64,000 nt of DNA from NCBI GenBank assembly GCA_011390345.1, contig JAABSP010000002.1, positions 1 through 64,000 on the forward strand, in the 5' to 3' direction. A program made the translations under genes and the position numbers. The notes below the pieces were generated by a model. It saw only the letters and a program-made list of their open reading frames with translations, had not been told where the DNA came from and did no database searches. Below are positions 1 through 64,000 of the stretch, piece after piece (the first letter of the stretch is position 1; every line of letters starts with the position of its first letter). The DNA is from Desulfobacteraceae bacterium (GTDB lineage Bacteria; Desulfobacterota; Desulfobacteria; Desulfobacterales; JAABSP01).

Positions 1-719
1 CCCATAAGAATAATCGGCCAGTAGGTTCTCAAAAGCCCGCTCATGGCCAAAAGAATCTTTGTGGAGAGCGGAATGGCCCCGCCCATATCCTCGAAGATCA
101 TGGAGAACTTCGGGATGACAAAGGTCATCAGGATGATGATGGAGATCCCCCCCACAAAGAGCAGAAAGATGGGGTAGACCAGGGCAGAGCGGATATAATC
201 CTTCAGCTCCTGTGAATTCTCCAGAAAGATCCCCAGCCGCTCCAGCACCGCCTCCAGCACACCGCCGGCCTCCCCGGCCCGGACCATGTTGACGTAGAAC
301 TCCGAAAATGCCTTCGGGTGTTTGGCCATCGCATCCGACAGGTAGCTTCCTCCCTGTACAGAGCGAAGCATCTCCCGGATCACGTTTTTGAATCCGGGCT
401 TTTCCGCGGTATCGATCAGCACCGAAAGTGCCCGATCCACCGGCAATCCTGCGGAAAGAAGCGCGGCCAGATCCTGGGTGAAGCGCATCACATCGGCTTC
501 GGAGATCCGCGAGAAAATCGCGGATAAACTCTTGCTGAGATCATACCGGAACAGATCGGATGTCAGGGAGGGGCCGCTCTTTCCGGCCGGCCGGATCTGG
601 ATGGGAATATAGCCCATATCCTGAAGACGCCCTGCAGCCCCTCGTTCATCTGCCGCCTCCAGAGAGCCCCGCACTACCTTCCCGGTCGGCTCCGCGGCCT
701 TGTATGCGTAAAGCGGCAT
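1..719 (-). CDS. gspF: Type II secretion inner-membrane protein GspF (3' part outside window)
   Basis: Translating the minus strand from the ATG at 719 gives an open frame of about 239 codons that runs off the left edge, so the C-terminal part is missing. It opens MPLYAYKAAEPTGK, the usual GspF/PilC start, followed by the first T2SSF domain (roughly residues 60-190, including FTQDLAALLSAGLPV and AGEAGGVLEAVL). A hydrophobic segment follows at about residues 195-220 (LFVGGISIIILMTFVIPKF). GspF is the polytopic inner-membrane platform protein of type II secretion and interacts with the GspE ATPase, which is encoded just upstream on the same strand with a 29-bp gap. A GGAG ribosome site lies inside the tandem 13-mer between the two genes. 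PilC of a type IV pilus is the alternative; the gspE partner favours type II secretion. Confidence 0.9.
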   Translation of the reverse strand, partial: MPLYAYKAAEPTGKVVRGSLEAADERGAAGRLQDMGYIPIQIRPAGKSGPSLTSDLFRYDLSKSLSAIFSRISEADVMRFTQDLAALLSAGLPVDRALSVLIDTAEKPGFKNVIREMLRSVQGGSYLSDAMAKHPKAFSEFYVNMVRAGEAGGVLEAVLERLGIFLENSQELKDYIRSALVYPIFLLFVGGISIIILMTFVIPKFSMIFEDMGGAIPLSTKILLAMSGLLRTYWPIILM

Positions 720-722
720 AGT

Positions 723-761
723 CTATATCTCCAGGCTATATCTCCAAGCTATATTTCCAGG
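723..761 (-). repeat. Three tandem 13-bp units spanning the gspE stop and gspF ribosome site
   Basis: On the plus strand three consecutive 13-bp units (CTATATYTCCARG) occupy 723-735, 736-748 and 749-761. Read on the minus strand, each unit is a version of CTGGAAATATAG. The first contains the gspE C-terminus Leu-Glu-Ile-stop, and the last supplies the GGAG in front of the gspF ATG. The array looks like a small tandem duplication of the stop codon and ribosome-binding region. Confidence 0.8.
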
Positions 762-2266
762 GTTACCCGGAGTACTTCCGATAAGGTGGTGACGCCCGCT
801 TTGACCTTCTCCCATCCGTGTGCCCGCAGGGAGATCATCCCGCTTTCTCCCGCAACGCGCTTAATCCGCTCCGCGCTCGATTGCGCCAGGATCTCTTTTC
901 GAATCTCTTCATCGATGGGCAGGTATTCAAAGAGCCCGGTTCTTCCTCGAAAACCGGTGTTTCTACAGGCTTCGCACCCCTTTCCTTCATAGAAGCGGAC
1001 CCCTTCCAGATCGGATCTGCTCAATCGCATGGACCGGATAAGCTTTTCATCCGGATCGACCTCCCTTTTGCAGTCGGAGCAGATCACCCGGACCAGCCGC
1101 TGGGCCAGAATTCCCAAAAGCGTAGAGCTGAGCAGAAAGTTCTCCACCCCCATCTCCAGAAGCCGGGTGACCGCGCCGGCCGAATCGTTGGTGTGCAGGG
1201 TGGAAAAGAGGAGATGGCCCGTGAGCGCTGACTGGATCGCGATCTCGGCCGTCTCCCGGTCCCGGATCTCCCCTACCAGAATGATGTCCGGGTCCTGGCG
1301 GACGATCGCGCGGAGGCCCGATGCAAAGGTGAGGCCGATCTTCGGGTTGACCTGGATCTGATTGACTCCGCCGAGCTGGTACTCCACCGGATCTTCCAAG
1401 GTGATGATCTTCTTTTCCGGGGAGTTGATCCGTGCAAGGGTCGTATATAATGTTGAGGTCTTTCCGCTGCCGGTGGGGCCGGTCACCAGAACCATCCCGT
1501 AGGGCTGGCCGATCAGCTCCGCATATCGGGAGAGCAGCGATTCCGGAAAGCCGATCCGGGCAAGGTCTAAAATCAGGTTTTCCCGGTCCAGAATCCGCAT
1601 CACCAGACTTTCGCCGTAGAGGGTCGGGATGGTGGAGACCCGAAAGTCGATCTCCCGGTCCGCGATCCTCAGCTTGATCCGGCCATCCTGGGGAAGCCTG
1701 CGCTCCGCGATGTCGAGCTTGGCCATGATCTTGACCCGGGAGATGATCGCGGCCTGGAGCCGTTTGGGCGGGGCATCGACCTCATTGAGCACTCCGTCGA
1801 TCCGGTAGCGGACCTTGAATTCGTCCTCGAAGGGCTCGAAGTGGATGTCACTGGCTCTCTGCTCTACCGCGTTCAGGATCAGCCGGTTGACCAGCCGGAT
1901 GATGGGGGCCTCGGATGCAAGATCCCGCAGTTGATCAACATCGGCATCCTCGCCCCCCGCGATCTCATAGATATCCTTCCCGGCCTCCTCAATGATCGTC
2001 TCGATCGACTGGCTGCTCGCGCCATAGAGCCGTTCGATGGCATCGAAGATATCCTCAGCCCGGCCATTCTGCACCGCTACGTCGAGCCCATACGCGAACT
2101 TGAGGGCCTCCAAGGCTTCTGAGTCCTCGGGAGGCGCCATCGCGATGGTAAGTGTCCCGCCATCCATGGCCAGGGGGACGAACCGGGACTGCTTCATGAA
2201 CTTGACCGGCAGATTCTCCAGCGGTACGGGCTCTTTGGGATATTGGAGGGAACCGTTCATATTCAT
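749..2266 (-). CDS. gspE: Type II secretion ATPase GspE
   Basis: This 505-residue protein has the full GspE architecture. An N-terminal T2SSE_N-like region lies at about residues 15-90. The secretion ATPase domain carries Walker A (GPTGSGKTS), an Asp box (ITLEDPVEYQ), Walker B (ILVGEIRDRETAEIA) and a His box (GHLLFSTLHTND). A four-Cys metal-binding motif (CSDC...CEAC) lies near residues 395-445. GspE is a cytoplasmic hexamer that powers pseudopilus assembly in type II secretion. It sits directly upstream of gspF in the common gspE-gspF order. The length is normal for the family. A type IV pilus PilB is less likely because PilB usually has a longer N-terminal region. Confidence 0.93.
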   Translation of the reverse strand: MNMNGSLQYPKEPVPLENLPVKFMKQSRFVPLAMDGGTLTIAMAPPEDSEALEALKFAYGLDVAVQNGRAEDIFDAIERLYGASSQSIETIIEEAGKDIYEIAGGEDADVDQLRDLASEAPIIRLVNRLILNAVEQRASDIHFEPFEDEFKVRYRIDGVLNEVDAPPKRLQAAIISRVKIMAKLDIAERRLPQDGRIKLRIADREIDFRVSTIPTLYGESLVMRILDRENLILDLARIGFPESLLSRYAELIGQPYGMVLVTGPTGSGKTSTLYTTLARINSPEKKIITLEDPVEYQLGGVNQIQVNPKIGLTFASGLRAIVRQDPDIILVGEIRDRETAEIAIQSALTGHLLFSTLHTNDSAGAVTRLLEMGVENFLLSSTLLGILAQRLVRVICSDCKREVDPDEKLIRSMRLSRSDLEGVRFYEGKGCEACRNTGFRGRTGLFEYLPIDEEIRKEILAQSSAERIKRVAGESGMISLRAHGWEKVKAGVTTLSEVLRVTLEI

Positions 2267-2328
2267 TTGATTCTCATGTGCTGTGGGACAGGGGATGATG
2301 GACGGGCCATCGGGATCCGCGGCATCAT

Positions 2329-2359
2329 TTATATATAGTTCCGCTGTTATATATAGTTC
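2329..2359. repeat. 13-bp direct repeat upstream of gspE, in a 300-bp non-coding stretch
   Basis: The gap 2267-2566 before gspE has no gene. It holds two exact copies of TTATATATAGTTC (2329-2341 and 2347-2359), 18 bp apart start to start, about 65-90 bp upstream of the gspE start. Their spacing and position would suit a pair of regulator sites or an AT-rich promoter element; this is inference only. The comEA terminator lies in the same gap. Confidence 0.5.
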
Positions 2360-2502
2360 GGCCGCGCATAGCTCCGCCCCTTGAGTTACAGCCCAATATT
2401 CTCATAACTATCTGTTTTAGAAGCATTCTGTTTTGTCCGGGATCGATTTGACCGTTTTTCTAAAAGGGAAAGTATTGCATGGAATGGGGGGGATCTGTCA
2501 AG

Positions 2503-2538
2503 GAAAATAAAACCCCCGGGCCGTAACCGGCCAGGGGG
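2503..2538 (-). terminator. Rho-independent terminator of comEA
   Basis: On the minus strand a GC-rich hairpin (arms 2513-2523 and 2528-2538, CCCCC/GGGGG plus GGCCG/CGGCC around a TAAC loop) is followed by a TTTTATTTT run at 2504-2512. It lies 29 bp past the comEA stop. Confidence 0.85.
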
Positions 2539-2566
2539 CAGAGGAGGTGAAAGTTACCTGTGGGTA

Positions 2567-2911
2567 TTATTCTTTTTTCTTGCCTGAAGCGTCTGATGGA
2601 GAGGTTTCAGTTCCGGTTGCAGCAGGGCTGCCGCCAACGGTCAGGCGATCCTTGTTCTGCTCAAAAGTCTTGGGGCCGATCCCACTGACATCCCGGATAT
2701 CCTCAGCACTCTTGAAGAGGCCGTTGGCCTCTCTGTATTCAACAATCCTTTCCGCATAAACCGGGCCGATGCCATCCAAAGTCATCAGCACCTCAGCAGA
2801 GGCTGTATTGATATCGACTTTTCCGGCTTCCTGTGCCCAGAGGCCCGAGGCCATTGCCATAACCATCATCACTGCTGACAGCAGGATGATTCCCCTTTTT
2901 GTTCTCATCAT
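2567..2911 (-). CDS. Secreted ComEA-like helix-hairpin-helix protein
   Basis: This is a 114-residue protein. It has a typical signal peptide (about 26 residues, basic start, hydrophobic core, cleavage after LWA). One ComEA-type helix-hairpin-helix DNA-binding domain follows, with VDINTASAEVLMTLDGIGPVYAERIVEYR at residues 32-60 and a second hairpin at SGIGPKTFEQ. The tail is short, low-complexity and lysine-rich. ComEA proteins bind DNA in the periplasm during uptake, but many small homologues have no proven role. It stands alone with its own terminator. The natural-transformation link is inferred from the fold only. Confidence 0.85.
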   Translation of the reverse strand: MMRTKRGIILLSAVMMVMAMASGLWAQEAGKVDINTASAEVLMTLDGIGPVYAERIVEYREANGLFKSAEDIRDVSGIGPKTFEQNKDRLTVGGSPAATGTETSPSDASGKKKE

Positions 2912-3017
2912 GGTAGATTCCTTTTCTATTCGAGTTTGGGAAGGTTCGATTTCCGAACCGTATAATTGTAATTATATCATAATTACCCTTTTTTCCCCAA
3001 ACCCAAAGCCGGAAAGC

Positions 3018-4640
3018 CTAGAGCCTGCCTGCATAGAGTCGTTTGAGATAGAACTTCCGGATCGGATCGAGCCCTTCAAAACCTGCATCTCCGGTCTCAT
3101 TGGCCTGCGCCATCTTCTTCCGGATATCTCCGGCCAGAATTTTGCCCAGCTCAACACCATACTGGTCAAAGGGATTGATCCCCCAGACAAAGGCCTCGTA
3201 CACAGTTTTGGCCTCGTAAAAGGAGAGGAGCCTTCCCACATTCTCCGGAGAGAGATCCTCCAGCACGATGGTAGATGAAGGCCGGTTGCCCCCGAAGACT
3301 TTGGCCGGATTCTCATCGGCCTTGCCCTGGGCCAGTGCCAGGGGCTGGGAGATGAGATTTGCCCAGAGTTCCTGATGATTGGTGACCCCTTTTGACATGG
3401 CTGCCTTACCTTTATATTGGGGCCGGAGAACCCCGATGAAATCGATGGGGAAGGGTCGTCCCTGGTGTGCGAGCTGGAAAAAGGAGTGCTGGGCATTGGT
3501 TCCGGGCTCTCCGAAGATGATCACTCCGGAATCGGCTTCAAGCCGTTCCCCTTCCGCGGTTACGGATTTGCCGTTGCTCTCCATGTAGAGCTGCTGGATA
3601 TGGGGCGCCAGTTGGTTCAAAGGGGTGCTGTAGGGGATGATGGACTGTGCGGGATAGCCGAGAAAATCATTGTTCCAGATCCCGATGAGCGCCGCGATCA
3701 GTGGCAGATTCTTTTCTTCTGCCGCATCCCTTGTGTGGAGATCCATCTCCTCTGCGCCTTTTAAAAAACGCTCGAAACGGTCATATCCGAGATAGAGACT
3801 TAAAGGAACCCCGCCCACCGCAGAGGAGACACTGTACCGCCCCCCGATAAAGTCGAACATGTGAAAGGCTTTCAATACCGGATTGGAAGGATCGTCTCCG
3901 GGGCTCCCCTTGGCCGCAACCGTGACCACATGGCGGGCCGGGTCGACCCCTTTTTCCCGCATGAAAGAATATGCCTGTTCCGTATTGGCCAGGGTCTCGG
4001 GGGTGGTATAGCTTTTGGAGATGATAATCCACAAAGTGGCTTCGGGGTCGATGCGGCCCTCGATCCTGCCGAAATCGTTGATGTCCACATTGGCCAGATA
4101 ATGGAGTTCGATCCCCTTGTCAGCATCGGCTGCCAGAGCTTCGGAGACGAATTGGCTTCCCAGATAGGAGCCGCCGATACCCACCACCACGGCATGAGAG
4201 AATCTTTTCCCCGTGGCCCCTCTGATCTCCCCGCTATGCACCTTACCGGAGAATTCCCGGATCTCTTCCCGGACCCGGCGGATCTCCGGCATGACATCGG
4301 CCCCATCCACGGATATCGACGCCCCGGAAAAGTCCCGGCAAGCGGTATGGAGAGCGGCTCTGTTTTCGGTGGCATTGACCTTCTCCCCCCGCATCATCGC
4401 GGAAAACCGATCCTTTATCCCCCGCCCCCGGGCAAGGGCAAAGAGGTTCTCCATCACGGATGGATCGACCCGCTGCCGGGAGAAATCATAAAAAATACCG
4501 CCGCCTTCCAAAGAAAATTTTTGGAATCGGCCTTCGGTTCTGATAAGATGGAAAAGATGATGATCAGGCCGGTCCATGAGATCTACAAATTTTTTTAATT
4601 TATCCCATGCCGGCACTTCCTTGCGTTTTTGGCTGGCCAT
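3018..4640 (-). CDS. pgi: Glucose-6-phosphate isomerase
   Basis: Phosphoglucose isomerase interconverts glucose-6-phosphate and fructose-6-phosphate. The 540-residue protein shows the sugar-phosphate-binding region VVGIGGSYLG, the first PGI signature GGRYSVSSAVG and the second signature FDQYGVELGK, with the catalytic Glu in MESNGKS context. The frame stays open upstream to 4721. The ATG at 4640 is preferred because AGAAAAGGAGAAAGG lies just in front of it and the upstream extension (rich in Phe and Leu) does not resemble the family. It is monocistronic, transcribed away from the roadblock operon. The enzyme gives a gluconeogenic or glycolytic link and pairs functionally with pyk at 11660. Confidence 0.95.
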   Translation of the reverse strand: MASQKRKEVPAWDKLKKFVDLMDRPDHHLFHLIRTEGRFQKFSLEGGGIFYDFSRQRVDPSVMENLFALARGRGIKDRFSAMMRGEKVNATENRAALHTACRDFSGASISVDGADVMPEIRRVREEIREFSGKVHSGEIRGATGKRFSHAVVVGIGGSYLGSQFVSEALAADADKGIELHYLANVDINDFGRIEGRIDPEATLWIIISKSYTTPETLANTEQAYSFMREKGVDPARHVVTVAAKGSPGDDPSNPVLKAFHMFDFIGGRYSVSSAVGGVPLSLYLGYDRFERFLKGAEEMDLHTRDAAEEKNLPLIAALIGIWNNDFLGYPAQSIIPYSTPLNQLAPHIQQLYMESNGKSVTAEGERLEADSGVIIFGEPGTNAQHSFFQLAHQGRPFPIDFIGVLRPQYKGKAAMSKGVTNHQELWANLISQPLALAQGKADENPAKVFGGNRPSSTIVLEDLSPENVGRLLSFYEAKTVYEAFVWGINPFDQYGVELGKILAGDIRKKMAQANETGDAGFEGLDPIRKFYLKRLYAGRL

Positions 4641-4779
4641 ACCTTTCTCCTTTTCTGGGGTGGGAAGCCTAAGAATTTTGATCTTATCAAAATGAAACAA
4701 TTGCGTCAATAAACGAAACATGATATCTGGTAGAATGGAAATCGCTGTAAAAGTCCGACAAGGACAGTATGGGTAGTTG

Positions 4780-4808
4780 TTGACAGGAATTGAACCGACT
4801 GTTATTAT
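4780..4808 (+). promoter_or_regulatory. Sigma-70 promoter of the roadblock/GTPase operon
   Basis: TTGACA at 4780-4785 and TATTAT at 4803-4808 are separated by exactly 17 bp, about 127 bp upstream of the first gene. This is a full -35 box and a 5/6 -10 box at ideal spacing. The roughly 115-nt leader that follows contains no recognised riboswitch. Confidence 0.75.
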
Positions 4809-4934
4809 CGGAGCCGATGCAGTGCCGTTGAAATATTTATAATTTAATATTCCAGGAAGTTAGAACTTCTTATACCGCTGGCACGATTCGATGAGAATGG
4901 CGGCTGATCTACAAAGGCATGGGAGAAAAGAGAT

Positions 4935-5357
4935 TTGGGGTCAAATTATGATGATATAAGTTTTTCCGAATACACGCTGGGACAGGAACAACTGGACCAG
5001 ATTGAGGCCATTCTCCATGAAGACCTCGTGGAAAGCGGCGTCAACAGCGTGCTTCTCATCGATATGGCCGGAAACATCATCGCGAACCGGGACAATGGCC
5101 TGTGTGATCATGATGTCTATTCCCTTGCGGCCCTTGCTTCGGCCAATTTTGCCGCTGTGGATACGATGGCCAAACTCGTCGGGGAACAGGAGTTCTCACT
5201 GCTGTTCCATAAAGGGGAGAACGAGAACATCCATTTCAGCAAGATCAACCCCGAATTCCTCCTGATCTCCATTTTTGGAAAAAATGTGACGTTGGGGCTG
5301 TTGCGGCTGAAGGTGACGGAGGCGATTGAGAAGATCAACGGACTGCTGGAAAAGTAG
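4935..5357 (+). CDS. Roadblock/LC7 domain protein (first of two)
   Basis: The protein has 140 residues with a single roadblock/LC7 fold: helix LDQIEAILHEDLVESGVNSVLLID, strands MAGNIIAN and FSLLFHKGENENIHFSK, and a C-terminal helix LLRLKVTEAIEKI. Roadblock proteins bind small Ras-like GTPases of the MglA type and act as regulators (MglB is the classic GAP). The start is a TTG preceded by GGGAGAAAAGAGA. No ATG fits upstream, and the homologous second copy aligns from the same residue. The neighbour 62 bp downstream is the GTPase, and a close paralogue lies beyond it at 6032. The partner role is inferred from family and context. Confidence 0.88.
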   Translation: MGSNYDDISFSEYTLGQEQLDQIEAILHEDLVESGVNSVLLIDMAGNIIANRDNGLCDHDVYSLAALASANFAAVDTMAKLVGEQEFSLLFHKGENENIHFSKINPEFLLISIFGKNVTLGLLRLKVTEAIEKINGLLEK

Positions 5358-5419
5358 ACCGCAAGGGAGCCATTATTGCAGAAGGTATCGAGTTAACCAT
5401 CGTTTAGGAGGGATCTGAT

Positions 5420-6019
5420 TTGGCGTTCGTCAACATGAAGACCAAAGAGGTCCAGGCAAAGATCGTCTTTTATGGACCCGGCAGAGGGGGAAAGACCTCC
5501 AATCTGGAGTATATCTACAGCAAGTTCAGAGAACGGATCAAATCCGAAATGGTCAGCATCAAGACCCATGGGGATCGGACCCTTTTTTTCGACTTCCTCC
5601 CCTTTGACATCGGCAAGATTATGGGCTACGATGTCAAGGTACAACTTTATACCGTACCTGGTCAGGTGAAATATGACGCGACCCGGAAACTCGTTTTAAA
5701 AGGGGTGGATGGCATTGTTTTTGTTGCGGATTCACAAGTGGAGCAGAGAAAGAAGAATGTCCTTTCCCTGAAAAACCTTCAGGAGAATCTCTCCACCTAT
5801 AAGAAGAGCATCTTCAAGGTCCCCCTCGTTCTCCAGTACAACAAACGGGATCTTAAGGATGTTCCTCTGCTGCCGATCGAGGTGATGGATAAGGATCTCA
5901 ACAGCCAGTTGAAGGTCCCCTCCTTCCCCGCGAGTGCGGTCACAGGGCACAATGTGGTTCCGACGCTGAAGAAAATCATTTCCGCAACTATGGCTTCCCT
6001 GCAAAACGTACTCAAATAG
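5420..6019 (+). CDS. MglA-like Ras-superfamily GTPase
   Basis: This is a 199-residue cytoplasmic GTPase. The P-loop GPGRGGKT lies at residues 19-26. The MglA-type switch II region LYTVPGQVKYDATRK replaces the usual DxxG, and the G4 motif is NKRD. MglA proteins are polarity switches in myxobacteria; in other Desulfobacterota they are widespread with unclear roles. The start is TTG with AGGAGG eight bases upstream. The gene is flanked on both sides by roadblock genes, suggesting that they regulate its nucleotide state. A second, divergent copy lies at 43956. The motility or polarity function is inferred from the family. Confidence 0.9.
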   Translation: MAFVNMKTKEVQAKIVFYGPGRGGKTSNLEYIYSKFRERIKSEMVSIKTHGDRTLFFDFLPFDIGKIMGYDVKVQLYTVPGQVKYDATRKLVLKGVDGIVFVADSQVEQRKKNVLSLKNLQENLSTYKKSIFKVPLVLQYNKRDLKDVPLLPIEVMDKDLNSQLKVPSFPASAVTGHNVVPTLKKIISATMASLQNVLK

Positions 6020-6031
6020 GAGGAGAGACAA

Positions 6032-6451
6032 TTGGGTTCCGAATATGATGACAATGCCTCTTTTACCGATTACTCTCTGGGCCCAGAGCAGTTAGAGGTG
6101 ATCGAGCAGGTGCTGGAGGAGGACCTCATCGAGAGCGGCGTCCACAGCGTCATGCTTATCGACATGGCCGGAAATATCATTGCCCAGCATGACAATGGCG
6201 AGGCGCAGCACGATCTGTACTCCCTTGCTGCCTTGGCATCGGCCAATTTTGCCGCAGTGGATACCATGGCCAAGATCGTTGGAGAGGAGGAGTTCTCATT
6301 GCTCTTTCACAAGGGAGAGAGCGAGAATATCCACTTCAGCAAAGTCAATCCCGAATATCTGCTGATCACCATCTTCGGTAAAGATGTTGCCCTTGGTCTT
6401 CTCCGCCTGAAGGTAGCCGAGGCCATACAGAAGATCAACGACGTCTGGTAG
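6032..6451 (+). CDS. Roadblock/LC7 domain protein (second of two)
   Basis: The 139-residue roadblock protein is clearly paralogous to the one at 4935. The central stretch SLAALASANFAAVDTMAK is identical and most of the length aligns without gaps. It begins with TTG behind TAGGAGGAGAGA and starts 12 bp after the GTPase stop, so it is almost certainly cotranscribed. Two similar but non-identical roadblock subunits around one GTPase suggest a heterodimeric regulator, although homodimers of each are equally possible. Confidence 0.88.
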   Translation: MGSEYDDNASFTDYSLGPEQLEVIEQVLEEDLIESGVHSVMLIDMAGNIIAQHDNGEAQHDLYSLAALASANFAAVDTMAKIVGEEEFSLLFHKGESENIHFSKVNPEYLLITIFGKDVALGLLRLKVAEAIQKINDVW

Positions 6452-6501
6452 GCCGAATAGGGTTCAGGTAAAATCGATGGCAAGATTATGGAGGATGCAG
6501 C

Positions 6502-7368
6502 GTGGGCTCCGATGATAACGGCAAAATGGGACCGGAGGTAGACAGCCGACTCGATGACTTTTTCGGAGATGAAAAGGAGGATTCCGGCTCGGAGGATATT
6601 GATTATGAAGGATCCGGCCAGAACATCGATGATTTCTATTCCGATGATGATGAGGGCGGACCGGTCCTGAAGGAAGATTCCGAGATGAATGTGGATGATT
6701 CCGGCGTGGACATTCAACAGGGTCCGATCTCGCCTCCGGCTGCTGCCGGCGGAAAAAAAAATAAAGGCAAACCGCCCCAAAAACCGGCAAAAAAGGATAC
6801 CCTGGACGTGGATAATTCAGATCTGAAGGAACTCAAATCGGTCATCCTGTCCCTGGAGTGGGAGATCACCGATCAGCTCATGTATCGGCTCAATGATGAG
6901 GTGACAAAGCTCGAGAAGTCGCATAAGAATGACAAGATCCTCGTGGCCTTTCTTCAGCTTATGGGATCTTTAGGGAAATATGTCCAGAAGAAGAAGGCCG
7001 GCGCGCACCCGGACTCGATTGCGCTCTTGAACTCTGTCTATGAAAATCTCGAGCAGGTGATACTCTCATCGGATATGTCCGATGGGGCCAAAAAGAAGAT
7101 CCTTGTCTCGGAAGTGAACAAGTACAAGAAGCTCAAGGAGCAGATCAAGGATTTCGGAAAGGGCAAAAAGGCCAAAGCCGAACCGGAGCCGGCCCCAGCC
7201 GAGCCATCACCGGAACCGGAATATAGAGAAGAGATGGAAGCTGCTTCCGGAGCCGAAGGCGGCAATGCGGGTGACGTTGTCCATACTTTGAATAAAATCG
7301 GGAATAACCTTCTGCAGGAATTGCAGGCCATTCGGGAGGAATTGCGACTGTTGAGGGAGAATCGGTAA
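6502..7368 (+). CDS. Acidic protein of unknown function in the roadblock/GTPase operon
   Basis: The 288-residue protein starts at GTG with GGAGG upstream. I do not recognise a named domain. Residues 1-80 are low-complexity and very acidic (many Asp, Glu, Ser and Gly). Residues 80-105 are Lys/Pro-rich. Residues 108-215 form a predicted helical domain (LKSVILSLEWEITDQ, then LVAFLQLMGSLGKYV). After a Glu/Pro linker, a C-terminal helix (residues 262-288, with LQELQAIREELRLL) looks like a coiled coil. The gene's place between the roadblock and FHA genes, with the FHA ATG immediately after its stop, suggests an adaptor or effector. That is inference from context. Confidence 0.8.
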   Translation: MGSDDNGKMGPEVDSRLDDFFGDEKEDSGSEDIDYEGSGQNIDDFYSDDDEGGPVLKEDSEMNVDDSGVDIQQGPISPPAAAGGKKNKGKPPQKPAKKDTLDVDNSDLKELKSVILSLEWEITDQLMYRLNDEVTKLEKSHKNDKILVAFLQLMGSLGKYVQKKKAGAHPDSIALLNSVYENLEQVILSSDMSDGAKKKILVSEVNKYKKLKEQIKDFGKGKKAKAEPEPAPAEPSPEPEYREEMEAASGAEGGNAGDVVHTLNKIGNNLLQELQAIREELRLLRENR

Positions 7369-7848
7369 ATGATCATCTTCTGCGAGGAATGCGGCGCCCG
7401 AAATGTTGTGGAAACGCCGGGAGATGAGGAAGTACCTGCCAGATGTATCAACTGTAAGACAATTCTCCGGCCGCCTGTACCGGCTGCCGGTACCGTATCC
7501 ATTTCACAGAAGCGCAGAAGCCGCATGGAGCTTCGGTTCCGGGAACAGTTGGTGGAGATCAGCCAGAGCCGCCCCAGCGTCACCATGGGAAGGCAGAGCC
7601 ATAACAACCTCGTGGTGGAGGACAGCCGGGTCTCCCGCTCCCATGCCCGGATCGTCTACCGCCAGGACCAATTCATCCTGATCGACCACAGCACCAACGG
7701 GACATACGTCTTTATCAAAGGGGAGAAGGGGATGAACCTGAAACAGCAGGAGACTCCCCTCATCGGCAGCGGAATCTTCGGCCTCGGCAGAAAGGTCGCC
7801 CCCGATTCCCCGGAGGCGATCCATTTCAATATTATCCCCGATTCCTGA
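7369..7848 (+). CDS. Zinc-ribbon/FHA domain protein
   Basis: This 159-residue protein has an N-terminal CxxC...CxxC knuckle (CEEC at 5-8, CINC near 27-30). A forkhead-associated domain follows, with the phosphothreonine-binding residues visible: GR in TMGRQSHNN, SRSH in RVSRSHARI, and STNGTYV. FHA domains bind phosphothreonine peptides, implying an unlinked Ser/Thr kinase or a phospho-independent partner; no such kinase is encoded in this window. The ATG directly follows the TAA of the acidic protein, so the two are translationally coupled. It is the last gene of the operon. Confidence 0.88.
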   Translation: MIIFCEECGARNVVETPGDEEVPARCINCKTILRPPVPAAGTVSISQKRRSRMELRFREQLVEISQSRPSVTMGRQSHNNLVVEDSRVSRSHARIVYRQDQFILIDHSTNGTYVFIKGEKGMNLKQQETPLIGSGIFGLGRKVAPDSPEAIHFNIIPDS

Positions 7849-7949
7849 TCCCTTTTTTCGGCCCCGGATCTGGGAGAACGATTATCCCGGATCAGATGCT
7901 CTCTTTTCGTCCCCCCCTGAATTTTCGGAGATTCTGAGGAAGGAAGCCT

Positions 7950-7967
7950 AAAAAGCCCTTCAGGGCC
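7950..7967 (-). terminator. Rho-independent terminator of the ATPase gene
   Basis: On the minus strand GCCC-TGAA-GGGC (7955-7966) is followed by TTTTT (7950-7954), 27 bp past the stop of the ATPase gene. A longer outer inverted repeat, AGATTCTG/CAGAATCT (7929-7936 and 7967-7974), encloses it and may also stop the FHA operon from the other side. Confidence 0.75.
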
Positions 7968-7993
7968 AGAATCTCTTCTTCTTTCTGCTCTAT

Positions 7994-8704
7994 TCAGTTT
8001 CCCAGGCGGATCAGAAGGGTTGTCGGCTCCAGAAAGAGGGATTTCTCTCTTGCCTCGGGGGTCCCCCCCTTCAGCAGCCGCACAAAGATCTCCTTGCCTT
8101 CGGGCTGAATCCTGAAGATCGAATGGAAGAGATCGGCCACCGGCGCGAAGTTCTCCGGCACACCTGCTTCATCGGCCGGCGCGTCCCTATGGGTGCGGGC
8201 CGTGAACCAGGCATGGACGCCGTAGCTGGCGGCCATGGTTTTGAAATCGGTCAGGGACTGCCGGGCTTCCGGATCATCAAAGGACATCCCGTCCACCAGG
8301 ATCATCTGGGGCAGAAAAATATCCTGCTCCGCGAGATCGGAGATCCGGGCCTCCAGACGGGGCACGCTGAAGTCCTCGGCCTTGAAGGTCATGATGAGCC
8401 GGTGGGGGAGAATCGTCTCCCAGAGCGCGTCCATCCGGTCCGTGATCTCGTATTGGGCAGCGATGTTCCGAAAGACCTCCTCATACCAGAGGCAGACCTT
8501 CCGAACCGGGTCCCCGAGGCTGATGTGGAGGACGTTCTTCTCCCGCAACAGGCTGTCGAGGGCCAGTTGCACCAGCAGTGCGGTCTTTCCCACACCGGCC
8601 CGTGCCAGCACCGCACCCAGCCCCCCTGGGGGGAGAATCTCCTCCTGATCGGTACTTCCGGCCACCCGCATGGGGTTCCGGAAGATCAGGTCATTTTTGA
8701 GCAT
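7994..8704 (-). CDS. RecA/KaiC-like P-loop ATPase
   Basis: The protein has 236 residues. Walker A is ARAGVGKTALL near residue 30-40. A Walker B-like strand reads MILVDGMSF, and a following strand ends in the TARTHRD sensor-like region. The fold resembles single-domain RecA/RadA/KaiC ATPases. Its substrate cannot be told from sequence. The ATG at 8704 is chosen for the AAGGAGC six bases upstream; the frame stays open to 8764 without a ribosome site. It lies downstream of fusA on the same strand but behind a hairpin, so cotranscription is uncertain. No partner kinase or circadian-type neighbour is present. Confidence 0.75.
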   Translation of the reverse strand: MLKNDLIFRNPMRVAGSTDQEEILPPGGLGAVLARAGVGKTALLVQLALDSLLREKNVLHISLGDPVRKVCLWYEEVFRNIAAQYEITDRMDALWETILPHRLIMTFKAEDFSVPRLEARISDLAEQDIFLPQMILVDGMSFDDPEARQSLTDFKTMAASYGVHAWFTARTHRDAPADEAGVPENFAPVADLFHSIFRIQPEGKEIFVRLLKGGTPEAREKSLFLEPTTLLIRLGN

Positions 8705-8788
8705 ATAAAAGCTCCTTTCCTTAAGATATATGAGCATCGAGTTCAATGGGGCACAGGGCCCCATTCCGAGATAAATCGGCCCGAGATA

Positions 8789-8816
8789 AATCGGCCCGGA
8801 ATGATTCGGGCCGATT
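8789..8816 (-). terminator. Hairpin between fusA and the ATPase gene
   Basis: A perfect 10-bp stem AATCGGCCCG/CGGGCCGATT (8789-8798 and 8807-8816) lies 15 bp past the fusA stop. It is part of short repeats of ATAAATCGGCCCG and GATTCGGGCC between 8768 and 8823. The run after it on the minus strand is only TTTAT, so it may be an attenuator or mRNA-stabilising stem. Confidence 0.5.
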
Positions 8817-8830
8817 CGGGCCGCAAAGAA

Positions 8831-10918
<2,088 letters not shown>

Positions 10919-10990
10919 GATCCCTTCATCCTCACAAAAAATAGAATTGATATTCCGCCGATGGCGGAAGCTGTACTGGTTTTTGGCAAT

Positions 10991-11025
10991 AAAAAAAATC
11001 CCTCACGGAGATGGGGGATTTTTTT
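10991..11025 (-). terminator. Rho-independent terminator upstream of fusA
   Basis: ATCCC (10998-11002) and GGGAT (11015-11019) form a stem flanked by A8 on one side and T7 on the other, so it works in either direction. It lies about 90 bp past the stop of the Cys-tailed gene, whose transcript it would end before fusA. Confidence 0.75.
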
Positions 11026-11113
11026 CGATTCCACAGCAGTGGATAAACTTAGCAAATGTAATATACGATCACTGGATTGTCAACCTCTTTTTTTCTTCAT
11101 ACCGCGATATTTT

Positions 11114-11518
11114 TCAATGGCCGCAGCAGCCATCCCCGCAGCAGCCGTCTCCGCACTCGGCCATTTTTGCCATCTCCCGCACCACCTCCCGGCTGTCGGC
11201 ATTCTCCACCTTTCGGATCACCGCGTTCAGATGAAGGGTTTCCGAAGAGGAGATTCGGGGAAAAAAGTCGTGCAGCATCGGCATAAGATGGCAGAAAAAG
11301 GGGCTTATTTCCTCCTGTCCAAGAGATATCCCGACCGCCTCCCCCTCCCCTCTTTCCGCGATCTCATACTCAAAAGGGCAAAGCCCTTCTGAACCGACAC
11401 CATAAATAAAGGAGAAGAGAAAGGGCTCCGGGGTCAGGTCCTCTTTCCCGGGCTCGGAACCGGCCGTGAGTGTCAGAAAAACCCGCTTCAACGGTTCGAT
11501 CTTTTCGGCATTGCTCAT
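11114..11518 (-). CDS. Small protein with Cys-rich C-terminal tail
   Basis: The protein has 134 residues. It starts at the ATG at 11518 behind AAAGGAG, and ends with GDGCCGDGCCGH, a CC-x3-CC-x-His metal-binding-type tail similar in style to the tails of SlyD or nickel chaperones. The body (LKRVFLTLTAGSEPGKEDLT...FSFIYGVGSEGLCPFEYEIAE) looks like a small beta-rich domain that might be FKBP-like; I do not recognise a firm family. It has its own terminator, and the divergent gene is pyk. The much longer open frame continuing upstream on this strand is the antisense of pyk and is not coding. Confidence 0.7.
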   Translation of the reverse strand: MSNAEKIEPLKRVFLTLTAGSEPGKEDLTPEPFLFSFIYGVGSEGLCPFEYEIAERGEGEAVGISLGQEEISPFFCHLMPMLHDFFPRISSSETLHLNAVIRKVENADSREVVREMAKMAECGDGCCGDGCCGH

Positions 11519-11659
11519 CTGGTATGACTCCTTTGAAAATAATTTTTTGTTGCGAAATCCGCTTCTTCTCATGATATATTGTAAGAAAGAAGCAACTGAT
11601 TTCAAGAAGCGGCGCATAAAAAAACCGAATCTATAAAAACCCAAAAGGAGATATATCTC

Positions 11660-13066
11660 ATGCCCAAGACCAAGATCGTCTGCACCATCGGTCCTGCCAG
11701 TGATTCCGAAGCGGTGCTCAAAGAGCTGATAGAGAACGGAATGAATGTGGCCAGGCTCAACTTCTCCCACGGAACCCATGCCGAGCACGGGGAGAAGATG
11801 AAGATCATCCGGGCTCTTTCCGAAGAGATGGGAAAGCCGATTGCCATTCTCCAGGATCTCTGCGGCCCCAAGATCCGGGTTGGAAAGCTGCCCGAAGATG
11901 GGGTCCGTCTGGAGCCGGGGCAGCGCTTCACCCTCACCAGCCGCCCTCTGGAAATGGGGGATGAGAATCAGGTCTCGGTCTCCTATCCCCACCTTCCTGA
12001 AGATGTCTCTTTCGAAGATCGGATCCTTCTGGCCGACGGAATGCTGGAGCTGGTGGTGAAACGAATCGATGACACCGAAATCCAGTGCGAGGTGGTTCAG
12101 GGAGGGGTTCTCACATCGAGCAAGGGGATCAATCTGCCCAGCGGCTCCATTCAAATCGACGCGATCACGGAAAAGGACAAGGAAGATCTGGCCTTTGGAC
12201 TGAAGGAGAATGTCGATTATGTGGCGCTCTCCTTTGTCCGGCGGGCCGACGACATCTTCCGGATCAAAAAGCTGATAGAGGATCAGGGTCGCCAGACACC
12301 GGTAATCGCCAAAATCGAAAAGCATGAGGCCGTGGCCAATATAGATGCGATAATGACAGCCTCGGACGGCATCATGGTGGCCAGAGGCGACCTCGGGGTG
12401 GAGATCCCCCTGGAGAGCGTCCCCTCGATCCAGAAAATGCTGGTGAAGAAGGCCAACGACGCGGGCAAGCCCGTGATCATCGCCACCCAGATGCTCCGAT
12501 CTATGGTCACCTCTCCGAGGCCCACCAGAGCCGAGGCCACGGATGTGGCCAATGCGGTGCTGGACGGCGCGGACGCGGTGATGCTTTCGGAGGAGACCGC
12601 TTCGGGGGAGTATCCTGTGGAGGCGGTCAATTTCATGGTCCGGATCACCGAGGATGCGGAGCGCTTCTTTCCCCATGACCGGTACCTCAACCTCACCCCC
12701 AGAAAGGATGTGCCGGAGTCGGTCTCCCACGTCTCCTGCGTGCTGGCGGACCACCTGGATGCGGCCGCGATCGTCGCCACCACCCGCTCCGGTTTTACGG
12801 CCAAGCAGGTCTCCCGGTACCGGCCCCGGCCCAGAATCCTTGCTCTCTCCCCGGAGCCGGCCACTGTCCGCCGGCTGGCGCTCTACTGGGGATGCCTGCC
12901 CAGCCTCGTGGAGATGACCCAGAACAGCGATGAGCAGGTGGAACTGGCCGTGGATGCGGCGCTGCAGTCGAGAAACATCCGGAAAGGAGATCTGGTGGTG
13001 ATCACCGCGGGCCACCCGGTCTGGACCGAAGGGACCACGAATATGATGCGGGTCAAGCGGGCCTGA
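11660..13066 (+). CDS. pyk: Pyruvate kinase
   Basis: Pyruvate kinase catalyses phosphoenolpyruvate + ADP to pyruvate + ATP, the last glycolytic step. The 468-residue protein has KIVCTIGPAS at the N-terminus, the substrate motif NVARLNFSHG, PKIRVG, the catalytic region AKIEKHEAV...MVARGDLGVE, and the ATQMLRSM and MLSEETASGEYP motifs. A C-terminal allosteric domain follows. The ATG has AAAAGGAG with good spacing. It is monocistronic, and the Rhs island begins right after its stop. Confidence 0.96.
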   Translation: MPKTKIVCTIGPASDSEAVLKELIENGMNVARLNFSHGTHAEHGEKMKIIRALSEEMGKPIAILQDLCGPKIRVGKLPEDGVRLEPGQRFTLTSRPLEMGDENQVSVSYPHLPEDVSFEDRILLADGMLELVVKRIDDTEIQCEVVQGGVLTSSKGINLPSGSIQIDAITEKDKEDLAFGLKENVDYVALSFVRRADDIFRIKKLIEDQGRQTPVIAKIEKHEAVANIDAIMTASDGIMVARGDLGVEIPLESVPSIQKMLVKKANDAGKPVIIATQMLRSMVTSPRPTRAEATDVANAVLDGADAVMLSEETASGEYPVEAVNFMVRITEDAERFFPHDRYLNLTPRKDVPESVSHVSCVLADHLDAAAIVATTRSGFTAKQVSRYRPRPRILALSPEPATVRRLALYWGCLPSLVEMTQNSDEQVELAVDAALQSRNIRKGDLVVITAGHPVWTEGTTNMMRVKRA

Positions 13067-13091
13067 AACGGCATCTGATGATTTCCGTCGG

Positions 13092-13535
13092 TCAGGCTCT
13101 CCCCGTCGATATCCCCGTACTCGTTGAAGGCCCGGGCAAGGCGTCGTACCCGATCCTTTTTACCACATTCCCCGCAGCGTCGGCAACGGCTCTCAGGCTT
13201 CCGACCGGGTCGTATGCCAGGTAGTAGAGGACGCCCCCCTTCTCCACGGCAAGGGGCGTGCGGCCGTCCGCGTAGACGAAGCGCATCAGGAGGTTGTCCG
13301 CCCCGTCGTAGAGGGCCAGAAGCCTTGTCATCCCGGACCGGAGGTACTTTTCGGTGACGATCCCGTTGACCTTCTTTGCGATCCTCCTGCCCAGGGGATC
13401 GTGGAGGTATTCGATCGCGGTCCCGTCCGGAAGGCTCACCCCGAGAAGCTCTCCCTTGGAGGAATAGTCGTAGAGGGTGACCTCGGTCCCCCGGGTCTTC
13501 TTTGCCGGGAAACCGTCGGGGGTGTATTAGTATGC
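13092..13535 (-). pseudogene. Orphan Rhs/YD-repeat core fragment
   Basis: Minus-strand translation gives a YD-repeat stretch (IEYLHDPLGRRIAKKV, YLAYDPVGSLRAVADAAGN) in one frame. It starts just after a stop at about 13533 with no natural start codon, and ends abruptly at 13092 in unrelated codons. It has neither an N-terminal delivery region nor a complete C-terminal toxin. It is a near copy of 14789-15107 in the Rhs gene upstream, in the same orientation. Such orphan core fragments are typical remnants of Rhs tip exchange. Confidence 0.8.
13139..13455 (-). repeat. Direct repeat, copy 1 (Rhs core)
   Basis: This is about 317 bp of Rhs core, matching 14789-15107 in the same orientation at an offset of 1650 bp. 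Differences are scattered substitutions plus a 2-bp length difference, near 13275 in this copy and 14928 in the other. The two copies bracket the toxin tip and two AT-rich genes, so recombination could delete or swap them. Confidence 0.85.
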
Positions 13536-13564
13536 AGCATCCCCAGTGGTGAGCAGATGATCGT

Positions 13565-14056
13565 CTACAATTCTAAATACTTTTCTTTTATTGCCTCCAG
13601 TATCTTCATAGCGTAATTATCACACCATTGCTCTTCTGAAAGCATAGCTTTGCCATTCATTTCATCATTTAAATATTTTTCACAATAAATTATATGACCG
13701 ATTTCATGCAACAGGATATATAAGGCATAAAATTTGGCATCTAAAATTCTCCATGTAATAATGTTGTTTTTGAAATCAAGTTGTCCTCCAAACAAGCTAA
13801 TTTCTGAAATATATTTTTTTTCTTTGGACAAAATGAGGCTTCTCATATTATTTAAACAAAAATTAATTCTAATATCATAAAATCTTCCTCGTTTGACAGT
13901 TCTCCCCTCTTGAGTTGTTTTTGTATTGCATCCGAATTTTATGCCTCTTATTTTATTCCATATCTCAAAATCTATGAACTTTTTTATTTGCTTAACATCC
14001 TTTTTAGATAATGGATATGAATAATCTGAACTAACATTATCATAAAATATTTTCAT
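13565..14056 (-). CDS. AT-rich putative zinc metalloprotease (HEIGH) in the Rhs island
   Basis: The protein has 163 residues, rich in Lys, Ile and Asn. The only clear motif is LLHEIGHIIYCEKYL around residues 115-130, followed by SEEQWCDNYAMKIL. This fits a gluzincin arrangement of HExxH plus a downstream acidic or Asp ligand, as in ImmA/IrrE-like (M78) peptidases. Base composition is far more AT-rich than the chromosome around it, a sign of recent transfer. It follows the decayed Rhs toxin on the same strand and could be an immunity gene, a second effector or unrelated cargo. The ATG is the first in the frame, without a strong ribosome site. Confidence 0.65.
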   Translation of the reverse strand: MKIFYDNVSSDYSYPLSKKDVKQIKKFIDFEIWNKIRGIKFGCNTKTTQEGRTVKRGRFYDIRINFCLNNMRSLILSKEKKYISEISLFGGQLDFKNNIITWRILDAKFYALYILLHEIGHIIYCEKYLNDEMNGKAMLSEEQWCDNYAMKILEAIKEKYLEL

Positions 14057-14062
14057 AGCTTT

Positions 14063-14311
14063 TTAAAAAGTAGAGAATGAAGTACCAATCAAAATGACGA
14101 TAAAACTAGAACTTAGGTGATTTCCGAAAACAACTATACCCAAACATGCCGATATCCCATCAGCTCTGCCGCCGAAAGACTGGATATCGCTATACAAGAG
14201 GGGATATACTTCCCCGGAAATCACCTTGTATTCTTGATTATTCAGTAATTCAATGTTTGAATCCTCCTTTGGGTCTTTTGCTATGTTCTTCTCCATCTGT
14301 ATGTCCGACAT
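14063..14311 (-). CDS. Small AT-rich protein overlapping the Rhs C-terminus (candidate immunity protein)
   Basis: The open frame of 82 codons overlaps the last 62 bases of the Rhs frame. It has a polar N-terminal half rich in Lys, Asp and Glu and a hydrophobic C-terminal half (residues 52-82, GISACLGIVVFG and SFIVILIG) that could form a membrane segment. Overlap with the toxin end on the same strand is the usual place for an Rhs immunity gene. No homologue is recognised. A GAGAAAG lies just before the ATG. It may be non-coding. Confidence 0.35.
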   Translation of the reverse strand: MSDIQMEKNIAKDPKEDSNIELLNNQEYKVISGEVYPLLYSDIQSFGGRADGISACLGIVVFGNHLSSSFIVILIGTSFSTF

Positions 14312-15605
14312 TTCTTTCTCTATCCCCAGTTTTTTGACGATCTTCCGCTCCCTTTCGTCTATTTGGGTTTTCAGGTTTTTTATGTTTTTTCTTCCTCGCT
14401 TCCATGCAGGGAGAATCGATCTCTTTATCGATCCAATTATCCCATACCCATTGGCCGATAATCAACCCGGCAGCGGCCCCAATAATTCCTCCGATCACAG
14501 CACCCGGAGGCCCTCCGGCGCTTCCGATTGTCGCCCCGACTTCAGCCCCGACCATCGGATTCAACCCATCCGGATCCACCCCATTCACCGGATCATTAAG
14601 ACAATACCCGTACAGATCCGTATCCCCGCCGGCAAACCCGATCGGGTCCTTTGCGGCCCACCGCCCGTTCTCGGGGTCGTAGTCCCGGTACCCGAACCGG
14701 ACCAGCCCCGTGTCCCTGTCCTGAAGCCCTCCCGCAAATCCCAGGGGCATGTCAAAGAGCGGGTCGGAGTCTTCGATGATATTGCCGAAGGCGTCGTACC
14801 CGATCCTTTTTACCACATTCCCCGCAGCATCGGCAACGGCTCTGAGGCTGCCGGCCGGGTCGTATGCCAGGTAGTAGAGGACGCCCTCCTTCTCCACGGC
14901 AAGGGGCGTGCGGCCGTCTGCGTAGAGGAGAAGCGCATGAGGAGGTTGTCCGCCCCGTCGTAGACGGCCAGAAGCCTCGTCATCCCGGACCGGAGGTACT
15001 TTTCGGTGATGCTCCCGTTGACCTTCTTTGCGATCCTCCTGCCTAGGGGATCGTGGAGGTACTCGATCGCGGTTCCGTCCGGCAGACTCACCCCGAGGAG
15101 TTTCTCCCCGGTCGGAACGGCTGTACTCCGTCACCGAGCCGGTCGGGCCAGTGATCCGGGAGGTGAACTCCCCCGAGGGAAGGGTCAGATCCTCGTATAC
15201 GGTCCGCTGCCCCTCGGCCGTGGCCATCTCGGTTACGACCGTGCCGTCCGGGTTCTCCGTCACGGCGTACTTCCACAGGCCCCCTTCGGGATCGGTCACG
15301 TCGATGAGCCGGCCGTTGTCATCGAAGGTGTACTCGAAGCGGTTGCCCATGGGATCGACCTCCGCGGTCATCAGCCCGCCTGCGGAATACTCGAAGGAAT
15401 AATACCCGCCGTCCGGGTGGATCACCTCCGTCAGGTGGTTCTGCCCATAGATGGTCAGATCGGTCCGGACCCCGTCCGGCGAGATGATGGCCGTGGGGAC
15501 GCCGTTTGCGTTCCGAACAATATGGGTCATGTTCTGAGCGCGGTCCCATACGGCAATGAGGCGATTCGGTATCTGCGATATAAAGGTTGCCCTCCTCGTC
15601 CGCTC
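14250..15605 (-). pseudogene. Rhs/YD-repeat protein, C-terminal part, frameshifted
   Basis: Minus-strand translation shows an NHL-like start (DEEGNLYIADT), then RHS/YD repeats (PDGVRTDLTIYGQNH, DPMGNRFEYTFDD). The conserved core end FGYRDYDPENGRWAAKDPIGF...LYGYCLNDPVNGVDPDGLN ends near 14570, followed by a variable tip. The frame is broken at least three times: near 15570, near 15100, and by two extra bases near 14928 that restore the frame. The tip has a Gly/Ala-rich hydrophobic stretch and a basic end (RKGAEDRQKTGDRERNVGH) of unknown activity. No N-terminal half is present. This is a dead or partial polymorphic-toxin gene. Confidence 0.82.
14789..15107 (-). repeat. Direct repeat, copy 2 (Rhs core)
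   Basis: Same-orientation partner of 13139-13455, lying within the Rhs pseudogene. This copy contains the extra two bases near 14928 and the frame break near 15100 that copy 1 lacks. Confidence 0.85.
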
Positions 15606-15793
15606 ATGAGGGGGTTGTCAAGAGGCAGTTTGAATTTTTTTCAGCCGGAGATACCTTCGGTTTTTTGCGCTTCAAATTGACCCTGCCTCCGATATCCGGT
15701 AAGATTTAATGAGCGGTCGATGATCCGGCGGGGACGCGATGAACGGGGGAATGCGGTCGCAATTCATTATGGATGGAACACCGGAGCAATTTT

Positions 15794-15964
15794 ATGAGAC
15801 TTGAATTTCTGGAACTTGGAAATTACCGCTGTTTTTCCCACCTTCGTATCGATTTTGATGCCGAATTAACGGTGCTGGTCGGCGTCAACGGCTCCGGAAA
15901 GACAGCGATTCTCGATGCCGCAGCCGTTGCATTGAGCCCTTATCTCGGCGCTTTCGACATATGA
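15794..15964 (+). pseudogene. Truncated AAA/RecF-type ATPase, N-terminal fragment
   Basis: Only 56 codons remain: MRLEFLELGNYRCFSHL, then a Walker A (GVNGSGKTAILDA) and an abrupt stop. This is the typical N-terminus of SMC/RecF/OLD-like ABC-ATPases, which normally run several hundred residues and need Walker B and signature motifs absent here. An AT-rich gene begins at the truncation point, so the rest was probably lost on insertion. The ATG at 15794 has GGAG nearby. The 188 bp before it (15606-15793) holds nothing recognisable. Confidence 0.7.
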
Positions 15965-15981
15965 TTGTTCTGGAAATATTT

Positions 15982-16473
15982 ATGAATAAATCTCAACTTT
16001 ATAGTTTTATTCCAATGGTGACTTTTGAAGTTCAATCCAAGGACTCTATTCCAACAATAGTAGAGAAAATTAAACGTCATGTGGAAACGGACAAGTCAAA
16101 ACAGTCTTTTTGGAATAGCCAAATGAAATTGGCGGGAACCGTTTCGTCCACCGCTTTTAAGTTGTCTCGCATCGATTCCCCAAAGGGGTCTTTTGATATT
16201 GAAGGACGGTTCCATTCGTCTGGAAACGCAACCCAAATACATATTAAAATATATTTGATTGAATTGTTATACATGGGCATATTTTTGGGATCGTGGATGT
16301 TCGCATGCTTGCTTATGCTGATCTTTTTAATTGTCACTGAGGGCGTGAGTTACAACACTATATTAGTGTCGGTCGTATTGTTTTTTCCATGGCTTATGTT
16401 TCACGCGATGTTTTGGTCTAAAATAGATGAAACCAAGGAGATGATAACAAAAGCTATAAAGGGCGAAGGATGA
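15982..16473 (+). CDS. AT-rich membrane protein of unknown function
   Basis: The protein has about 163 residues. A soluble N-terminal domain (1-90) is followed by two hydrophobic segments near residues 85-115 (LLYMGIFLGSWMFACLLMLIFLIV) and 120-140 (ILVSVVLFFPWLMFHAMFW), then a short basic tail. No family is recognised. The frame can also open at 15961, overlapping the truncated ATPase. Composition is AT-rich like the genes at 13565-14311, so it is probably Rhs-island cargo, perhaps an orphan immunity gene for a membrane-acting or lost toxin. Confidence 0.6.
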   Translation: MNKSQLYSFIPMVTFEVQSKDSIPTIVEKIKRHVETDKSKQSFWNSQMKLAGTVSSTAFKLSRIDSPKGSFDIEGRFHSSGNATQIHIKIYLIELLYMGIFLGSWMFACLLMLIFLIVTEGVSYNTILVSVVLFFPWLMFHAMFWSKIDETKEMITKAIKGEG

Positions 16474-16551
16474 TTTTCATGGCGTTGCCTTATCGACGCA
16501 ATGGATCATGCCGTTCCGTTGCCTTACAATGTCGTGGGCGATTTTGCATAA

Positions 16552-17217
16552 GCCGCCGGCGGATACGGCGAGATCGGCTACACCTACGACAGGACCGGCA
16601 ACCGGCTGTCCGAAACCGAAAACGGCCTTACCGATCTTTACGCCTACGAGCCCGGCACCGGCCGCCTTTCAGAGATCACCGACGGAACCGGCCGGACCTT
16701 CACCTACAGTCAGAACAACCGCCTGATCCGCGCCGCCGAGAGCAGGGCCGTCCTGGGCGAGTACCTCTACAACGCCCTGGGCCGGCGGGCCGTGAAAACG
16801 GCCGGCGGCCGGACCACGGTCTTTCTCTACGATCTTTCCGGCAACCTGATCGCCGAAGCCGACGCCGCGGGCCACATCCAAAGCCAATACGTCCGGCTCA
16901 ACGGCCTGCTGCTGGCCGCAATCCGAAGCGACATCCGGGTAGAAGCCGACGTGAAGAGCGATCCGGAGACGTTGAACCTGGCAAGCCGCGGCCGGTGGAT
17001 CACCGCCTTCATCGAACTTCCGGAAGATTACCATGCCGCGGATATCGATCCGGATTCGGTGATGCTAAACGGGGTCGTGCCCGCGGAAAAGAGCGGCATC
17101 GGAGACCATGATTCTGACGGCATCCCCGATCTGATGGTCAAATTCGACCGGGGAGCGACCGCAACACTCCTGGCGCCCGGCGATGCGAAGGGAAGTTTTA
17201 AATGGCTTTCTGCCTGA
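16552..17217 (+). pseudogene. YD-repeat protein C-terminal fragment with a surface-domain end
   Basis: After an in-frame TAA at 16549, the plus strand encodes YD repeats (GYTYDRTGNRLSETENG, EYLYNALGRRAVKTAGG, VFLYDLSGNLIAEADAAG). It then changes at about residue 125 to a different domain (PETLNLASRGRWITAFIELP...IDPDSVMLNGV). That domain ends in a calcium-loop-like DHDSDGIPD near residue 190. The latter domain is found in secreted repeat proteins. There is no upstream start or signal peptide, and the fragment is oriented opposite to the Rhs gene, so this is a relic of a second large surface protein. Confidence 0.7.
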
Positions 17218-17367
17218 TTTCTTGCGTACTGTTCTAAGCCTGAAACGGCAAAATTTGCAATAAGCATTGAAAAAAAGATCAGACTGTGGTAACAGGCTAC
17301 AATTCGATCCTTCAGGTGGATCAAAAAGGCAATGGGCTTTTGAATCAGCAACTTAAAGGAGGAAACT

Positions 17368-18552
17368 ATGCGAAAGGGTCTGATCTTTATCATCGCGGTA
17401 CTTGCCGTCGGCCTGACGATCAATCTCTCTTCGGTCTCAGGGGTTTCGGCTGCGGAGACGACCATCAAGGTCGGCATCAACGCCCCCATGACCGGCGACA
17501 TCCCCAAGGTGGGAGAGGGGAGCAAGTACGCGGCTCAGATGTGGCTGGAGGACATCAAACAGAACGGCGGCCTGGAAGTGGGCGGTAAGAAGTATCCGGT
17601 GGAACTGGTGATCGAGGATAACGAGTCCAAGGCCGAATCCGCGGTCAAGACCAACACCAAGATGATCACCGAAGATGAGGTTCTCGTCATCGTAGGGCCC
17701 CAGTCCTCCAAGCAGGCTGTGCCGGCCGGCGATGTGGCCAACAATTACAAGACCCCCATGATCAGCCCCTGGTCCACCAACCCCGACACCACCAAAGACC
17801 GCCCCTATGTCTTCCGGGGCTGCTTCCTGGACCCCTTCCAGGGACCTGTGGTGGCCAACTTCATCACGGATGAGTTCGGCTACACCAAGGCCGCGGTCCT
17901 CTATGACGTTGCCAGCGATTATCCCAAGGGCCTGGCCGAGTTCTTCAAGGAGGCATGGGAGAAGATCCACGGCCCCGGCTCTGTTGTGGCCTATGAGAGC
18001 TTCACCACCAAAGATGCGGACTTCAGCTCTCAGTTGACCAACATCATCCGCTCCGGCGCGGAGGTGATCTTCACCCCCCAGTATTATAATGAGGTGGCCC
18101 TGATCGTCCAGCAGGCAAAAGAGCTGGGATGGAACAAGCCGATTGTCGGCTCCGACTCCTGGGGCTCTGCCGAGACAGTCGAACTCTGCGGCAAAGCCTG
18201 CTACGGACTCTTCTTCAGCACCCATTATGCGGCCGCAGGCGCGACCGGCAAGACCAAGGATTTCATCGATCGGTACAATAAGGAACACGGCTATGTGCCC
18301 GACGACGTGGCCGCGCTCACCTGGGACTCTTTGAACATCGTACAGCGGGCCATCCAGGACTGCGGAACCATCACCGGCGACATCGAAAAGGACCGGAAAT
18401 GCGTGCGGGATGCGCTGGCCAAAATCGATAAGTTCGAGGGGATCACCGGCAACATGACCTTCACCGAAGAGGGCGATCCCATCAAGTGCGCGGTGATCGT
18501 CAAGATCAGCGACAAGGGCGAGTACGAGTTCTATAAATCGGTCTGCCCCTAA
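17368..18552 (+). CDS. livK: Branched-chain amino-acid ABC transporter, periplasmic binding protein
   Basis: The 394-residue protein has a signal peptide (about 28 residues, cleavage near VSAAET). It has the Peripla_BP_6 fold (IKVGINAPMTGDIPKVG...AAQMWLEDI, MISPWSTNPD, YFRGC-type hinge region). It captures leucine-type or related amino acids in the periplasm for LivHMGF, which follow in order. Two extra Cys pairs near the middle (ELCGKACYG) could form a disulfide. AAAGGAGGAAAC precedes the ATG. The substrate could be another amino acid or urea/amide; sequence alone does not decide. Confidence 0.9.
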   Translation: MRKGLIFIIAVLAVGLTINLSSVSGVSAAETTIKVGINAPMTGDIPKVGEGSKYAAQMWLEDIKQNGGLEVGGKKYPVELVIEDNESKAESAVKTNTKMITEDEVLVIVGPQSSKQAVPAGDVANNYKTPMISPWSTNPDTTKDRPYVFRGCFLDPFQGPVVANFITDEFGYTKAAVLYDVASDYPKGLAEFFKEAWEKIHGPGSVVAYESFTTKDADFSSQLTNIIRSGAEVIFTPQYYNEVALIVQQAKELGWNKPIVGSDSWGSAETVELCGKACYGLFFSTHYAAAGATGKTKDFIDRYNKEHGYVPDDVAALTWDSLNIVQRAIQDCGTITGDIEKDRKCVRDALAKIDKFEGITGNMTFTEEGDPIKCAVIVKISDKGEYEFYKSVCP

Positions 18553-18581
18553 ACGTCAAATCCCCATAAGACGGTTTAAAT

Positions 18582-18624
18582 GAGGCGGGTCAGGGCCTTT
18601 ATATCAGGCGCTTTGGCCCGCCTC
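18582..18624 (+). promoter_or_regulatory. Intercistronic hairpin between livK and livH
   Basis: An 8-bp stem GAGGCGGG/CCCGCCTC (18582-18589 and 18617-18624) has no T-run behind it and lies 30 bp past livK. In binding-protein operons such a stem often protects the 5' message and gives an excess of binding protein over permease; that role is inferred. Confidence 0.55.
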
Positions 18625-18655
18625 CTTCAAGCGCTTCTTCCGAGGAAACAGCGAG

Positions 18656-19579
18656 ATGGTATTCTTCTTTCAAAATCTGATCAACGCCCTCCAGTGGGGC
18701 AGTTTCTACGCGATGATCGCCCTGGGATACTCTATGGTCTACAGTATCCTGATGCTCTTCAACTTCGCGCACGGCGACATCTTCATGGTCGGGGCCTACA
18801 TCGGCTTCGGCGTGGCAACGGGTCTGGTGGCCCTCTCCGCGATGGGCACATTCGTCCTGCCGGGCTGGCTGATTCTGGTGCTGACGATCCTCATCTCCAT
18901 GTTTCTCACCTCCTTTGTGGGGATGATCGTGGAGCGGATCGGATACCGGCCCCTGCGGGATGCGCCCCGGGCCTCAGCCGCAATCACAGGTCTGATGATC
19001 GGCATCATTTTAGAGACCGGCAACCTCGCAATCATGGGGGCCCGGCGGGTCCGCTTCCCCCCGCTGATCGAGTCGGCCACCTACAACATCGGCGGGGTCT
19101 TCATCACAAACAAGAAGATCATGATCGTGCTCGTCTCCATCGCATTCATGGTGGCCATGCATCTTTTCGTCCAGCGGACCAAGTACGGGATGGCCATGCG
19201 GGCAATGGCTTTCGACTATGTTGTCGTTCCGCTTCTCGGCATACCCGTCAACACCATCGCGACCCTCACCTTCGCGATCGGCTCCGCGCTGGCCGCGGTT
19301 GCCGGCATTCTCTTCGGCGTGGCCTATCCGGTTTTAGATCCCTACATGGGCATCGTCTTCGGCTGGAAGGCATTTGTTGCCGCGATCCTGGGGGGCAGAG
19401 GCTCGATCATGGGCGCGACCCTGGCTGGATTCCTGCTCGGCTTCATCGAGATATTCACGGCCATGATCTTTCCATCGACGCTGCGGGATCTCATCGCCTA
19501 TTCCATTATCCTGCTCATCCTGGTCTTCAGGCCCCACGGCTTTTTCGGCGAGCCCTACAGCGCTCGGCTGAGGCTGTAA
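18656..19579 (+). CDS. livH: Branched-chain amino-acid ABC transporter permease LivH
   Basis: This permease has 307 residues, with about eight membrane segments and the family's N-terminal LINALQWGSFYAMIALGYSMVYSIL. The EAA-like cytoplasmic loop region is AFVAAILGGRGSIMGATLAGFLLGFIE, which contacts the ATPases. It forms the membrane channel together with LivM. The ribosome site is GAGGAAA about 10 bases before the ATG. Length and gene order are canonical. Confidence 0.93.
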   Translation: MVFFFQNLINALQWGSFYAMIALGYSMVYSILMLFNFAHGDIFMVGAYIGFGVATGLVALSAMGTFVLPGWLILVLTILISMFLTSFVGMIVERIGYRPLRDAPRASAAITGLMIGIILETGNLAIMGARRVRFPPLIESATYNIGGVFITNKKIMIVLVSIAFMVAMHLFVQRTKYGMAMRAMAFDYVVVPLLGIPVNTIATLTFAIGSALAAVAGILFGVAYPVLDPYMGIVFGWKAFVAAILGGRGSIMGATLAGFLLGFIEIFTAMIFPSTLRDLIAYSIILLILVFRPHGFFGEPYSARLRL

Positions 19580-19654
19580 TCCACTATCGCAATCAAAACA
19601 GCATCATGCAAAAGACGAAAATCAGCAACGCTGCATGTTGAAAAGGGTTTGCTA

Positions 19655-20977
19655 ATGAATGAGATCAAAGACGCTGCTTTAGCGGCGGAAAATGGCAGGA
19701 ATAAAGAAAGCATCGGCCTTAGAGGAAAACTCCAAGGCATTCCGCTGATTGCCTGGCTCATCGGAATTCTGGCGGCAGCCGTTCTGGAACATACTTTCGG
19801 CAAAATCCTTGCGGCCGCTCTCGACATGGAGAAAATTCCGGTACTCTTCGGCCTTACCGTGATCCTCAAAGAGCCGGTGATGATACCCAAGGCCGCGATT
19901 TATGGCGTATTGATCTACGGAATCCCCATCTTTACAGTGGCCTGGATCTTCCGAATCCGATCCGCGGGGAATCTTCTGGCTGAAAATCTGCTGAAGCTTC
20001 CGCTGATCATTCCAACCCTCATCCATCTGGGGATTTTCTATGCCGCGCTCCATATCTGGTCTGATCTCAGCGCATACCGGGTGCTCACCGTCAAGCTGAC
20101 GCTGATCGCGGTGATGATGACTTTGAGCCTCAATGTGATCAACGGCTATATGGGGGAGTTCTCATGCTCCCATCCCGGCTTCATGGCACTGGGGGCATAC
20201 GCAGCATCGGCCTTTACAGTGGGACTCTTTGCCGATGACAGGCTCTTTGGTGCAGCGGTTCTTCCTGAAGTTTTAGGACCGTATCTCTTTCCCGCGGGCC
20301 TGGTCATCGGCGGATTTACCGCGGCCATCGGCGCGCTGGTGATCGCGATCCCCTCCTTCAGAACCCGGGGGGATTATCTTGCCATCATCTCACTGGCCTT
20401 TCTCTTCATCGTCAAGAGTTTGCTGGAAAACCTCGAAGTGGTAGGGGGCCCCAGAGGGATGAGCAGCCAGCCCGACTACGCGAATCTCCCAACGGTCTTC
20501 ACCTGGTGCGTCCTCTGCGTATGGATCATCAACAATTTCGTCCGCTCCATCCTCGGCAAGGCACTGAATGCGGTCAGAGATGACGAGACCGCGGCCGACG
20601 CGATGACCATCAACACCCGGAGAACCAAGATGATCGCCTTTATGTTCGGCGCGTTCTGGGCCGGTGTGGCCGGGGGGCTTTTCGCGCATGTGCTCCGGTA
20701 TGTCAACCCCGCGACCTTCGGCATCCAGAAGCTGGCCGAGGTGCTGGCCATGGTCTATTTCGGGGGGCTAAACTCGGTCTATGGTTCGATTGTCGGCGCG
20801 GTCAGCCTGAGCATGCTCTCCGAGGCGCTGCGGCCTCTGGAGATATTCAAATGGATCATCATTCCGCTGCTGCTCATTCTGGTGATGATCTTCCGGCCCA
20901 CGGGCCTGATCTCCTTTACGGAGTTCGATCCGAGACGGATCATGGGCCCAAAAAACCGGAAAGAAGGGGAGGTGTAA
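19655..20977 (+). CDS. livM: Branched-chain amino-acid ABC transporter permease LivM
   Basis: This 440-residue polytopic permease has an extended N-terminus of about 130 residues with three or four membrane segments ahead of the conserved core (VKLTLIAVMMTLSLNVINGYMGEFSCSHPGFMALGAYAAS). The coupling loop is AFMFGAFWAGVAGGLFAHV. The LivM core usually starts near that NGYMGE motif, so the protein is longer than average, although such N-terminal extensions are known. The ATG at 19655 has AAAAGGG seven bases upstream; an in-frame TTG at 19649 is less likely. Confidence 0.9.
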   Translation: MNEIKDAALAAENGRNKESIGLRGKLQGIPLIAWLIGILAAAVLEHTFGKILAAALDMEKIPVLFGLTVILKEPVMIPKAAIYGVLIYGIPIFTVAWIFRIRSAGNLLAENLLKLPLIIPTLIHLGIFYAALHIWSDLSAYRVLTVKLTLIAVMMTLSLNVINGYMGEFSCSHPGFMALGAYAASAFTVGLFADDRLFGAAVLPEVLGPYLFPAGLVIGGFTAAIGALVIAIPSFRTRGDYLAIISLAFLFIVKSLLENLEVVGGPRGMSSQPDYANLPTVFTWCVLCVWIINNFVRSILGKALNAVRDDETAADAMTINTRRTKMIAFMFGAFWAGVAGGLFAHVLRYVNPATFGIQKLAEVLAMVYFGGLNSVYGSIVGAVSLSMLSEALRPLEIFKWIIIPLLLILVMIFRPTGLISFTEFDPRRIMGPKNRKEGEV

Positions 20978-20979
20978 GG

Positions 20980-21750
20980 ATGGCGCTGCTTGAAATCATA
21001 AACATGACCCATTTCTTCGGGGGGCTGCGAGCGGTCCACGACTATAATCTATCTGTGGAACCGGGCCAGGTTCGGGGGCTGATAGGCCCCAACGGCGCGG
21101 GAAAGACGACGATCTTCAATCTGATCACCGGGATCTATCGCCCCAGCCAGGGAACCATCCTTCTGGACGGCCAGGGAATTGTCGGCCGCCAGCCCTATCA
21201 GATCGCTGCCCAGGGCCTGGGCAGAACCTTCCAGGACCTTCGGCTCTGGCGTCACATGACTGTGCTGGAGCATGTAAAGTTGGCACGCTATTCCAAGCTG
21301 AGCTACGGGCTTATCGGCGCATTTTTCGGCACACCAAAACGGCATGCCGAGGAGGCCGCAACCGAGAAACGGGCATATGAACTGCTGGAGATGATGCAAA
21401 TTGCCCATCTTTCGGACCAGCTCGTCACGAACCTTCCCTACGGGGCACAGCGCCGGGTCGAGATGGCCCGGGCCCTGGCCACGGAGCCGAAGATCCTCTT
21501 TCTGGACGAGCCGACCGCGGGTATGAATCCCGAGGAGCTGATCCAGATGATGGCCATCATCCGAAGGGTCAGAGACGATCTGGGGCTGGCGATCTTTCTC
21601 ATCGAGCACAGGCTCAAGATGGTGATGGAACTCTGCGACATTATTCAGACCCTTGTTTTCGGCGAGGTGATCGCGGAAGGAACCCCCGAGGAGATTCAAA
21701 ACGATCCGGACGTGATCGAAGCCTATCTGGGCAAGGAGGTGGTTGTATAA
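20980..21750 (+). CDS. livG: Branched-chain amino-acid ABC transporter ATPase LivG
   Basis: This ABC ATPase has 256 residues. Walker A is GPNGAGKTT, the Q-loop is in GLGRTFQDLRLW, the signature-like motif is LPYGAQRRVEMARALA, Walker B is ILFLDEPTAGMNPEE and the switch His is in LIEHRLKM. GGGGAGGTG precedes the ATG at 20980, and the frame remains open upstream inside livM. It couples ATP hydrolysis to LivHM and overlaps the following ATPase gene by one base. Confidence 0.94.
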   Translation: MALLEIINMTHFFGGLRAVHDYNLSVEPGQVRGLIGPNGAGKTTIFNLITGIYRPSQGTILLDGQGIVGRQPYQIAAQGLGRTFQDLRLWRHMTVLEHVKLARYSKLSYGLIGAFFGTPKRHAEEAATEKRAYELLEMMQIAHLSDQLVTNLPYGAQRRVEMARALATEPKILFLDEPTAGMNPEELIQMMAIIRRVRDDLGLAIFLIEHRLKMVMELCDIIQTLVFGEVIAEGTPEEIQNDPDVIEAYLGKEVVV

Positions 21751-22460
21751 TGTTGAAGATTGAAAACCTTCGGGTATCCTACGGGCGGATCAAAGCCCTG
21801 CACGGCATCGATTTTCATCTGGATGCCGGGGAGATCGTCTGCATCATCGGGGCAAACGGCGCGGGCAAGAGCACCGCGCTCAGGGCCATCTCCCGGATGG
21901 TTCCGGCAGAGCCCGGTTCGAAGATGACCTTCAATGGAGAGGATCTGCTCAAATATCCGCCCGACAGGGTGGTGAGCCGTCTGGGGATCTCCCATGTGCC
22001 CGAGGGGAGACGCCTTTTCGGCAACCTGACGGTGCTGGAGAACCTGCAACTGGCCGCGTTCGCGAGAAAGGACAAAGGAGCCATCGAGGCCGACATTCAA
22101 CGGGTCTTCAAAATCTTCCCACGGGTCGAGGAGCGGGTGGCACAGAAGGCCGGCACTCTCTCGGGCGGGGAGCAGCAGATGCTGGCGATCGGACGGGCAT
22201 TTGTCAGCGGCCGGAAGCTCATGCTGCTGGACGAGCCTTCCATGGGGCTGGCGCCGCTTCTGATGCTCTCGGTCTTTGACGCTCTCAAGGAGATCAACGG
22301 AGAGGGGACCGCGATCCTGCTGGTGGAACAGAATGCCCGCCTTGCCCTGCAATTTTCCCAACGGGGCTATGTGCTGGAGAACGGGAACCTTGTGCTGCAG
22401 GGGGATTCAAAGGATCTATTGGAAAATCCGGAGGTTAAAAAAGCCTATCTCGGGGGTTGA
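21750..22460 (+). CDS. livF: Branched-chain amino-acid ABC transporter ATPase LivF
   Basis: This 236-residue ATPase has Walker A GANGAGKST, signature LSGGEQQMLAIGRA, Walker B LMLLDEPSMGLAP and switch His replaced in the usual LivF way (LLVEQNARLAL). Its ATG shares the final A of the livG TAA, so translation is coupled. It completes the KHMGF set, and a candidate terminator follows. Confidence 0.94.
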   Translation: MLKIENLRVSYGRIKALHGIDFHLDAGEIVCIIGANGAGKSTALRAISRMVPAEPGSKMTFNGEDLLKYPPDRVVSRLGISHVPEGRRLFGNLTVLENLQLAAFARKDKGAIEADIQRVFKIFPRVEERVAQKAGTLSGGEQQMLAIGRAFVSGRKLMLLDEPSMGLAPLLMLSVFDALKEINGEGTAILLVEQNARLALQFSQRGYVLENGNLVLQGDSKDLLENPEVKKAYLGG

Positions 22461-22468
22461 TCCCGGAT

Positions 22469-22514
22469 GAGCGATTGGTTCTCCGCCTCCATCGCCCTGA
22501 AACGCTCTTTTTTT
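22469..22514 (+). terminator. Weak candidate terminator of the liv operon
   Basis: GAGCG (22469-22473) can pair with CGCTC (22503-22507), which is followed directly by TTTTTTT. The stem is only 5 bp with a long loop, so the call rests mainly on the T-run and position. Confidence 0.35.
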
Positions 22515-22642
22515 CTAGGGCCCGCAGCCCAATAGTTCAAAGATTGCTTGAAATGGCGGCGCAAAAGATGTAAGGTTTACTCAACCGCTGGTTCTACAGC
22601 ACTTGCTATTCAAGGACCACACCAACAGAAAGGGGAAAAAAG

Positions 22643-22912
22643 ATGAACAAAGGTGATCTGATCAGCGAAGTGTCCAAGGTCGTCAGCACGAAGAAGGAGG
22701 CACAGGCCGCGGTGGATGCCGTCTTCGACACCATCCGGGAGACCCTGAAAAAGGGGGAGGATGTGACCTTGGTCGGCTTCGGAACCTTCAAGGTGGTTAA
22801 GCGGGAGGCCCGCAAGGGCAGAAATCCCCAGACCGGCAAAGAGATGCAGATTGCGGCAAAAAAAGTTCCCAAGTTTACGCCGGGAAAGACGCTCAAAGAG
22901 GCCGTCAAGTAA
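22643..22912 (+). CDS. DNA-binding protein HU/IHF family
   Basis: This 89-residue histone-like protein binds and bends DNA as a dimer. It has the N-terminal helices [14 protein letters not shown]...AVDAVFDTI, the core [21 protein letters not shown] (beta-arm signature with the intercalating Pro) and a C-terminal [27 protein letters not shown] lies just before the ATG. It has its own strong terminator. HU rather than IHF is favoured by general similarity and the isolated position. Confidence 0.93.
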
Positions 22913-22951
22913 GAAGCCGCATTCTTTCGGGCCCGTCTCGAATCAGGGTAA

Positions 22952-22983
22952 AGGGAGGTTTTTAAACAAGCCTCCCTTTTTTT
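22952..22983 (+). terminator. Rho-independent terminator of the HU gene
   Basis: AGGGAGG (22952-22958) pairs with CCTCCCT (22971-22977), followed by a run of T to 22983. It is 40 bp past the HU stop. Confidence 0.9.
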
Positions 22984-22992
22984 ATTTGCGGA

Positions 22993-23952
22993 TCAGACGT
23001 GGTTTCTCAGTTTCAGCGCGGCCGGATGGGGCTTCAGATAGGTCTGGTTCTTCAGGTAGGGCTGGTCGTATTTTCGAACATAGTGGTTGATGAGTGTGAC
23101 CGGCACGATCAGGGGAACCTCGTCTGCGCGGTAGGCTTCCAATACCTCCAGCAGCTCCTGTTTTTCGTCTGCCGAGAGCTGCTTTTTGAAATAGCCCATC
23201 ATATGCTGGAGGACGTTGATGTTCTTCTTCTGCGTCGTCTTGAGCCGCAGCGCATCCACTAAAAGCGCTTCATATTCGGCAAAGAGCGCGGCTGCATCCT
23301 TTTGGGACCCCTCGGCCACCAGCTTTCCCATCTTCCGGTACTGTTTCTGGCTGTGGGAAAGGATCAACAGCTTGTTCTCCGAATGAAATCCGATGAGATC
23401 CTTCATCTTTTTCGTCCCCGTTTCAGGATGGCGGGTCTCCCGCCACCGCTTCAGGGTGAAGATTTGTTCGATGAAGTTCTCCCGAAGCTTCGGATCATGG
23501 AGCCTCCCCTCTTCCTCTACGGGGATCAGGGGAAAATGGTCCATGAAGGTCTTTGCAAAGAGGCCGGAGCCTGAGCCGACCGGATGTCCCTCTTTGCTGT
23601 AGATCTTGACCCGCTCCATGCCGCTGCTGGGGGAGCGGCTCTTGAAGATGAATCCGCAGAGATCTTCGGATTCGAGTTCCTTTACCCGCTTTTGGGCCCA
23701 GGAAACCATCTGCTCTGTATGGTCGATCCCGGAACGGCGGGTCATCAGACGGGGGGTTGCAGGATCTCCCACCAGGCGCATGGCCTCCCGGGGAACCCCG
23801 AGGCCGCACTCAACCTCGGGGCAGACCGGAACATATTCCACATACTGCCCCAGGGTGTCGGTGAGAAAGCGGTCGTGTTTGTGGCCCCCGTCGTAGCGGA
23901 CCGCCTGGCCCAACAGACAGGCGCTGATGCCGATTCGAAAGGTATCCTTCAT
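22993..23952 (-). CDS. DUF523-DUF1722 (YbgA-like) fusion protein
   Basis: The 319-residue protein has an N-terminal DUF523 domain (about 5-150). Its conserved cysteines lie in SACLLGQAVRYDGGHK, VCPEVECGLGVPRE and the DLCGFIFKSRSPS loop. DUF523 includes the iron-sulfur thiouracil desulfurase TudS, and these Cys fit such a cluster. A DUF1722 domain (about 185-305, HSQKQYRKMG...HMMGYFKKQLSADEKQELL) follows, as in E. coli YbgA. The activity of this fusion is unproven; RNA or nucleobase desulfuration is the best guess. It converges on the HU gene. Confidence 0.85.
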   Translation of the reverse strand: MKDTFRIGISACLLGQAVRYDGGHKHDRFLTDTLGQYVEYVPVCPEVECGLGVPREAMRLVGDPATPRLMTRRSGIDHTEQMVSWAQKRVKELESEDLCGFIFKSRSPSSGMERVKIYSKEGHPVGSGSGLFAKTFMDHFPLIPVEEEGRLHDPKLRENFIEQIFTLKRWRETRHPETGTKKMKDLIGFHSENKLLILSHSQKQYRKMGKLVAEGSQKDAAALFAEYEALLVDALRLKTTQKKNINVLQHMMGYFKKQLSADEKQELLEVLEAYRADEVPLIVPVTLINHYVRKYDQPYLKNQTYLKPHPAALKLRNHV

Positions 23953-23993
23953 AGTATCCCTTATTCTTTTCCGGTATTCTTTTCAGGCATTTA

Positions 23994-24728
23994 TTATTTT
24001 CCTGCCGAACCGATGAAGCAGTTGTTGGTGTCTCCGTCATCTCCGTCGATCGGATCGTCATTCTCGGCCGTTACGGTGATGTTCACCGGCCCTGTGGTTC
24101 GGGTGGCATCCTCGTTGTCCGTAACGGTGCAGTAGGCCGAAAAGGTTCCGGTTCCGGAATAGGTATGGTGGAAGATACCGGTGGCATTGCTCTCTTCTCC
24201 GCCGCTCACTCCGGGATCGAGGGTGTAGCGGACCACCTGGCCGTCCGGATCATCTGCCGTACAGGTGAATTTTGCCTGGCGGAGTTCCCTGTTCACCCAC
24301 TGGGCTTCAAATGATGTGATGGCGGGCGCGGCGTTCTCTTCGGAGCCGGGGCCGGCCGGCAGAATATTGATTGTATGGGGGCCGGCCGTGCTCTCCATTC
24401 CGGCATCGTCGGTCGCGGTGCAGGTGGCCCAGAATTCCCCGGTATCAGTATAGGCATGCTGGAAAAACCCGCCGGTGCTGGTCTCTGTATTTCCGTCCCC
24501 GTAGTCTATGGTATAATTGACAACCTGTCCGTCCGGGTCCGAGGCCGAACAGGTGAATTGAATCTCCCGGTTCTCCTCGTCGATGATTTCCATTGTAAAA
24601 CCATCCTCACCAAAGACCGGTTCTTCAGACTCCTGGGCAAATCCCCATGCGCCCATCAGAAGAACGACCCAAAAGGCTGCAATTCCTGCAGGCACCGCAC
24701 TGACCAGCCATCCTTTCAATCCCTTCAT
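23994..24728 (-). CDS. Exported protein with two PKD-like domains
   Basis: The protein has 244 residues from the ATG at 24728, behind AAAGGAGGAGAG; the open frame upstream has no ribosome site. A signal peptide (residues 1-31) is followed by two PKD-type beta-sandwich repeats, each containing FTCxAxDPDGQVVxYT and ending in a Thr-rich strand (about 45-120 and 135-220). The C-terminus is Asp/Gly-rich and stops at NNCFIGSAGK. This resembles the start of a CFI-box sorting signal, whose usual form has a longer hydrophobic end. It could be a surface or periplasmic adhesion/scaffold protein; there are no catalytic residues. Confidence 0.75.
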   Translation of the reverse strand: MKGLKGWLVSAVPAGIAAFWVVLLMGAWGFAQESEEPVFGEDGFTMEIIDEENREIQFTCSASDPDGQVVNYTIDYGDGNTETSTGGFFQHAYTDTGEFWATCTATDDAGMESTAGPHTINILPAGPGSEENAAPAITSFEAQWVNRELRQAKFTCTADDPDGQVVRYTLDPGVSGGEESNATGIFHHTYSGTGTFSAYCTVTDNEDATRTTGPVNITVTAENDDPIDGDDGDTNNCFIGSAGK

Positions 24729-24933
24729 CTCTCCTCCTTTTGATTTCCTCTGTTCCCGTTTCCATCTGCCGATGATCATCCCCCTTGAAGAAAAGGGATT
24801 TTTCCGATAGATTCGAGAGAATGACAACAGACTTCCTTTATAGCCGACAATCCCCCAAGAGGTCAAAACAATTATAGCAAAGCATCTCGTTCTGATCGGG
24901 GAGCGTTCCGCCCTTCTCCACCTGACCTTTCTG

Positions 24934-25773
24934 CTATCCAGTGATAAGATCTGCTCCCGGAACAGCGGCATTCTGCCGGATTCCCGGGACCGCTCTTCCC
25001 TCCCACTGGTAAAAGGGCCGGATGCCGAGGAGTTCGGCAAGGGTCGGCGCGGTGTCGAGGATGCTGACGGGAGTTTGAATCTCCCCTTTCTTCGCGATAT
25101 CGGGCCCCGCCGCGATCCAGGGGATTGTCATCACCTCCGGAAGGTCCACCTCATGGTGATCCTCGATCCCGCCGTGGTCGCTCTGGAGAATGATATTATA
25201 GAGATCCTCGAGCCCGGCAAAGGCCAGCATGTCCAGGATTTGCCCCACTCCCCGATCTGCGCTCCGAAGCGCATCGAGGTAGGGCTCCGACATGAAGCCG
25301 TGGGCATGGCCCATCTTGTCCACCCGCTCGAAATAGATAAAGCAGAAATCAGGCATCTTCTCCACCAGATAGCCCCCTGCGGCCCGGGCAAAATTTTCGT
25401 CATGATCCGGGTCCGTCAGCGCGGTATTCATGCAGAGGGCATGATCCACGGCCTTGGGCAGCCAGAGGTTTCTCAGATATTCCCAACTGAAGAAGGCCGC
25501 GGTCTTCAGCCCGTTGTACTTTGCCAGATCCATGATCCCCCAGGCCGCCGGCGACGGCTCGGGCCTGGCCGTGTTGGCCAGCACATTGTGGCCGGCCGGG
25601 CTCATGGAGGTGAACATACTGAAGTGGGCCGGCAGAGTGATGGAAGGTGTCACGGTCCGTGCCGTAAGGGAGAAACTGCCCTTCTCCATGAGCCGTCCGA
25701 TATTGGGTGTGCCTGCGGCAGCAAGTGCGTCGGCCCGGCAGGCGTCGATGACGATAAGAATTGCTTTTTTCAT
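24934..25773 (-). CDS. Alkaline-phosphatase-family phosphodiesterase/pyrophosphatase
   Basis: This 279-residue enzyme belongs to the type I phosphodiesterase/nucleotide pyrophosphatase family. Metal ligands are visible in order: VIDACRAD (Asp), TPSITLPAHFSMFTS (nucleophile Thr or Ser region), DKMGHAHG (Asp-His) and SDHGGIEDHHEV (Asp-His, then His). There is no signal peptide, so it acts in the cytoplasm. The ATG at 25773 has GAGGAG upstream and places MKKAILIVIDACRAD at the N-terminus as usual; the frame is open to 25806. Substrate is unknown; phosphonate or nucleotide hydrolysis and metal-dependent mutase activities all occur in the family. Confidence 0.8.
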   Translation of the reverse strand: MKKAILIVIDACRADALAAAGTPNIGRLMEKGSFSLTARTVTPSITLPAHFSMFTSMSPAGHNVLANTARPEPSPAAWGIMDLAKYNGLKTAAFFSWEYLRNLWLPKAVDHALCMNTALTDPDHDENFARAAGGYLVEKMPDFCFIYFERVDKMGHAHGFMSEPYLDALRSADRGVGQILDMLAFAGLEDLYNIILQSDHGGIEDHHEVDLPEVMTIPWIAAGPDIAKKGEIQTPVSILDTAPTLAELLGIRPFYQWEGRAVPGIRQNAAVPGADLITG

Positions 25774-26007
25774 CTGGATTCGATCTCCTCGATTCACTCG
25801 TTTCATAACACCATAATATAAGGATACAGTCGTTTATGGCCGGAATTTCGAATGGGACATTCATCCATCCGCTCATCGATTTCAACGGCAATAATAAACC
25901 CTTTTGGTGAAAAATCGATGAGATTTTTGAAGGCGGGGATACCGGTTGCATGGATTTTGGGTTCATGGTACATAGGAAATCCGATCAGGAGACTATGAGA
26001 GGATTTT

Positions 26008-28014
26008 ATGGCAGCCCCTAAACCGACCTACGAAGAGCTGGAAAAAAAAATCGAGTGCCTTGAAGGCGAGCTGCAGCATTGCAGATCCGCAAAAGAAGAG
26101 CGGTTCCTTAAGATCGTCACCCACATGCCGGTGATGGTGGATGCCTTTGACGAGAAGGGCAACATCATCTTCTGGAATCTGGAGTGCGAGCGGGTAACCG
26201 GTTATGCGGCCGATGAAATCATCGACAATCCGGATGCGCTGAAGCTTCTCTATCCTGACCCGGATTACCGGAAAGAGATGATGGGGCTGATTTCAAAGCT
26301 CGGCTTTGACTTTCAGAATCAAGAATGGAATGTCACCTGCAAGAATGGAACCGCCAAGACCGTCTCCTTTTCCAATATCTCCGAAGAGGTTCCCATATCG
26401 GGCTGGTTCTCCTGGGCCGTTGGCGTGGACGTCACCGAGGTCAAACGGAGCAGAGAAGCGCTCCGCCGCTATCGGGATCGGCTGGTCAACATTCTGGAAA
26501 GCATCAGCGACGGCTTTTTCAGCCTCGACAGCGATCTCCGGGTCACCTATTTCAACCGGGCCGCGGCCCGTCTGCTGCAGAGAGAGCCTAATGAAGTGCT
26601 GGGCCGAAGGCTCTTCAACGCTTTTCCCCAGGCCAGAGGGTCGATCTTTGAAACCAAATACACCGAAGCCCTCCGCACCCGGAAACCGCTCTCCTTTGAA
26701 ACCTACTTCGGGGTTCCCCCCTATGAAAACTGGTATGATGTCCAGGTCTATCCCTTTGAACGGGGGATCACCGTCTTCTTCCGGGTCATCACCGAGATCA
26801 AAAGAGGCCGGGAGGAGCGGGAGCGGCTGGAAAGGCAGCTACAGCACGTCAGGAGACTGGAGGCCATCGGAACCCTCTCGGCCGGTATCGCGCACGATTT
26901 CAACAACATCCTCTTCCCCATCATCGGCTATTCGGAGATGCTCATGGAGGATGCGCCGCCAGAGAGCGATACCCGGGAGAGCCTGCAGGAGATCTTCAAC
27001 GCCGCAAACCGGGCAAAGGATCTTATCCGTCAGATCCTCACCTTCAGCCGGCAGAGCGAGGAGGAGCAGAAGCCCATCGAGATCCCAAATGCCGTGAAAG
27101 AGGTGCTGAATCTGCTCCGGGCCACCCTGCCCATCACCATTGAGATTCGAAAAAAGATCGATCCGGAATGCGGAAAGATTCTGGCCTCTCCCACCCAGAT
27201 CCACCAGATCGTCATGAACCTCTGCACCAACGCCTACCATTCCATGCAGGAGAATGGGGGACGGCTGACGGTCTCCCTGACCCCCTATGAAATGGAGCCG
27301 AATGATATTCCCCCGTATCCGGAAGTGACCCCGGGCCCCTATTTGAAGCTGACGGTGACGGACACCGGTGTGGGCATGCCGCCGGAAATCGTGGAAAGAA
27401 TCTTCGAACCCTATTTCACCACCCGCAGGGAGATGGGCGGAAACGGGCTGGGACTTTCTGTGGTTCACGGGATCGTCAAAAATCTGGGGGGCCACATCGG
27501 CGTCTACAGCGAGCGGGAAAGGGGAACCGCCTTTCATGTATACCTGCCCGTATTCACCACAGCCGCGGATGAGAATGGCAGACCCGGTGCCGCGCCCCAA
27601 CCCCTGGCCCGCGGCCATGAGCGGGTGCTGCTGGTGGATGACGAGCCCCAGACCGCGAAGATGCTTCAGCAGATGCTCAGCCGCCTCGGCTATCCGGTAA
27701 CACCGAAGACCGACAGTCTGGAGGCATTGGAGTCCTTCCGGAACCGGCCCGATGATTTCGATCTGGTCATCACCGACACCACCATGCCCCGGATGACCGG
27801 CATCACCCTCTTCAAGAAAATGATCGAGATCCGGCCCGATATTCCGGTGATCATCTGCACCGGCTATTCCGATCTCATCTCCGAAGAGAAGGCCAAAAAA
27901 CTGGGAATAAAGGCTTTTATCGCCAAGCCGGTGGTGATGCGGGAGTTATCCGTACAAATCCGGGAGGTGCTGGATGGGAAAGGATCATCCACAGAAGAGA
28001 GGAGCGAACCATGA
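26008..28014 (+). CDS. Hybrid PAS histidine kinase with receiver domain
   Basis: The 668-residue protein is soluble. It opens with PTYEELEKKIECLEGEL, the coiled coil common in Desulfobacterota kinases. PAS 1 (about 30-150) and PAS 2 (about 155-275) are followed by HisKA with H296 in AGIAHDFNNIL, then HATPase (N box LCTNAYHSM, G1 DTGVGMP, G2 GNGLGLSVVHG). A C-terminal receiver has phosphoacceptor D590 in VITDTTMPRMTG and a conserved Lys in AFIAKPV. The presence of both His and Asp implies a phosphorelay, but no output domain is seen. It overlaps the next gene by four bases. Confidence 0.92.
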   Translation: MAAPKPTYEELEKKIECLEGELQHCRSAKEERFLKIVTHMPVMVDAFDEKGNIIFWNLECERVTGYAADEIIDNPDALKLLYPDPDYRKEMMGLISKLGFDFQNQEWNVTCKNGTAKTVSFSNISEEVPISGWFSWAVGVDVTEVKRSREALRRYRDRLVNILESISDGFFSLDSDLRVTYFNRAAARLLQREPNEVLGRRLFNAFPQARGSIFETKYTEALRTRKPLSFETYFGVPPYENWYDVQVYPFERGITVFFRVITEIKRGREERERLERQLQHVRRLEAIGTLSAGIAHDFNNILFPIIGYSEMLMEDAPPESDTRESLQEIFNAANRAKDLIRQILTFSRQSEEEQKPIEIPNAVKEVLNLLRATLPITIEIRKKIDPECGKILASPTQIHQIVMNLCTNAYHSMQENGGRLTVSLTPYEMEPNDIPPYPEVTPGPYLKLTVTDTGVGMPPEIVERIFEPYFTTRREMGGNGLGLSVVHGIVKNLGGHIGVYSERERGTAFHVYLPVFTTAADENGRPGAAPQPLARGHERVLLVDDEPQTAKMLQQMLSRLGYPVTPKTDSLEALESFRNRPDDFDLVITDTTMPRMTGITLFKKMIEIRPDIPVIICTGYSDLISEEKAKKLGIKAFIAKPVVMRELSVQIREVLDGKGSSTEERSEP

Positions 28015-28514
28015 CAACAGAAGATCTATCCGTTCTTCGGGAAAGAGCCATCGAGAATCTGGCCCGCTGCGGCATCGAGGGTGCGCAGGTCTACCTGATC
28101 GACATCATCCCCCTGATCCAAATGATCTGGGCCGACGGCAGGGTACAGCCGGGGGAGGTGGTCTTCCTGAGCGACTACATTGAAAAGCATGTCTCCCACA
28201 TCAATGGACTGGCCGGCTATGAGATGCTTACCATCGACGATGCCCAACGCTTTGTGGGAAGATTTCTCAACACCCGGCCCGACCCGGAGCTGCTGAAGAC
28301 CCTCCAGGCACTGATCCCCACGGTCCGCCTCTCCACATCGGATCCGGAGGCCAACAAGGCCCTTCGCCAGTCCCTGCTGGCGGCCTGCATGGATGTGGCG
28401 GCCATCGACAAAATCGACACCTCAACCGGTCTTCCCAGCCGGTTTGATCCGGCCGAAAAGGTCTGCTTTTTCGAGATCCTTGAATCCCTGGAAGAAAAGA
28501 GTATTGAATCATGA
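28011..28514 (+). CDS. TerB-like protein
   Basis: This 167-residue all-helical protein has a TerB-like central pattern: DIIPLIQMIWADGRVQPGEVVFLSDYI near residues 30-60, then AACMDVAAIDKIDTS...FDPAEKVCFFEILE near 122-158. TerB-like domains carry acidic residues that may bind metal and occur in stress or membrane-linked complexes; no enzymatic role is known. Its ATGA overlap with both neighbours places it firmly in the kinase operon. Signal partner of the kinases is a guess from context. Confidence 0.7.
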   Translation: MTTEDLSVLRERAIENLARCGIEGAQVYLIDIIPLIQMIWADGRVQPGEVVFLSDYIEKHVSHINGLAGYEMLTIDDAQRFVGRFLNTRPDPELLKTLQALIPTVRLSTSDPEANKALRQSLLAACMDVAAIDKIDTSTGLPSRFDPAEKVCFFEILESLEEKSIES

Positions 28515-29623
28515 AGCGGAAGATCATCCTCATATCTCTGCTGCTGGCCGCGATGACCTTTTGCAAGGGGTGTGATTCCAAGCCGTCGATCCGCATCGGT
28601 TTTGCGGGCGGATTGACGGGACGCCATTCGGATCTGGGGACTTCGGGCAGAAACGGCGTGATGCTGGCGGTGGAAAAGATCAATCATGCCGGAGGGATTC
28701 ATGGCCGGGAGGTGATGCTGCTCATCCGCAACGACCGCCATGAGCCGGATACGGCCAGAGCCGTGGATCGGGAACTGATCGAATCGGGCGTGGCCGCCAT
28801 CATCGGCCATATGACCAGCGAGATGGCCATGGCCGGGTTGGACGTCATCAATCGGCATCAGGTGGTGATGATCAGCCCCACCGCGAGCACGAGCCGGCTC
28901 TCCGGCATCGATGATTACCTCTTCCGGGTGATGTCAACCAGCAGGCATTCCACAGACCGGCTGGTGCATTATGGCGTGAAAGATCTGAATCTCCGCAGTT
29001 TTGGGGCCGTATATGAACTCTCCAATCCGACCTACTCCCGGGGATTTTTCAACGATTTCTCAGATGAGCTGAAGAAGCTGGGCGGAAGCATCGCCGCGGA
29101 AAAGACCTTTTTCTCCTCTCCGGAGGTTCACTTCATCAAACTGGCACAGGATTTGGTCGGTCCCGAGGTTGAGGGAATCCTCATTACCGCAGGCGCACTC
29201 GATACCGCCATGATCTGCCAGCAGATCCGAAAGATCGACAAAGAGATACCGATCTTCTCCAGCGGATGGGCCATGACCAATGATCTCATCCAGCACGGGG
29301 GCGGGGCTGTGGAGGGGGTGATCTTCTCCCACCGCATCGACCGGGAATCGAAAGCGAAGCCGTATCTGACATTCAAACAGCGCTTTACGGAACGCTTTGG
29401 CATGGCCCCGGATTTTGCCGCGATCTTCAGTTTCGAGGCCGCGACCCTCCTCTTCGAAGCTTTGAAAAAGAATGAAAACCCAAAGCTCTTGAAGGAGACG
29501 ATTCTTTCCATCAAAACATTCCAGGGGCTGCAGGGGCCGATCCGAATCGACCCATACGGAGATCCGATCCGGGAGACCTTCCTGATCGAGATTCGCAACG
29601 GCAGTTTTATCAAGATGGAATAG
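28511..29623 (+). CDS. Liv-type periplasmic binding protein linked to histidine kinases
   Basis: The 370-residue Peripla_BP_6 protein has a short lipoprotein-like leader (MKRKIILISLLLAAMTFCKGC, acceptor Cys probably residue 21). The usual core follows: IRIGFAGGLTGRHSDLG...GVMLAVEKINHAGGIHGREV and VVMISPTASTSRLSG. No permease or ATPase is nearby. It overlaps the TerB-like gene and is followed after 5 bp by a Cache-domain kinase, so it may present a ligand to that sensor rather than serve transport. This is inference from context. Confidence 0.8.
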   Translation: MKRKIILISLLLAAMTFCKGCDSKPSIRIGFAGGLTGRHSDLGTSGRNGVMLAVEKINHAGGIHGREVMLLIRNDRHEPDTARAVDRELIESGVAAIIGHMTSEMAMAGLDVINRHQVVMISPTASTSRLSGIDDYLFRVMSTSRHSTDRLVHYGVKDLNLRSFGAVYELSNPTYSRGFFNDFSDELKKLGGSIAAEKTFFSSPEVHFIKLAQDLVGPEVEGILITAGALDTAMICQQIRKIDKEIPIFSSGWAMTNDLIQHGGGAVEGVIFSHRIDRESKAKPYLTFKQRFTERFGMAPDFAAIFSFEAATLLFEALKKNENPKLLKETILSIKTFQGLQGPIRIDPYGDPIRETFLIEIRNGSFIKME

Positions 29624-29628
29624 CTCCC

Positions 29629-31854
29629 ATGAAACTCCGCTACAGCCTCAAGCAGGCCCTGACTCTGAAATTCATTCTTCTGGCAACCCTTCCCCTCTTT
29701 CTCTTTGCCTTCTTCACTGTAAAGATCGTCACGGGTCATCTGAACCATGAAATCCGTACCAAAAATCTGCTGCTGTCCCGGGCCCTGGCCGGAGAGGTGG
29801 AACGCTTTCTGAACGAGCCCCTCTCCCTTCTCAACCACATCAAATCCCTGATGGAAAACGAAAATCTGATTCGGCCGGACCAGATCAGCGAATATCTGAA
29901 TGTGATCATCCGACATTACGATTACTTCAGCGCGATTCAGATTCTGGGGGAAAGAGGGGTGATCCGCCATATCACCCCCTATAATCCCGATTATATCGGA
30001 GCGGATATGTCGGGACAGCCTCATTACCAGAAGAGTACGGAAATCGGCCGGCCTTACTGGTCCCCCACCTTTATCTCCCAGTTGAGCGGCCAGCCCACCA
30101 TGACGCTGAGTATTCCCTTTCAAAACGGAACCATTGTGGGCTACCTCAAACTGGAGACGTTGAACCGGATGACGGACAAGATCCGCATCGAATCCAACGG
30201 CTACGCGGTGATCTGTGATCAGACCGGGGTGATCATCGCACATCGGGACCGATCCTTTGTACAGGAGCGGCTCAATGTATCGAATCTTCCGCTGATCCAG
30301 AAAGGATTGGCAGGAAAAGAGGGAACTTTTCAGTATCGGTTCAGGGGAGTTGATAAGCTCGGGAGCATCGCCATCGTCCCCCAGACCGGCTGGGTAGTAG
30401 GATTTGTGCAGCCGGTGGAAGAGGCCTTCCTTCCGATAACACAGATACGGAAGATCTTCTGGATCGGCATTCTCCTATCCGCAGCTCTCGGCATCCTTCT
30501 GCTGTTGCTCAGCCTGGCAAAGACCCTTCGCCCCCTCACCCGGCTGATGGGATATGCGGAAAGCATCGAGGCGGGCAATTATGGACTTCCGACCCGGCTC
30601 GACAGCTATACCGAGATCAATGGACTTTCAAACCATCTCCACCGGATGGCGCAGGCCGTCCAGACCCGGGAGACGGCGCTGGAGGAAAGCCGGAAAGCTC
30701 TGGCCCGGAGCAAGGCCGACCTCGAATCGGCACAGCATCTGGCAAAGCTGGGGAGTTGGAGCTATGATCCGGATACGAATATCTTCACGCTCTCCGATCC
30801 CATGGACCGGATCTTGGGCCGAAGCCCCGATTCCCCGCGATTTGTCCTGGAGACATTCTTTCAGCGGATACACCCTGAGGACCGGGAGGAATGCGTCCGA
30901 CTGTTTCAGGATGCCCTGGAAAAGGGAAGGGATTACGAGCGAATCTTTCGATTCAGTATCGAGGACGGAACCTATCGTCACATTCAGACCCTGGTGGCGT
31001 GCCAGCAGGATGAACAGGGGAAGGTGATCCGGATCTTCGGAACCTCCCAGGATATCACCGAACAGAAGCAGCGGGAAAGGGAGCGGGAGACCCTTCAGAT
31101 CCGCCTGCACCATGCCCAGAAGATGGAGGCCGTGGGAACCCTGACCGGCGGGATCGCGCACGAGTTCAACAATCTACTCTTCCCCATTATCGGCTACACG
31201 GAGATGGTGATGGAGGAGCTTCCGGAGTCCTCTTTGATGCACAAACACCTCCGGGAGGTGATCATTGCGGCCAAACGGGCCCGGGATTCGGTAAGACAGC
31301 TCCTCTCCTTTACCCATAACTCCCCCTCCAACAAGAGAAAAATTCGGATCGACACCCTTGTCGAAGATGTCCTGAAATCGATGAAAAAGGAGATTCCCCC
31401 CAATATCGAGATCCAAAGAGATCTCTCTTTAAAGGCTCCGGAAGTGACTGCAGATGCCGGACAGATCCATCAGGCGCTGAAACATCTCTGCACCAATGCG
31501 CTCCACGCGATGCGGCAATCCGGAGGAGTGCTGACGGTATCGGTGTCAGAGACCTCCATAACGCCGGCCTCCCCCTGGCCCGATGGCATACGGGCCGGGA
31601 TCTACACCCTGGTCAGCATCCGGGATACGGGACACGGTATGGACGCTGCGGTGATCAAGCGGGTCTTCGACCCCTATTTCACCACCCGCGAGGTGGGCGA
31701 GGGAAGCGGCCTTGGGCTTTCGGTGGCCTACGGAATCATCCGGAGCCACGGCGGATATATCCGGGTGCAGAGCGAACCTGGTGCGGGCTCATCCTTTGAG
31801 GTCCTTCTTCCGGCCTTTCCAGACCAGACAGCCAACGCCGAACAATGCTCCTGA
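29629..31854 (+). CDS. Membrane histidine kinase with dCache sensor and PAS domain
   Basis: The 741-residue protein begins with a membrane helix (about 12-35). A periplasmic double-Cache domain follows (about 40-275, with YYFSAIQILGERG- and TGWVVGFVQP-like regions), then a second helix (about 278-305), a HAMP segment (LTRLMGYAESIEAGNYGLP) and a PAS domain (about 365-480). HisKA carries H511 in GGIAHEFNNLLFPIIGY, and HATPase has DTGHGMD and GSGLGLSVAYG. There is no receiver, so its partner is elsewhere or is the receiver of the hybrid kinase at 26008. Its kinase core resembles that kinase closely. It overlaps the SulP gene by ten bases. Confidence 0.9.
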   Translation: MKLRYSLKQALTLKFILLATLPLFLFAFFTVKIVTGHLNHEIRTKNLLLSRALAGEVERFLNEPLSLLNHIKSLMENENLIRPDQISEYLNVIIRHYDYFSAIQILGERGVIRHITPYNPDYIGADMSGQPHYQKSTEIGRPYWSPTFISQLSGQPTMTLSIPFQNGTIVGYLKLETLNRMTDKIRIESNGYAVICDQTGVIIAHRDRSFVQERLNVSNLPLIQKGLAGKEGTFQYRFRGVDKLGSIAIVPQTGWVVGFVQPVEEAFLPITQIRKIFWIGILLSAALGILLLLLSLAKTLRPLTRLMGYAESIEAGNYGLPTRLDSYTEINGLSNHLHRMAQAVQTRETALEESRKALARSKADLESAQHLAKLGSWSYDPDTNIFTLSDPMDRILGRSPDSPRFVLETFFQRIHPEDREECVRLFQDALEKGRDYERIFRFSIEDGTYRHIQTLVACQQDEQGKVIRIFGTSQDITEQKQRERERETLQIRLHHAQKMEAVGTLTGGIAHEFNNLLFPIIGYTEMVMEELPESSLMHKHLREVIIAAKRARDSVRQLLSFTHNSPSNKRKIRIDTLVEDVLKSMKKEIPPNIEIQRDLSLKAPEVTADAGQIHQALKHLCTNALHAMRQSGGVLTVSVSETSITPASPWPDGIRAGIYTLVSIRDTGHGMDAAVIKRVFDPYFTTREVGEGSGLGLSVAYGIIRSHGGYIRVQSEPGAGSSFEVLLPAFPDQTANAEQCS

Positions 31855-33578
31855 ATAGGCTTCTCCCCTTTCTCCGATGGCTGCCCCGGGTGAACCGGAA
31901 GACGTTGCGGGCAGATCTCTTTGCAGGGCTCACCGGCGCCTTCATCGTTCTCCCCCAGGGGGTCGCCTTTGCCATGATCGCGGGGCTTCCTCCCGAATAC
32001 GGACTCTACACCGCAATCATTCCGCCGGTCATCGCCGGGCTCTTCGGCTCCTCCTATCACCTGATCTCGGGGCCCACCACCGCGATCTCCATCATCGTCT
32101 TCTCCACTTTGAGCCCCTTTGCCGAGCCGGGCTCGGCCGAATACATCCGTCTGGCCCTGACCCTTACATTTGTGGCCGGGATCTATCAGGCCGCGTTCGG
32201 CCTCGCGCGCTTGGGAACCCTGATCAACTTCGTCTCCCACTCGGTGGTGCTCGGCTTTACCGCGGGCGCGGCCATCCTCATCGCAACGGGCCAACTACAG
32301 CACGCGCTGGGGCTCGACGTGCCCCGGGGATCATCTTTTATAAGCACCTGGCATTTTATTTTGAACCATCTTCATGCGGTCAATCCGTATGAGACGACCA
32401 TCGCGGTGACCACCTTCTTCAGTGCAGCAGTTCTGAAGAGCTACCGGCCCAACTGGCCCGGCCTTCTTATTGCCATGATCATCGGAAGCCTCGTCTCCCT
32501 GGCCATCGGCGGCGCGGAGAACGGGGTGCGTCTTTTGGGAAAACTGCCGGCCCAGCTCCCGCCCCTTTCCCTGCCCGATTTTTCGGCCGATACGCTGCGA
32601 ATGCTCGCACCCGGCGCACTCGCGGTCGCGCTGCTGGGCATTATCGAGGCTTTGTCCATTGCCAGGGCCATCGCGACCGGATCGAACCAGCATATCGACG
32701 GCAACCAGGAGTTCATCGGCCAGGGGCTTTCCAACATCGTGGGGAGTTTTTTTTCCAGCTACGCGGCCTCGGGCTCCTTCACCCGGTCCGGGATCAACTA
32801 CCAGGCCGGGGCCCAGACCCCGCTCTCCAGCGTCTTTGCGGCGATCTTTCTGGCGCTGATCCTGCTGCTGGTGGCGCCGTTGACCGCATATCTCCCCCTG
32901 CCGGCAATGGGGGGCGTGATTCTGGTGGTGGCCTTCAGGCTCATCGATATCGGCCACATCAAGGAGATCGTCAGGACGAGCCGGTCCGAGACCTTTGTGC
33001 TGCTGGTGACCTTCTCGGCCACCCTCCTTCTGGAGCTGGAGTTTGCCATCTATGCGGGGGTGATGCTCTCCCTAGCTCTCTATCTGAGCCATACCTCCCA
33101 TCCCGACATCACGGTACTGGCTCCGGACCCGGATGATCCCCGGCGCCGGCTCACGGATCTGGAGGAGAAGCTCCTGCCCCAGTGCCCCCAGCTCAAGATC
33201 ATCCGCATTGACGGCTCCCTCTTCTTCGGTGCGGTCAACCATGCGGCCGAGGCCATCGAGGCGATCCGGCGCCGGGTGCTGATCGTCGGGGTGGGGATCA
33301 ACTTCGTGGATGTCTCCGGGGCCATGATGCTCGGCCATGAAGCCAAAAAAAGGCGGAGAAACGGAAATTCGCTCTACCTCTGCAGCCTCCACCACCGGGT
33401 CTCAGACTTTCTTTATCGGAGCCACTATATCGAGTTGATCGGCGATGATCACATCTTTCCCACCGAATCCAAAGCCATCTCGGAGATCTTCCGCAGGCTC
33501 GACACCGGCATCTGCCGGCGCTGCCCCTACCGGATCTTCGAGGAGTGCGGGATGATCCCCTTCATCGGAGAGGATTGA
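31845..33578 (+). CDS. SulP family anion transporter with STAS domain
   Basis: This 577-residue permease has about 12 membrane segments and the SulP signature near [25 protein letters not shown], plus [13 protein letters not shown] before the final helix. A cytoplasmic STAS domain spans about 435-560 ([23 protein letters not shown]). The C-terminus has CRRC...EEC cysteines. SulP proteins carry sulfate, bicarbonate or dicarboxylates; the substrate is not deducible here. Overlap with the kinase gene suggests transport and sensing act on the same or related compound. Confidence 0.9.
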
Positions 33579-33610
33579 AAGCTTTCCTCCGCGTCCGCTT
33601 CAGTCTTGGA

Positions 33611-33639
33611 TTGACACCCCCGCGGCCTTTGTCTATAAT
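33611..33639 (+). promoter_or_regulatory. Consensus sigma-70 promoter of ispF-cysS-uvrB
   Basis: TTGACA (33611-33616) and TATAAT (33634-33639) match the consensus at every position with a 17-bp spacer. Initiation would fall near 33646, only about 20 bases before the preferred ispF start. Confidence 0.85.
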
Positions 33640-33666
33640 CTGCGCAAAATGAAAGGGGTGAAAGAG

Positions 33667-34158
33667 TTGCGCATCGGCATGGGATATGATGTTCACCGCC
33701 TGGCAGAGGGCCGGCGGCTGGTGATCGGCGGGGTGGAGATCCCCTTTGAAAAGGGGCTGCTGGGCCATTCCGATGCGGATGTTCTCCTCCATGCCCTCTG
33801 CGATGCGCTGCTGGGGGCCGCGGGAATGGGCGACATCGGCCTCCACTTTCCGGACACGGACCCGGCCTACGCGGGGATCGACAGCATGGAATTGCTCGAC
33901 CGGGTGCGGAATCTGATCCGGGAGAAAGGTTATGCGATCGTAAACGCCGACGCGACAGTTTACGCCCAGGCCCCGAAGATCGCTCCGCACCGGGAGAAGA
34001 TGCAGGAGCGGATCGGGGCACGGCTCGGGCTGCCCCGGGATCGGATCAACATCAAGGCCACAACGACCGAGGGGCTCGGCCCCATGGGCCGGGGAGAGGG
34101 GATCGGCGCCATGTGCGCGGTTCTGCTCGAAGAGATCAAACCACCATCAGACCGATAG
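33667..34158 (+). CDS. ispF: 2-C-methyl-D-erythritol 2,4-cyclodiphosphate synthase
   Basis: IspF makes the cyclodiphosphate intermediate of the non-mevalonate isoprenoid pathway. The metal-binding Asp and His lie in GYDVHRL, with the third ligand His in [31 protein letters not shown] is the substrate loop. TTG at 33667 gives the family-typical N-terminus Met-Arg-Ile-Gly-Met-Gly-Tyr-Asp and has AAAGGGGTG upstream (163 residues). The ATG at 33649 lies almost at the transcription start with no ribosome site. First gene of the ispF-cysS-uvrB unit. Confidence 0.94.
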
Positions 34159-34180
34159 ACGAGAAAACAGGAAAGGGAAC

Positions 34181-35644
34181 ATGACCATTCGGATTTACAA
34201 CACCCTGAGCCGGCAGAAAGAGACCTTCGAACCCATGAACCCGCCGTATGTCCGCTTGTACGTCTGCGGCCCCACGGTCTATGATTCCTGTCATATCGGC
34301 CATGCCCGGTCCACGGTGGTCTTCGATGTCATTGTCCGGTATCTGCGGGCCGTGGGATACGACGTGACCTACATCCGGAACTTCACCGACGTGGACGACA
34401 AGATCATCGACCGCGCCAATCAACTGGGCGTCGATGCCATGACGGTGGCCGAGAAGTACATCGCGGAGTTCTACGAGGACATGGACGCGCTCCATGTGAT
34501 GAGAGCCGACCATGAGCCCCGGGTGACGGGCTTTATCGAGCCCATCGTCGAATTTATCGGGGTGCTCATCGACAAGGGGATGGCCTACCCCTTGGAGGGT
34601 GATGTCTACTATTCGGTGGAGGCATTTTCCGGTTATGGAAAGCTCTCGGGCCGAAAGCTCGATGAGATGGAGGCCGGCGCGCGGGTCGGAATCGACGCCA
34701 GAAAGAATAACCCCTTTGATTTTGCGCTCTGGAAAGCGGCAAAACCGGGGGAGCCGGCATGGGAGAGCCCCTGGGGCATGGGGAGGCCCGGCTGGCACAT
34801 CGAGTGTTCGGCCATGAGCTGGAAGCACCTGGGGGAGACCTTCGACATCCACGGGGGCGGCAAAGACCTGATCTTTCCGCATCATGAGAACGAGATCGCG
34901 CAGTCCGAAGGGGCATTCGGCAAGCCTTTTGCCCGGTACTGGGTGCATAACGGGTTCGTCAACATCAACCAGGAGAAGATGTCCAAGTCTCTGGGGAACT
35001 TCCTGATGATCAAGGATGTGCTGAAACAGTATCATCCGGAGGTGGTGCGCCTATTTCTTCTATCGAACCATTACCGGAGCCCCATCGACTTTTCGGACAA
35101 GGCTTTGGATGAGGCAAGAGCCGGGCTGGACAGAATTTATACCCTGCTGGAGCGGATGGCAGGATCGCCGGAGATAATAGAAGGGACGCAAAGGACCCAA
35201 GGGACGGAAGTGGCCGAGGAAGATAGTGATGCGGGCTCCTATTGGGATCGCTTTACCGAGGCCATGAATGATGATTTCAACACTGCCTTGGGCTTCGGCG
35301 TCCTCTTCGAGGCGGTGCGGGAGACCAACAGCCTCATGGACGCGGGTCTGTCGGAAAACCTTCCCCGGATAATGGAGAACCGGGCCGATATTTTGAAGAT
35401 GGGGGAGATCCTGGGGATTCTTTTTCAGCCGCCGGCCCAGTACTTCGAGGAGCGAAAGGCAAAGGAGATGGCGGGGGCCGACATCGACCCGGCCGAGATC
35501 GAGGATCTGATCGTCCAGCGGGCCGAGGCGAGAAAGGGAAAAGATTTCAAAAGGGCCGACGAGATCCGGGATGGGTTGGCCGCGAAGAATATCATCCTCG
35601 AGGATCGGCCCGACGGAACCGTCTGGAAGATCGGAAACGAGTAG
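34181..35644 (+). CDS. cysS: Cysteinyl-tRNA synthetase
   Basis: The 487-residue class I synthetase charges tRNA-Cys. The HIGH motif is in [16 protein letters not shown], which also carries the first zinc-ligand Cys. Further zinc ligands lie in [10 protein letters not shown] and [10 protein letters not shown], and KMSKS is intact in [10 protein letters not shown]. The C-terminal helical region (about 390-487) contains the [20 protein letters not shown] motif. It lies 22 bp after ispF and 11 bp before uvrB. Confidence 0.96.
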
Positions 35645-35655
35645 GAGCCTTTTTT

Positions 35656-37692
35656 ATGCCGGATTCCCGGGCAGATTTCAAGGTCGTCTCCGAATATTCT
35701 CCGACCGGGGATCAGCCCGGGGCCATCGAGGCACTGACCCGGCAGATCGAAAAGGGGGAGACCCACAATGTCATGCTCGGCGTCACCGGCTCCGGCAAGA
35801 CCTTCACCATGGCCCATGTCATCGCGAATATCGGAAAGCCGGCCCTGGTGATCGCGCCCAACAAGACCCTGGCGGCCCAGCTCTACAACGAATTCAAGGA
35901 ACTCTTCCCTGAAAACGGGGTCGAGTACTTCGTCTCCTACTACGACTACTACCAGCCCGAAGCCTACATTCCCACCACCGACACCTACATCCAGAAGGAC
36001 TCGGCCATCAACGAGATGATCGACAAGCTGCGCCACTCGGCCACCCGGTCGGTCCTCTCCCGGCAGGATGTGATCGTTGTGGCCAGCGTCTCCTGCATCT
36101 TCGGCCTGGGCGCGCCCGAGGATTATCTGGGGATGCGGATCAATCTGGAGACGGACGAGGAACTGAACCGGGAGAAGCTCTTGGCCCGTCTGGTGGAGAT
36201 CCATTACGAGCGCAACGATATCGACTTCCACCGGGGGGTCTTCCGGGTGCGGGGGGACCGGGTGGAGATATTCCCGGCCTATGAGGAGGATCGGGCCGTC
36301 CGGATCGACTTCTTTGGCGACGAGATCGAAAGCATCGCGGAGATCGACCCGCTCAAGGGGACCGTGCTTCGAAAATTGAAGGAGCTGACGCTGTTTCCGG
36401 CCAGCCACTATGTCACGGAGAAGGGGACATTGGAGCGGGCCGTCAGGACGATTGGCGAGGAGCTGAAGGAGCGGGTGGCCTTCTTCAGAAGCGAGGAGAA
36501 GCTCATCGAGGCCCAGCGGATCGAGGAGCGGACCAACTTCGACCTGGAGATGATGCTGGAGATCGGCTACTGCAACGGGATCGAGAACTACTCCCGCCAT
36601 TTGACGGGAAGAAGGCCGGGACAGCCGCCGCCGACGCTGCTCGACTATTTTCCCAAGGACTTTCTCATCTTCATCGACGAGAGCCACATCGGGGTTCCCC
36701 AGCTCCGGGGGATGTACAACGGGGATAGAGCCCGGAAGGAGACCCTGGTAAACTTTGGTTTTCGCCTGCCCTCCGCGCTGGACAACCGGCCATTGCGATT
36801 CGAGGAGTTCAACGAGCGGATAAACCAGATCGTCTACGTCTCGGCCACCCCGGCCGAATATGAGAGAGAGAAGGCCCAAGAGGGGATCGTGGAGCTGATC
36901 GTCCGGCCCACGGGGCTCATCGACCCGGAGATCGAGGTGCGGAAGGCCGGGTTCCAGGTGGATGATCTGCTCTCGGAGATCCGGAAGCGGATCGAAAAGA
37001 ATGAGCGGGTGCTGGTGACGACCCTGACCAAGCGGATGGCAGAAGATTTGACAGACTACTATGCGGATCTGGGGATCGGGGTGCGGTATCTCCATTCCGA
37101 CATCAAGACCATCGAGCGGATGGAGCTGATACGGGACCTGCGGATGGGGAAGTTCGATGTGCTCATCGGGATCAACCTGCTCCGGGAGGGGCTCGATATC
37201 CCCGAGGTCTCGCTGGTGGCAGTGCTCGATGCAGACAAGGAGGGCTTTCTCAGATCGGCCCGGTCTCTAATACAGACCTGCGGCAGGGCCGCGAGAAATC
37301 TGGGCGGAAAGGTGATCCTCTATGCCGACAAGATCACCGAATCGATGCGCAGGACCATCGACGAGACCGAGCGGCGCCGAAAGATCCAGGAGGATTACAA
37401 CCGACGCCACAACATCATCCCGGCTGGGATTCATAAAAACATTCAGCCGGCCTTCGAGTTTCTCTACGAGTTCGAAGATAAGGAGATCAAGGGGGCGGCC
37501 CCCGCTACTCTTGTGGCCGAAACCATTGCCGGATGGGGCGGAGATGATGACGAGGCCGTGGATCTGGATCGGGTGATCGCGTCACTGGAAAAGGAGATGA
37601 AGGGTGCTGCCAAGGCCCTGGATTTCGAACGGGCCGCAGAACTGCGGGATCGGATTCATGCCATCAGGGCGCTGACGGAAGAGGAGGGGTAA
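35656..37692 (+). CDS. uvrB: UvrABC excision nuclease subunit B
   Basis: The 678-residue UvrB is the central damage-verification helicase of nucleotide-excision repair. Walker A is [12 protein letters not shown], the beta-hairpin region is [12 protein letters not shown], and helicase motifs follow ([14 protein letters not shown], the arginine finger region QTCGRAARN). A C-terminal UVR domain ([28 protein letters not shown]) contacts UvrC, whose gene lies nearby at 39672. It is the last gene before a strong terminator. Confidence 0.97.
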
Positions 37693-37696
37693 ACGC

Positions 37697-37748
37697 ACTT
37701 CGGGCTCCACTGGGAAAGTCATCTTCCCTGCGGGAGCCCGAAGTTTTT
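37697..37748 (+). terminator. Rho-independent terminator after uvrB
   Basis: A 12-bp perfect stem ACTTCGGGCTCC/GGAGCCCGAAGT (37697-37708 and 37733-37744) carries a further GGGAA/TTCCC pair inside its loop and is followed by TTTT. It begins 5 bp past the uvrB stop. Confidence 0.92.
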
Positions 37749-37773
37749 CAAATCAGATTGGTATTCCGGCAGC

Positions 37774-38235
37774 TTACTTGTAGATCCCTGCGCCAACGAT
37801 GACATTGGTGTCGGGAACCATAAGGATGTAGCTGGTCTTCTCGGAATCCTCTTTCTCACCCGGCTTGGGCCACATATAATCGACCCAGCCCTCGCCGTCC
37901 TTCTTCGCGACGGCCGCGAAATCCTGGAAGAAGAGTTTGCCCTGGGAATCCTTGATCTCTATCAGGTTCTTGCCGATCAGGGAGGGCTTCACCGGATGGG
38001 CCAGCATCACGCCGTCGGTATCCATCATGAAAACATAGGTGTCCTTCCAGACGAACGGGCCATCCTTTTTGTTGAGTTCCGCTTTTGCTGCATCCGCGCC
38101 CTTCTCGCTCACCATCTTTGCCGCTTCCTTGGTCTTGGCAACGACCTCATCCTTGGTCGCGTTCTCCGCAAAGACGTTTCCCGCTGCAAAGAGTCCTACA
38201 AGCAATGCCGACAGAATTACCGAAAATCTTTTCAA
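37774..38235 (-). CDS. Secreted single-Cache domain protein (copy A)
   Basis: The 153-residue protein has a signal peptide (about 23 residues, cleavage after VFA) and one small-molecule-binding Cache domain of the sCache_2/Cache_3 type. The signature is KDTYVFMMDTDGVMLAHPVKP followed by GWVDYMWPKPGEK and SYILMVPDTNVIVGAGIYK. Such domains normally sense ligands as parts of kinases or chemoreceptors; here it is free and periplasmic. A close paralogue lies 110 bp upstream on the same strand. A ligand-delivery or scavenging role is only a guess. Confidence 0.82.
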   Translation of the reverse strand: MKRFSVILSALLVGLFAAGNVFAENATKDEVVAKTKEAAKMVSEKGADAAKAELNKKDGPFVWKDTYVFMMDTDGVMLAHPVKPSLIGKNLIEIKDSQGKLFFQDFAAVAKKDGEGWVDYMWPKPGEKEDSEKTSYILMVPDTNVIVGAGIYK

Positions 38236-38345
38236 TACTCACTCCTTTATTGAACGGTTGATATGCAAATGGGGAAAGAAAGCTGGACGACCAACAGGAG
38301 CCTGACTCCTGCAGCGCCGATATTCCCTTCCCCGGTTTCCGCTGC

Positions 38346-38798
38346 TTACTTATAGATCCCCGCACCCACGAACATGGGGGAGTCTTCCACCATCAGGATA
38401 TAGCTGGTCTTGTCGAAGATGCCGTCCTCGCCCGGCTTGGGCCACTTGTAATCGACCCATCCGGAGCCTTTGTCCTTGGCTACTTCCACGAACTTTTTGA
38501 AGAAAGCATTACCGGCTTTGTCTTTGAAATCATAGAGGTTCTTCCCGATCAGGGCCGGCTTGACGGGATGGGCCATCATCACGCCATCCATATTCATGAC
38601 AAAGACATAGAGATCCCCGTCCACAAACTTTCCATCCTTCTTGTTGATCTCGCACAGCGCAGCCGCAGGATCGGCTTTGATGGCTTCGGCGGCCTTCTTG
38701 CAGACATCCACCACCTTCTGTTTTTCATCGGCCCAGACATTACCAACGAGACAAAGACTGACCAACATTACCGCCAGGATTACCGCAACTCTTTTCAT
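38346..38798 (-). CDS. Secreted single-Cache domain protein (copy B)
   Basis: The 150-residue paralogue of copy A shares the plan of signal peptide (cleavage after VWA), Lys/Ala-rich helix and Cache core (GDLYVFVMNMDGVMMAHPVKP, GWVDYKWPKPGED, SYILMVEDSPMFVGAGIYK). The start at 38798 has AGGAGGAGA; the frame extends further upstream without a ribosome site. Copies A and B probably arose by tandem duplication and later divergence. Both end in the same VGAGIYK. Confidence 0.82.
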   Translation of the reverse strand: MKRVAVILAVMLVSLCLVGNVWADEKQKVVDVCKKAAEAIKADPAAALCEINKKDGKFVDGDLYVFVMNMDGVMMAHPVKPALIGKNLYDFKDKAGNAFFKKFVEVAKDKGSGWVDYKWPKPGEDGIFDKTSYILMVEDSPMFVGAGIYK

Positions 38799-38841
38799 TG
38801 ATCTCCTCCTTACAAAATGGATTGGGATGGAAAACCAGTTA

Positions 38842-38864
38842 CAATACCCTGCTTTCGGGTATTG
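38842..38864 (-). promoter_or_regulatory. Inverted repeat in the leader of Cache gene copy B
   Basis: CAATACCC (38842-38849) and GGGTATTG (38857-38864) form a perfect 8-bp inverted repeat with a 7-nt loop, 44 bp upstream of the copy B start. It could be an mRNA stem or an operator. The rest of the gap to 39075 shows only AT-rich sequence. Confidence 0.4.
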
Positions 38865-39075
38865 CAGCAACGATGGATTCTCCTGCCTCACCTCCTTTCG
38901 CCGCTTTTGGACTGTTCTCTACAAATCATCGGGCATTTTATGAATCAATTTTCCAAATGGTATAGATCCGAAAAATATTTAATCACTTCACAAAATGAAT
39001 CATATTCTTCTTATAACAGTTGTTGGAAATTATCAAGGAAAAAATGAAGGTATTCCAAAAAGCTTGCCCAGCCTT

Positions 39076-39534
39076 TCAGGTTACGTCAGCCAGGGCTTTT
39101 AGAATCATCTTCTCCACATCCGGGCCCGCGTTGATCCATACCAGCTCGATATCCGGATGCGCATTTTTGAAAATCCGAAAGATCTGGTCGGCAAACGCGG
39201 GGCCGATCATCTCCACACCGGAAAAATCGAACAGCACCTCTTTGAAGTTCTCCACCCGCACCAACACCCGCTTGGCCTGGGATCGGGAGATTAGATTCTC
39301 GTCGCCGTAGGCGGCCAGAAATACCGGCACATGAGTTCTGGAAAAGCCGAAATCCTCCCCGGTATAGGCATCAAAGACGGCCTTCATCGACTTCCGGGAA
39401 TCGACAGCCAGCCGCATGACGACTTTGGTTCCCCCAAACCCTTCGCTCTGATCCTCGACAAGCCACTCCTCGCCTTCGACATTCTCATGGATGAATTTCA
39501 GGCCAAAGGAGACGATATAGAAGCCATCGAACAT
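39076..39534 (-). pseudogene. HATPase-DUF4325 protein, N-terminally truncated
   Basis: Residues 1-45 (FDGFYIVSFGLKFIHEN...GGTKVVMRLAV) look like the last third of a GHKL/HATPase domain. Residues 85-152 form a STAS-like DUF4325 domain (RSQAKRVLVRVENF, LFDFSGVEMIGPAFADQIFRIF). In the usual arrangement a full ATPase precedes DUF4325. An in-frame stop eight codons upstream (codons ASRMF follow it) leaves no room for the ATP-binding N, G1 or G2 boxes. It is probably a remnant, although translation from 39534 of a DUF4325-only product is possible. Either way it lacks the kinase-like half. Confidence 0.6.
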
Positions 39535-39671
39535 CCGGGAGGCAAAGAATATTCCTTATACCGAAAATATCATACCATTCGACGGCCTTTCAAGTTTTAC
39601 ATCCGCGGGCTCCTGCTTATAAAAGAGGGCATATTGATTTATCCCCATAAAACCGTTATCTTCTCCCTGCT

Positions 39672-41519
39672 ATGGAACATGAACAGACAACCGAAGAAGC
39701 GCTGAAGGAAAAACTGGCGGCCGCGCCCGATGCCCCCGGGGTCTATCTCATGAAGGATGAGGAGGGCCGGATCATCTATGTGGGCAAGGCCCGAAGCCTC
39801 AGAAAACGGCTGGCCTCCTATTTCAAGCCCAATGGCCACCCGGATATGAAGACCGGGATTCTCATTCGCAGGATCGCGGATTTCGAGACCATCATCACCG
39901 GAACCGAGAACGAGGCCCTGATCCTGGAGTCGAACCTTATCAAGAAGCACCGCCCCCGGTACAATGTCATATTAAAGGATGACAAACGGTATCCCTCCCT
40001 ACGACTCGATCCCAAAGCGCCTTTTCCCACCCTTAAGGTGGTCCGAAAGCCTTCAAAGGACGGCGCGCTCTACTTTGGCCCCTTCTCCTCTCCGGGCGCG
40101 GTCTATGAGACTTTAAAGATGATCAACAAGACCTACCGGCTCCGGAAGTGCAAGTCTCCGCTGCCGCCCAAGCGGGATCGGCCCTGCATCAACTATCAGA
40201 TGGGAACCTGTCTCGGAGCCTGTGTCAGAGATGTGGATGAGGAAGCCTACAAAAAGATGGTCCAGGAGGTGATCCTGCTGCTCAAGGGGCGGGCCCCGGA
40301 GCTGTTGAAAAGGATCGAGGGGCAGATGTACAAGGCTGCAGCGGTTCAGGATTTCGAGAGTGCCGCGGCCCTTCGGGACCGGATTGCAGCCATCAAAAAG
40401 ACCCAGGAGAAGCAGGTCTCGGTGACGGCCGACTTCATGGACCGGGATCTCTTTGCCATCTGCCGGATGTCCGGATACGCGCTGATCACGGTGATGGATG
40501 TCCGATCCGGATCACTTCTCGGCTCCCGCCACTACCGGTTCGAGGAGGTGCTGGAAAATGATGCGGAGATGATCCGGACGTTTCTCCGGCAGTACTACGA
40601 GAAGATCCCCTTTGTGCCCAAAGAGATTCTCGTCTCCCATATGCCCGAGGATGTCGAGCTGCTGGAGGCGGATCTGAGAAATCGGAGAGGCGGGGCGGTC
40701 AACATCAATCATCCGGTGCGGGGGGAGAAGGCAAAGCTGCTGGAAATGGCCCGTCAGAATGGGGCCGGGGAATTGAAAAAGCAGGTGGAGGCCATCTTCT
40801 CCGAGACCGAGATGCTGACCCGGCTCAAGAACCGGCTGCGCCTCTCGGTTCTTCCCCACCGGATCGAATGCTTTGACAACTCCAACATCTCAGGATCTGA
40901 GCCGGTCTCTGCAATGGTGGTCTTCGATCATGGAAAGCCGGACAAATCAGCCTATAGGAAATTCAAGATTCGAAGCGTCTCCCAAGTGTCGGATGACTAC
41001 GCATTCATGGCCGAGGCCCTGAAAAGGCGCTACGGCAAAGGCGAGAAGTCTGATCCCTTTCCGGATCTTCTGATGGTGGATGGGGGCAAGGGGCAGCTCA
41101 ACATCGCGCTTTCCGTGGTCAGGGAGCTGGGGATCGGCGGCGCCTTCGAGATCATCGGGATCGCGAAAAAAGATGAGAAAAAGGGGGAGAGCGCAGACAA
41201 GATCTTCAAACCGGGGCAGTCCAACCCCGTGCCCCTGGGGCGGGAAGGGGATCTGCTCTTCTTTCTCCAGCGGATCAGGGACGAGGCCCACCGGTTTGCC
41301 ATAAGCTTTCATCGGAAGCGGCGCAATACAGCCTCTCTCCGATCGGCCCTGGATGTGATCCCCGGTATCGGAAAAAAACGGAAGGCGGCGCTGCTACGCC
41401 ATTTCAAAACTGTGGACAAGATCCGGGAGGCCACGGCAGAAGAGATCCGCGAGGTTCCGGGAATGACCCGGGCCGCGGCCGATGCAGTGAAGCATCATCT
41501 GGACCTGAGCCCGGAATGA
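39672..41519 (+). CDS. uvrC: UvrABC excision nuclease subunit C
   Basis: The 615-residue UvrC makes both incisions in nucleotide-excision repair. The N-terminal GIY-YIG nuclease spans 10-95 (GVYLMKDEEGRIIYVGKARSL). A UVR motif lies near residue 215 (YKAAAVQDFESAAALRDRI). The RNase-H-like endonuclease domain (IECFDNSNISGSEPV...PDLLMVDGGKGQL) and a helix-hairpin-helix pair at the end (VIPGIGKKRKAALLRHF, VPGMTRAAADAV) complete it. The start lacks a strong ribosome site. Placed two operons from uvrB. Confidence 0.96.
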   Translation: MEHEQTTEEALKEKLAAAPDAPGVYLMKDEEGRIIYVGKARSLRKRLASYFKPNGHPDMKTGILIRRIADFETIITGTENEALILESNLIKKHRPRYNVILKDDKRYPSLRLDPKAPFPTLKVVRKPSKDGALYFGPFSSPGAVYETLKMINKTYRLRKCKSPLPPKRDRPCINYQMGTCLGACVRDVDEEAYKKMVQEVILLLKGRAPELLKRIEGQMYKAAAVQDFESAAALRDRIAAIKKTQEKQVSVTADFMDRDLFAICRMSGYALITVMDVRSGSLLGSRHYRFEEVLENDAEMIRTFLRQYYEKIPFVPKEILVSHMPEDVELLEADLRNRRGGAVNINHPVRGEKAKLLEMARQNGAGELKKQVEAIFSETEMLTRLKNRLRLSVLPHRIECFDNSNISGSEPVSAMVVFDHGKPDKSAYRKFKIRSVSQVSDDYAFMAEALKRRYGKGEKSDPFPDLLMVDGGKGQLNIALSVVRELGIGGAFEIIGIAKKDEKKGESADKIFKPGQSNPVPLGREGDLLFFLQRIRDEAHRFAISFHRKRRNTASLRSALDVIPGIGKKRKAALLRHFKTVDKIREATAEEIREVPGMTRAAADAVKHHLDLSPE

Positions 41520-41538
41520 TCATTGGGAGAAATGATTC

Positions 41539-41566
41539 GGAGGCGGAAAAATGATCTTCCGCCTCC
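41539..41566. terminator. Hairpin between convergent uvrC and mdh
   Basis: GGAGGCGGAA (41539-41548) and TTCCGCCTCC (41557-41566) make a perfect 10-bp stem with an 8-nt loop, 20 bp past uvrC. No good T-run follows on either strand, so it may be a processing or stabilising stem as much as a terminator. Confidence 0.55.
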
Positions 41567-41568
41567 AT

Positions 41569-41610
41569 AAATAATTCATCAAATAATTCATCCGGAAATA
41601 ATTCATCCGG
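41569..41610. repeat. Tandem repeat of AAATAATTCATCCGG
   Basis: Three units of AAATAATTCATC with or without CCGG are at 41569-41580, 41581-41595 and 41596-41610, with a degenerate fourth to 41626. They lie in the convergent gap between uvrC and mdh and encode nothing. Confidence 0.75.
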
Positions 41611-41664
41611 GAAGATTTTCATCCGGTTGTCAAAACCGGTCGCAGAAGCCCGTTGGAGATCGGT

Positions 41665-42863
<1,199 letters not shown>

Positions 42864-42927
42864 ATATTGGCATATCCCAAAGGGTTGCGGGCGCGGGCTG
42901 ATGCTGCCAAAATCTTGTGAGGCGATG

Positions 42928-43917
42928 ATGGATACCAAAAGTAAAGTCAAAAGCAATCTGCAGGAGGCGGAACTCTATAAAACGCAGGGGCTTCTCAACG
43001 AAGCCCTGGAAAAATATCTGCGGGCCGGCAATCTGATCCGGAAGGATGAGCAACTCGCCAGGAACAAAAAGCTGTATAATACGGTTATCCAGAAAATCCG
43101 CGCCTTGAAGGCGGAGATCGAAAGGATCGACAGCTCACCGGATACAAAAGAGGTTTCGGAGTCGGTTCAAAACATCATCAAGGAGAAGTTTGCCTACGGA
43201 GAAGAGGGGGATGCCCGGGCACTGGAGGGAGCCATCGCGCTGGCAAAGTTCGGCCAGTATGAGAGGGCTCTTCGGGAATTCCGGGATCTGATGCAGCAGG
43301 AGAATGTGAAGGTCGATTCGGCCAAGAACATCATCCGGTGCCATGTGACCCTCGATTCCATCGATGATGCGATCCGGCAGTATGAGGAATGGTTCCGAAG
43401 CAATGCCTTTACCCCGGAGCAGATCAACCGGCTGCGGGTCTTTCTGCAGAGTATTCTCGACAAGAAAGGGATCGACAAAACCCTTCCCCACAAAGAGGTG
43501 GAAGCGATGCCGGCCGAGAGCCCGGCCGCCCTTTATGACAACCAGGAGGTGATGGACGGGGAGATCATCGAGCCGGAATATGTCGAAGGGGAGGTGATGG
43601 AGGATGAGATCCAGGATGAGGATATCATCGACATCAGCTCTGTGGAAATCACCCTTGAAGAGGGACCCCAGAAGGGACAGACTGTGGAGTATGATGTCAG
43701 TTTCCAGTCGGGCCGGGTGATCAACCTTCTGGTCTCCAGCTCGGACAAAGAGTTGATCGAAACCCTGAAGACGGGGCTGGAACTGCGGAAGGTCCATTTC
43801 TATTCCCCCATGGCGATGTTCAACGGAGAGGGTGTGGTCTTCTCCAAGTCCAAGATCGAATCGGGACCCAAACAGGGGGACTACAGTCTGGATATCGAGA
43901 TCAAAAGCATTAAATAG
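42928..43917 (+). CDS. TPR-like protein of the second GTPase operon
   Basis: The 329-residue protein has helical repeats of TPR style near residues 5-50 (EAELYKTQGLLNEALEKYLRAGNLI) and 85-160 (AKFGQYERALREFRDLM). A very acidic linker spans about 195-235 (EIIEPEYVEGEVMEDEIQDED). The C-terminal globular domain of about 90 residues is unrecognised. The ATG at 42928 is chosen for its GAGG; an ATG at 42901 lacks a ribosome site. It starts the operon with the GTPase 38 bp downstream, so it is probably an adaptor for it. Confidence 0.75.
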   Translation: MDTKSKVKSNLQEAELYKTQGLLNEALEKYLRAGNLIRKDEQLARNKKLYNTVIQKIRALKAEIERIDSSPDTKEVSESVQNIIKEKFAYGEEGDARALEGAIALAKFGQYERALREFRDLMQQENVKVDSAKNIIRCHVTLDSIDDAIRQYEEWFRSNAFTPEQINRLRVFLQSILDKKGIDKTLPHKEVEAMPAESPAALYDNQEVMDGEIIEPEYVEGEVMEDEIQDEDIIDISSVEITLEEGPQKGQTVEYDVSFQSGRVINLLVSSSDKELIETLKTGLELRKVHFYSPMAMFNGEGVVFSKSKIESGPKQGDYSLDIEIKSIK

Positions 43918-43955
43918 CACAGCATCAAAATGGGGGGAGGGATTCCAGGGATTCG

Positions 43956-44564
43956 ATGGCAAATATCAACCTGAAAAAGCGGGAAGTCGAGTGCAAGATC
44001 GTCTATTACGGACCTGGAAGATGCGGAAAGACGACCAACCTCGAATACATCTTCAAAAACTTCGGAAAGCAGGTGACCGGCGACATGGTATCGACCGATA
44101 CCGAAGGGGATCGGACCCTCTTTTTCGACTTTCTTCCCATGGGGATCGGCAAGATTAAGGGGTATGACATCCGACTTGCCCTCTATACGGTTCCGGGTCA
44201 GGTCAAATACAGCGCAACCCGGAAGATGGTTCTGCGGGAGGTGGACGGACTGGTCTTTGTTGCCGATTCATTGAAAGTGCGCCGGGAAAAGAACATGCTC
44301 TCTCTCAAGGATCTTCACCAGAACCTGAAGGAGTATGGGTTGAGCATCTTCAAAGTGCCGCTAGTGATCCAGTACAACAAAAGGGACCTGGCAGATCAGG
44401 GCATTCCGCTGATGCCCGTCAAACAGATGAATCAGGATCTCAACCGCCAGCTCAAGGTTCCCTCTTTCCCGGCCAGCGCGGTCCGGGGCGACGGGGTCGG
44501 TGATACCCTCAAGGCGTGCATCAAGTTGACGCTGCAGTCTCTGAAGAAGCAGATGGGATGGTAG
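43956..44564 (+). CDS. MglA-like Ras-superfamily GTPase (second copy)
   Basis: This 202-residue GTPase is clearly homologous to the one at 5420. The P-loop GPGRCGKT is at 19-26, the switch region is LYTVPGQVKYSATRK and G4 is NKRD. It shares FDFLP and VPLVIQYNKRDL-like stretches with the other copy but differs over much of the surface, so the two probably serve different partners. No roadblock gene lies next to it; its neighbours are a TPR-like protein and a DUF4388/cNMP protein. The ATG is 38 bp after the preceding gene. Confidence 0.9.
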   Translation: MANINLKKREVECKIVYYGPGRCGKTTNLEYIFKNFGKQVTGDMVSTDTEGDRTLFFDFLPMGIGKIKGYDIRLALYTVPGQVKYSATRKMVLREVDGLVFVADSLKVRREKNMLSLKDLHQNLKEYGLSIFKVPLVIQYNKRDLADQGIPLMPVKQMNQDLNRQLKVPSFPASAVRGDGVGDTLKACIKLTLQSLKKQMGW

Positions 44565-44577
44565 AACGGATCTCTTC

Positions 44578-45819
44578 ATGAGCAGAGTTGTTCTGTCCGG
44601 CAGCATCGAATTCCTGACACTCGGGGATGTGATCCAGGTTATCGGCCCCAACGGCGGCACCGGCATCCTCCATATCAAGAGCAAGTATACACCGGATCTG
44701 GGACAGATCTTCTTTGACAAAGGCAACGTCATTCATGCCGTTGCCGGCGAGAAGAAAGGGCTTCAGGCCGCGTATGCGCTGTTCGGCTGGACCGAAGGGG
44801 ATTTCGAGTTCTCCGAAGAGGAGGTGACGGTCACCCGCACAATCAACGAAAACCGGATGGCCGTCATCCTGGATGGAACCCGGATGCTCGATGACGGCCA
44901 GATCGAGCGGCTCGGCCCCGTCTCTATGGAAAGCGGCATTGCGGGAGTACAGGATGGAGGCCCGGCATCGGGCAGACAGGGCTCATACCCTGTCATCAAA
45001 GGGCCTCTGGTCGATTATATGTATGTGGTGGGGGAAGATGAGTTCTCCGAAGGCCAGGTGATCGTGGAGGAGAACAGACACGGCTCCTGGAACTGGACAA
45101 TTCTGGAGGGGATCGTGGATGTGATCAAGGAGACGAACCGGGGGCCTGTGAAAATCTATAGGCTTGGGGATGGGGCATTTCTCGGCAGTATCGACTCCCT
45201 CTCCTTTCAGGGCCGCTCCCGAAATGCAACGGCCGTCGCTTCCTCATCGGTGCAGTTGGGGGTGCTGGACGGCCAGCGCCTGACCAATGAATACAACACA
45301 TTGAGTTCTCCATTCAAGAAGATGGTCAAAAGTCTGGAGAACCGTCTCCGGGAGGTTTCGGAAAAGGCAGTGGCTATCTATACCAGCGAAGACAATGCCA
45401 ATGAGATTTTAAAAGACGTCAAGCTGGTGATCCGCCAGAGCAGCAGTGAACTCTCCCAGGTCTATACCATCGAGGAGGGAGAGGCATATATCGTCCAGCA
45501 TACGGACTCAGGATACCTCCTGCTGGCACACCTGATGAAGGGGGATTTCATTGGAAAACTCCCCTTTCTCGATATCGGCCATGAGCCCCTTTCCGCTTCG
45601 GTCTTCGCCACCAAAAACTTCAAGGTGGAGAAACCGAATATCCAGGAGCTGAAAGGGGAATATGATAATCTAACACCGATGTTGAAGAGCATGCTGGACA
45701 ACCTGGCAACCAGCATCATGGTCGCCACCCATGTCGCGTTCGACTTCCAGAAAATGGGCGTTACCGAGTCGAAGAAAGCGAAAAAGGCATCCGGAAAAAA
45801 GCGAAAAAAGAAGGGCTGA
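44578..45819 (+). CDS. DUF4388 protein with two cyclic-nucleotide-binding-like domains
   Basis: The 413-residue protein starts with a DUF4388 (PatA N-terminal-like) domain, about 3-100 (LSGSIEFLTLGDVIQVIGPNGGTGILHIKSK). Two cNMP-fold regions follow: about 140-255 (VDYMYVVGEDEFSEGQVIVEENRHGSWNWTI) and 270-385 (VYTIEEGEAYIVQHTDSGYLLLAHLMKGDFIGKLPF). The tail is Lys-rich. The cNMP phosphate-binding Arg/Ala signature is not obvious, so ligand binding is doubtful. Family knowledge places DUF4388 in MglA/roadblock signalling clusters. The gene starts 13 bp after the GTPase. Confidence 0.78.
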   Translation: MSRVVLSGSIEFLTLGDVIQVIGPNGGTGILHIKSKYTPDLGQIFFDKGNVIHAVAGEKKGLQAAYALFGWTEGDFEFSEEEVTVTRTINENRMAVILDGTRMLDDGQIERLGPVSMESGIAGVQDGGPASGRQGSYPVIKGPLVDYMYVVGEDEFSEGQVIVEENRHGSWNWTILEGIVDVIKETNRGPVKIYRLGDGAFLGSIDSLSFQGRSRNATAVASSSVQLGVLDGQRLTNEYNTLSSPFKKMVKSLENRLREVSEKAVAIYTSEDNANEILKDVKLVIRQSSSELSQVYTIEEGEAYIVQHTDSGYLLLAHLMKGDFIGKLPFLDIGHEPLSASVFATKNFKVEKPNIQELKGEYDNLTPMLKSMLDNLATSIMVATHVAFDFQKMGVTESKKAKKASGKKRKKKG

Positions 45820-45873
45820 TATCTTCATCGGCCCAGCTCCCCCATAACGTCAATCCGAAAAGATGGAAATTTT

Positions 45874-46248
45874 ATGGGCATTGAAAATAGAAGACACATT
45901 CGCATCGATGCGCAAAATCTTTCCCACATCGTTGTGGAAGAGAATGGCGCCACCGTCTATGAAGGGATGGGGAAGACCCTCAATGTATCTGAATCGGGCA
46001 TTCTTCTGGAGACCCATTTCAAGATGGAAGAGAAGCATGTGCTTGAGATGACCATCGCATTCGAAGAGGAGATCGTCGAGCTGAAAGGACGAGTGGTCCA
46101 TTGCAAAGCCCCGGTAAACGAGGAAAAGCAACGATATGAGACGGGTATCAACTTCATTGACATGGATGACCCGGCCTTTCGACGCCTCAAACGATTTGTC
46201 GTTTTATTCAAACAACAAAAAGAGAAGGAAACCCAAAAAGAGCAATGA
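45874..46248 (+). CDS. PilZ domain protein
   Basis: This 124-residue single-domain PilZ protein has the c-di-GMP-binding motifs RRHIR at residues 6-10 and NVSESG near residue 37-42 (the D/NxSxxG box). Beta strands ([27 protein letters not shown]) complete the barrel. It would report c-di-GMP levels to the operon. The ATG is 54 bp after the cNMP gene, and the stop overlaps purC by four bases, so translation is coupled to a purine gene without an obvious functional link. Confidence 0.88.
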
Positions 46249-47141
46249 AACCCCCAGTTTACGAAACCGATTTTCCCGATTTAAATCTTGTTAAGCGGGG
46301 AAAGGTCCGGGATCTCTATGATCTCGGAGATGCCTTTCTGATGGTGGCCACGGACCGCCTCTCCGCATTCGATGTCATCCTTCCGGACCCGATTCCTGCC
46401 AAGGGAAAGGTTTTGACCCAGATCTCCCTCTTCTGGTTCGAGGCCATGAAGCCCTTGGTGGACAATCACCTGATCACAGGCGATGTGGATAGATTCCCTT
46501 CGGTATGTCAACCCTATGCCGAAATCCTCCGGGACCGGAGCATGCTGGTGAAGAAAGCGGACCCGCTCCCGATCGAGTGCGTGGTCCGGGGCTACATCTC
46601 CGGATCAGGATGGAAATCCTACTGCAAAGAGGGGTGCGTCTGCGGTATCCGCCTGCGGGACGGGCTGGAGGAGTCCTGCCGTCTGGAGACCCCGATCTTC
46701 ACCCCCTCCACCAAGGCAGATATCGGGGAGCATGACATCAACATAGACTTTAGAGCGGCCGTGGAAATGGTCGGCAGGCCCCTTGCGGAAAAGGCAAGGG
46801 ATCTGAGCATCGCCATCTATGAGAAGGGCGCAATGATGGCTCTGGAACGGGGGATCATCATCGCGGATACCAAGTTCGAGTTCGGCCAGTTCGAAGACGA
46901 GCTGATCCTCATCGATGAGCTGCTCACTCCGGACTCTTCCAGATTCTGGCCACAGGATCTCTACCGGCCCGGAGGAGCCCAGCCCAGTTTCGACAAACAG
47001 TACGTCCGGGACTATCTGACCCAGATCGGCTGGGACAAGAATCCCCCGGCTCCGGCCCTCCCGGAAGCGGTGATCCAGAAGACCCGGGAGAAGTACCTCG
47101 ATGCCCTGACCGCGCTGACCCGCAGGAGCCATGACCTTTAG
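46245..47141 (+). CDS. purC: Phosphoribosylaminoimidazole-succinocarboxamide synthase
   Basis: SAICAR synthase, step eight of purine synthesis, adds aspartate to CAIR using ATP. The 298-residue protein is the larger class, with [29 protein letters not shown], the ATP-binding [31 protein letters not shown] and [15 protein letters not shown]. Its ATG overlaps the PilZ stop, and its 3' end overlaps the ParB-like gene by 11 bases. Confidence 0.95.
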
Positions 47142-48093
47142 TACCGCATCGGTCCCCCTCGACCGGATCGACGGGACCGACCTGTCGTTTCAGATCACCA
47201 CCCCCACCCCGCTCGAGCCTTTGAAAAGGGCCATCGACCGGGTGGGGGTGATCTCCCCTCCCCTGCTTTTCCCAAAAGATCCGAACACCTGCGGAATCGT
47301 CTGCGGCTTCCGCCGGATTGCGGCCTGCCGTGAGCTGGGCCATCTGCAGATTCATGCCCGAATCGCGGCCCATGCCGAAAGATCCGCCCTGGCCGAACTG
47401 GCCATTGCAGACAATGCCATGCAGCGGCCATTGAATCCGGTTGAGATCTCCCGGGCTCTCCATCTTCTTTCGGCTGATCATGAAACCCCAAAGAGCCTTT
47501 GCGAGGCCGGGAGGGCTCTGGGGCTCGATATCGGGATGGGTTTGATCCAAAAGCTTCTCCTGCTGCGCACCCTTCCCCTGTCGATTCAGGAGGGGGTCAT
47601 TGAGGAGTCCCTTCCCCTGCCCATCGCGCTGGAGCTGGGGGAGCTGGGAGAGAAGGCCGGAACCCGGTTTGCGGCCATCTTCTCGGACCTGCGCCCCAGC
47701 CTGAACAAAGAGCGGGAGATTCTGACCCTGATGCGGGAGATCGGAAAGATCGAAGAGAGATCCCTTCCAGAGCTGCTGGATGATTCAAAGATCGATACGA
47801 TCCTCTCAGATGAGTCCGCAGACCGGAATCAGCGGCTGAACCATTTCAGAACCCATCTGCGCAAACGGCGCTATCCCGCAATCACCCGCGCCCAAAAGCA
47901 GTATGCAGAGCACCTCGCCGACCTCAAACCGGGCCCCGGCCTCTCTTTGATCCCTCCCAGGGATTTCGAAGGGACCACGTACACCCTTACCCTCCAATTC
48001 GCCTCTGTGGCGGATCTCCGTTCCCGATGGGAACAATTGTCCCGTCTTTTGGACCATCCGGCCATGACCGCCATATTGCGCCGCAATTCATAA
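47131..48093 (+). CDS. ParB/Spo0J-like nuclease-fold protein
   Basis: The 320-residue protein has an N-terminal ParB/sulfiredoxin-like domain (about 1-105; [50 protein letters not shown]). A helical region (about 110-200) follows in the place of the ParB helix-turn-helix, then an unrecognised C-terminal domain. The box usually reading GERR is GFRR here. It is not next to parA or an origin, so a chromosome-partition role is unlikely; it may be a regulator or a stand-alone ParB-like CTP-binding protein. It overlaps purC by 11 bases. Confidence 0.75.
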
Positions 48094-48108
48094 GTCCCCC
48101 TATTAAAA

Positions 48109-48240
48109 CTAAATCCCATTCATTTAGTATTCACTAGCAATAAAAAATTTATTTTTTTCAAAAAAAGTGGATTTTTTTTCTTGACTAACCTGAAAACATA
48201 TTCCATAGTGGGATCAAACAACTAAATGTGATTCATTAAA
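48109..48240. promoter_or_regulatory. Two direct copies of a TetR operator-like site
   Basis: The pattern CTAAATNNNATTCATTWA occurs at 48109-48126 (extended to a G at 48127, where CTAAAT and ATTTAG are perfect inverted arms around seven bases) and at 48222-48239. The copies bracket the candidate promoter of the tetR gene, and the second touches its start codon. Semi-palindromy and place fit autoregulation by the TetR protein; binding is inferred. Confidence 0.55.
48181..48209 (+). promoter_or_regulatory. Candidate promoter of the tetR gene
   Basis: TTGACT (48181-48186) and CATAGT (48204-48209, 4/6) have a 17-bp spacer in an AT-rich stretch. Initiation would be near 48216. No ribosome site precedes the ATG at 48243. 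Confidence 0.45.
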
Positions 48241-48242
48241 TT

Positions 48243-48908
48243 ATGGGGATACAGGAAAGAAAAAAAAGAGAGAGAGAACGGCGGCGGCAGCAGATCATGG
48301 TTGCGGCAAAGCGGGTCTTTTCCGAAAAGGGGCTCAACAAGGCGACCATGGAGGACATCGCCAAAGAGGCGGAACTCAGCCCCGGAACCTTATACCTGTA
48401 TTTCAAGAACAAGGACGAACTCTTCTCGTCCCTCTCCCTGCGGATCCTTCAATACCTCAACATCCGGCTCGAGCACATCATCAGCAGCGAGCGGGAGCTG
48501 AAGGAAGGGGAGCGGATCACGGCCTTGAAAGAGGCCATGTACGATGTCTATGAGTTCGATCCGGTGATGCTGATCAACATGTTCCACCTGCAGTCGAGCG
48601 AAACGCTCAAGAACCTCTCCCCTCAGCTCCTCAAGAACATCAGAGATCTCTCCCAAAGCTCGATCCGGGCAACAGCCAAGCTCTTCACGGACGGCATCGA
48701 GAACGGGACATTTGTGGATGAACACCCCATTGCCCTGGCCGGGATCGCCTGGGCGCTATTTTCCGGGGTGGTGCTCTGGGAGGAGAGCAAGCGGATCATC
48801 GATGAGGAGAAGAACTATTTGAAAGAGACGCTCGATGTTGCGTTTGAGATATTCGAACGGGGCATCCGGCGCCGTCCGCCCCCGGATGAGCCCTCCGGCG
48901 GGGAATGA
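48243..48908 (+). CDS. TetR/AcrR family transcriptional regulator
   Basis: This 221-residue regulator has an N-terminal TetR helix-turn-helix (about 17-65: RQQIMVAAKRVFSEKGLNKATMEDIAKEAELSPGTLYLYF, interrupted only by family-typical changes). A C-terminal ligand-binding helical domain (about 85-210) follows. It starts at the ATG at 48243 with no clear ribosome site. It lies 67 bp before acetyl-CoA synthetase on the same strand and probably controls itself and the acetate genes through the repeated site in front of it. The ligand could be an acyl-CoA; not shown by sequence. Confidence 0.88.
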   Translation: MGIQERKKRERERRRQQIMVAAKRVFSEKGLNKATMEDIAKEAELSPGTLYLYFKNKDELFSSLSLRILQYLNIRLEHIISSERELKEGERITALKEAMYDVYEFDPVMLINMFHLQSSETLKNLSPQLLKNIRDLSQSSIRATAKLFTDGIENGTFVDEHPIALAGIAWALFSGVVLWEESKRIIDEEKNYLKETLDVAFEIFERGIRRRPPPDEPSGGE

Positions 48909-48975
48909 AGAAGGGCGTGTAAAATTGAGGCCAAGGTTAAAAACCCATAACAATGTTCTAAGGAGGTCAAGCAAG

Positions 48976-51015
<2,040 letters not shown>

Positions 51016-51061
51016 CATTTAAAACCCAAAAGACCCACCGGTTTTCATCCCGATCGGTAAC

Positions 51062-51110
51062 GGCAGGGGGAGAGGAGATATATCTGCGGAACCCGCTTCT
51101 CCCTCCTGCC
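51062..51110 (+). promoter_or_regulatory. Long imperfect hairpin in the acs-symporter gap
   Basis: The arms 51062-51075 and 51096-51110 (GGCAGG-GGGAGA paired with TCTCCC-CCTGCC, with one bulged base) form about 14 pairs. No T-run follows. It lies 46 bp past acs and could protect the acs message or act as a weak stop before the symporter gene. Confidence 0.55.
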
Positions 51111-51146
51111 CCGACGGGCGGAGATGGAAAGCCTTCGGGCCCATTA

Positions 51147-51174
51147 CCGGAACATAAGGACCGGAACATAAGGA
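51147..51174 (+). repeat. Perfect 14-bp tandem duplication before the symporter gene
   Basis: CCGGAACATAAGGA occurs twice head to tail (51147-51160, 51161-51174). The second copy runs into AAGGAGGTGAT (51170-51180), a near-perfect ribosome site with no ATG, GTG or TTG at the right distance. Confidence 0.7.
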
Positions 51175-51290
51175 GGTGATACGGACAGACCTGTATTCGC
51201 AGGAGCGTATTTTACTGGCTGGAAAATATCTTGCACTGATTTTTCCACACAGCCGAACCGGAACGATTTCGGCACAGGAGGAATGAAAAA

Positions 51291-53105
51291 ATGAGCGGAA
51301 CCACTTGGGTTTACATATTTCTCGGACTTTACATCGTCTACTGCTTCTATTGGGGGCTGAAGGGCTATTTTACGGAGAAGACCTCTTCGGGCTATTCCAT
51401 TGCCGGCCGGTCCATCCCCTTTGCCGCATTCCTCATGGCGGCGACCGCGGCATCATTTTCAGGGTGGACATTCATCGGCCACCCGGGTCTGATCTGGCGG
51501 GACGGATTGGCTTATGCCTTCGCGTCCTTCTATGTTCTGACCATCCCCATCACTGGTACGTTCTTTTCCAAACGGACCTGGCTGCTGGGGAAACGGTACG
51601 GATTCGTCACCCCCGGCGACATGTACGCCTATTACTACAACAATGAGGCGATCCGCTGGCTGGTGGTGACCACAGCGGTTCTCTACTCGATCTTCTACTC
51701 CGCGGTCCAGCTCATGGCGGCCGGTGCGCTCTTCAACGTCATCGCGGGTGTTCCCTTCACCTTCGGCGCACTCTTTCTGGCCTTCATCGTATGGTTCTAC
51801 GTCTGCACCGGCGGCCTCAAGGCCTCCACATGGGTCGGCGTGATCCAGTTCATCCTCCTGGTGGGCGGCATCATCATCCTGGGCTTTTTCGTGATCAAAT
51901 CGAACCAGTTCGGCGGATGGGCGGCCTTCTCCGATGCCGCGAACAACTTGGGAGATCGGCAACTCGAAGTGCCTCGGGTGATCAACTTCGGCCTTGGCGG
52001 CGCTGCCGGAGAAACGGCATGGACGTCAGTGATGATCCTCACCTATATGTTCGCGTTGATGGGGATCCAGTCCTCCCCGGCCTTCACCATGTGGACATTC
52101 GGCATCAAGTCCCCCAAGCCCCTTGCCTGGCAGCAGGCCTTTATGTCCACCTTCGTGGTCGGCTTTGCCCTCTTCTTCTTCACCGCGTTCCAGGGTATGG
52201 GCTCCAAGATTCTGGAGATCGCCGGCAATGCGGAATTTCTGCGGATCGCAGAAGAGGTCGGCGGCCTGAGTGACCGCCGGATCGTTCCGATCCTGATGAA
52301 GCAGTTCCTGCCTCCGGTGATGCTCGGCGTGGTCTTCATGGGCGCGATCGCGGCCATTCACTCCACAGCCGCTCCTTACATCGGAACCGGCGGATCGATC
52401 CTGCTCCGGGATGTTTACTGGAGATACTTCAAGAAACAGAACATGACCGACTCCGAGCAGATCTGGATCAACCGGATGCTGGCCACCTTGTTGACAGTCG
52501 GCGCTCTTCTGGTGGGTCTCACATCGACTGCGGCCCTTGTCATTCTCGGGGCACTGGCTACAGCCTTCGGATTCGTCATGTATGTACTGCTGATCGGCGT
52601 CATCTGGGGCTTCAAGTTCCCCTCAAAGGGCGCGATGCTGGGTGTCATTGCCGGCATGATCGCGGTCTTCCTGAGCTACAAGATCTGGCCGAACCCTCTC
52701 TCCATGCATGCGGCCTTCTGGGGAACCTTCACCGGTATCGTCGTGGCCTACATCTGCCGCTTAGTCGGCATGAAGGATGATCAGGAGACCACGGAGCGGC
52801 AGGCTGAAATCCGGAAATGGCTCGATGATGTGGATGCGCCCTCGGAATCGGGAAAACAGTGGCGCAAGATCATGAAGATCTTCGTCCCGGTCTGGTACTT
52901 CTTCGCGATCGGTCCGGCATGTATTCTCGGCAACAGCGCGTTCTCCTTTGCCGGCTTTACGCCGGTCTGGTCATGGCAGATCTTCTGGTGGATCATCGGC
53001 ATCATCATGATGTGGGGTCTCTGCTTCAAGGCCGAGATGGCCACCACCAACGAAATCCAGATCGAGCGTGCGGACAAGGAACAGATGATCGTGGTCAAGG
53101 ATTAG
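51291..53105 (+). CDS. Sodium:solute symporter family protein (acetate-type)
   Basis: The 604-residue SSS/SLC5 permease has about 13 membrane segments. Family features are YSIAGRSIPFAAFLMAATAASFSGWTF, GFVTPGDMYAYYYNN and GVVFMGAIAAIHSTAAPYIGTGGSILLRDVYWRY (sodium-site Ser/Thr in helix 8). The extended C-terminal third, with two more helices, is typical of the VC2705-type symporters that sit near acetate regulators. It likely imports acetate or a short carboxylate with sodium; the neighbours acs and the CrbS-like kinase support this. CAGGAGG precedes the ATG. Confidence 0.87.
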   Translation: MSGTTWVYIFLGLYIVYCFYWGLKGYFTEKTSSGYSIAGRSIPFAAFLMAATAASFSGWTFIGHPGLIWRDGLAYAFASFYVLTIPITGTFFSKRTWLLGKRYGFVTPGDMYAYYYNNEAIRWLVVTTAVLYSIFYSAVQLMAAGALFNVIAGVPFTFGALFLAFIVWFYVCTGGLKASTWVGVIQFILLVGGIIILGFFVIKSNQFGGWAAFSDAANNLGDRQLEVPRVINFGLGGAAGETAWTSVMILTYMFALMGIQSSPAFTMWTFGIKSPKPLAWQQAFMSTFVVGFALFFFTAFQGMGSKILEIAGNAEFLRIAEEVGGLSDRRIVPILMKQFLPPVMLGVVFMGAIAAIHSTAAPYIGTGGSILLRDVYWRYFKKQNMTDSEQIWINRMLATLLTVGALLVGLTSTAALVILGALATAFGFVMYVLLIGVIWGFKFPSKGAMLGVIAGMIAVFLSYKIWPNPLSMHAAFWGTFTGIVVAYICRLVGMKDDQETTERQAEIRKWLDDVDAPSESGKQWRKIMKIFVPVWYFFAIGPACILGNSAFSFAGFTPVWSWQIFWWIIGIIMMWGLCFKAEMATTNEIQIERADKEQMIVVKD

Positions 53106-53138
53106 TATAGTCCACCAAGATAAAGGAGGTAACAAGCC

Positions 53139-53225
53139 ATGAAACATGAAGATTATTGGATGGTAGGCATCGTCATCTTCTGCATCCTATTTGTCTCGTC
53201 CTTTGGGATGGGCCTCTGGGGCTGA
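53139..53225 (+). CDS. 28-residue single-pass membrane peptide next to the symporter
   Basis: The short frame ATG...TGA has an ideal ribosome site (AAGGAGGTAACAAG). It encodes a polar start (MKHEDYW) and a hydrophobic helix (MVGIVIFCILFVSSFGMGLW). It starts 33 bp after the symporter stop and is followed by a terminator, so it is the last gene of that transcript. Small membrane partners of SSS symporters (DUF4212 and other short subunits) occur in this position, so a stabilising or regulatory subunit is plausible. I know of no named family that fits. Confidence 0.7.
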   Translation: MKHEDYWMVGIVIFCILFVSSFGMGLWG

Positions 53226-53259
53226 ACCTGAACAGTTGATTCAAAAGAATTGATCTAAA

Positions 53260-53314
53260 AAATCCGGCCGGAAAGGGGATGCACTCATCTTGATTTCGGC
53301 CGGATTTGTTTTTT
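53260..53314 (+). terminator. Rho-independent terminator after the symporter operon
   Basis: AAATCCGGCCG (53260-53270) pairs with CGGCCGGATTT (53297-53307), followed by GTTTTTT. It separates the symporter and short peptide from the receiver gene. Confidence 0.85.
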
Positions 53315-53361
53315 CACGAACTTTGTTTTGCTCAAACGCTGATGGAGGGGGCCGGGAAACC

Positions 53362-53736
53362 ATGACGAAAAAAATACTCGTTGTCGATGATGAGCCCAAC
53401 ATCGTGGTGCCGCTGGTCTTTCTGATGCGGCAGAACGGCTATGAGGTTCGGGCGGTCGGCACCGGCGAAGATGCCCTCGACTGCCTTTCTGAATTCGGCC
53501 CGGACCTTATCCTTTTAGACATCATGCTTCCGGGGATGGACGGATTCGAAGTCTGCCAGGCCCTTCGGGAGATTCCCAAAGGAAAGCGGGCAAGAATCGT
53601 CTTTCTGTCGGCCATGGGCCGGGATGTGGATATCGCAAAAGGAATGGCACTCGATGTAGATGCCTATATTACAAAGCCCTTCTCCAACGCGGATGTGGTA
53701 GAGAAGGTAAAAGATCTGCTGGAAGCCTCATCATGA
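53362..53736 (+). CDS. Stand-alone response-regulator receiver
   Basis: The 124-residue CheY-like receiver has an acidic pair DDEP near residues 10-13, the phosphoacceptor Asp in LILLDIMLPGMDG, Ser/Thr in VFLSAMG, and conserved Lys in AYITKPFSN. There is no output domain. The ATG at 53362 (GGAGGGG eleven bases upstream) is preferred over the longer upstream frame that begins inside the terminator. Its stop overlaps the exonuclease-fusion gene, so it probably partners that protein or the CrbS-like kinase. Confidence 0.88.
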   Translation: MTKKILVVDDEPNIVVPLVFLMRQNGYEVRAVGTGEDALDCLSEFGPDLILLDIMLPGMDGFEVCQALREIPKGKRARIVFLSAMGRDVDIAKGMALDVDAYITKPFSNADVVEKVKDLLEASS

Positions 53737-55928
53737 CCCCAAAAAACAGATTCTGGTGGTTTTTCGCTGTCTCCATCAGCATTATCTTCATCTTCTTCAC
53801 GATTCTCTCCATCTTCTTCTGGCGGCAGCTCTCGCCCCAGGAGAAGGTCTATTTGATCACCCTGTTGAAGAGCAACTTCGCGTTTATCTTCATCGCGGTA
53901 TTTCTGATGCTCACCGGCTTCGTCTTCGCACTGGACGGGATCTTCCACAGCTATATCATCCCGGTGGTCCGGCTCTCCGAAGAGGTCTCGGTGATGCAGT
54001 CCGTCAACCCCTCCCACAGGATCAAAATCGACGGCAGCAAAGATGTGATGCGGCTGGTGAAGGTCATCAACGAGGGGGCCGACACCATCGAAGCTCTTAG
54101 GAAGAGCGTTTCCGAAAAGATCCGGACCGCAAGATCCCAAGCCGAAGAGGAGAAGAATCTTCTGGCCAGCTTCATGGCTGAACTGCCCCAGGGGGTGCTG
54201 ATCTGCAACACCGACGGGAGGATCATCTTCTATAACAAGCGCTCCCGGATCTTTCTGGAGGAGTCTCCGGAAGGTGCAGATCCGGCCGACGCACCGGGCC
54301 GCTTCATCGGCCTTGGCCGCTCCATCTTCGGCGTCATGGACAAGAACCTCATCGTCCATGCGCTGGACGTACTGACGGCAAAGATCCGAAAAAAGGAGCC
54401 GGTTCCCGTGGCCCACTTCGTGATGATGGGCGGCGGAGCAAGGCTGCTGCGGGCCGAGGCCATCCCGATTTTAAACCAGGAGGCCGCGCTCCCCATGCTG
54501 AAGAGCGGCGCCCCTTTTGCCGGCTATATCCTGATCCTCTACGACATCACCAGAGAGATCGAGAACGAGCGGCGGGTTCAATTCCTGCTTCAGTCCCTGC
54601 TGATGCGCTTTCGGGGGTCCGTTGCCGGGATCCGGTCCGCGATCGAAGCGATCATCGAATACCCGGAGATCGATGCAGATCAACTCGATCACTTCCGGCG
54701 GATCATCCACAGCGAGGCCCTCAACCTCGGCGACACGCTTGAAAAGACGACCGAAACCTACAACAGCGAGATCGAAAGCCACTGGCCCCTCGTCTACATG
54801 CCGGTCGCGGACCTGCTCGACACAGTAGGCCAGAAGGCCAAAGAGAAGCTAGGGATAAAGATGACCGTGAACAACACGGCAAAAACCTCCCATCAGGTGC
54901 GGGTGGACAGCTATTCGGCCATCATGGCGCTCCTCTTCCTGCTGAACCGGCTCAAAGAGCAGACCGGAGCTGCCGAATTTCAATGCACCTACGACCGGAG
55001 CGATCTCTTTCTTCACATCGACCTCTCCTGGAAGGGGACCGGGATTCGGATCGAGACCCTCCGGCAGTGGGAATCCCAGCCCCTGATGATCGAATCCGAG
55101 GGCACGGCGCTGACGTTGAAGGAGGTGCTGAGCCATCACGACGCGCAGGTCTGGTGCTACGCCTGCCGTGAGCCGAAAGAGCTGCCCCGGCTCCGCCTGT
55201 TTCTGCCCATAACAGCCGAAGGAGAAGTCGGTCCCGAAGAGGCCGGTGGCATCTCCATCTCCATTGAGAGCCGGCCCGAATACTATGATTTCGATCTCTT
55301 CAACCAGCCGGGGCAGAATCCGGAACTCGACGACACTCCCCTGACCGAGCTGACCTACACCGTCTTCGACACTGAGACCACGGGCCTTGATCCCAAGATT
55401 GACGAGATCATCTCCATCGGCGCGGTGCGGATCGTCAACGGCCGGCTGCTCTACAAAGAGAACTTCGATCAGCTCGTGGACCCGAAGCGCCCCCTGCCCT
55501 ATGAATCGATCCAGTTCCACGGCATCCGCGAGGAGATGCTTGCGGGCCAGCCGCCCATCGAAAAGGCGCTGCCGCTGTTCCACGCGTTTGCCTCGGATAC
55601 GATTCTGCTGGGGCACAATGCAGCCTTTGACATGCGGATGCTCCAGATGAAGGAGGCCAGTACCGGCATCCGGTTCATCAATCCGGTGCTCGACACCCTG
55701 CTGCTGTCGGCCGTGCTCCACCCCTCTCAGGAGGCGCACAAGATCGAAGCGATTGCCGAACGGCTGGGGATCCGGGTAGTGGGACGCCATACCGCGCTGG
55801 GGGATGCCATCACCACCGGGGAGATTTTCCTGAAACTCCTTCCCCTTTTGAAACAGGCTGGCCTTCACACCCTTCGGGATGCCAGAGTCGCCTCCCAGAA
55901 GACCTATTACGCGAGAATGAAATATTGA
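53733..55928 (+). CDS. Membrane pseudo-kinase fused to a DnaQ-type 3'-5' exonuclease
   Basis: The 731-residue protein has two N-terminal membrane helices (about 8-30 and 48-70) and a HAMP-like segment (about 75-130). A PAS-like domain spans 140-275. A histidine-kinase-like region (about 280-490) has no phosphoacceptor His in the helix LLMRFRGSVAGIRSAIEAII and no recognisable N box. A DEDDh exonuclease (about 540-715) is complete: D546/E548 in FDTETTG, HNAAFD at 628-633, and H686/D691 in HTALGD. The exonuclease would sit on the cytoplasmic side. Similar exonucleases are known as separate genes next to acetate-symporter genes; the fusion to a degraded sensor kinase is unusual. Substrate unknown. 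Confidence 0.85.
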   Translation: MTPKNRFWWFFAVSISIIFIFFTILSIFFWRQLSPQEKVYLITLLKSNFAFIFIAVFLMLTGFVFALDGIFHSYIIPVVRLSEEVSVMQSVNPSHRIKIDGSKDVMRLVKVINEGADTIEALRKSVSEKIRTARSQAEEEKNLLASFMAELPQGVLICNTDGRIIFYNKRSRIFLEESPEGADPADAPGRFIGLGRSIFGVMDKNLIVHALDVLTAKIRKKEPVPVAHFVMMGGGARLLRAEAIPILNQEAALPMLKSGAPFAGYILILYDITREIENERRVQFLLQSLLMRFRGSVAGIRSAIEAIIEYPEIDADQLDHFRRIIHSEALNLGDTLEKTTETYNSEIESHWPLVYMPVADLLDTVGQKAKEKLGIKMTVNNTAKTSHQVRVDSYSAIMALLFLLNRLKEQTGAAEFQCTYDRSDLFLHIDLSWKGTGIRIETLRQWESQPLMIESEGTALTLKEVLSHHDAQVWCYACREPKELPRLRLFLPITAEGEVGPEEAGGISISIESRPEYYDFDLFNQPGQNPELDDTPLTELTYTVFDTETTGLDPKIDEIISIGAVRIVNGRLLYKENFDQLVDPKRPLPYESIQFHGIREEMLAGQPPIEKALPLFHAFASDTILLGHNAAFDMRMLQMKEASTGIRFINPVLDTLLLSAVLHPSQEAHKIEAIAERLGIRVVGRHTALGDAITTGEIFLKLLPLLKQAGLHTLRDARVASQKTYYARMKY

Positions 55929-55951
55929 AAAAAACCGCTTCAGGAGAACCG

Positions 55952-58282
55952 ATGAACCGCGAAGCCCTACAGTTTCTTTCCGAACTCGCCCCATTCGATA
56001 CCCTTCCCCGGGATGAGCTGGAAAGGATTGCCGATGAGATTACCGAGAAGCATGTCCCGGAAGAGGAGACCATCTCCATACAGGGAAGGACAAAAATCGA
56101 AAACATCCTTGTGGTGAAATCCGGAGCCCTCAAACTCTACTACGATCGACACGATGAGAAGATCCAGGTCTGGTTTCTGCGCCGGGGGGATATCTTCGGG
56201 GGCATTTCCGTTCTGATGAACGAGGGGATCTCCGTGCGCACCGTGGAGGTAGAGGAGAAGGCCGATCTCTACATGTTCTCCCTTGCCCTGTTTCAGGATC
56301 TATGCTCCCGCCACAAATCCTTTTACGAATACTTTTTGGAGTCCTTCAAAAAGCAGATGCTGGATGAATCCTATGCGGCAGTGATCCGGGCCAACCAGGC
56401 CATCCGTTTTCTCTCCGATATCGCGCCCTTCTCCTTTCTTCCCGGAGAGGAGATCGAGACCCTGGCTGTGGAACTCAAAAAGACCCGCTATCCAAAGGAC
56501 AAGGTGATCTTTGTCCAGGGCCGCTCAAAGGTGGAGCATCTTTACATCGTTGAAAAGGGTGCCGCAGAGCGGTATTACGAAGAGAAGGACGAGAAGATCC
56601 TGCGGGGCCTGATCGGCGAAGGGGATATCTACGGGGGGATCTCCATCCTGATGAACAACGCGGTCGCAGTCCGTACCCTGAAAACCCAGGAGACCACCTA
56701 TTTCTATCTTCTGCCCAAAGAGAAGTTTCTGGATATCTGCGGCCGGTATCCCGACTTCAGCGACTTCTTCTCCGACACCTTCGGCAAACGGATGCTGGAT
56801 CGGACATATGCCGAGGTCGTCACCAAGGCGATCCGGCCCAAGGAGGAGGGGAGCCACTATTTCAACCGCCCCTTAGGGGAGATCTACAGCACCGATATCC
56901 TCTACTGCTCGCCTTTGACCTCCATCCAGAAAGCGGCCGAAATGATGAGCGAAAAGAAGTACAGCGCCATCTTTGTCCGGGATTCCGTGGAGGAGTATGT
57001 CGGGATCGTGACGGACAACGACCTCCGGCGGAAGGTGATCGCCCGTGGTTACGACATCAAAAAACCGGTCAAGGATATCATGTCCTACCCCCTTCGGACC
57101 ATTCCGGCCCAGGCCATGATCTTCGAAACCCTCATGGAGATGGTGGCTGCAAACGTGAAGCATCTGGCAGTGACGGACGCGGATGACCAGGTGGTGGGGC
57201 TGGTGAGCAACCGGGATCTGCTCACGGCCCACGGCCAGTCCCCTTTTGTCTTCATCCGGGAGATCGCGGCAGCCCAAACCTTTGACGAGATCACAGAGCG
57301 GCGCAAAGGGCTGCCGGCCATCATCGGCAACCTGATCCGCAGCGGCGCAAAAGCCAACAACGTCACCAGCTTCATCACCGCGGTCTCCGACACCATCCTG
57401 GAGAAGCTGATCCAGATGGCCTTGGACGAACTGGGCCCTCCCCCGGTAAACTTCGCATTCATGATCATGGGCAGCGAGGGCCGGAAAGAGCAGACCCTTA
57501 AGACAGACCAGGACAACGCGATCATCTTCGAAGATGTTGCGGAAAACCTCGGCGAGGAGGTTCGGGCCTACTTTCTGAGCTTCGGGGAGAAGGTCTGCAA
57601 CCGGTTGAACGATGCCGGGTACGACTTCTGCGAGGGGAATGTGATGGCCAAAAATCCGATGTGGTGCCAGCCCCTGAGCATCTGGAAGCAGCATTTCTCC
57701 GGCTGGATACATGCGGCCGAGCCCGAAGACCTTCTGCAGGCGAGCATCTTCTTCGACTTCCGAAGGGCCTACGGCGACGAGGATTTGGTCGAATCCCTCC
57801 GGGATTTTCTCTTCAACTCCCTGCTGGGCTGGACCGGCTTCTTCCGCCACATGACCGAAAATGCGCTCTACTTCAAGCCGCCCCTGGGCTTTTTCCGGAA
57901 CTTCGTGGTCGAGTCCAAGGGCCAGCACAAGAACAAGTTCGACATCAAGAGTGCGATGATGCCCATTGTCGATTTTGCCAGAATCTATTCGCTCCAGCAC
58001 AGCATCGACGAGACCAACACCCTGGAGCGGCTCCACCAGCTCTATATAAAGGATGTGATCTCCTGGGAGGAGTATAATGAACTGGAACAGGGGTACGGCT
58101 TTCTGATGCAGATCCGCTTCGTCCGGCAGGTGACCGCGGTCCTGGAAGAGGGGGAAAAACCCGACAACTTTATCAACCCCAAGAAGCTCTCCAACATAGA
58201 GCAGACCATGGTCAAGGAGATCTTCAAGCGGATCGAGAAGTATCAGTCGAAATTAAATTTTGATTTTATAGGGATAATCTGA
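55952..58282 (+). CDS. cNMP-CBS-DUF294 nucleotidyltransferase-like protein
   Basis: The 776-residue protein starts at the ATG at 55952 behind AGGAGA; an earlier TTG is unlikely. It has two cNMP-fold domains (about 10-130 and 150-280) and a CBS pair (about 300-420; SAIFVRDSVEEYVGIVTDND and HLAVTDADDQVVGLVSNRDL). The GlnD-like nucleotidyltransferase domain DUF294 (about 450-600) has G507-S508 and the acidic pair D519/D521 in GSEGRKEQTLKTDQD. A DUF294 C-terminal helical domain (about 610-770) follows. It is commonly next to acetate-type symporters. Nucleotide or energy sensing is likely; target unknown. Confidence 0.85.
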   Translation: MNREALQFLSELAPFDTLPRDELERIADEITEKHVPEEETISIQGRTKIENILVVKSGALKLYYDRHDEKIQVWFLRRGDIFGGISVLMNEGISVRTVEVEEKADLYMFSLALFQDLCSRHKSFYEYFLESFKKQMLDESYAAVIRANQAIRFLSDIAPFSFLPGEEIETLAVELKKTRYPKDKVIFVQGRSKVEHLYIVEKGAAERYYEEKDEKILRGLIGEGDIYGGISILMNNAVAVRTLKTQETTYFYLLPKEKFLDICGRYPDFSDFFSDTFGKRMLDRTYAEVVTKAIRPKEEGSHYFNRPLGEIYSTDILYCSPLTSIQKAAEMMSEKKYSAIFVRDSVEEYVGIVTDNDLRRKVIARGYDIKKPVKDIMSYPLRTIPAQAMIFETLMEMVAANVKHLAVTDADDQVVGLVSNRDLLTAHGQSPFVFIREIAAAQTFDEITERRKGLPAIIGNLIRSGAKANNVTSFITAVSDTILEKLIQMALDELGPPPVNFAFMIMGSEGRKEQTLKTDQDNAIIFEDVAENLGEEVRAYFLSFGEKVCNRLNDAGYDFCEGNVMAKNPMWCQPLSIWKQHFSGWIHAAEPEDLLQASIFFDFRRAYGDEDLVESLRDFLFNSLLGWTGFFRHMTENALYFKPPLGFFRNFVVESKGQHKNKFDIKSAMMPIVDFARIYSLQHSIDETNTLERLHQLYIKDVISWEEYNELEQGYGFLMQIRFVRQVTAVLEEGEKPDNFINPKKLSNIEQTMVKEIFKRIEKYQSKLNFDFIGII

Positions 58283-58397
58283 TAGAAAAACTCAAGATGA
58301 AAAACGGAGATTAAAACCGGGACGAAAACCGGTTATTTTCGCATCCATTGTTATTGTTTGAGATAGACCATTGAGCCTGTATGGGAAAGGAAGGGTT

Positions 58398-59009
58398 ATG
58401 GCGGTTATCACGATTTCAAGACAGTTCGGCGCGGGCGGAAGAACTCTGGGCAAAATGGTGTCAGACAGCCTCGGCTACACCTTTATCGACAACGAGCTGA
58501 TCCAGATGGTTGCAATCCAGGCCAAAGTCTCCACCAACTGGGTCGAATCCCTGGAGAAGGATGCCGGCGGTAAGCTGCAGCGGTTCGTTACAAGCCTGGT
58601 CTCCAGAAGTCTGGTGGACCGGATCCTGAGCGGAGAGCGGGGCTATATCGACGAGGAGATCTATGTGGACATGCTCCAAAAGATCATCACCGGGATCGCG
58701 GACGAGGACAATGTAGTAATTATCGGCCGAGGGGGGCAGTACATCCTGAAAGACCGTCCCAACGTCTTCCATCTGCTGCTGGTGAGCGATTTCGAGGATC
58801 GGATCACCTTTATGGAGAAGCACTACGATCTCAGCCGGAAACATGCCCAGCAGGCCGTCAGCCTGGATGACAAACGGCGGATCAACCTCTACCGGAAATT
58901 CGGCAGGGAGGATTACGAGAAGCCGGACATCTACCACATGGTGCTAAACATGACCCAGCTCGATCTGGAGACGGCAAAGAACCTGGTAGTCACGCTCGTG
59001 AAGGGGTGA
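58398..59009 (+). CDS. Cytidylate-kinase-like protein
   Basis: The 203-residue protein of the cytidylate kinase-like family (AAK6/Cytidylate_kin2) starts with ITISRQFGAGGRTLGKMVSDSLGYTFIDNELI, a variant P-loop in which GxxGxGK is GAGGRT. The lid region is in DFEDRITFMEKHYDLSRKHAQQ. ATG at 58398 has AAGGAAGGG upstream; the frame is open to 58371. Members of this family near sensor genes have no assigned substrate, and true CMP kinase (cmk) is normally elsewhere. Nucleotide monophosphate kinase activity is plausible. Confidence 0.78.
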   Translation: MAVITISRQFGAGGRTLGKMVSDSLGYTFIDNELIQMVAIQAKVSTNWVESLEKDAGGKLQRFVTSLVSRSLVDRILSGERGYIDEEIYVDMLQKIITGIADEDNVVIIGRGGQYILKDRPNVFHLLLVSDFEDRITFMEKHYDLSRKHAQQAVSLDDKRRINLYRKFGREDYEKPDIYHMVLNMTQLDLETAKNLVVTLVKG

Positions 59010-59013
59010 TCTT

Positions 59014-60114
59014 CTGGCGATCCAAAGGATCTACATCGACCGGGCCGTGGCCCATACCCCCGATGCTGGGGCCATCGCCTCGCGGCTCTCCCATCTTTGC
59101 CCGGAGATCGTGGATGCCGCAGGCCCGGTCTATGCAGCGGTCAACGCGGCCGATGATCCCATCTCCCGTGGAAAGGAGATCCTCTATCTCACGGAAAACC
59201 GAGGCGCTTTTCTAAAAGGGTGCCCCGGAACCCGGGAATATACCTGCTGCGATTATCAGATCCTCCACATCGGAACCTTCTGTATTATGGACTGTGCATA
59301 CTGCATCCTCCAGTCCTACTTCCACCCCCCGGTCCTCCAGTACTTTCTCAACCAGGCCGATCTCTTCGCCGAACTGGATGACCGGCTCGATATGCCCGGC
59401 ATCCACCGGATCGGAACAGGCGAGTTCACCGACAGCCTCATCTGGGAGATCTACTCCGATCTCTCCACCCGGCTCATCTACCGATTTGCGCAGCAGGACC
59501 GGGCGGTTCTGGAACTCAAGACCAAGACCACCGCCATCGAAGCCCTCAAAGGTCTGGACCACGGCCGGAAGACTATCATCGCCTTCTCGGTCAACACAGA
59601 GCGGGTGATCCGATCCGAAGAGCGGTACACAGCATCGCTCCATGCCCGGCTGGCCGCGGCCCAAAGAGTTCAATCCCGGGGATACCCGATCGCATTCCAT
59701 TTCGACCCGATCATCCTCTACCCCGGATGTCATGAAGAGTATGAAGCCGTCATCCAGAAGATCTTCTCCCACATCTCCCCGGAAAATATCGTCTGGATCA
59801 GCATGGGCGCCTTCCGGTTCATGCCCGCGCTGAAAACCATCATCGAAAAGCGCTTTCCAGATTCAAAGATCGCCTATGGCGAGTTCATCACGGGCCTCGA
59901 CAACAAGATGCGGTATTTCAAGCCCCTGCGCATTGAGATCTTTGAGAAAATGGCCCGGCAGATCAAAGAGATCGCGCCGGAAGTGACCGCCTACCTCTGC
60001 ATGGAGGATGACGAGGTCTGGGAAAAGGCTTTCGGATTTCTGCCGCAATCCAGAGGCGGTCTGGGGGCCATGCTCGACAGGGCAGCGGTCCGGGTCTGCG
60101 GATTATCCCCATAA
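59014..60114 (+). CDS. Spore photoproduct lyase-like radical SAM protein (probable CTG start)
   Basis: The protein has about 366 residues. The radical SAM motif CIMDCAYC (CxxxCxxC) lies near residue 95, with the SPL-type surroundings GCPGTREYTCCDYQILHIGTFC and LQSYFHPPVLQYFLN. The family N-terminus KRIYIDR is matched by IQRIYIDRAV, which needs a start at or before 59014. The only candidate there is a CTG with AAGGGG seven bases upstream; the first regular start is GTG 59047, which would lose this segment. A stop in frame at 58999 excludes a longer protein. It acts in the cytoplasm. True photoproduct repair is not assured, since non-spore formers carry relatives with unknown roles. Confidence 0.8.
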   Translation: MAIQRIYIDRAVAHTPDAGAIASRLSHLCPEIVDAAGPVYAAVNAADDPISRGKEILYLTENRGAFLKGCPGTREYTCCDYQILHIGTFCIMDCAYCILQSYFHPPVLQYFLNQADLFAELDDRLDMPGIHRIGTGEFTDSLIWEIYSDLSTRLIYRFAQQDRAVLELKTKTTAIEALKGLDHGRKTIIAFSVNTERVIRSEERYTASLHARLAAAQRVQSRGYPIAFHFDPIILYPGCHEEYEAVIQKIFSHISPENIVWISMGAFRFMPALKTIIEKRFPDSKIAYGEFITGLDNKMRYFKPLRIEIFEKMARQIKEIAPEVTAYLCMEDDEVWEKAFGFLPQSRGGLGAMLDRAAVRVCGLSP

Positions 60115-60137
60115 CCCCTTATAAGAGGCAGCCATCC

Positions 60138-60404
60138 GTGAAATGGAAGAAACGGAAAAACCGGGAAAACGGATCGACTGAGGAGAACTTTGTGGCCCTG
60201 ATCCAGGCCGCGGCCGATGATCCTAAGATGAAAAAACAGATCCTCGCGATCGCGGCACTTGACCGATTTCAGCGCCAGTCCCTGCTCAACACCTGGATCT
60301 CCGATCTGAGCCTGCAGGGTGCGCCGGCCCAATTGATCACGGCCATCGCGAACCTCAAAGATGACCGGGTAGCAGAAAAGGTCATCGAGGTGCTGTCGGC
60401 TTAA
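60138..60404 (+). CDS. Small helical protein of unknown function
   Basis: This 88-residue protein has a basic N-terminus (MKWKKRKNR), then predicted helices (ENFVALIQAAADD, KKQILAIAALDRFQRQSLLNTWISDL, APAQLITAIANL, VAEKVIEVLSA). No domain or motif is recognised. It lies 23 bp after the radical SAM gene and 33 bp before the small membrane-protein gene, so it is in the same transcript. Coding is supported by codon position and regular spacing only. Confidence 0.65.
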   Translation: MKWKKRKNRENGSTEENFVALIQAAADDPKMKKQILAIAALDRFQRQSLLNTWISDLSLQGAPAQLITAIANLKDDRVAEKVIEVLSA

Positions 60405-60437
60405 CCTCATTCCAGATCCAATCGGAAAAAGGCTCCT

Positions 60438-60683
60438 ATGCCGGAAACCCGACCCAAAACCCGACGCCTTTCAGCCCTCTTTCTCCTGGGCTGTCTTCTC
60501 TTCAACTATCCCATTCTCTCGCTCTTCAACCGGGAGATCTTCCCCTTTGGCATCCCGCTGCTCTACCTCTATCTCTTTTCGGTCTGGCTCCTGCTGATTC
60601 TGCTGACAGCCCTGGGCGCTCATTCAAAGACCTCGTCTCCGCCTCCGGAGATCTCCGATATTTCAAAAAGGTCCCGGAAATGA
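60438..60683 (+). CDS. Small membrane protein before the CrbS-like kinase
   Basis: This 81-residue protein has a short basic start, two membrane helices (about 11-35 and 38-62; LSALFLLGCLLFNYPILSLF and LLYLYLFSVWLLLILLTAL) and a Ser/Pro/Lys-rich tail. Such two-helix proteins often precede kinases with solute-symporter sensors, though I cannot name the family. Its TGA overlaps the kinase ATG by four bases, indicating coupled translation and possible association in the membrane. Confidence 0.75.
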   Translation: MPETRPKTRRLSALFLLGCLLFNYPILSLFNREIFPFGIPLLYLYLFSVWLLLILLTALGAHSKTSSPPPEISDISKRSRK

Positions 60684-63436
60684 TGATCGAAGAGGGCGTG
60701 GTCCTTTTTGCATCGATCAGCTATATTGGGCTTCTCTTTGGCGTGGCCTATATCGGAGACCGCCGCGCGGACGAGGGGCGGAGCATCATCAGCAATCCCT
60801 ACATCTACACCCTTTCTCTTGCGGTCTACTGCACGGCCTGGACCTACTACGGCAGTGTGGGAAGAGCCGCAGGCTCAGGTCCTGGCTTTCTTCCGGTCTA
60901 TATCGGCCCGACGCTGGTTGCGACCCTGGGCTGGCTGCTGCTCAGAAAAATCATCCGGATCAGCAAAATCCATAGGATCACCTCCATTGCCGATTTCATC
61001 GCGTCCCGGTACGGCAAGAGCACAGTAGTGGGAGGCGTTGTGACGGTGATGGCCGTCATCGGGATCATCCCCTACATCGCGCTCCAGCTCAAGGCGGTCT
61101 CGGTCAGCTTTCTAATCGTCCGGGAATACCCGAACCTCGTCAAACCCGGCTATTTCACCACCGTTCCGATCTTTCAGGACACCTCCTTCTATGCGGCCCT
61201 GCTGCTGGCGCTCTTCGCTATCATCTTCGGTACCCGCCATCTGGAGGCGACCGAGCGCCATGAGGGGCTGGTCGCGGCCATAGCGTTCGAATCCCTGGTC
61301 AAGCTCATCGCCTTTACCGCGGTGGGCATCTTCGTGGTCTATTCGATCCATGACGGATTCTCAGATCTCATGACAGAGTTTCGAAAGACGCCAAAGATCC
61401 AATCCCTTCTGGAACTCGGTCATGCGCCGGGAACCTATGCGGACTGGGGAATCAGCATCTTTCTCTCCATGCTCGCGTTTCTCCTCCTCCCCCGGCAGTT
61501 TCACATCGCAGTGGTGGAGAATGTGGATGAGGACCACCTGAACCGAGCGGTCTGGCTCTTCCCTCTCTATCTTCTGGCCATCAACATCTTTGTGCTGCCG
61601 ATCGCGGGCGCGGGTCTTCTCCGCTTCTCCGGAATGGGCATCGAAGCCGACACCTTCGTGCTCACCCTGCCCATCTCGGAAGAGCAGGGGATCATCACAC
61701 TGCTGGTCTATATCGGCGGCATGTCGGCCGCGACCGGCATGGTGATCGTGGAGACGGTCGCGCTCTCGACCATGATCTCCAATGATCTGGTGATGCCGGT
61801 GCTGCTGAGGCTCCACTTTCTCCGCCTCCTCCACCGGGGAGAGCTGAAGGGGCTTCTCCTCTTCATCCGCAGAGCCAGCATCATTCTCGTTCTCCTGTGC
61901 GCGTATACATACTTTCGCTTTATCGGCGAGTTCTACGAGCTGGTCTCCATCGGTCTTGTCTCCTTTACCGCGGTGGCCCAGTTCGGCCCGTCCCTCATCG
62001 GAGGAATTTTCTGGAAGGGAGGAAACCGCAAGGGGGCCCTCTGCGGCCTCATCTCAGGCTTTCTCCTCTGGGGCTACACCCTGGTGGTTCCCTCCATGGC
62101 ACAGACCGGGCTGATTCCGGATCACATCATCACCCACGGCCCCTGGGACATCGGATGGCTCAAACCCTACGCCCTCTTCGGCCTGACCGATTTCAACCCC
62201 ATCTCCCATGCGGTCTTCTGGAGCCTGCTGGTCAATCTGTCGGCCTATATCGGGGTCTCCCTCTTCACCCGAACCGATACCCTGGAGCACACCCAGGCGA
62301 CCCTTTTTGTGGATGTCTTCCGATATTCGGAAGATACCTCCCCTCTATGGCGGGGAACCGCGTCGGTTCCGGATCTCCATTCACTTTTGGAACGATTTCT
62401 GGGAAGCGCACGGGCAGAAGAAGCCTTCTCCCTTTATGCACAGCGCCATCCGGCCGCGGGTCATCCGCTGGAGGCGGGCGAAGAAAAGACCGCAGACTCC
62501 GGGCTGGTGGACTATGCGGAAAAGCTTCTGGCCGGCGTTATCGGCTCGGCCTCGGCCCGGGTGATGGTGGCCTCGGTAGTCAAGGAGGAGCCCCTGGGAA
62601 TGGCCGAGGTGATGCACATCTTAGACGAAACCCGCCAGGTAATCGCCTACAGCCGGGAGCTGGAGCGGACCACCGAGGAACTGGTCGCGGCAAACGAGCG
62701 GCTCAAAGAGCTGGACCGGCTCAAGGACGAGTTCATCTCCACCGTCACCCACGAACTGCGCACCCCCCTCACCTCAATCCGGGCACTCGCGGAAATCCTC
62801 CACGACACCCCGGACCTCGACCTCTCCCAGAAAGAGGAGTTCACGGAAATCATCATCAAGGAGACGGACCGTCTCACCCGGCTGATCACCCAGGTGCTGG
62901 ATATCCAGAAGATCGAATCCGGAAGGATCGAATGGCAGATCACCGACGTAGACCTCAATTCGGTGGTCAAAGATGCGGTTTTAACGACCCGTCAGTTGAT
63001 CGAGGAGAAAAAGCTCCATCTGGATGTAAACCTTTCTGAAACAATTCCCATCATCAAAGGGGATCAGGACCGGCTTATCCAGGTCATGGTCAACCTGATC
63101 TCCAATGCCGTCAAATTCTGCGATCCCGGGGGAAAGATCGAAATCCGAACGGAAATGAAACCCCAATCAATCGGCGTGAGCATCATCGATGACGGCATCG
63201 GCATCAGCACGGAAAACCAGAAGATCATCTTCGAGAAGTTTCAGCAGATCAAGGAGGCAGGCCGCGGCCGCCCCCCGGGAAGCGGCCTGGGACTTGCCAT
63301 TACCAAGCGGATCATTGATTTCCACAGAGGAACCGTTCAAGTACGGAGCCGGCCCGATGAAGGCTCGACCTTCACCTTTTTCCTCCCCCTTCCGGCCCAA
63401 ACCCGACCCGACAATGAGAAACCGGAAGCCCCATAA
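60680..63436 (+). CDS. CrbS-like histidine kinase with SSS-type membrane sensor
   Basis: The 918-residue protein has about 13 membrane segments of SSS/SLC5 type (about 1-540, e.g. YTLSLAVYCTAWTYYGSVG, ITSIADFIASRYGKS). A linker of about 120 residues leads to the kinase core: HisKA with H691 in VTHELRTPLTSIRALAE, N box NLISNAVKF, G1 DDGIGIS and G2 GSGLGLAITKRII. This is the architecture of CrbS, which with CrbR controls acetyl-CoA synthetase in Vibrio and Pseudomonas. No CrbR-type LuxR regulator is nearby. The receiver at 53362 is the only stand-alone partner candidate. Acetate sensing is inferred from the cluster. Confidence 0.88.
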   Translation: MMIEEGVVLFASISYIGLLFGVAYIGDRRADEGRSIISNPYIYTLSLAVYCTAWTYYGSVGRAAGSGPGFLPVYIGPTLVATLGWLLLRKIIRISKIHRITSIADFIASRYGKSTVVGGVVTVMAVIGIIPYIALQLKAVSVSFLIVREYPNLVKPGYFTTVPIFQDTSFYAALLLALFAIIFGTRHLEATERHEGLVAAIAFESLVKLIAFTAVGIFVVYSIHDGFSDLMTEFRKTPKIQSLLELGHAPGTYADWGISIFLSMLAFLLLPRQFHIAVVENVDEDHLNRAVWLFPLYLLAINIFVLPIAGAGLLRFSGMGIEADTFVLTLPISEEQGIITLLVYIGGMSAATGMVIVETVALSTMISNDLVMPVLLRLHFLRLLHRGELKGLLLFIRRASIILVLLCAYTYFRFIGEFYELVSIGLVSFTAVAQFGPSLIGGIFWKGGNRKGALCGLISGFLLWGYTLVVPSMAQTGLIPDHIITHGPWDIGWLKPYALFGLTDFNPISHAVFWSLLVNLSAYIGVSLFTRTDTLEHTQATLFVDVFRYSEDTSPLWRGTASVPDLHSLLERFLGSARAEEAFSLYAQRHPAAGHPLEAGEEKTADSGLVDYAEKLLAGVIGSASARVMVASVVKEEPLGMAEVMHILDETRQVIAYSRELERTTEELVAANERLKELDRLKDEFISTVTHELRTPLTSIRALAEILHDTPDLDLSQKEEFTEIIIKETDRLTRLITQVLDIQKIESGRIEWQITDVDLNSVVKDAVLTTRQLIEEKKLHLDVNLSETIPIIKGDQDRLIQVMVNLISNAVKFCDPGGKIEIRTEMKPQSIGVSIIDDGIGISTENQKIIFEKFQQIKEAGRGRPPGSGLGLAITKRIIDFHRGTVQVRSRPDEGSTFTFFLPLPAQTRPDNEKPEAP

Positions 63437-63518
63437 ACCCCACCCGAAAGCAAATAGCAGAAAATCGCCGCAGAAACCGCACATAAATCCTTTATATCAG
63501 GAACTTACTGAAAATTCC

Positions 63519-63547
63519 TTGAAATATTCCCCCTGATAAGAGATAAT
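63519..63547 (+). promoter_or_regulatory. Sigma-70 promoter of the DUF533 gene
   Basis: TTGAAA (63519-63524) and GATAAT (63542-63547) are separated by 17 bp. The start codon of the next gene is 60 bp downstream. Confidence 0.65.
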
Positions 63548-63606
63548 TATTCTTATGGTTTAAGTTATTTGAAGAGATTTGAACATTAAGGAACAAGGAG
63601 GCGACA

Positions 63607-64000
63607 ATGATCAACGCACAAAAAATTCTCGGCGGATTGCTGCGCAATCGGGCCGGGGACAAAAAGATTCATATGGCCGCCCAACAGGGAACAACCGGAA
63701 CCGGTTTTCTTTCCGATGCAATGAATTCCATCAAAAAATTTATCAAACCCGCGGCCGGCACTTCCCCGACGCCGCCGGGAACCGCGCCGGTTCATCCGGA
63801 GCATGAGACCCCGCCCGATGATGGCCGGGCTGCGTCACCGCCGCCGCCGCCCCGAAAGGCTCCTGGTGAAAGCGCCGACATGGACGTTATGGACAGGATG
63901 GACCCGGATGGACTGGTATTGATTCAAGCCATGATCGCTTCGGCTGCGGCCGACGGCCATATCGATGCATCGGAGAAGAGCCGGATCATGGAGAGCGTGG
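63607..64000 (+). CDS. DUF533 (YebE-like) protein, 3' end outside window
   Basis: The open frame from the ATG at 63607, preceded by AAGGAGG, runs off the right edge after about 131 codons. The N-terminus (INAQKILGGLLRNRAG) and the Pro-rich linker (about 55-85) are followed by LVLIQAMIASAAADGHIDASEKSRIMESV, the start of the TerB-like DUF533 domain found in E. coli YebE. DUF533 proteins are often membrane-anchored and stress-linked, with unknown function. The C-terminal part is not visible. Confidence 0.8.
   Translation, partial: MINAQKILGGLLRNRAGDKKIHMAAQQGTTGTGFLSDAMNSIKKFIKPAAGTSPTPPGTAPVHPEHETPPDDGRAASPPPPPRKAPGESADMDVMDRMDPDGLVLIQAMIASAAADGHIDASEKSRIMESV

Follow-up and report, generated by a model that had tools for sequence, protein, structure and literature searches.

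The locus examined here raises the question of what controls an exonuclease that is built into a membrane sensor protein whose kinase core appears to be dead. It lies in a 64,000-nucleotide stretch of contig JAABSP010000002.1 from a Desulfobacteraceae bacterium (GCA_011390345.1; here called the window). A preliminary description of this DNA had proposed a membrane sensor pseudokinase fused to an intact DEDDh exonuclease in an acetate locus, with the dead kinase serving as a regulatory scaffold that gates the nuclease. The proposed fusion is confirmed by the open reading frame, the profile comparison, the AlphaFold2 model of a DHp-CA core and the catalytic residues, and the protein, termed EXO, is considered below together with its neighbours (Table 1).

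Table 1. Features of the EXO locus, with positions in the window.
Feature	EXO residues	Position	Strand	Remarks
Acetyl-CoA synthetase-like ORF		48835..51015	+	named from sequence; orthologues recur at EXO loci
SSS-family sodium/solute symporter		51291..53105	+	acetate-type by context
Membrane peptide, 28 aa		53139..53225	+	single helix; between symporter and RR; kept in relatives
Response regulator (RR), single-domain (CheY-like)		53362..53736	+	124 aa; phosphoacceptor D53; 4-bp overlap with EXO
EXO (pseudokinase-exonuclease)		53733..55928	+	731 aa; exact ORF
EXO TM/HAMP-like part	1-130	53733..54122	+	model helices 3-32, 49-89
EXO PAS-like domain	131-272	54123..54548	+	PAS_4/PAS_8 below cut-off
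EXO pseudo-DHp	273-345	54549..54767	+	phosphoacceptor His absent (M291)
EXO pseudo-CA	346-497	54768..55223	+	N box, G1 Asp lost (F402, R406, W433)
EXO linker	498-535
(R)PEYYDFDLF motif, conserved	513-523	55269..55301	+	immediately N-terminal to exonuclease
EXO DEDDh exonuclease	536-731	55338..55925	+	D546, E548, D633, H686, D691
DUF294 protein		55952..58282	+	double cNMP-binding/CBS/DUF294 nucleotidyltransferase-like; alternative TTG start 55925
Live SSS-domain histidine kinase		60680..63436	+	HisKA + HATPase_c; proposed cognate kinase

In Pfam searches EXO is recognised by RNase_T (residues 544-699, 2e-33) and has no match to HisKA or HATPase_c; its middle third is hit by no Pfam model at all. 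A family profile built from residues 270-500 nevertheless matches the kinase encoded at 60680-63436 along its whole HisKA-HATPase core (210 aligned columns, E 7e-20), and AlphaFold2 folds this part as DHp-CA, with a pLDDT of 83 in the full-length model and 91 when the core is modelled by itself. Among the chains ranked by Foldseek, to which the structural comparison applied, the best matches of the core are WalK, VicK, PrrB, HK853 and DivL (Foldseek, VIA-align). Based on profile and model, the middle third of EXO is thus a complete histidine-kinase core that is predicted to be catalytically dead, with F402, R406 and W433 in place of the residues that serve ATP and Mg. In front of it, the HAMP-like region scores as Pfam HAMP in a relative from another family, the PAS match at residues 143-175 is sub-threshold in EXO and PAS_4 and PAS are weakly matched in a relative, and for the PAS-like part WalK and VicK align with EXO at full length in Foldseek.

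The C-terminal domain has the DnaQ-like fold of DEDDh exonucleases, superposing on PolC with a Z of 24.5 and 1.8 A over 192 residues and also matching DnaQ exonucleases. It shares this fold and all five catalytic residues with the PolC exonuclease domain, DnaQ and the PRK07883 group. Unlike the known DEDDh/DnaQ exonucleases, EXO is membrane-anchored, is fused to a sensor pseudokinase, carries the PEYYDFDLF motif in front of the domain and lacks any partner domain of the polymerase, helicase or endonuclease type. The motif is mostly retained by relatives that lack the core and could be a latch on the exonuclease active site.

The fusion, which had been regarded as unusual, belongs to a large conserved family. 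A single collection at species level contains 506 loci that encode a relative, spread over Desulfobacterota, Proteobacteria and Chloroflexi. Full-length relatives are common, so that a rare fusion or an assembly artefact can be rejected. The best 80 of the 506 are 39-54% identical to EXO across most of the protein, come from Desulfobacterota, Beta- and Gammaproteobacteria and Chloroflexi, and include plasmid-borne copies in Paracoccus and Cupriavidus. Their database label is 'exonuclease domain-containing protein' and nothing more, and the matches of a defence-system library to EXO are confined to two candidate exonuclease models and the generic DEDDh domain. In the literature that could be searched, no paper was found that describes the fusion, with or without a role. 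What is new is that EXO belongs to a module; if the pathway set out below is correct, this would assign a role to a protein of hundreds of species that is labelled only as an exonuclease.

A family alignment of 111 rows, in which a few genomes are represented twice, shows both the loss of kinase residues and the retention of nuclease residues. The phosphoacceptor His and the N-box Asn are found in none of the 111, bearing out the earlier reading of the window's own protein. Glu or Arg predominates at the His position (M291 in EXO), the N-box positions (F402, R406) are aromatic and mostly Arg, and the G1-box Asp position (W433) is Trp in 109. D546, E548, D633, H686 and D691 are invariant in all 111, as had been noted for EXO itself, and even members about 30% identical, from other families of the phylum, retain DEDDh but are without the His, the N box and the G1 Asp. 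The possibility of an intact kinase that uses a displaced His is rejected family-wide, since none was found in the alignment or among the distant members; two of 67 members from the order (G126, G151) do have a His at the phosphoacceptor position, with the usual Arg at 294 missing. The core has conserved residues of its own (D430, W433, G435, W446, H469 and W474) and retains 220-225 positions in all RR-bearing members of the order. These features, together with its persistence in Chloroflexi, Proteobacteria and Desulfobacterota, already disfavour the reading of EXO as an evolutionary relic, an exonuclease with a neutral, decaying sensor-kinase stub, which the loss of every kinase catalytic motif would suit and which we regard as extremely improbable.

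The RR matches Response_reg alone in Pfam and has no output domain. In 104 of the 109 loci with enough upstream sequence it is the gene immediately before EXO, most commonly overlapping it by 4 bp, and a live SSS-kinase is the usual companion of the pair. The typical order in Betaproteobacteria and Chloroflexi is SSS-kinase, RR, EXO, and Paracoccus denitrificans has DUF294, a small ORF, SSS-kinase, RR and EXO in a single gene run that appears to be an operon. The symporter part of the window's kinase does not reach the Pfam SSF model, which its Paracoccus relative matches weakly. RR, EXO and kinase are also contiguous in distant families, including those where the kinase carries GAF instead of SSS. 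In one such family (f117; L211:4272-5660 and relatives) the kinase beside RR-EXO has GAF in place of the SSS part, so that the sensor was exchanged and the module retained.

The metabolic setting can be judged from the same neighbourhood. The symporter had been taken for a VC2705-type protein, an identity that is not established, as it scores 66.8 bits against TIGR03648 (VC_2705), far under the cut-off of 320.75. The broader assignment to an acetate locus stands as a probable one, drawn from the acetyl-CoA synthetase and SSS symporter genes upstream and the CrbS-like kinase downstream. With CrbS/CrbR (MxtR/ErdR), CbrA and the SLC5/STAC kinases the window shares a symporter-domain kinase near acetate or pyruvate genes. 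The window's kinase differs from the CrbS/CbrA-type kinases compared in not being hybrid. The RR has no DNA-binding output domain of the kind expected in a CrbS/CrbR system; CrbR activates transcription, whereas the apparent target of the window's RR is the pseudokinase-exonuclease. One target of MxtR/ErdR in Pseudomonas putida is PP_0353, an RNase_T protein whose gene shares an operon with that of the CBS-domain protein PP_0354 and which plays a part in growth on pyruvate (PMC9927547). This pair resembles the EXO locus in joining an RNase_T exonuclease to a CBS-domain protein in an acetate/pyruvate regulon. PP_0353 is reported as a transcription-controlled RNase_T protein with no sensor fusion described (PMC9927547), whereas EXO is fused. 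By analogy, the P. putida case supports a link of such exonucleases to carboxylate use and not direct control.

The origin of the dead core also points to the neighbouring kinase. Using the 30 best of about 105 HisKA matches in the window's genome, the EXO-core profile gave 49.8 bits with the SSS-kinase and at most 9.2 bits with the other 29. In DHp the consensus sequences agree at 16 of 35 informative positions, a larger share than the 17 of 59 in CA. By the profile scores the SSS-kinase is clearly the closest relative of the core among the 30 kinases tested, and the core is most simply explained as having arisen by duplication of this live kinase.

The kinase, the RR and the core are also inherited together. 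Across the 67 genomes of the order that carry EXO, each of the 48 with the kinase also has an RR whose Asp is intact, while the 19 without it comprised 11 with no RR, five with an RR carrying D53E/D10H and three with an intact RR (Fisher 9e-13 for kinase against RR, ignoring relatedness). Two of the latter three genomes are 81-84% complete, and in G170 the RR is intact and the kinase was not found. In some kinase-positive genomes the RR does not adjoin EXO and lies elsewhere, beside the kinase in two of them. The five genomes with D53E/D10H form one clade, in family f69 (L111, L119-L122), with the altered RR next to EXO and no detectable SSS-kinase; such an RR is possibly locked or phosphorylation-independent.

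A further pattern concerns the core itself. Counting a core as shortened when it is deleted or cut by at least 30 residues, across the order and more distant genomes, 11 of 21 genomes without RR have a shortened core as against none of 69 with RR (Fisher 8e-9), and by family the counts are 7 of 12 against 0 of 34 (1.5e-5), both tests ignoring relatedness. A looser cut that would have added G004 and G029, which lack the RR and have lost little of the core, was dropped (13 of 21), because distant RR-bearing members reach only 206-213 aligned core positions. The deleted part differs between lineages (one family has lost DHp, two genomes have lost mainly CA, and others both), which is consistent with separate deletions from a full-length ancestor. 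The sensor and the exonuclease residues persist in the core-deleted genomes, although in G076 the exonuclease is split by a stop. Where kinase and RR are both missing, the dead core is often deleted and the sensor and exonuclease remain. For the core-less G344 and G453 the absence of kinase and RR was predicted before their loci were read, and was then found. Such core losses along with the RR, and the D53E exchange where the kinase is missing, would, if the pathway set out below is correct, serve as natural experiments on the retention of a receptor role by a pseudokinase. Independent losses are thinly supported by the tree: the best tree has six changes of RR presence, of which only two are forced by starred branches, and an independent-pairs test has only two pairs on such branches, a number too small to reach significance.

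Considered together, these observations favour a three-part module with EXO as its effector, in which a signal would pass from the SSS-kinase through the RR to the dead core and on to the exonuclease, and we hold this pathway with moderate confidence as the probable one. On sensing a small carboxylate, which is probably acetate or pyruvate, the live SSS-kinase would phosphorylate the RR, and the RR, without an output domain, would dock on the pseudo-DHp/CA core of EXO. As a paralogue of the SSS-kinase, the core would have kept the docking surface and lost the phosphoacceptor and the ATP chemistry. Docking, together with input from EXO's own membrane/PAS part, would alter the helices of the dimer and thereby either free or block the C-terminal DEDDh exonuclease, whose presumed substrates are RNA or DNA 3' ends. 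The earlier interpretation is thus partly supported, and its suggestion of a dead kinase gating a nuclease is sharpened by the kinship to the SSS-kinase and the conserved RR. The pathway is supported by the fixed place of the RR upstream of EXO, its intact presence in every kinase-bearing genome of the order, the kinship of the core, the restriction of core loss to genomes without RR, the prediction that held for G344 and G453, the contiguous genes of distant families and the precedent of DivL and DivK (PMC4211667). It is weakened by three families (f130, f149 and f163) that keep the core without a detectable RR, by the nearly complete cores of G004 and G029, which lack the RR, by G170 with its intact RR and no kinase found, by the few independent losses on the tree and by a mutual-information scan that did not favour DHp. 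In that scan (MI-APC; 147 RR-EXO pairs, Neff 72) the top 20 couplings were enriched 2.8-fold for PAS and not for DHp, and are taken as phylogeny-dominated.

In the Caulobacter pseudokinase DivL, DHp-CA is an input that reads the phosphorylated single-domain regulator DivK, and alphaproteobacteria without DivK are often without the DHp-CA of DivL (PMC4211667). EXO resembles DivL in its TM and PAS parts, its replaced phosphoacceptor His and its pairing with a single-domain RR, and may also resemble it in the loss of DHp-CA from lineages without the RR, with the reservation that EXO has three exceptional families and few independent losses. DivL keeps its N, G1 and G2 boxes, whereas those of EXO are degenerate, and DivL acts on a separate kinase, CckA, whereas the output of EXO would be the fused exonuclease and its RR docking is inferred. 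If the pathway is correct, a receiver domain controls an exonuclease via a dead kinase, an output absent from the papers that could be searched, and the free receiver carries the signal of a live transporter-kinase to that kinase's own dead, exonuclease-bearing copy. A nutrient signal may then switch the exonuclease directly and not through gene transcription. The wider claim, that a two-component pathway of wide distribution has as its output the direct trimming of RNA or DNA 3' ends, controlled by phosphorylation and with no transcription factor, is possible and is advanced tentatively.

EXO could instead be gated by its own membrane/PAS sensor, with the dead core as a structural relay and the RR acting elsewhere, for example on the DUF294 or a transport protein. 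The persistence of TM, PAS and exonuclease in core-less relatives is in keeping with this, as are two genomes (G010, G183) that lack EXO and still have kinase and RR adjacent, and the three families with a core and no RR. In these families (eight genomes) no RR orthologue is detectable; their single-domain RRs are weak matches (38-45%), and one that was inspected lies in a CheA/CheW cluster. Both SSS proteins examined from them have SSS-GAF-SpoIIE in place of the SSS-kinase, so that the core in these families may respond to a different input or do no more than pass on the state of the sensor. Gating by the sensor alone is nevertheless unlikely overall, as the RR keeps its position beside EXO across phyla, the core is never truncated in the 69 genomes with RR, and it is most akin to the presumed kinase of that RR. 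In the two proteins just mentioned (L227:5491-8727 and L228:4265-7564) the histidine kinase is absent, and the membrane domain of SSS type is joined to GAF and a phosphatase of SpoIIE type.

A further alternative concerns the substrate and can be combined with the pathway from SSS-kinase through RR to EXO: the exonuclease may act on dinucleotides or another nucleotide second messenger, or may reverse the DUF294 nucleotidyltransferase, with addition opposed to removal. The DUF294 protein, directly downstream of EXO in 34 of 75 loci, carries cNMP-binding domains and what appears to be an NTase GS...DxD motif, and the exonuclease/CBS-protein operon of P. putida under MxtR/ErdR (PMC9927547) points the same way. 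The nearest domains in sequence and structure are, however, proofreading-type exonucleases of the PolC/DnaQ kind, and this reading is considered doubtful. A side observation from Rhodoferax (L093:13944-14675, minus strand) is a free-standing exonuclease beside a DUF294-like gene, at a locus that also has a fused EXO; it belongs to PRK09145, a DEDDh group other than that of EXO.

It has also to be asked if the dead core could sequester or dephosphorylate the RR, so that EXO controls the kinase-RR pathway and the exonuclease is a second, independent output. The pseudo-DHp keeps the fold of RR-docking kinases and the core is akin to the partner SSS-kinase, as this would require. The phosphatase-type motif of HisKA beside the His is lost, though, with Gly or Arg at H+1 and Ala or Ser at H+4, and the RR has no output domain to be controlled, which makes such a role very unlikely. 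The preferred reading thus remains that of EXO as the effector of the kinase and RR.

Lastly, the short gene between the symporter and the RR (53139-53225, plus strand) had previously been unlisted. It encodes the peptide MKHEDYWMVGIVIFCILFVSSFGMGLWG, has a good ribosome-binding site, and is present in a diverged version in seven other loci examined.
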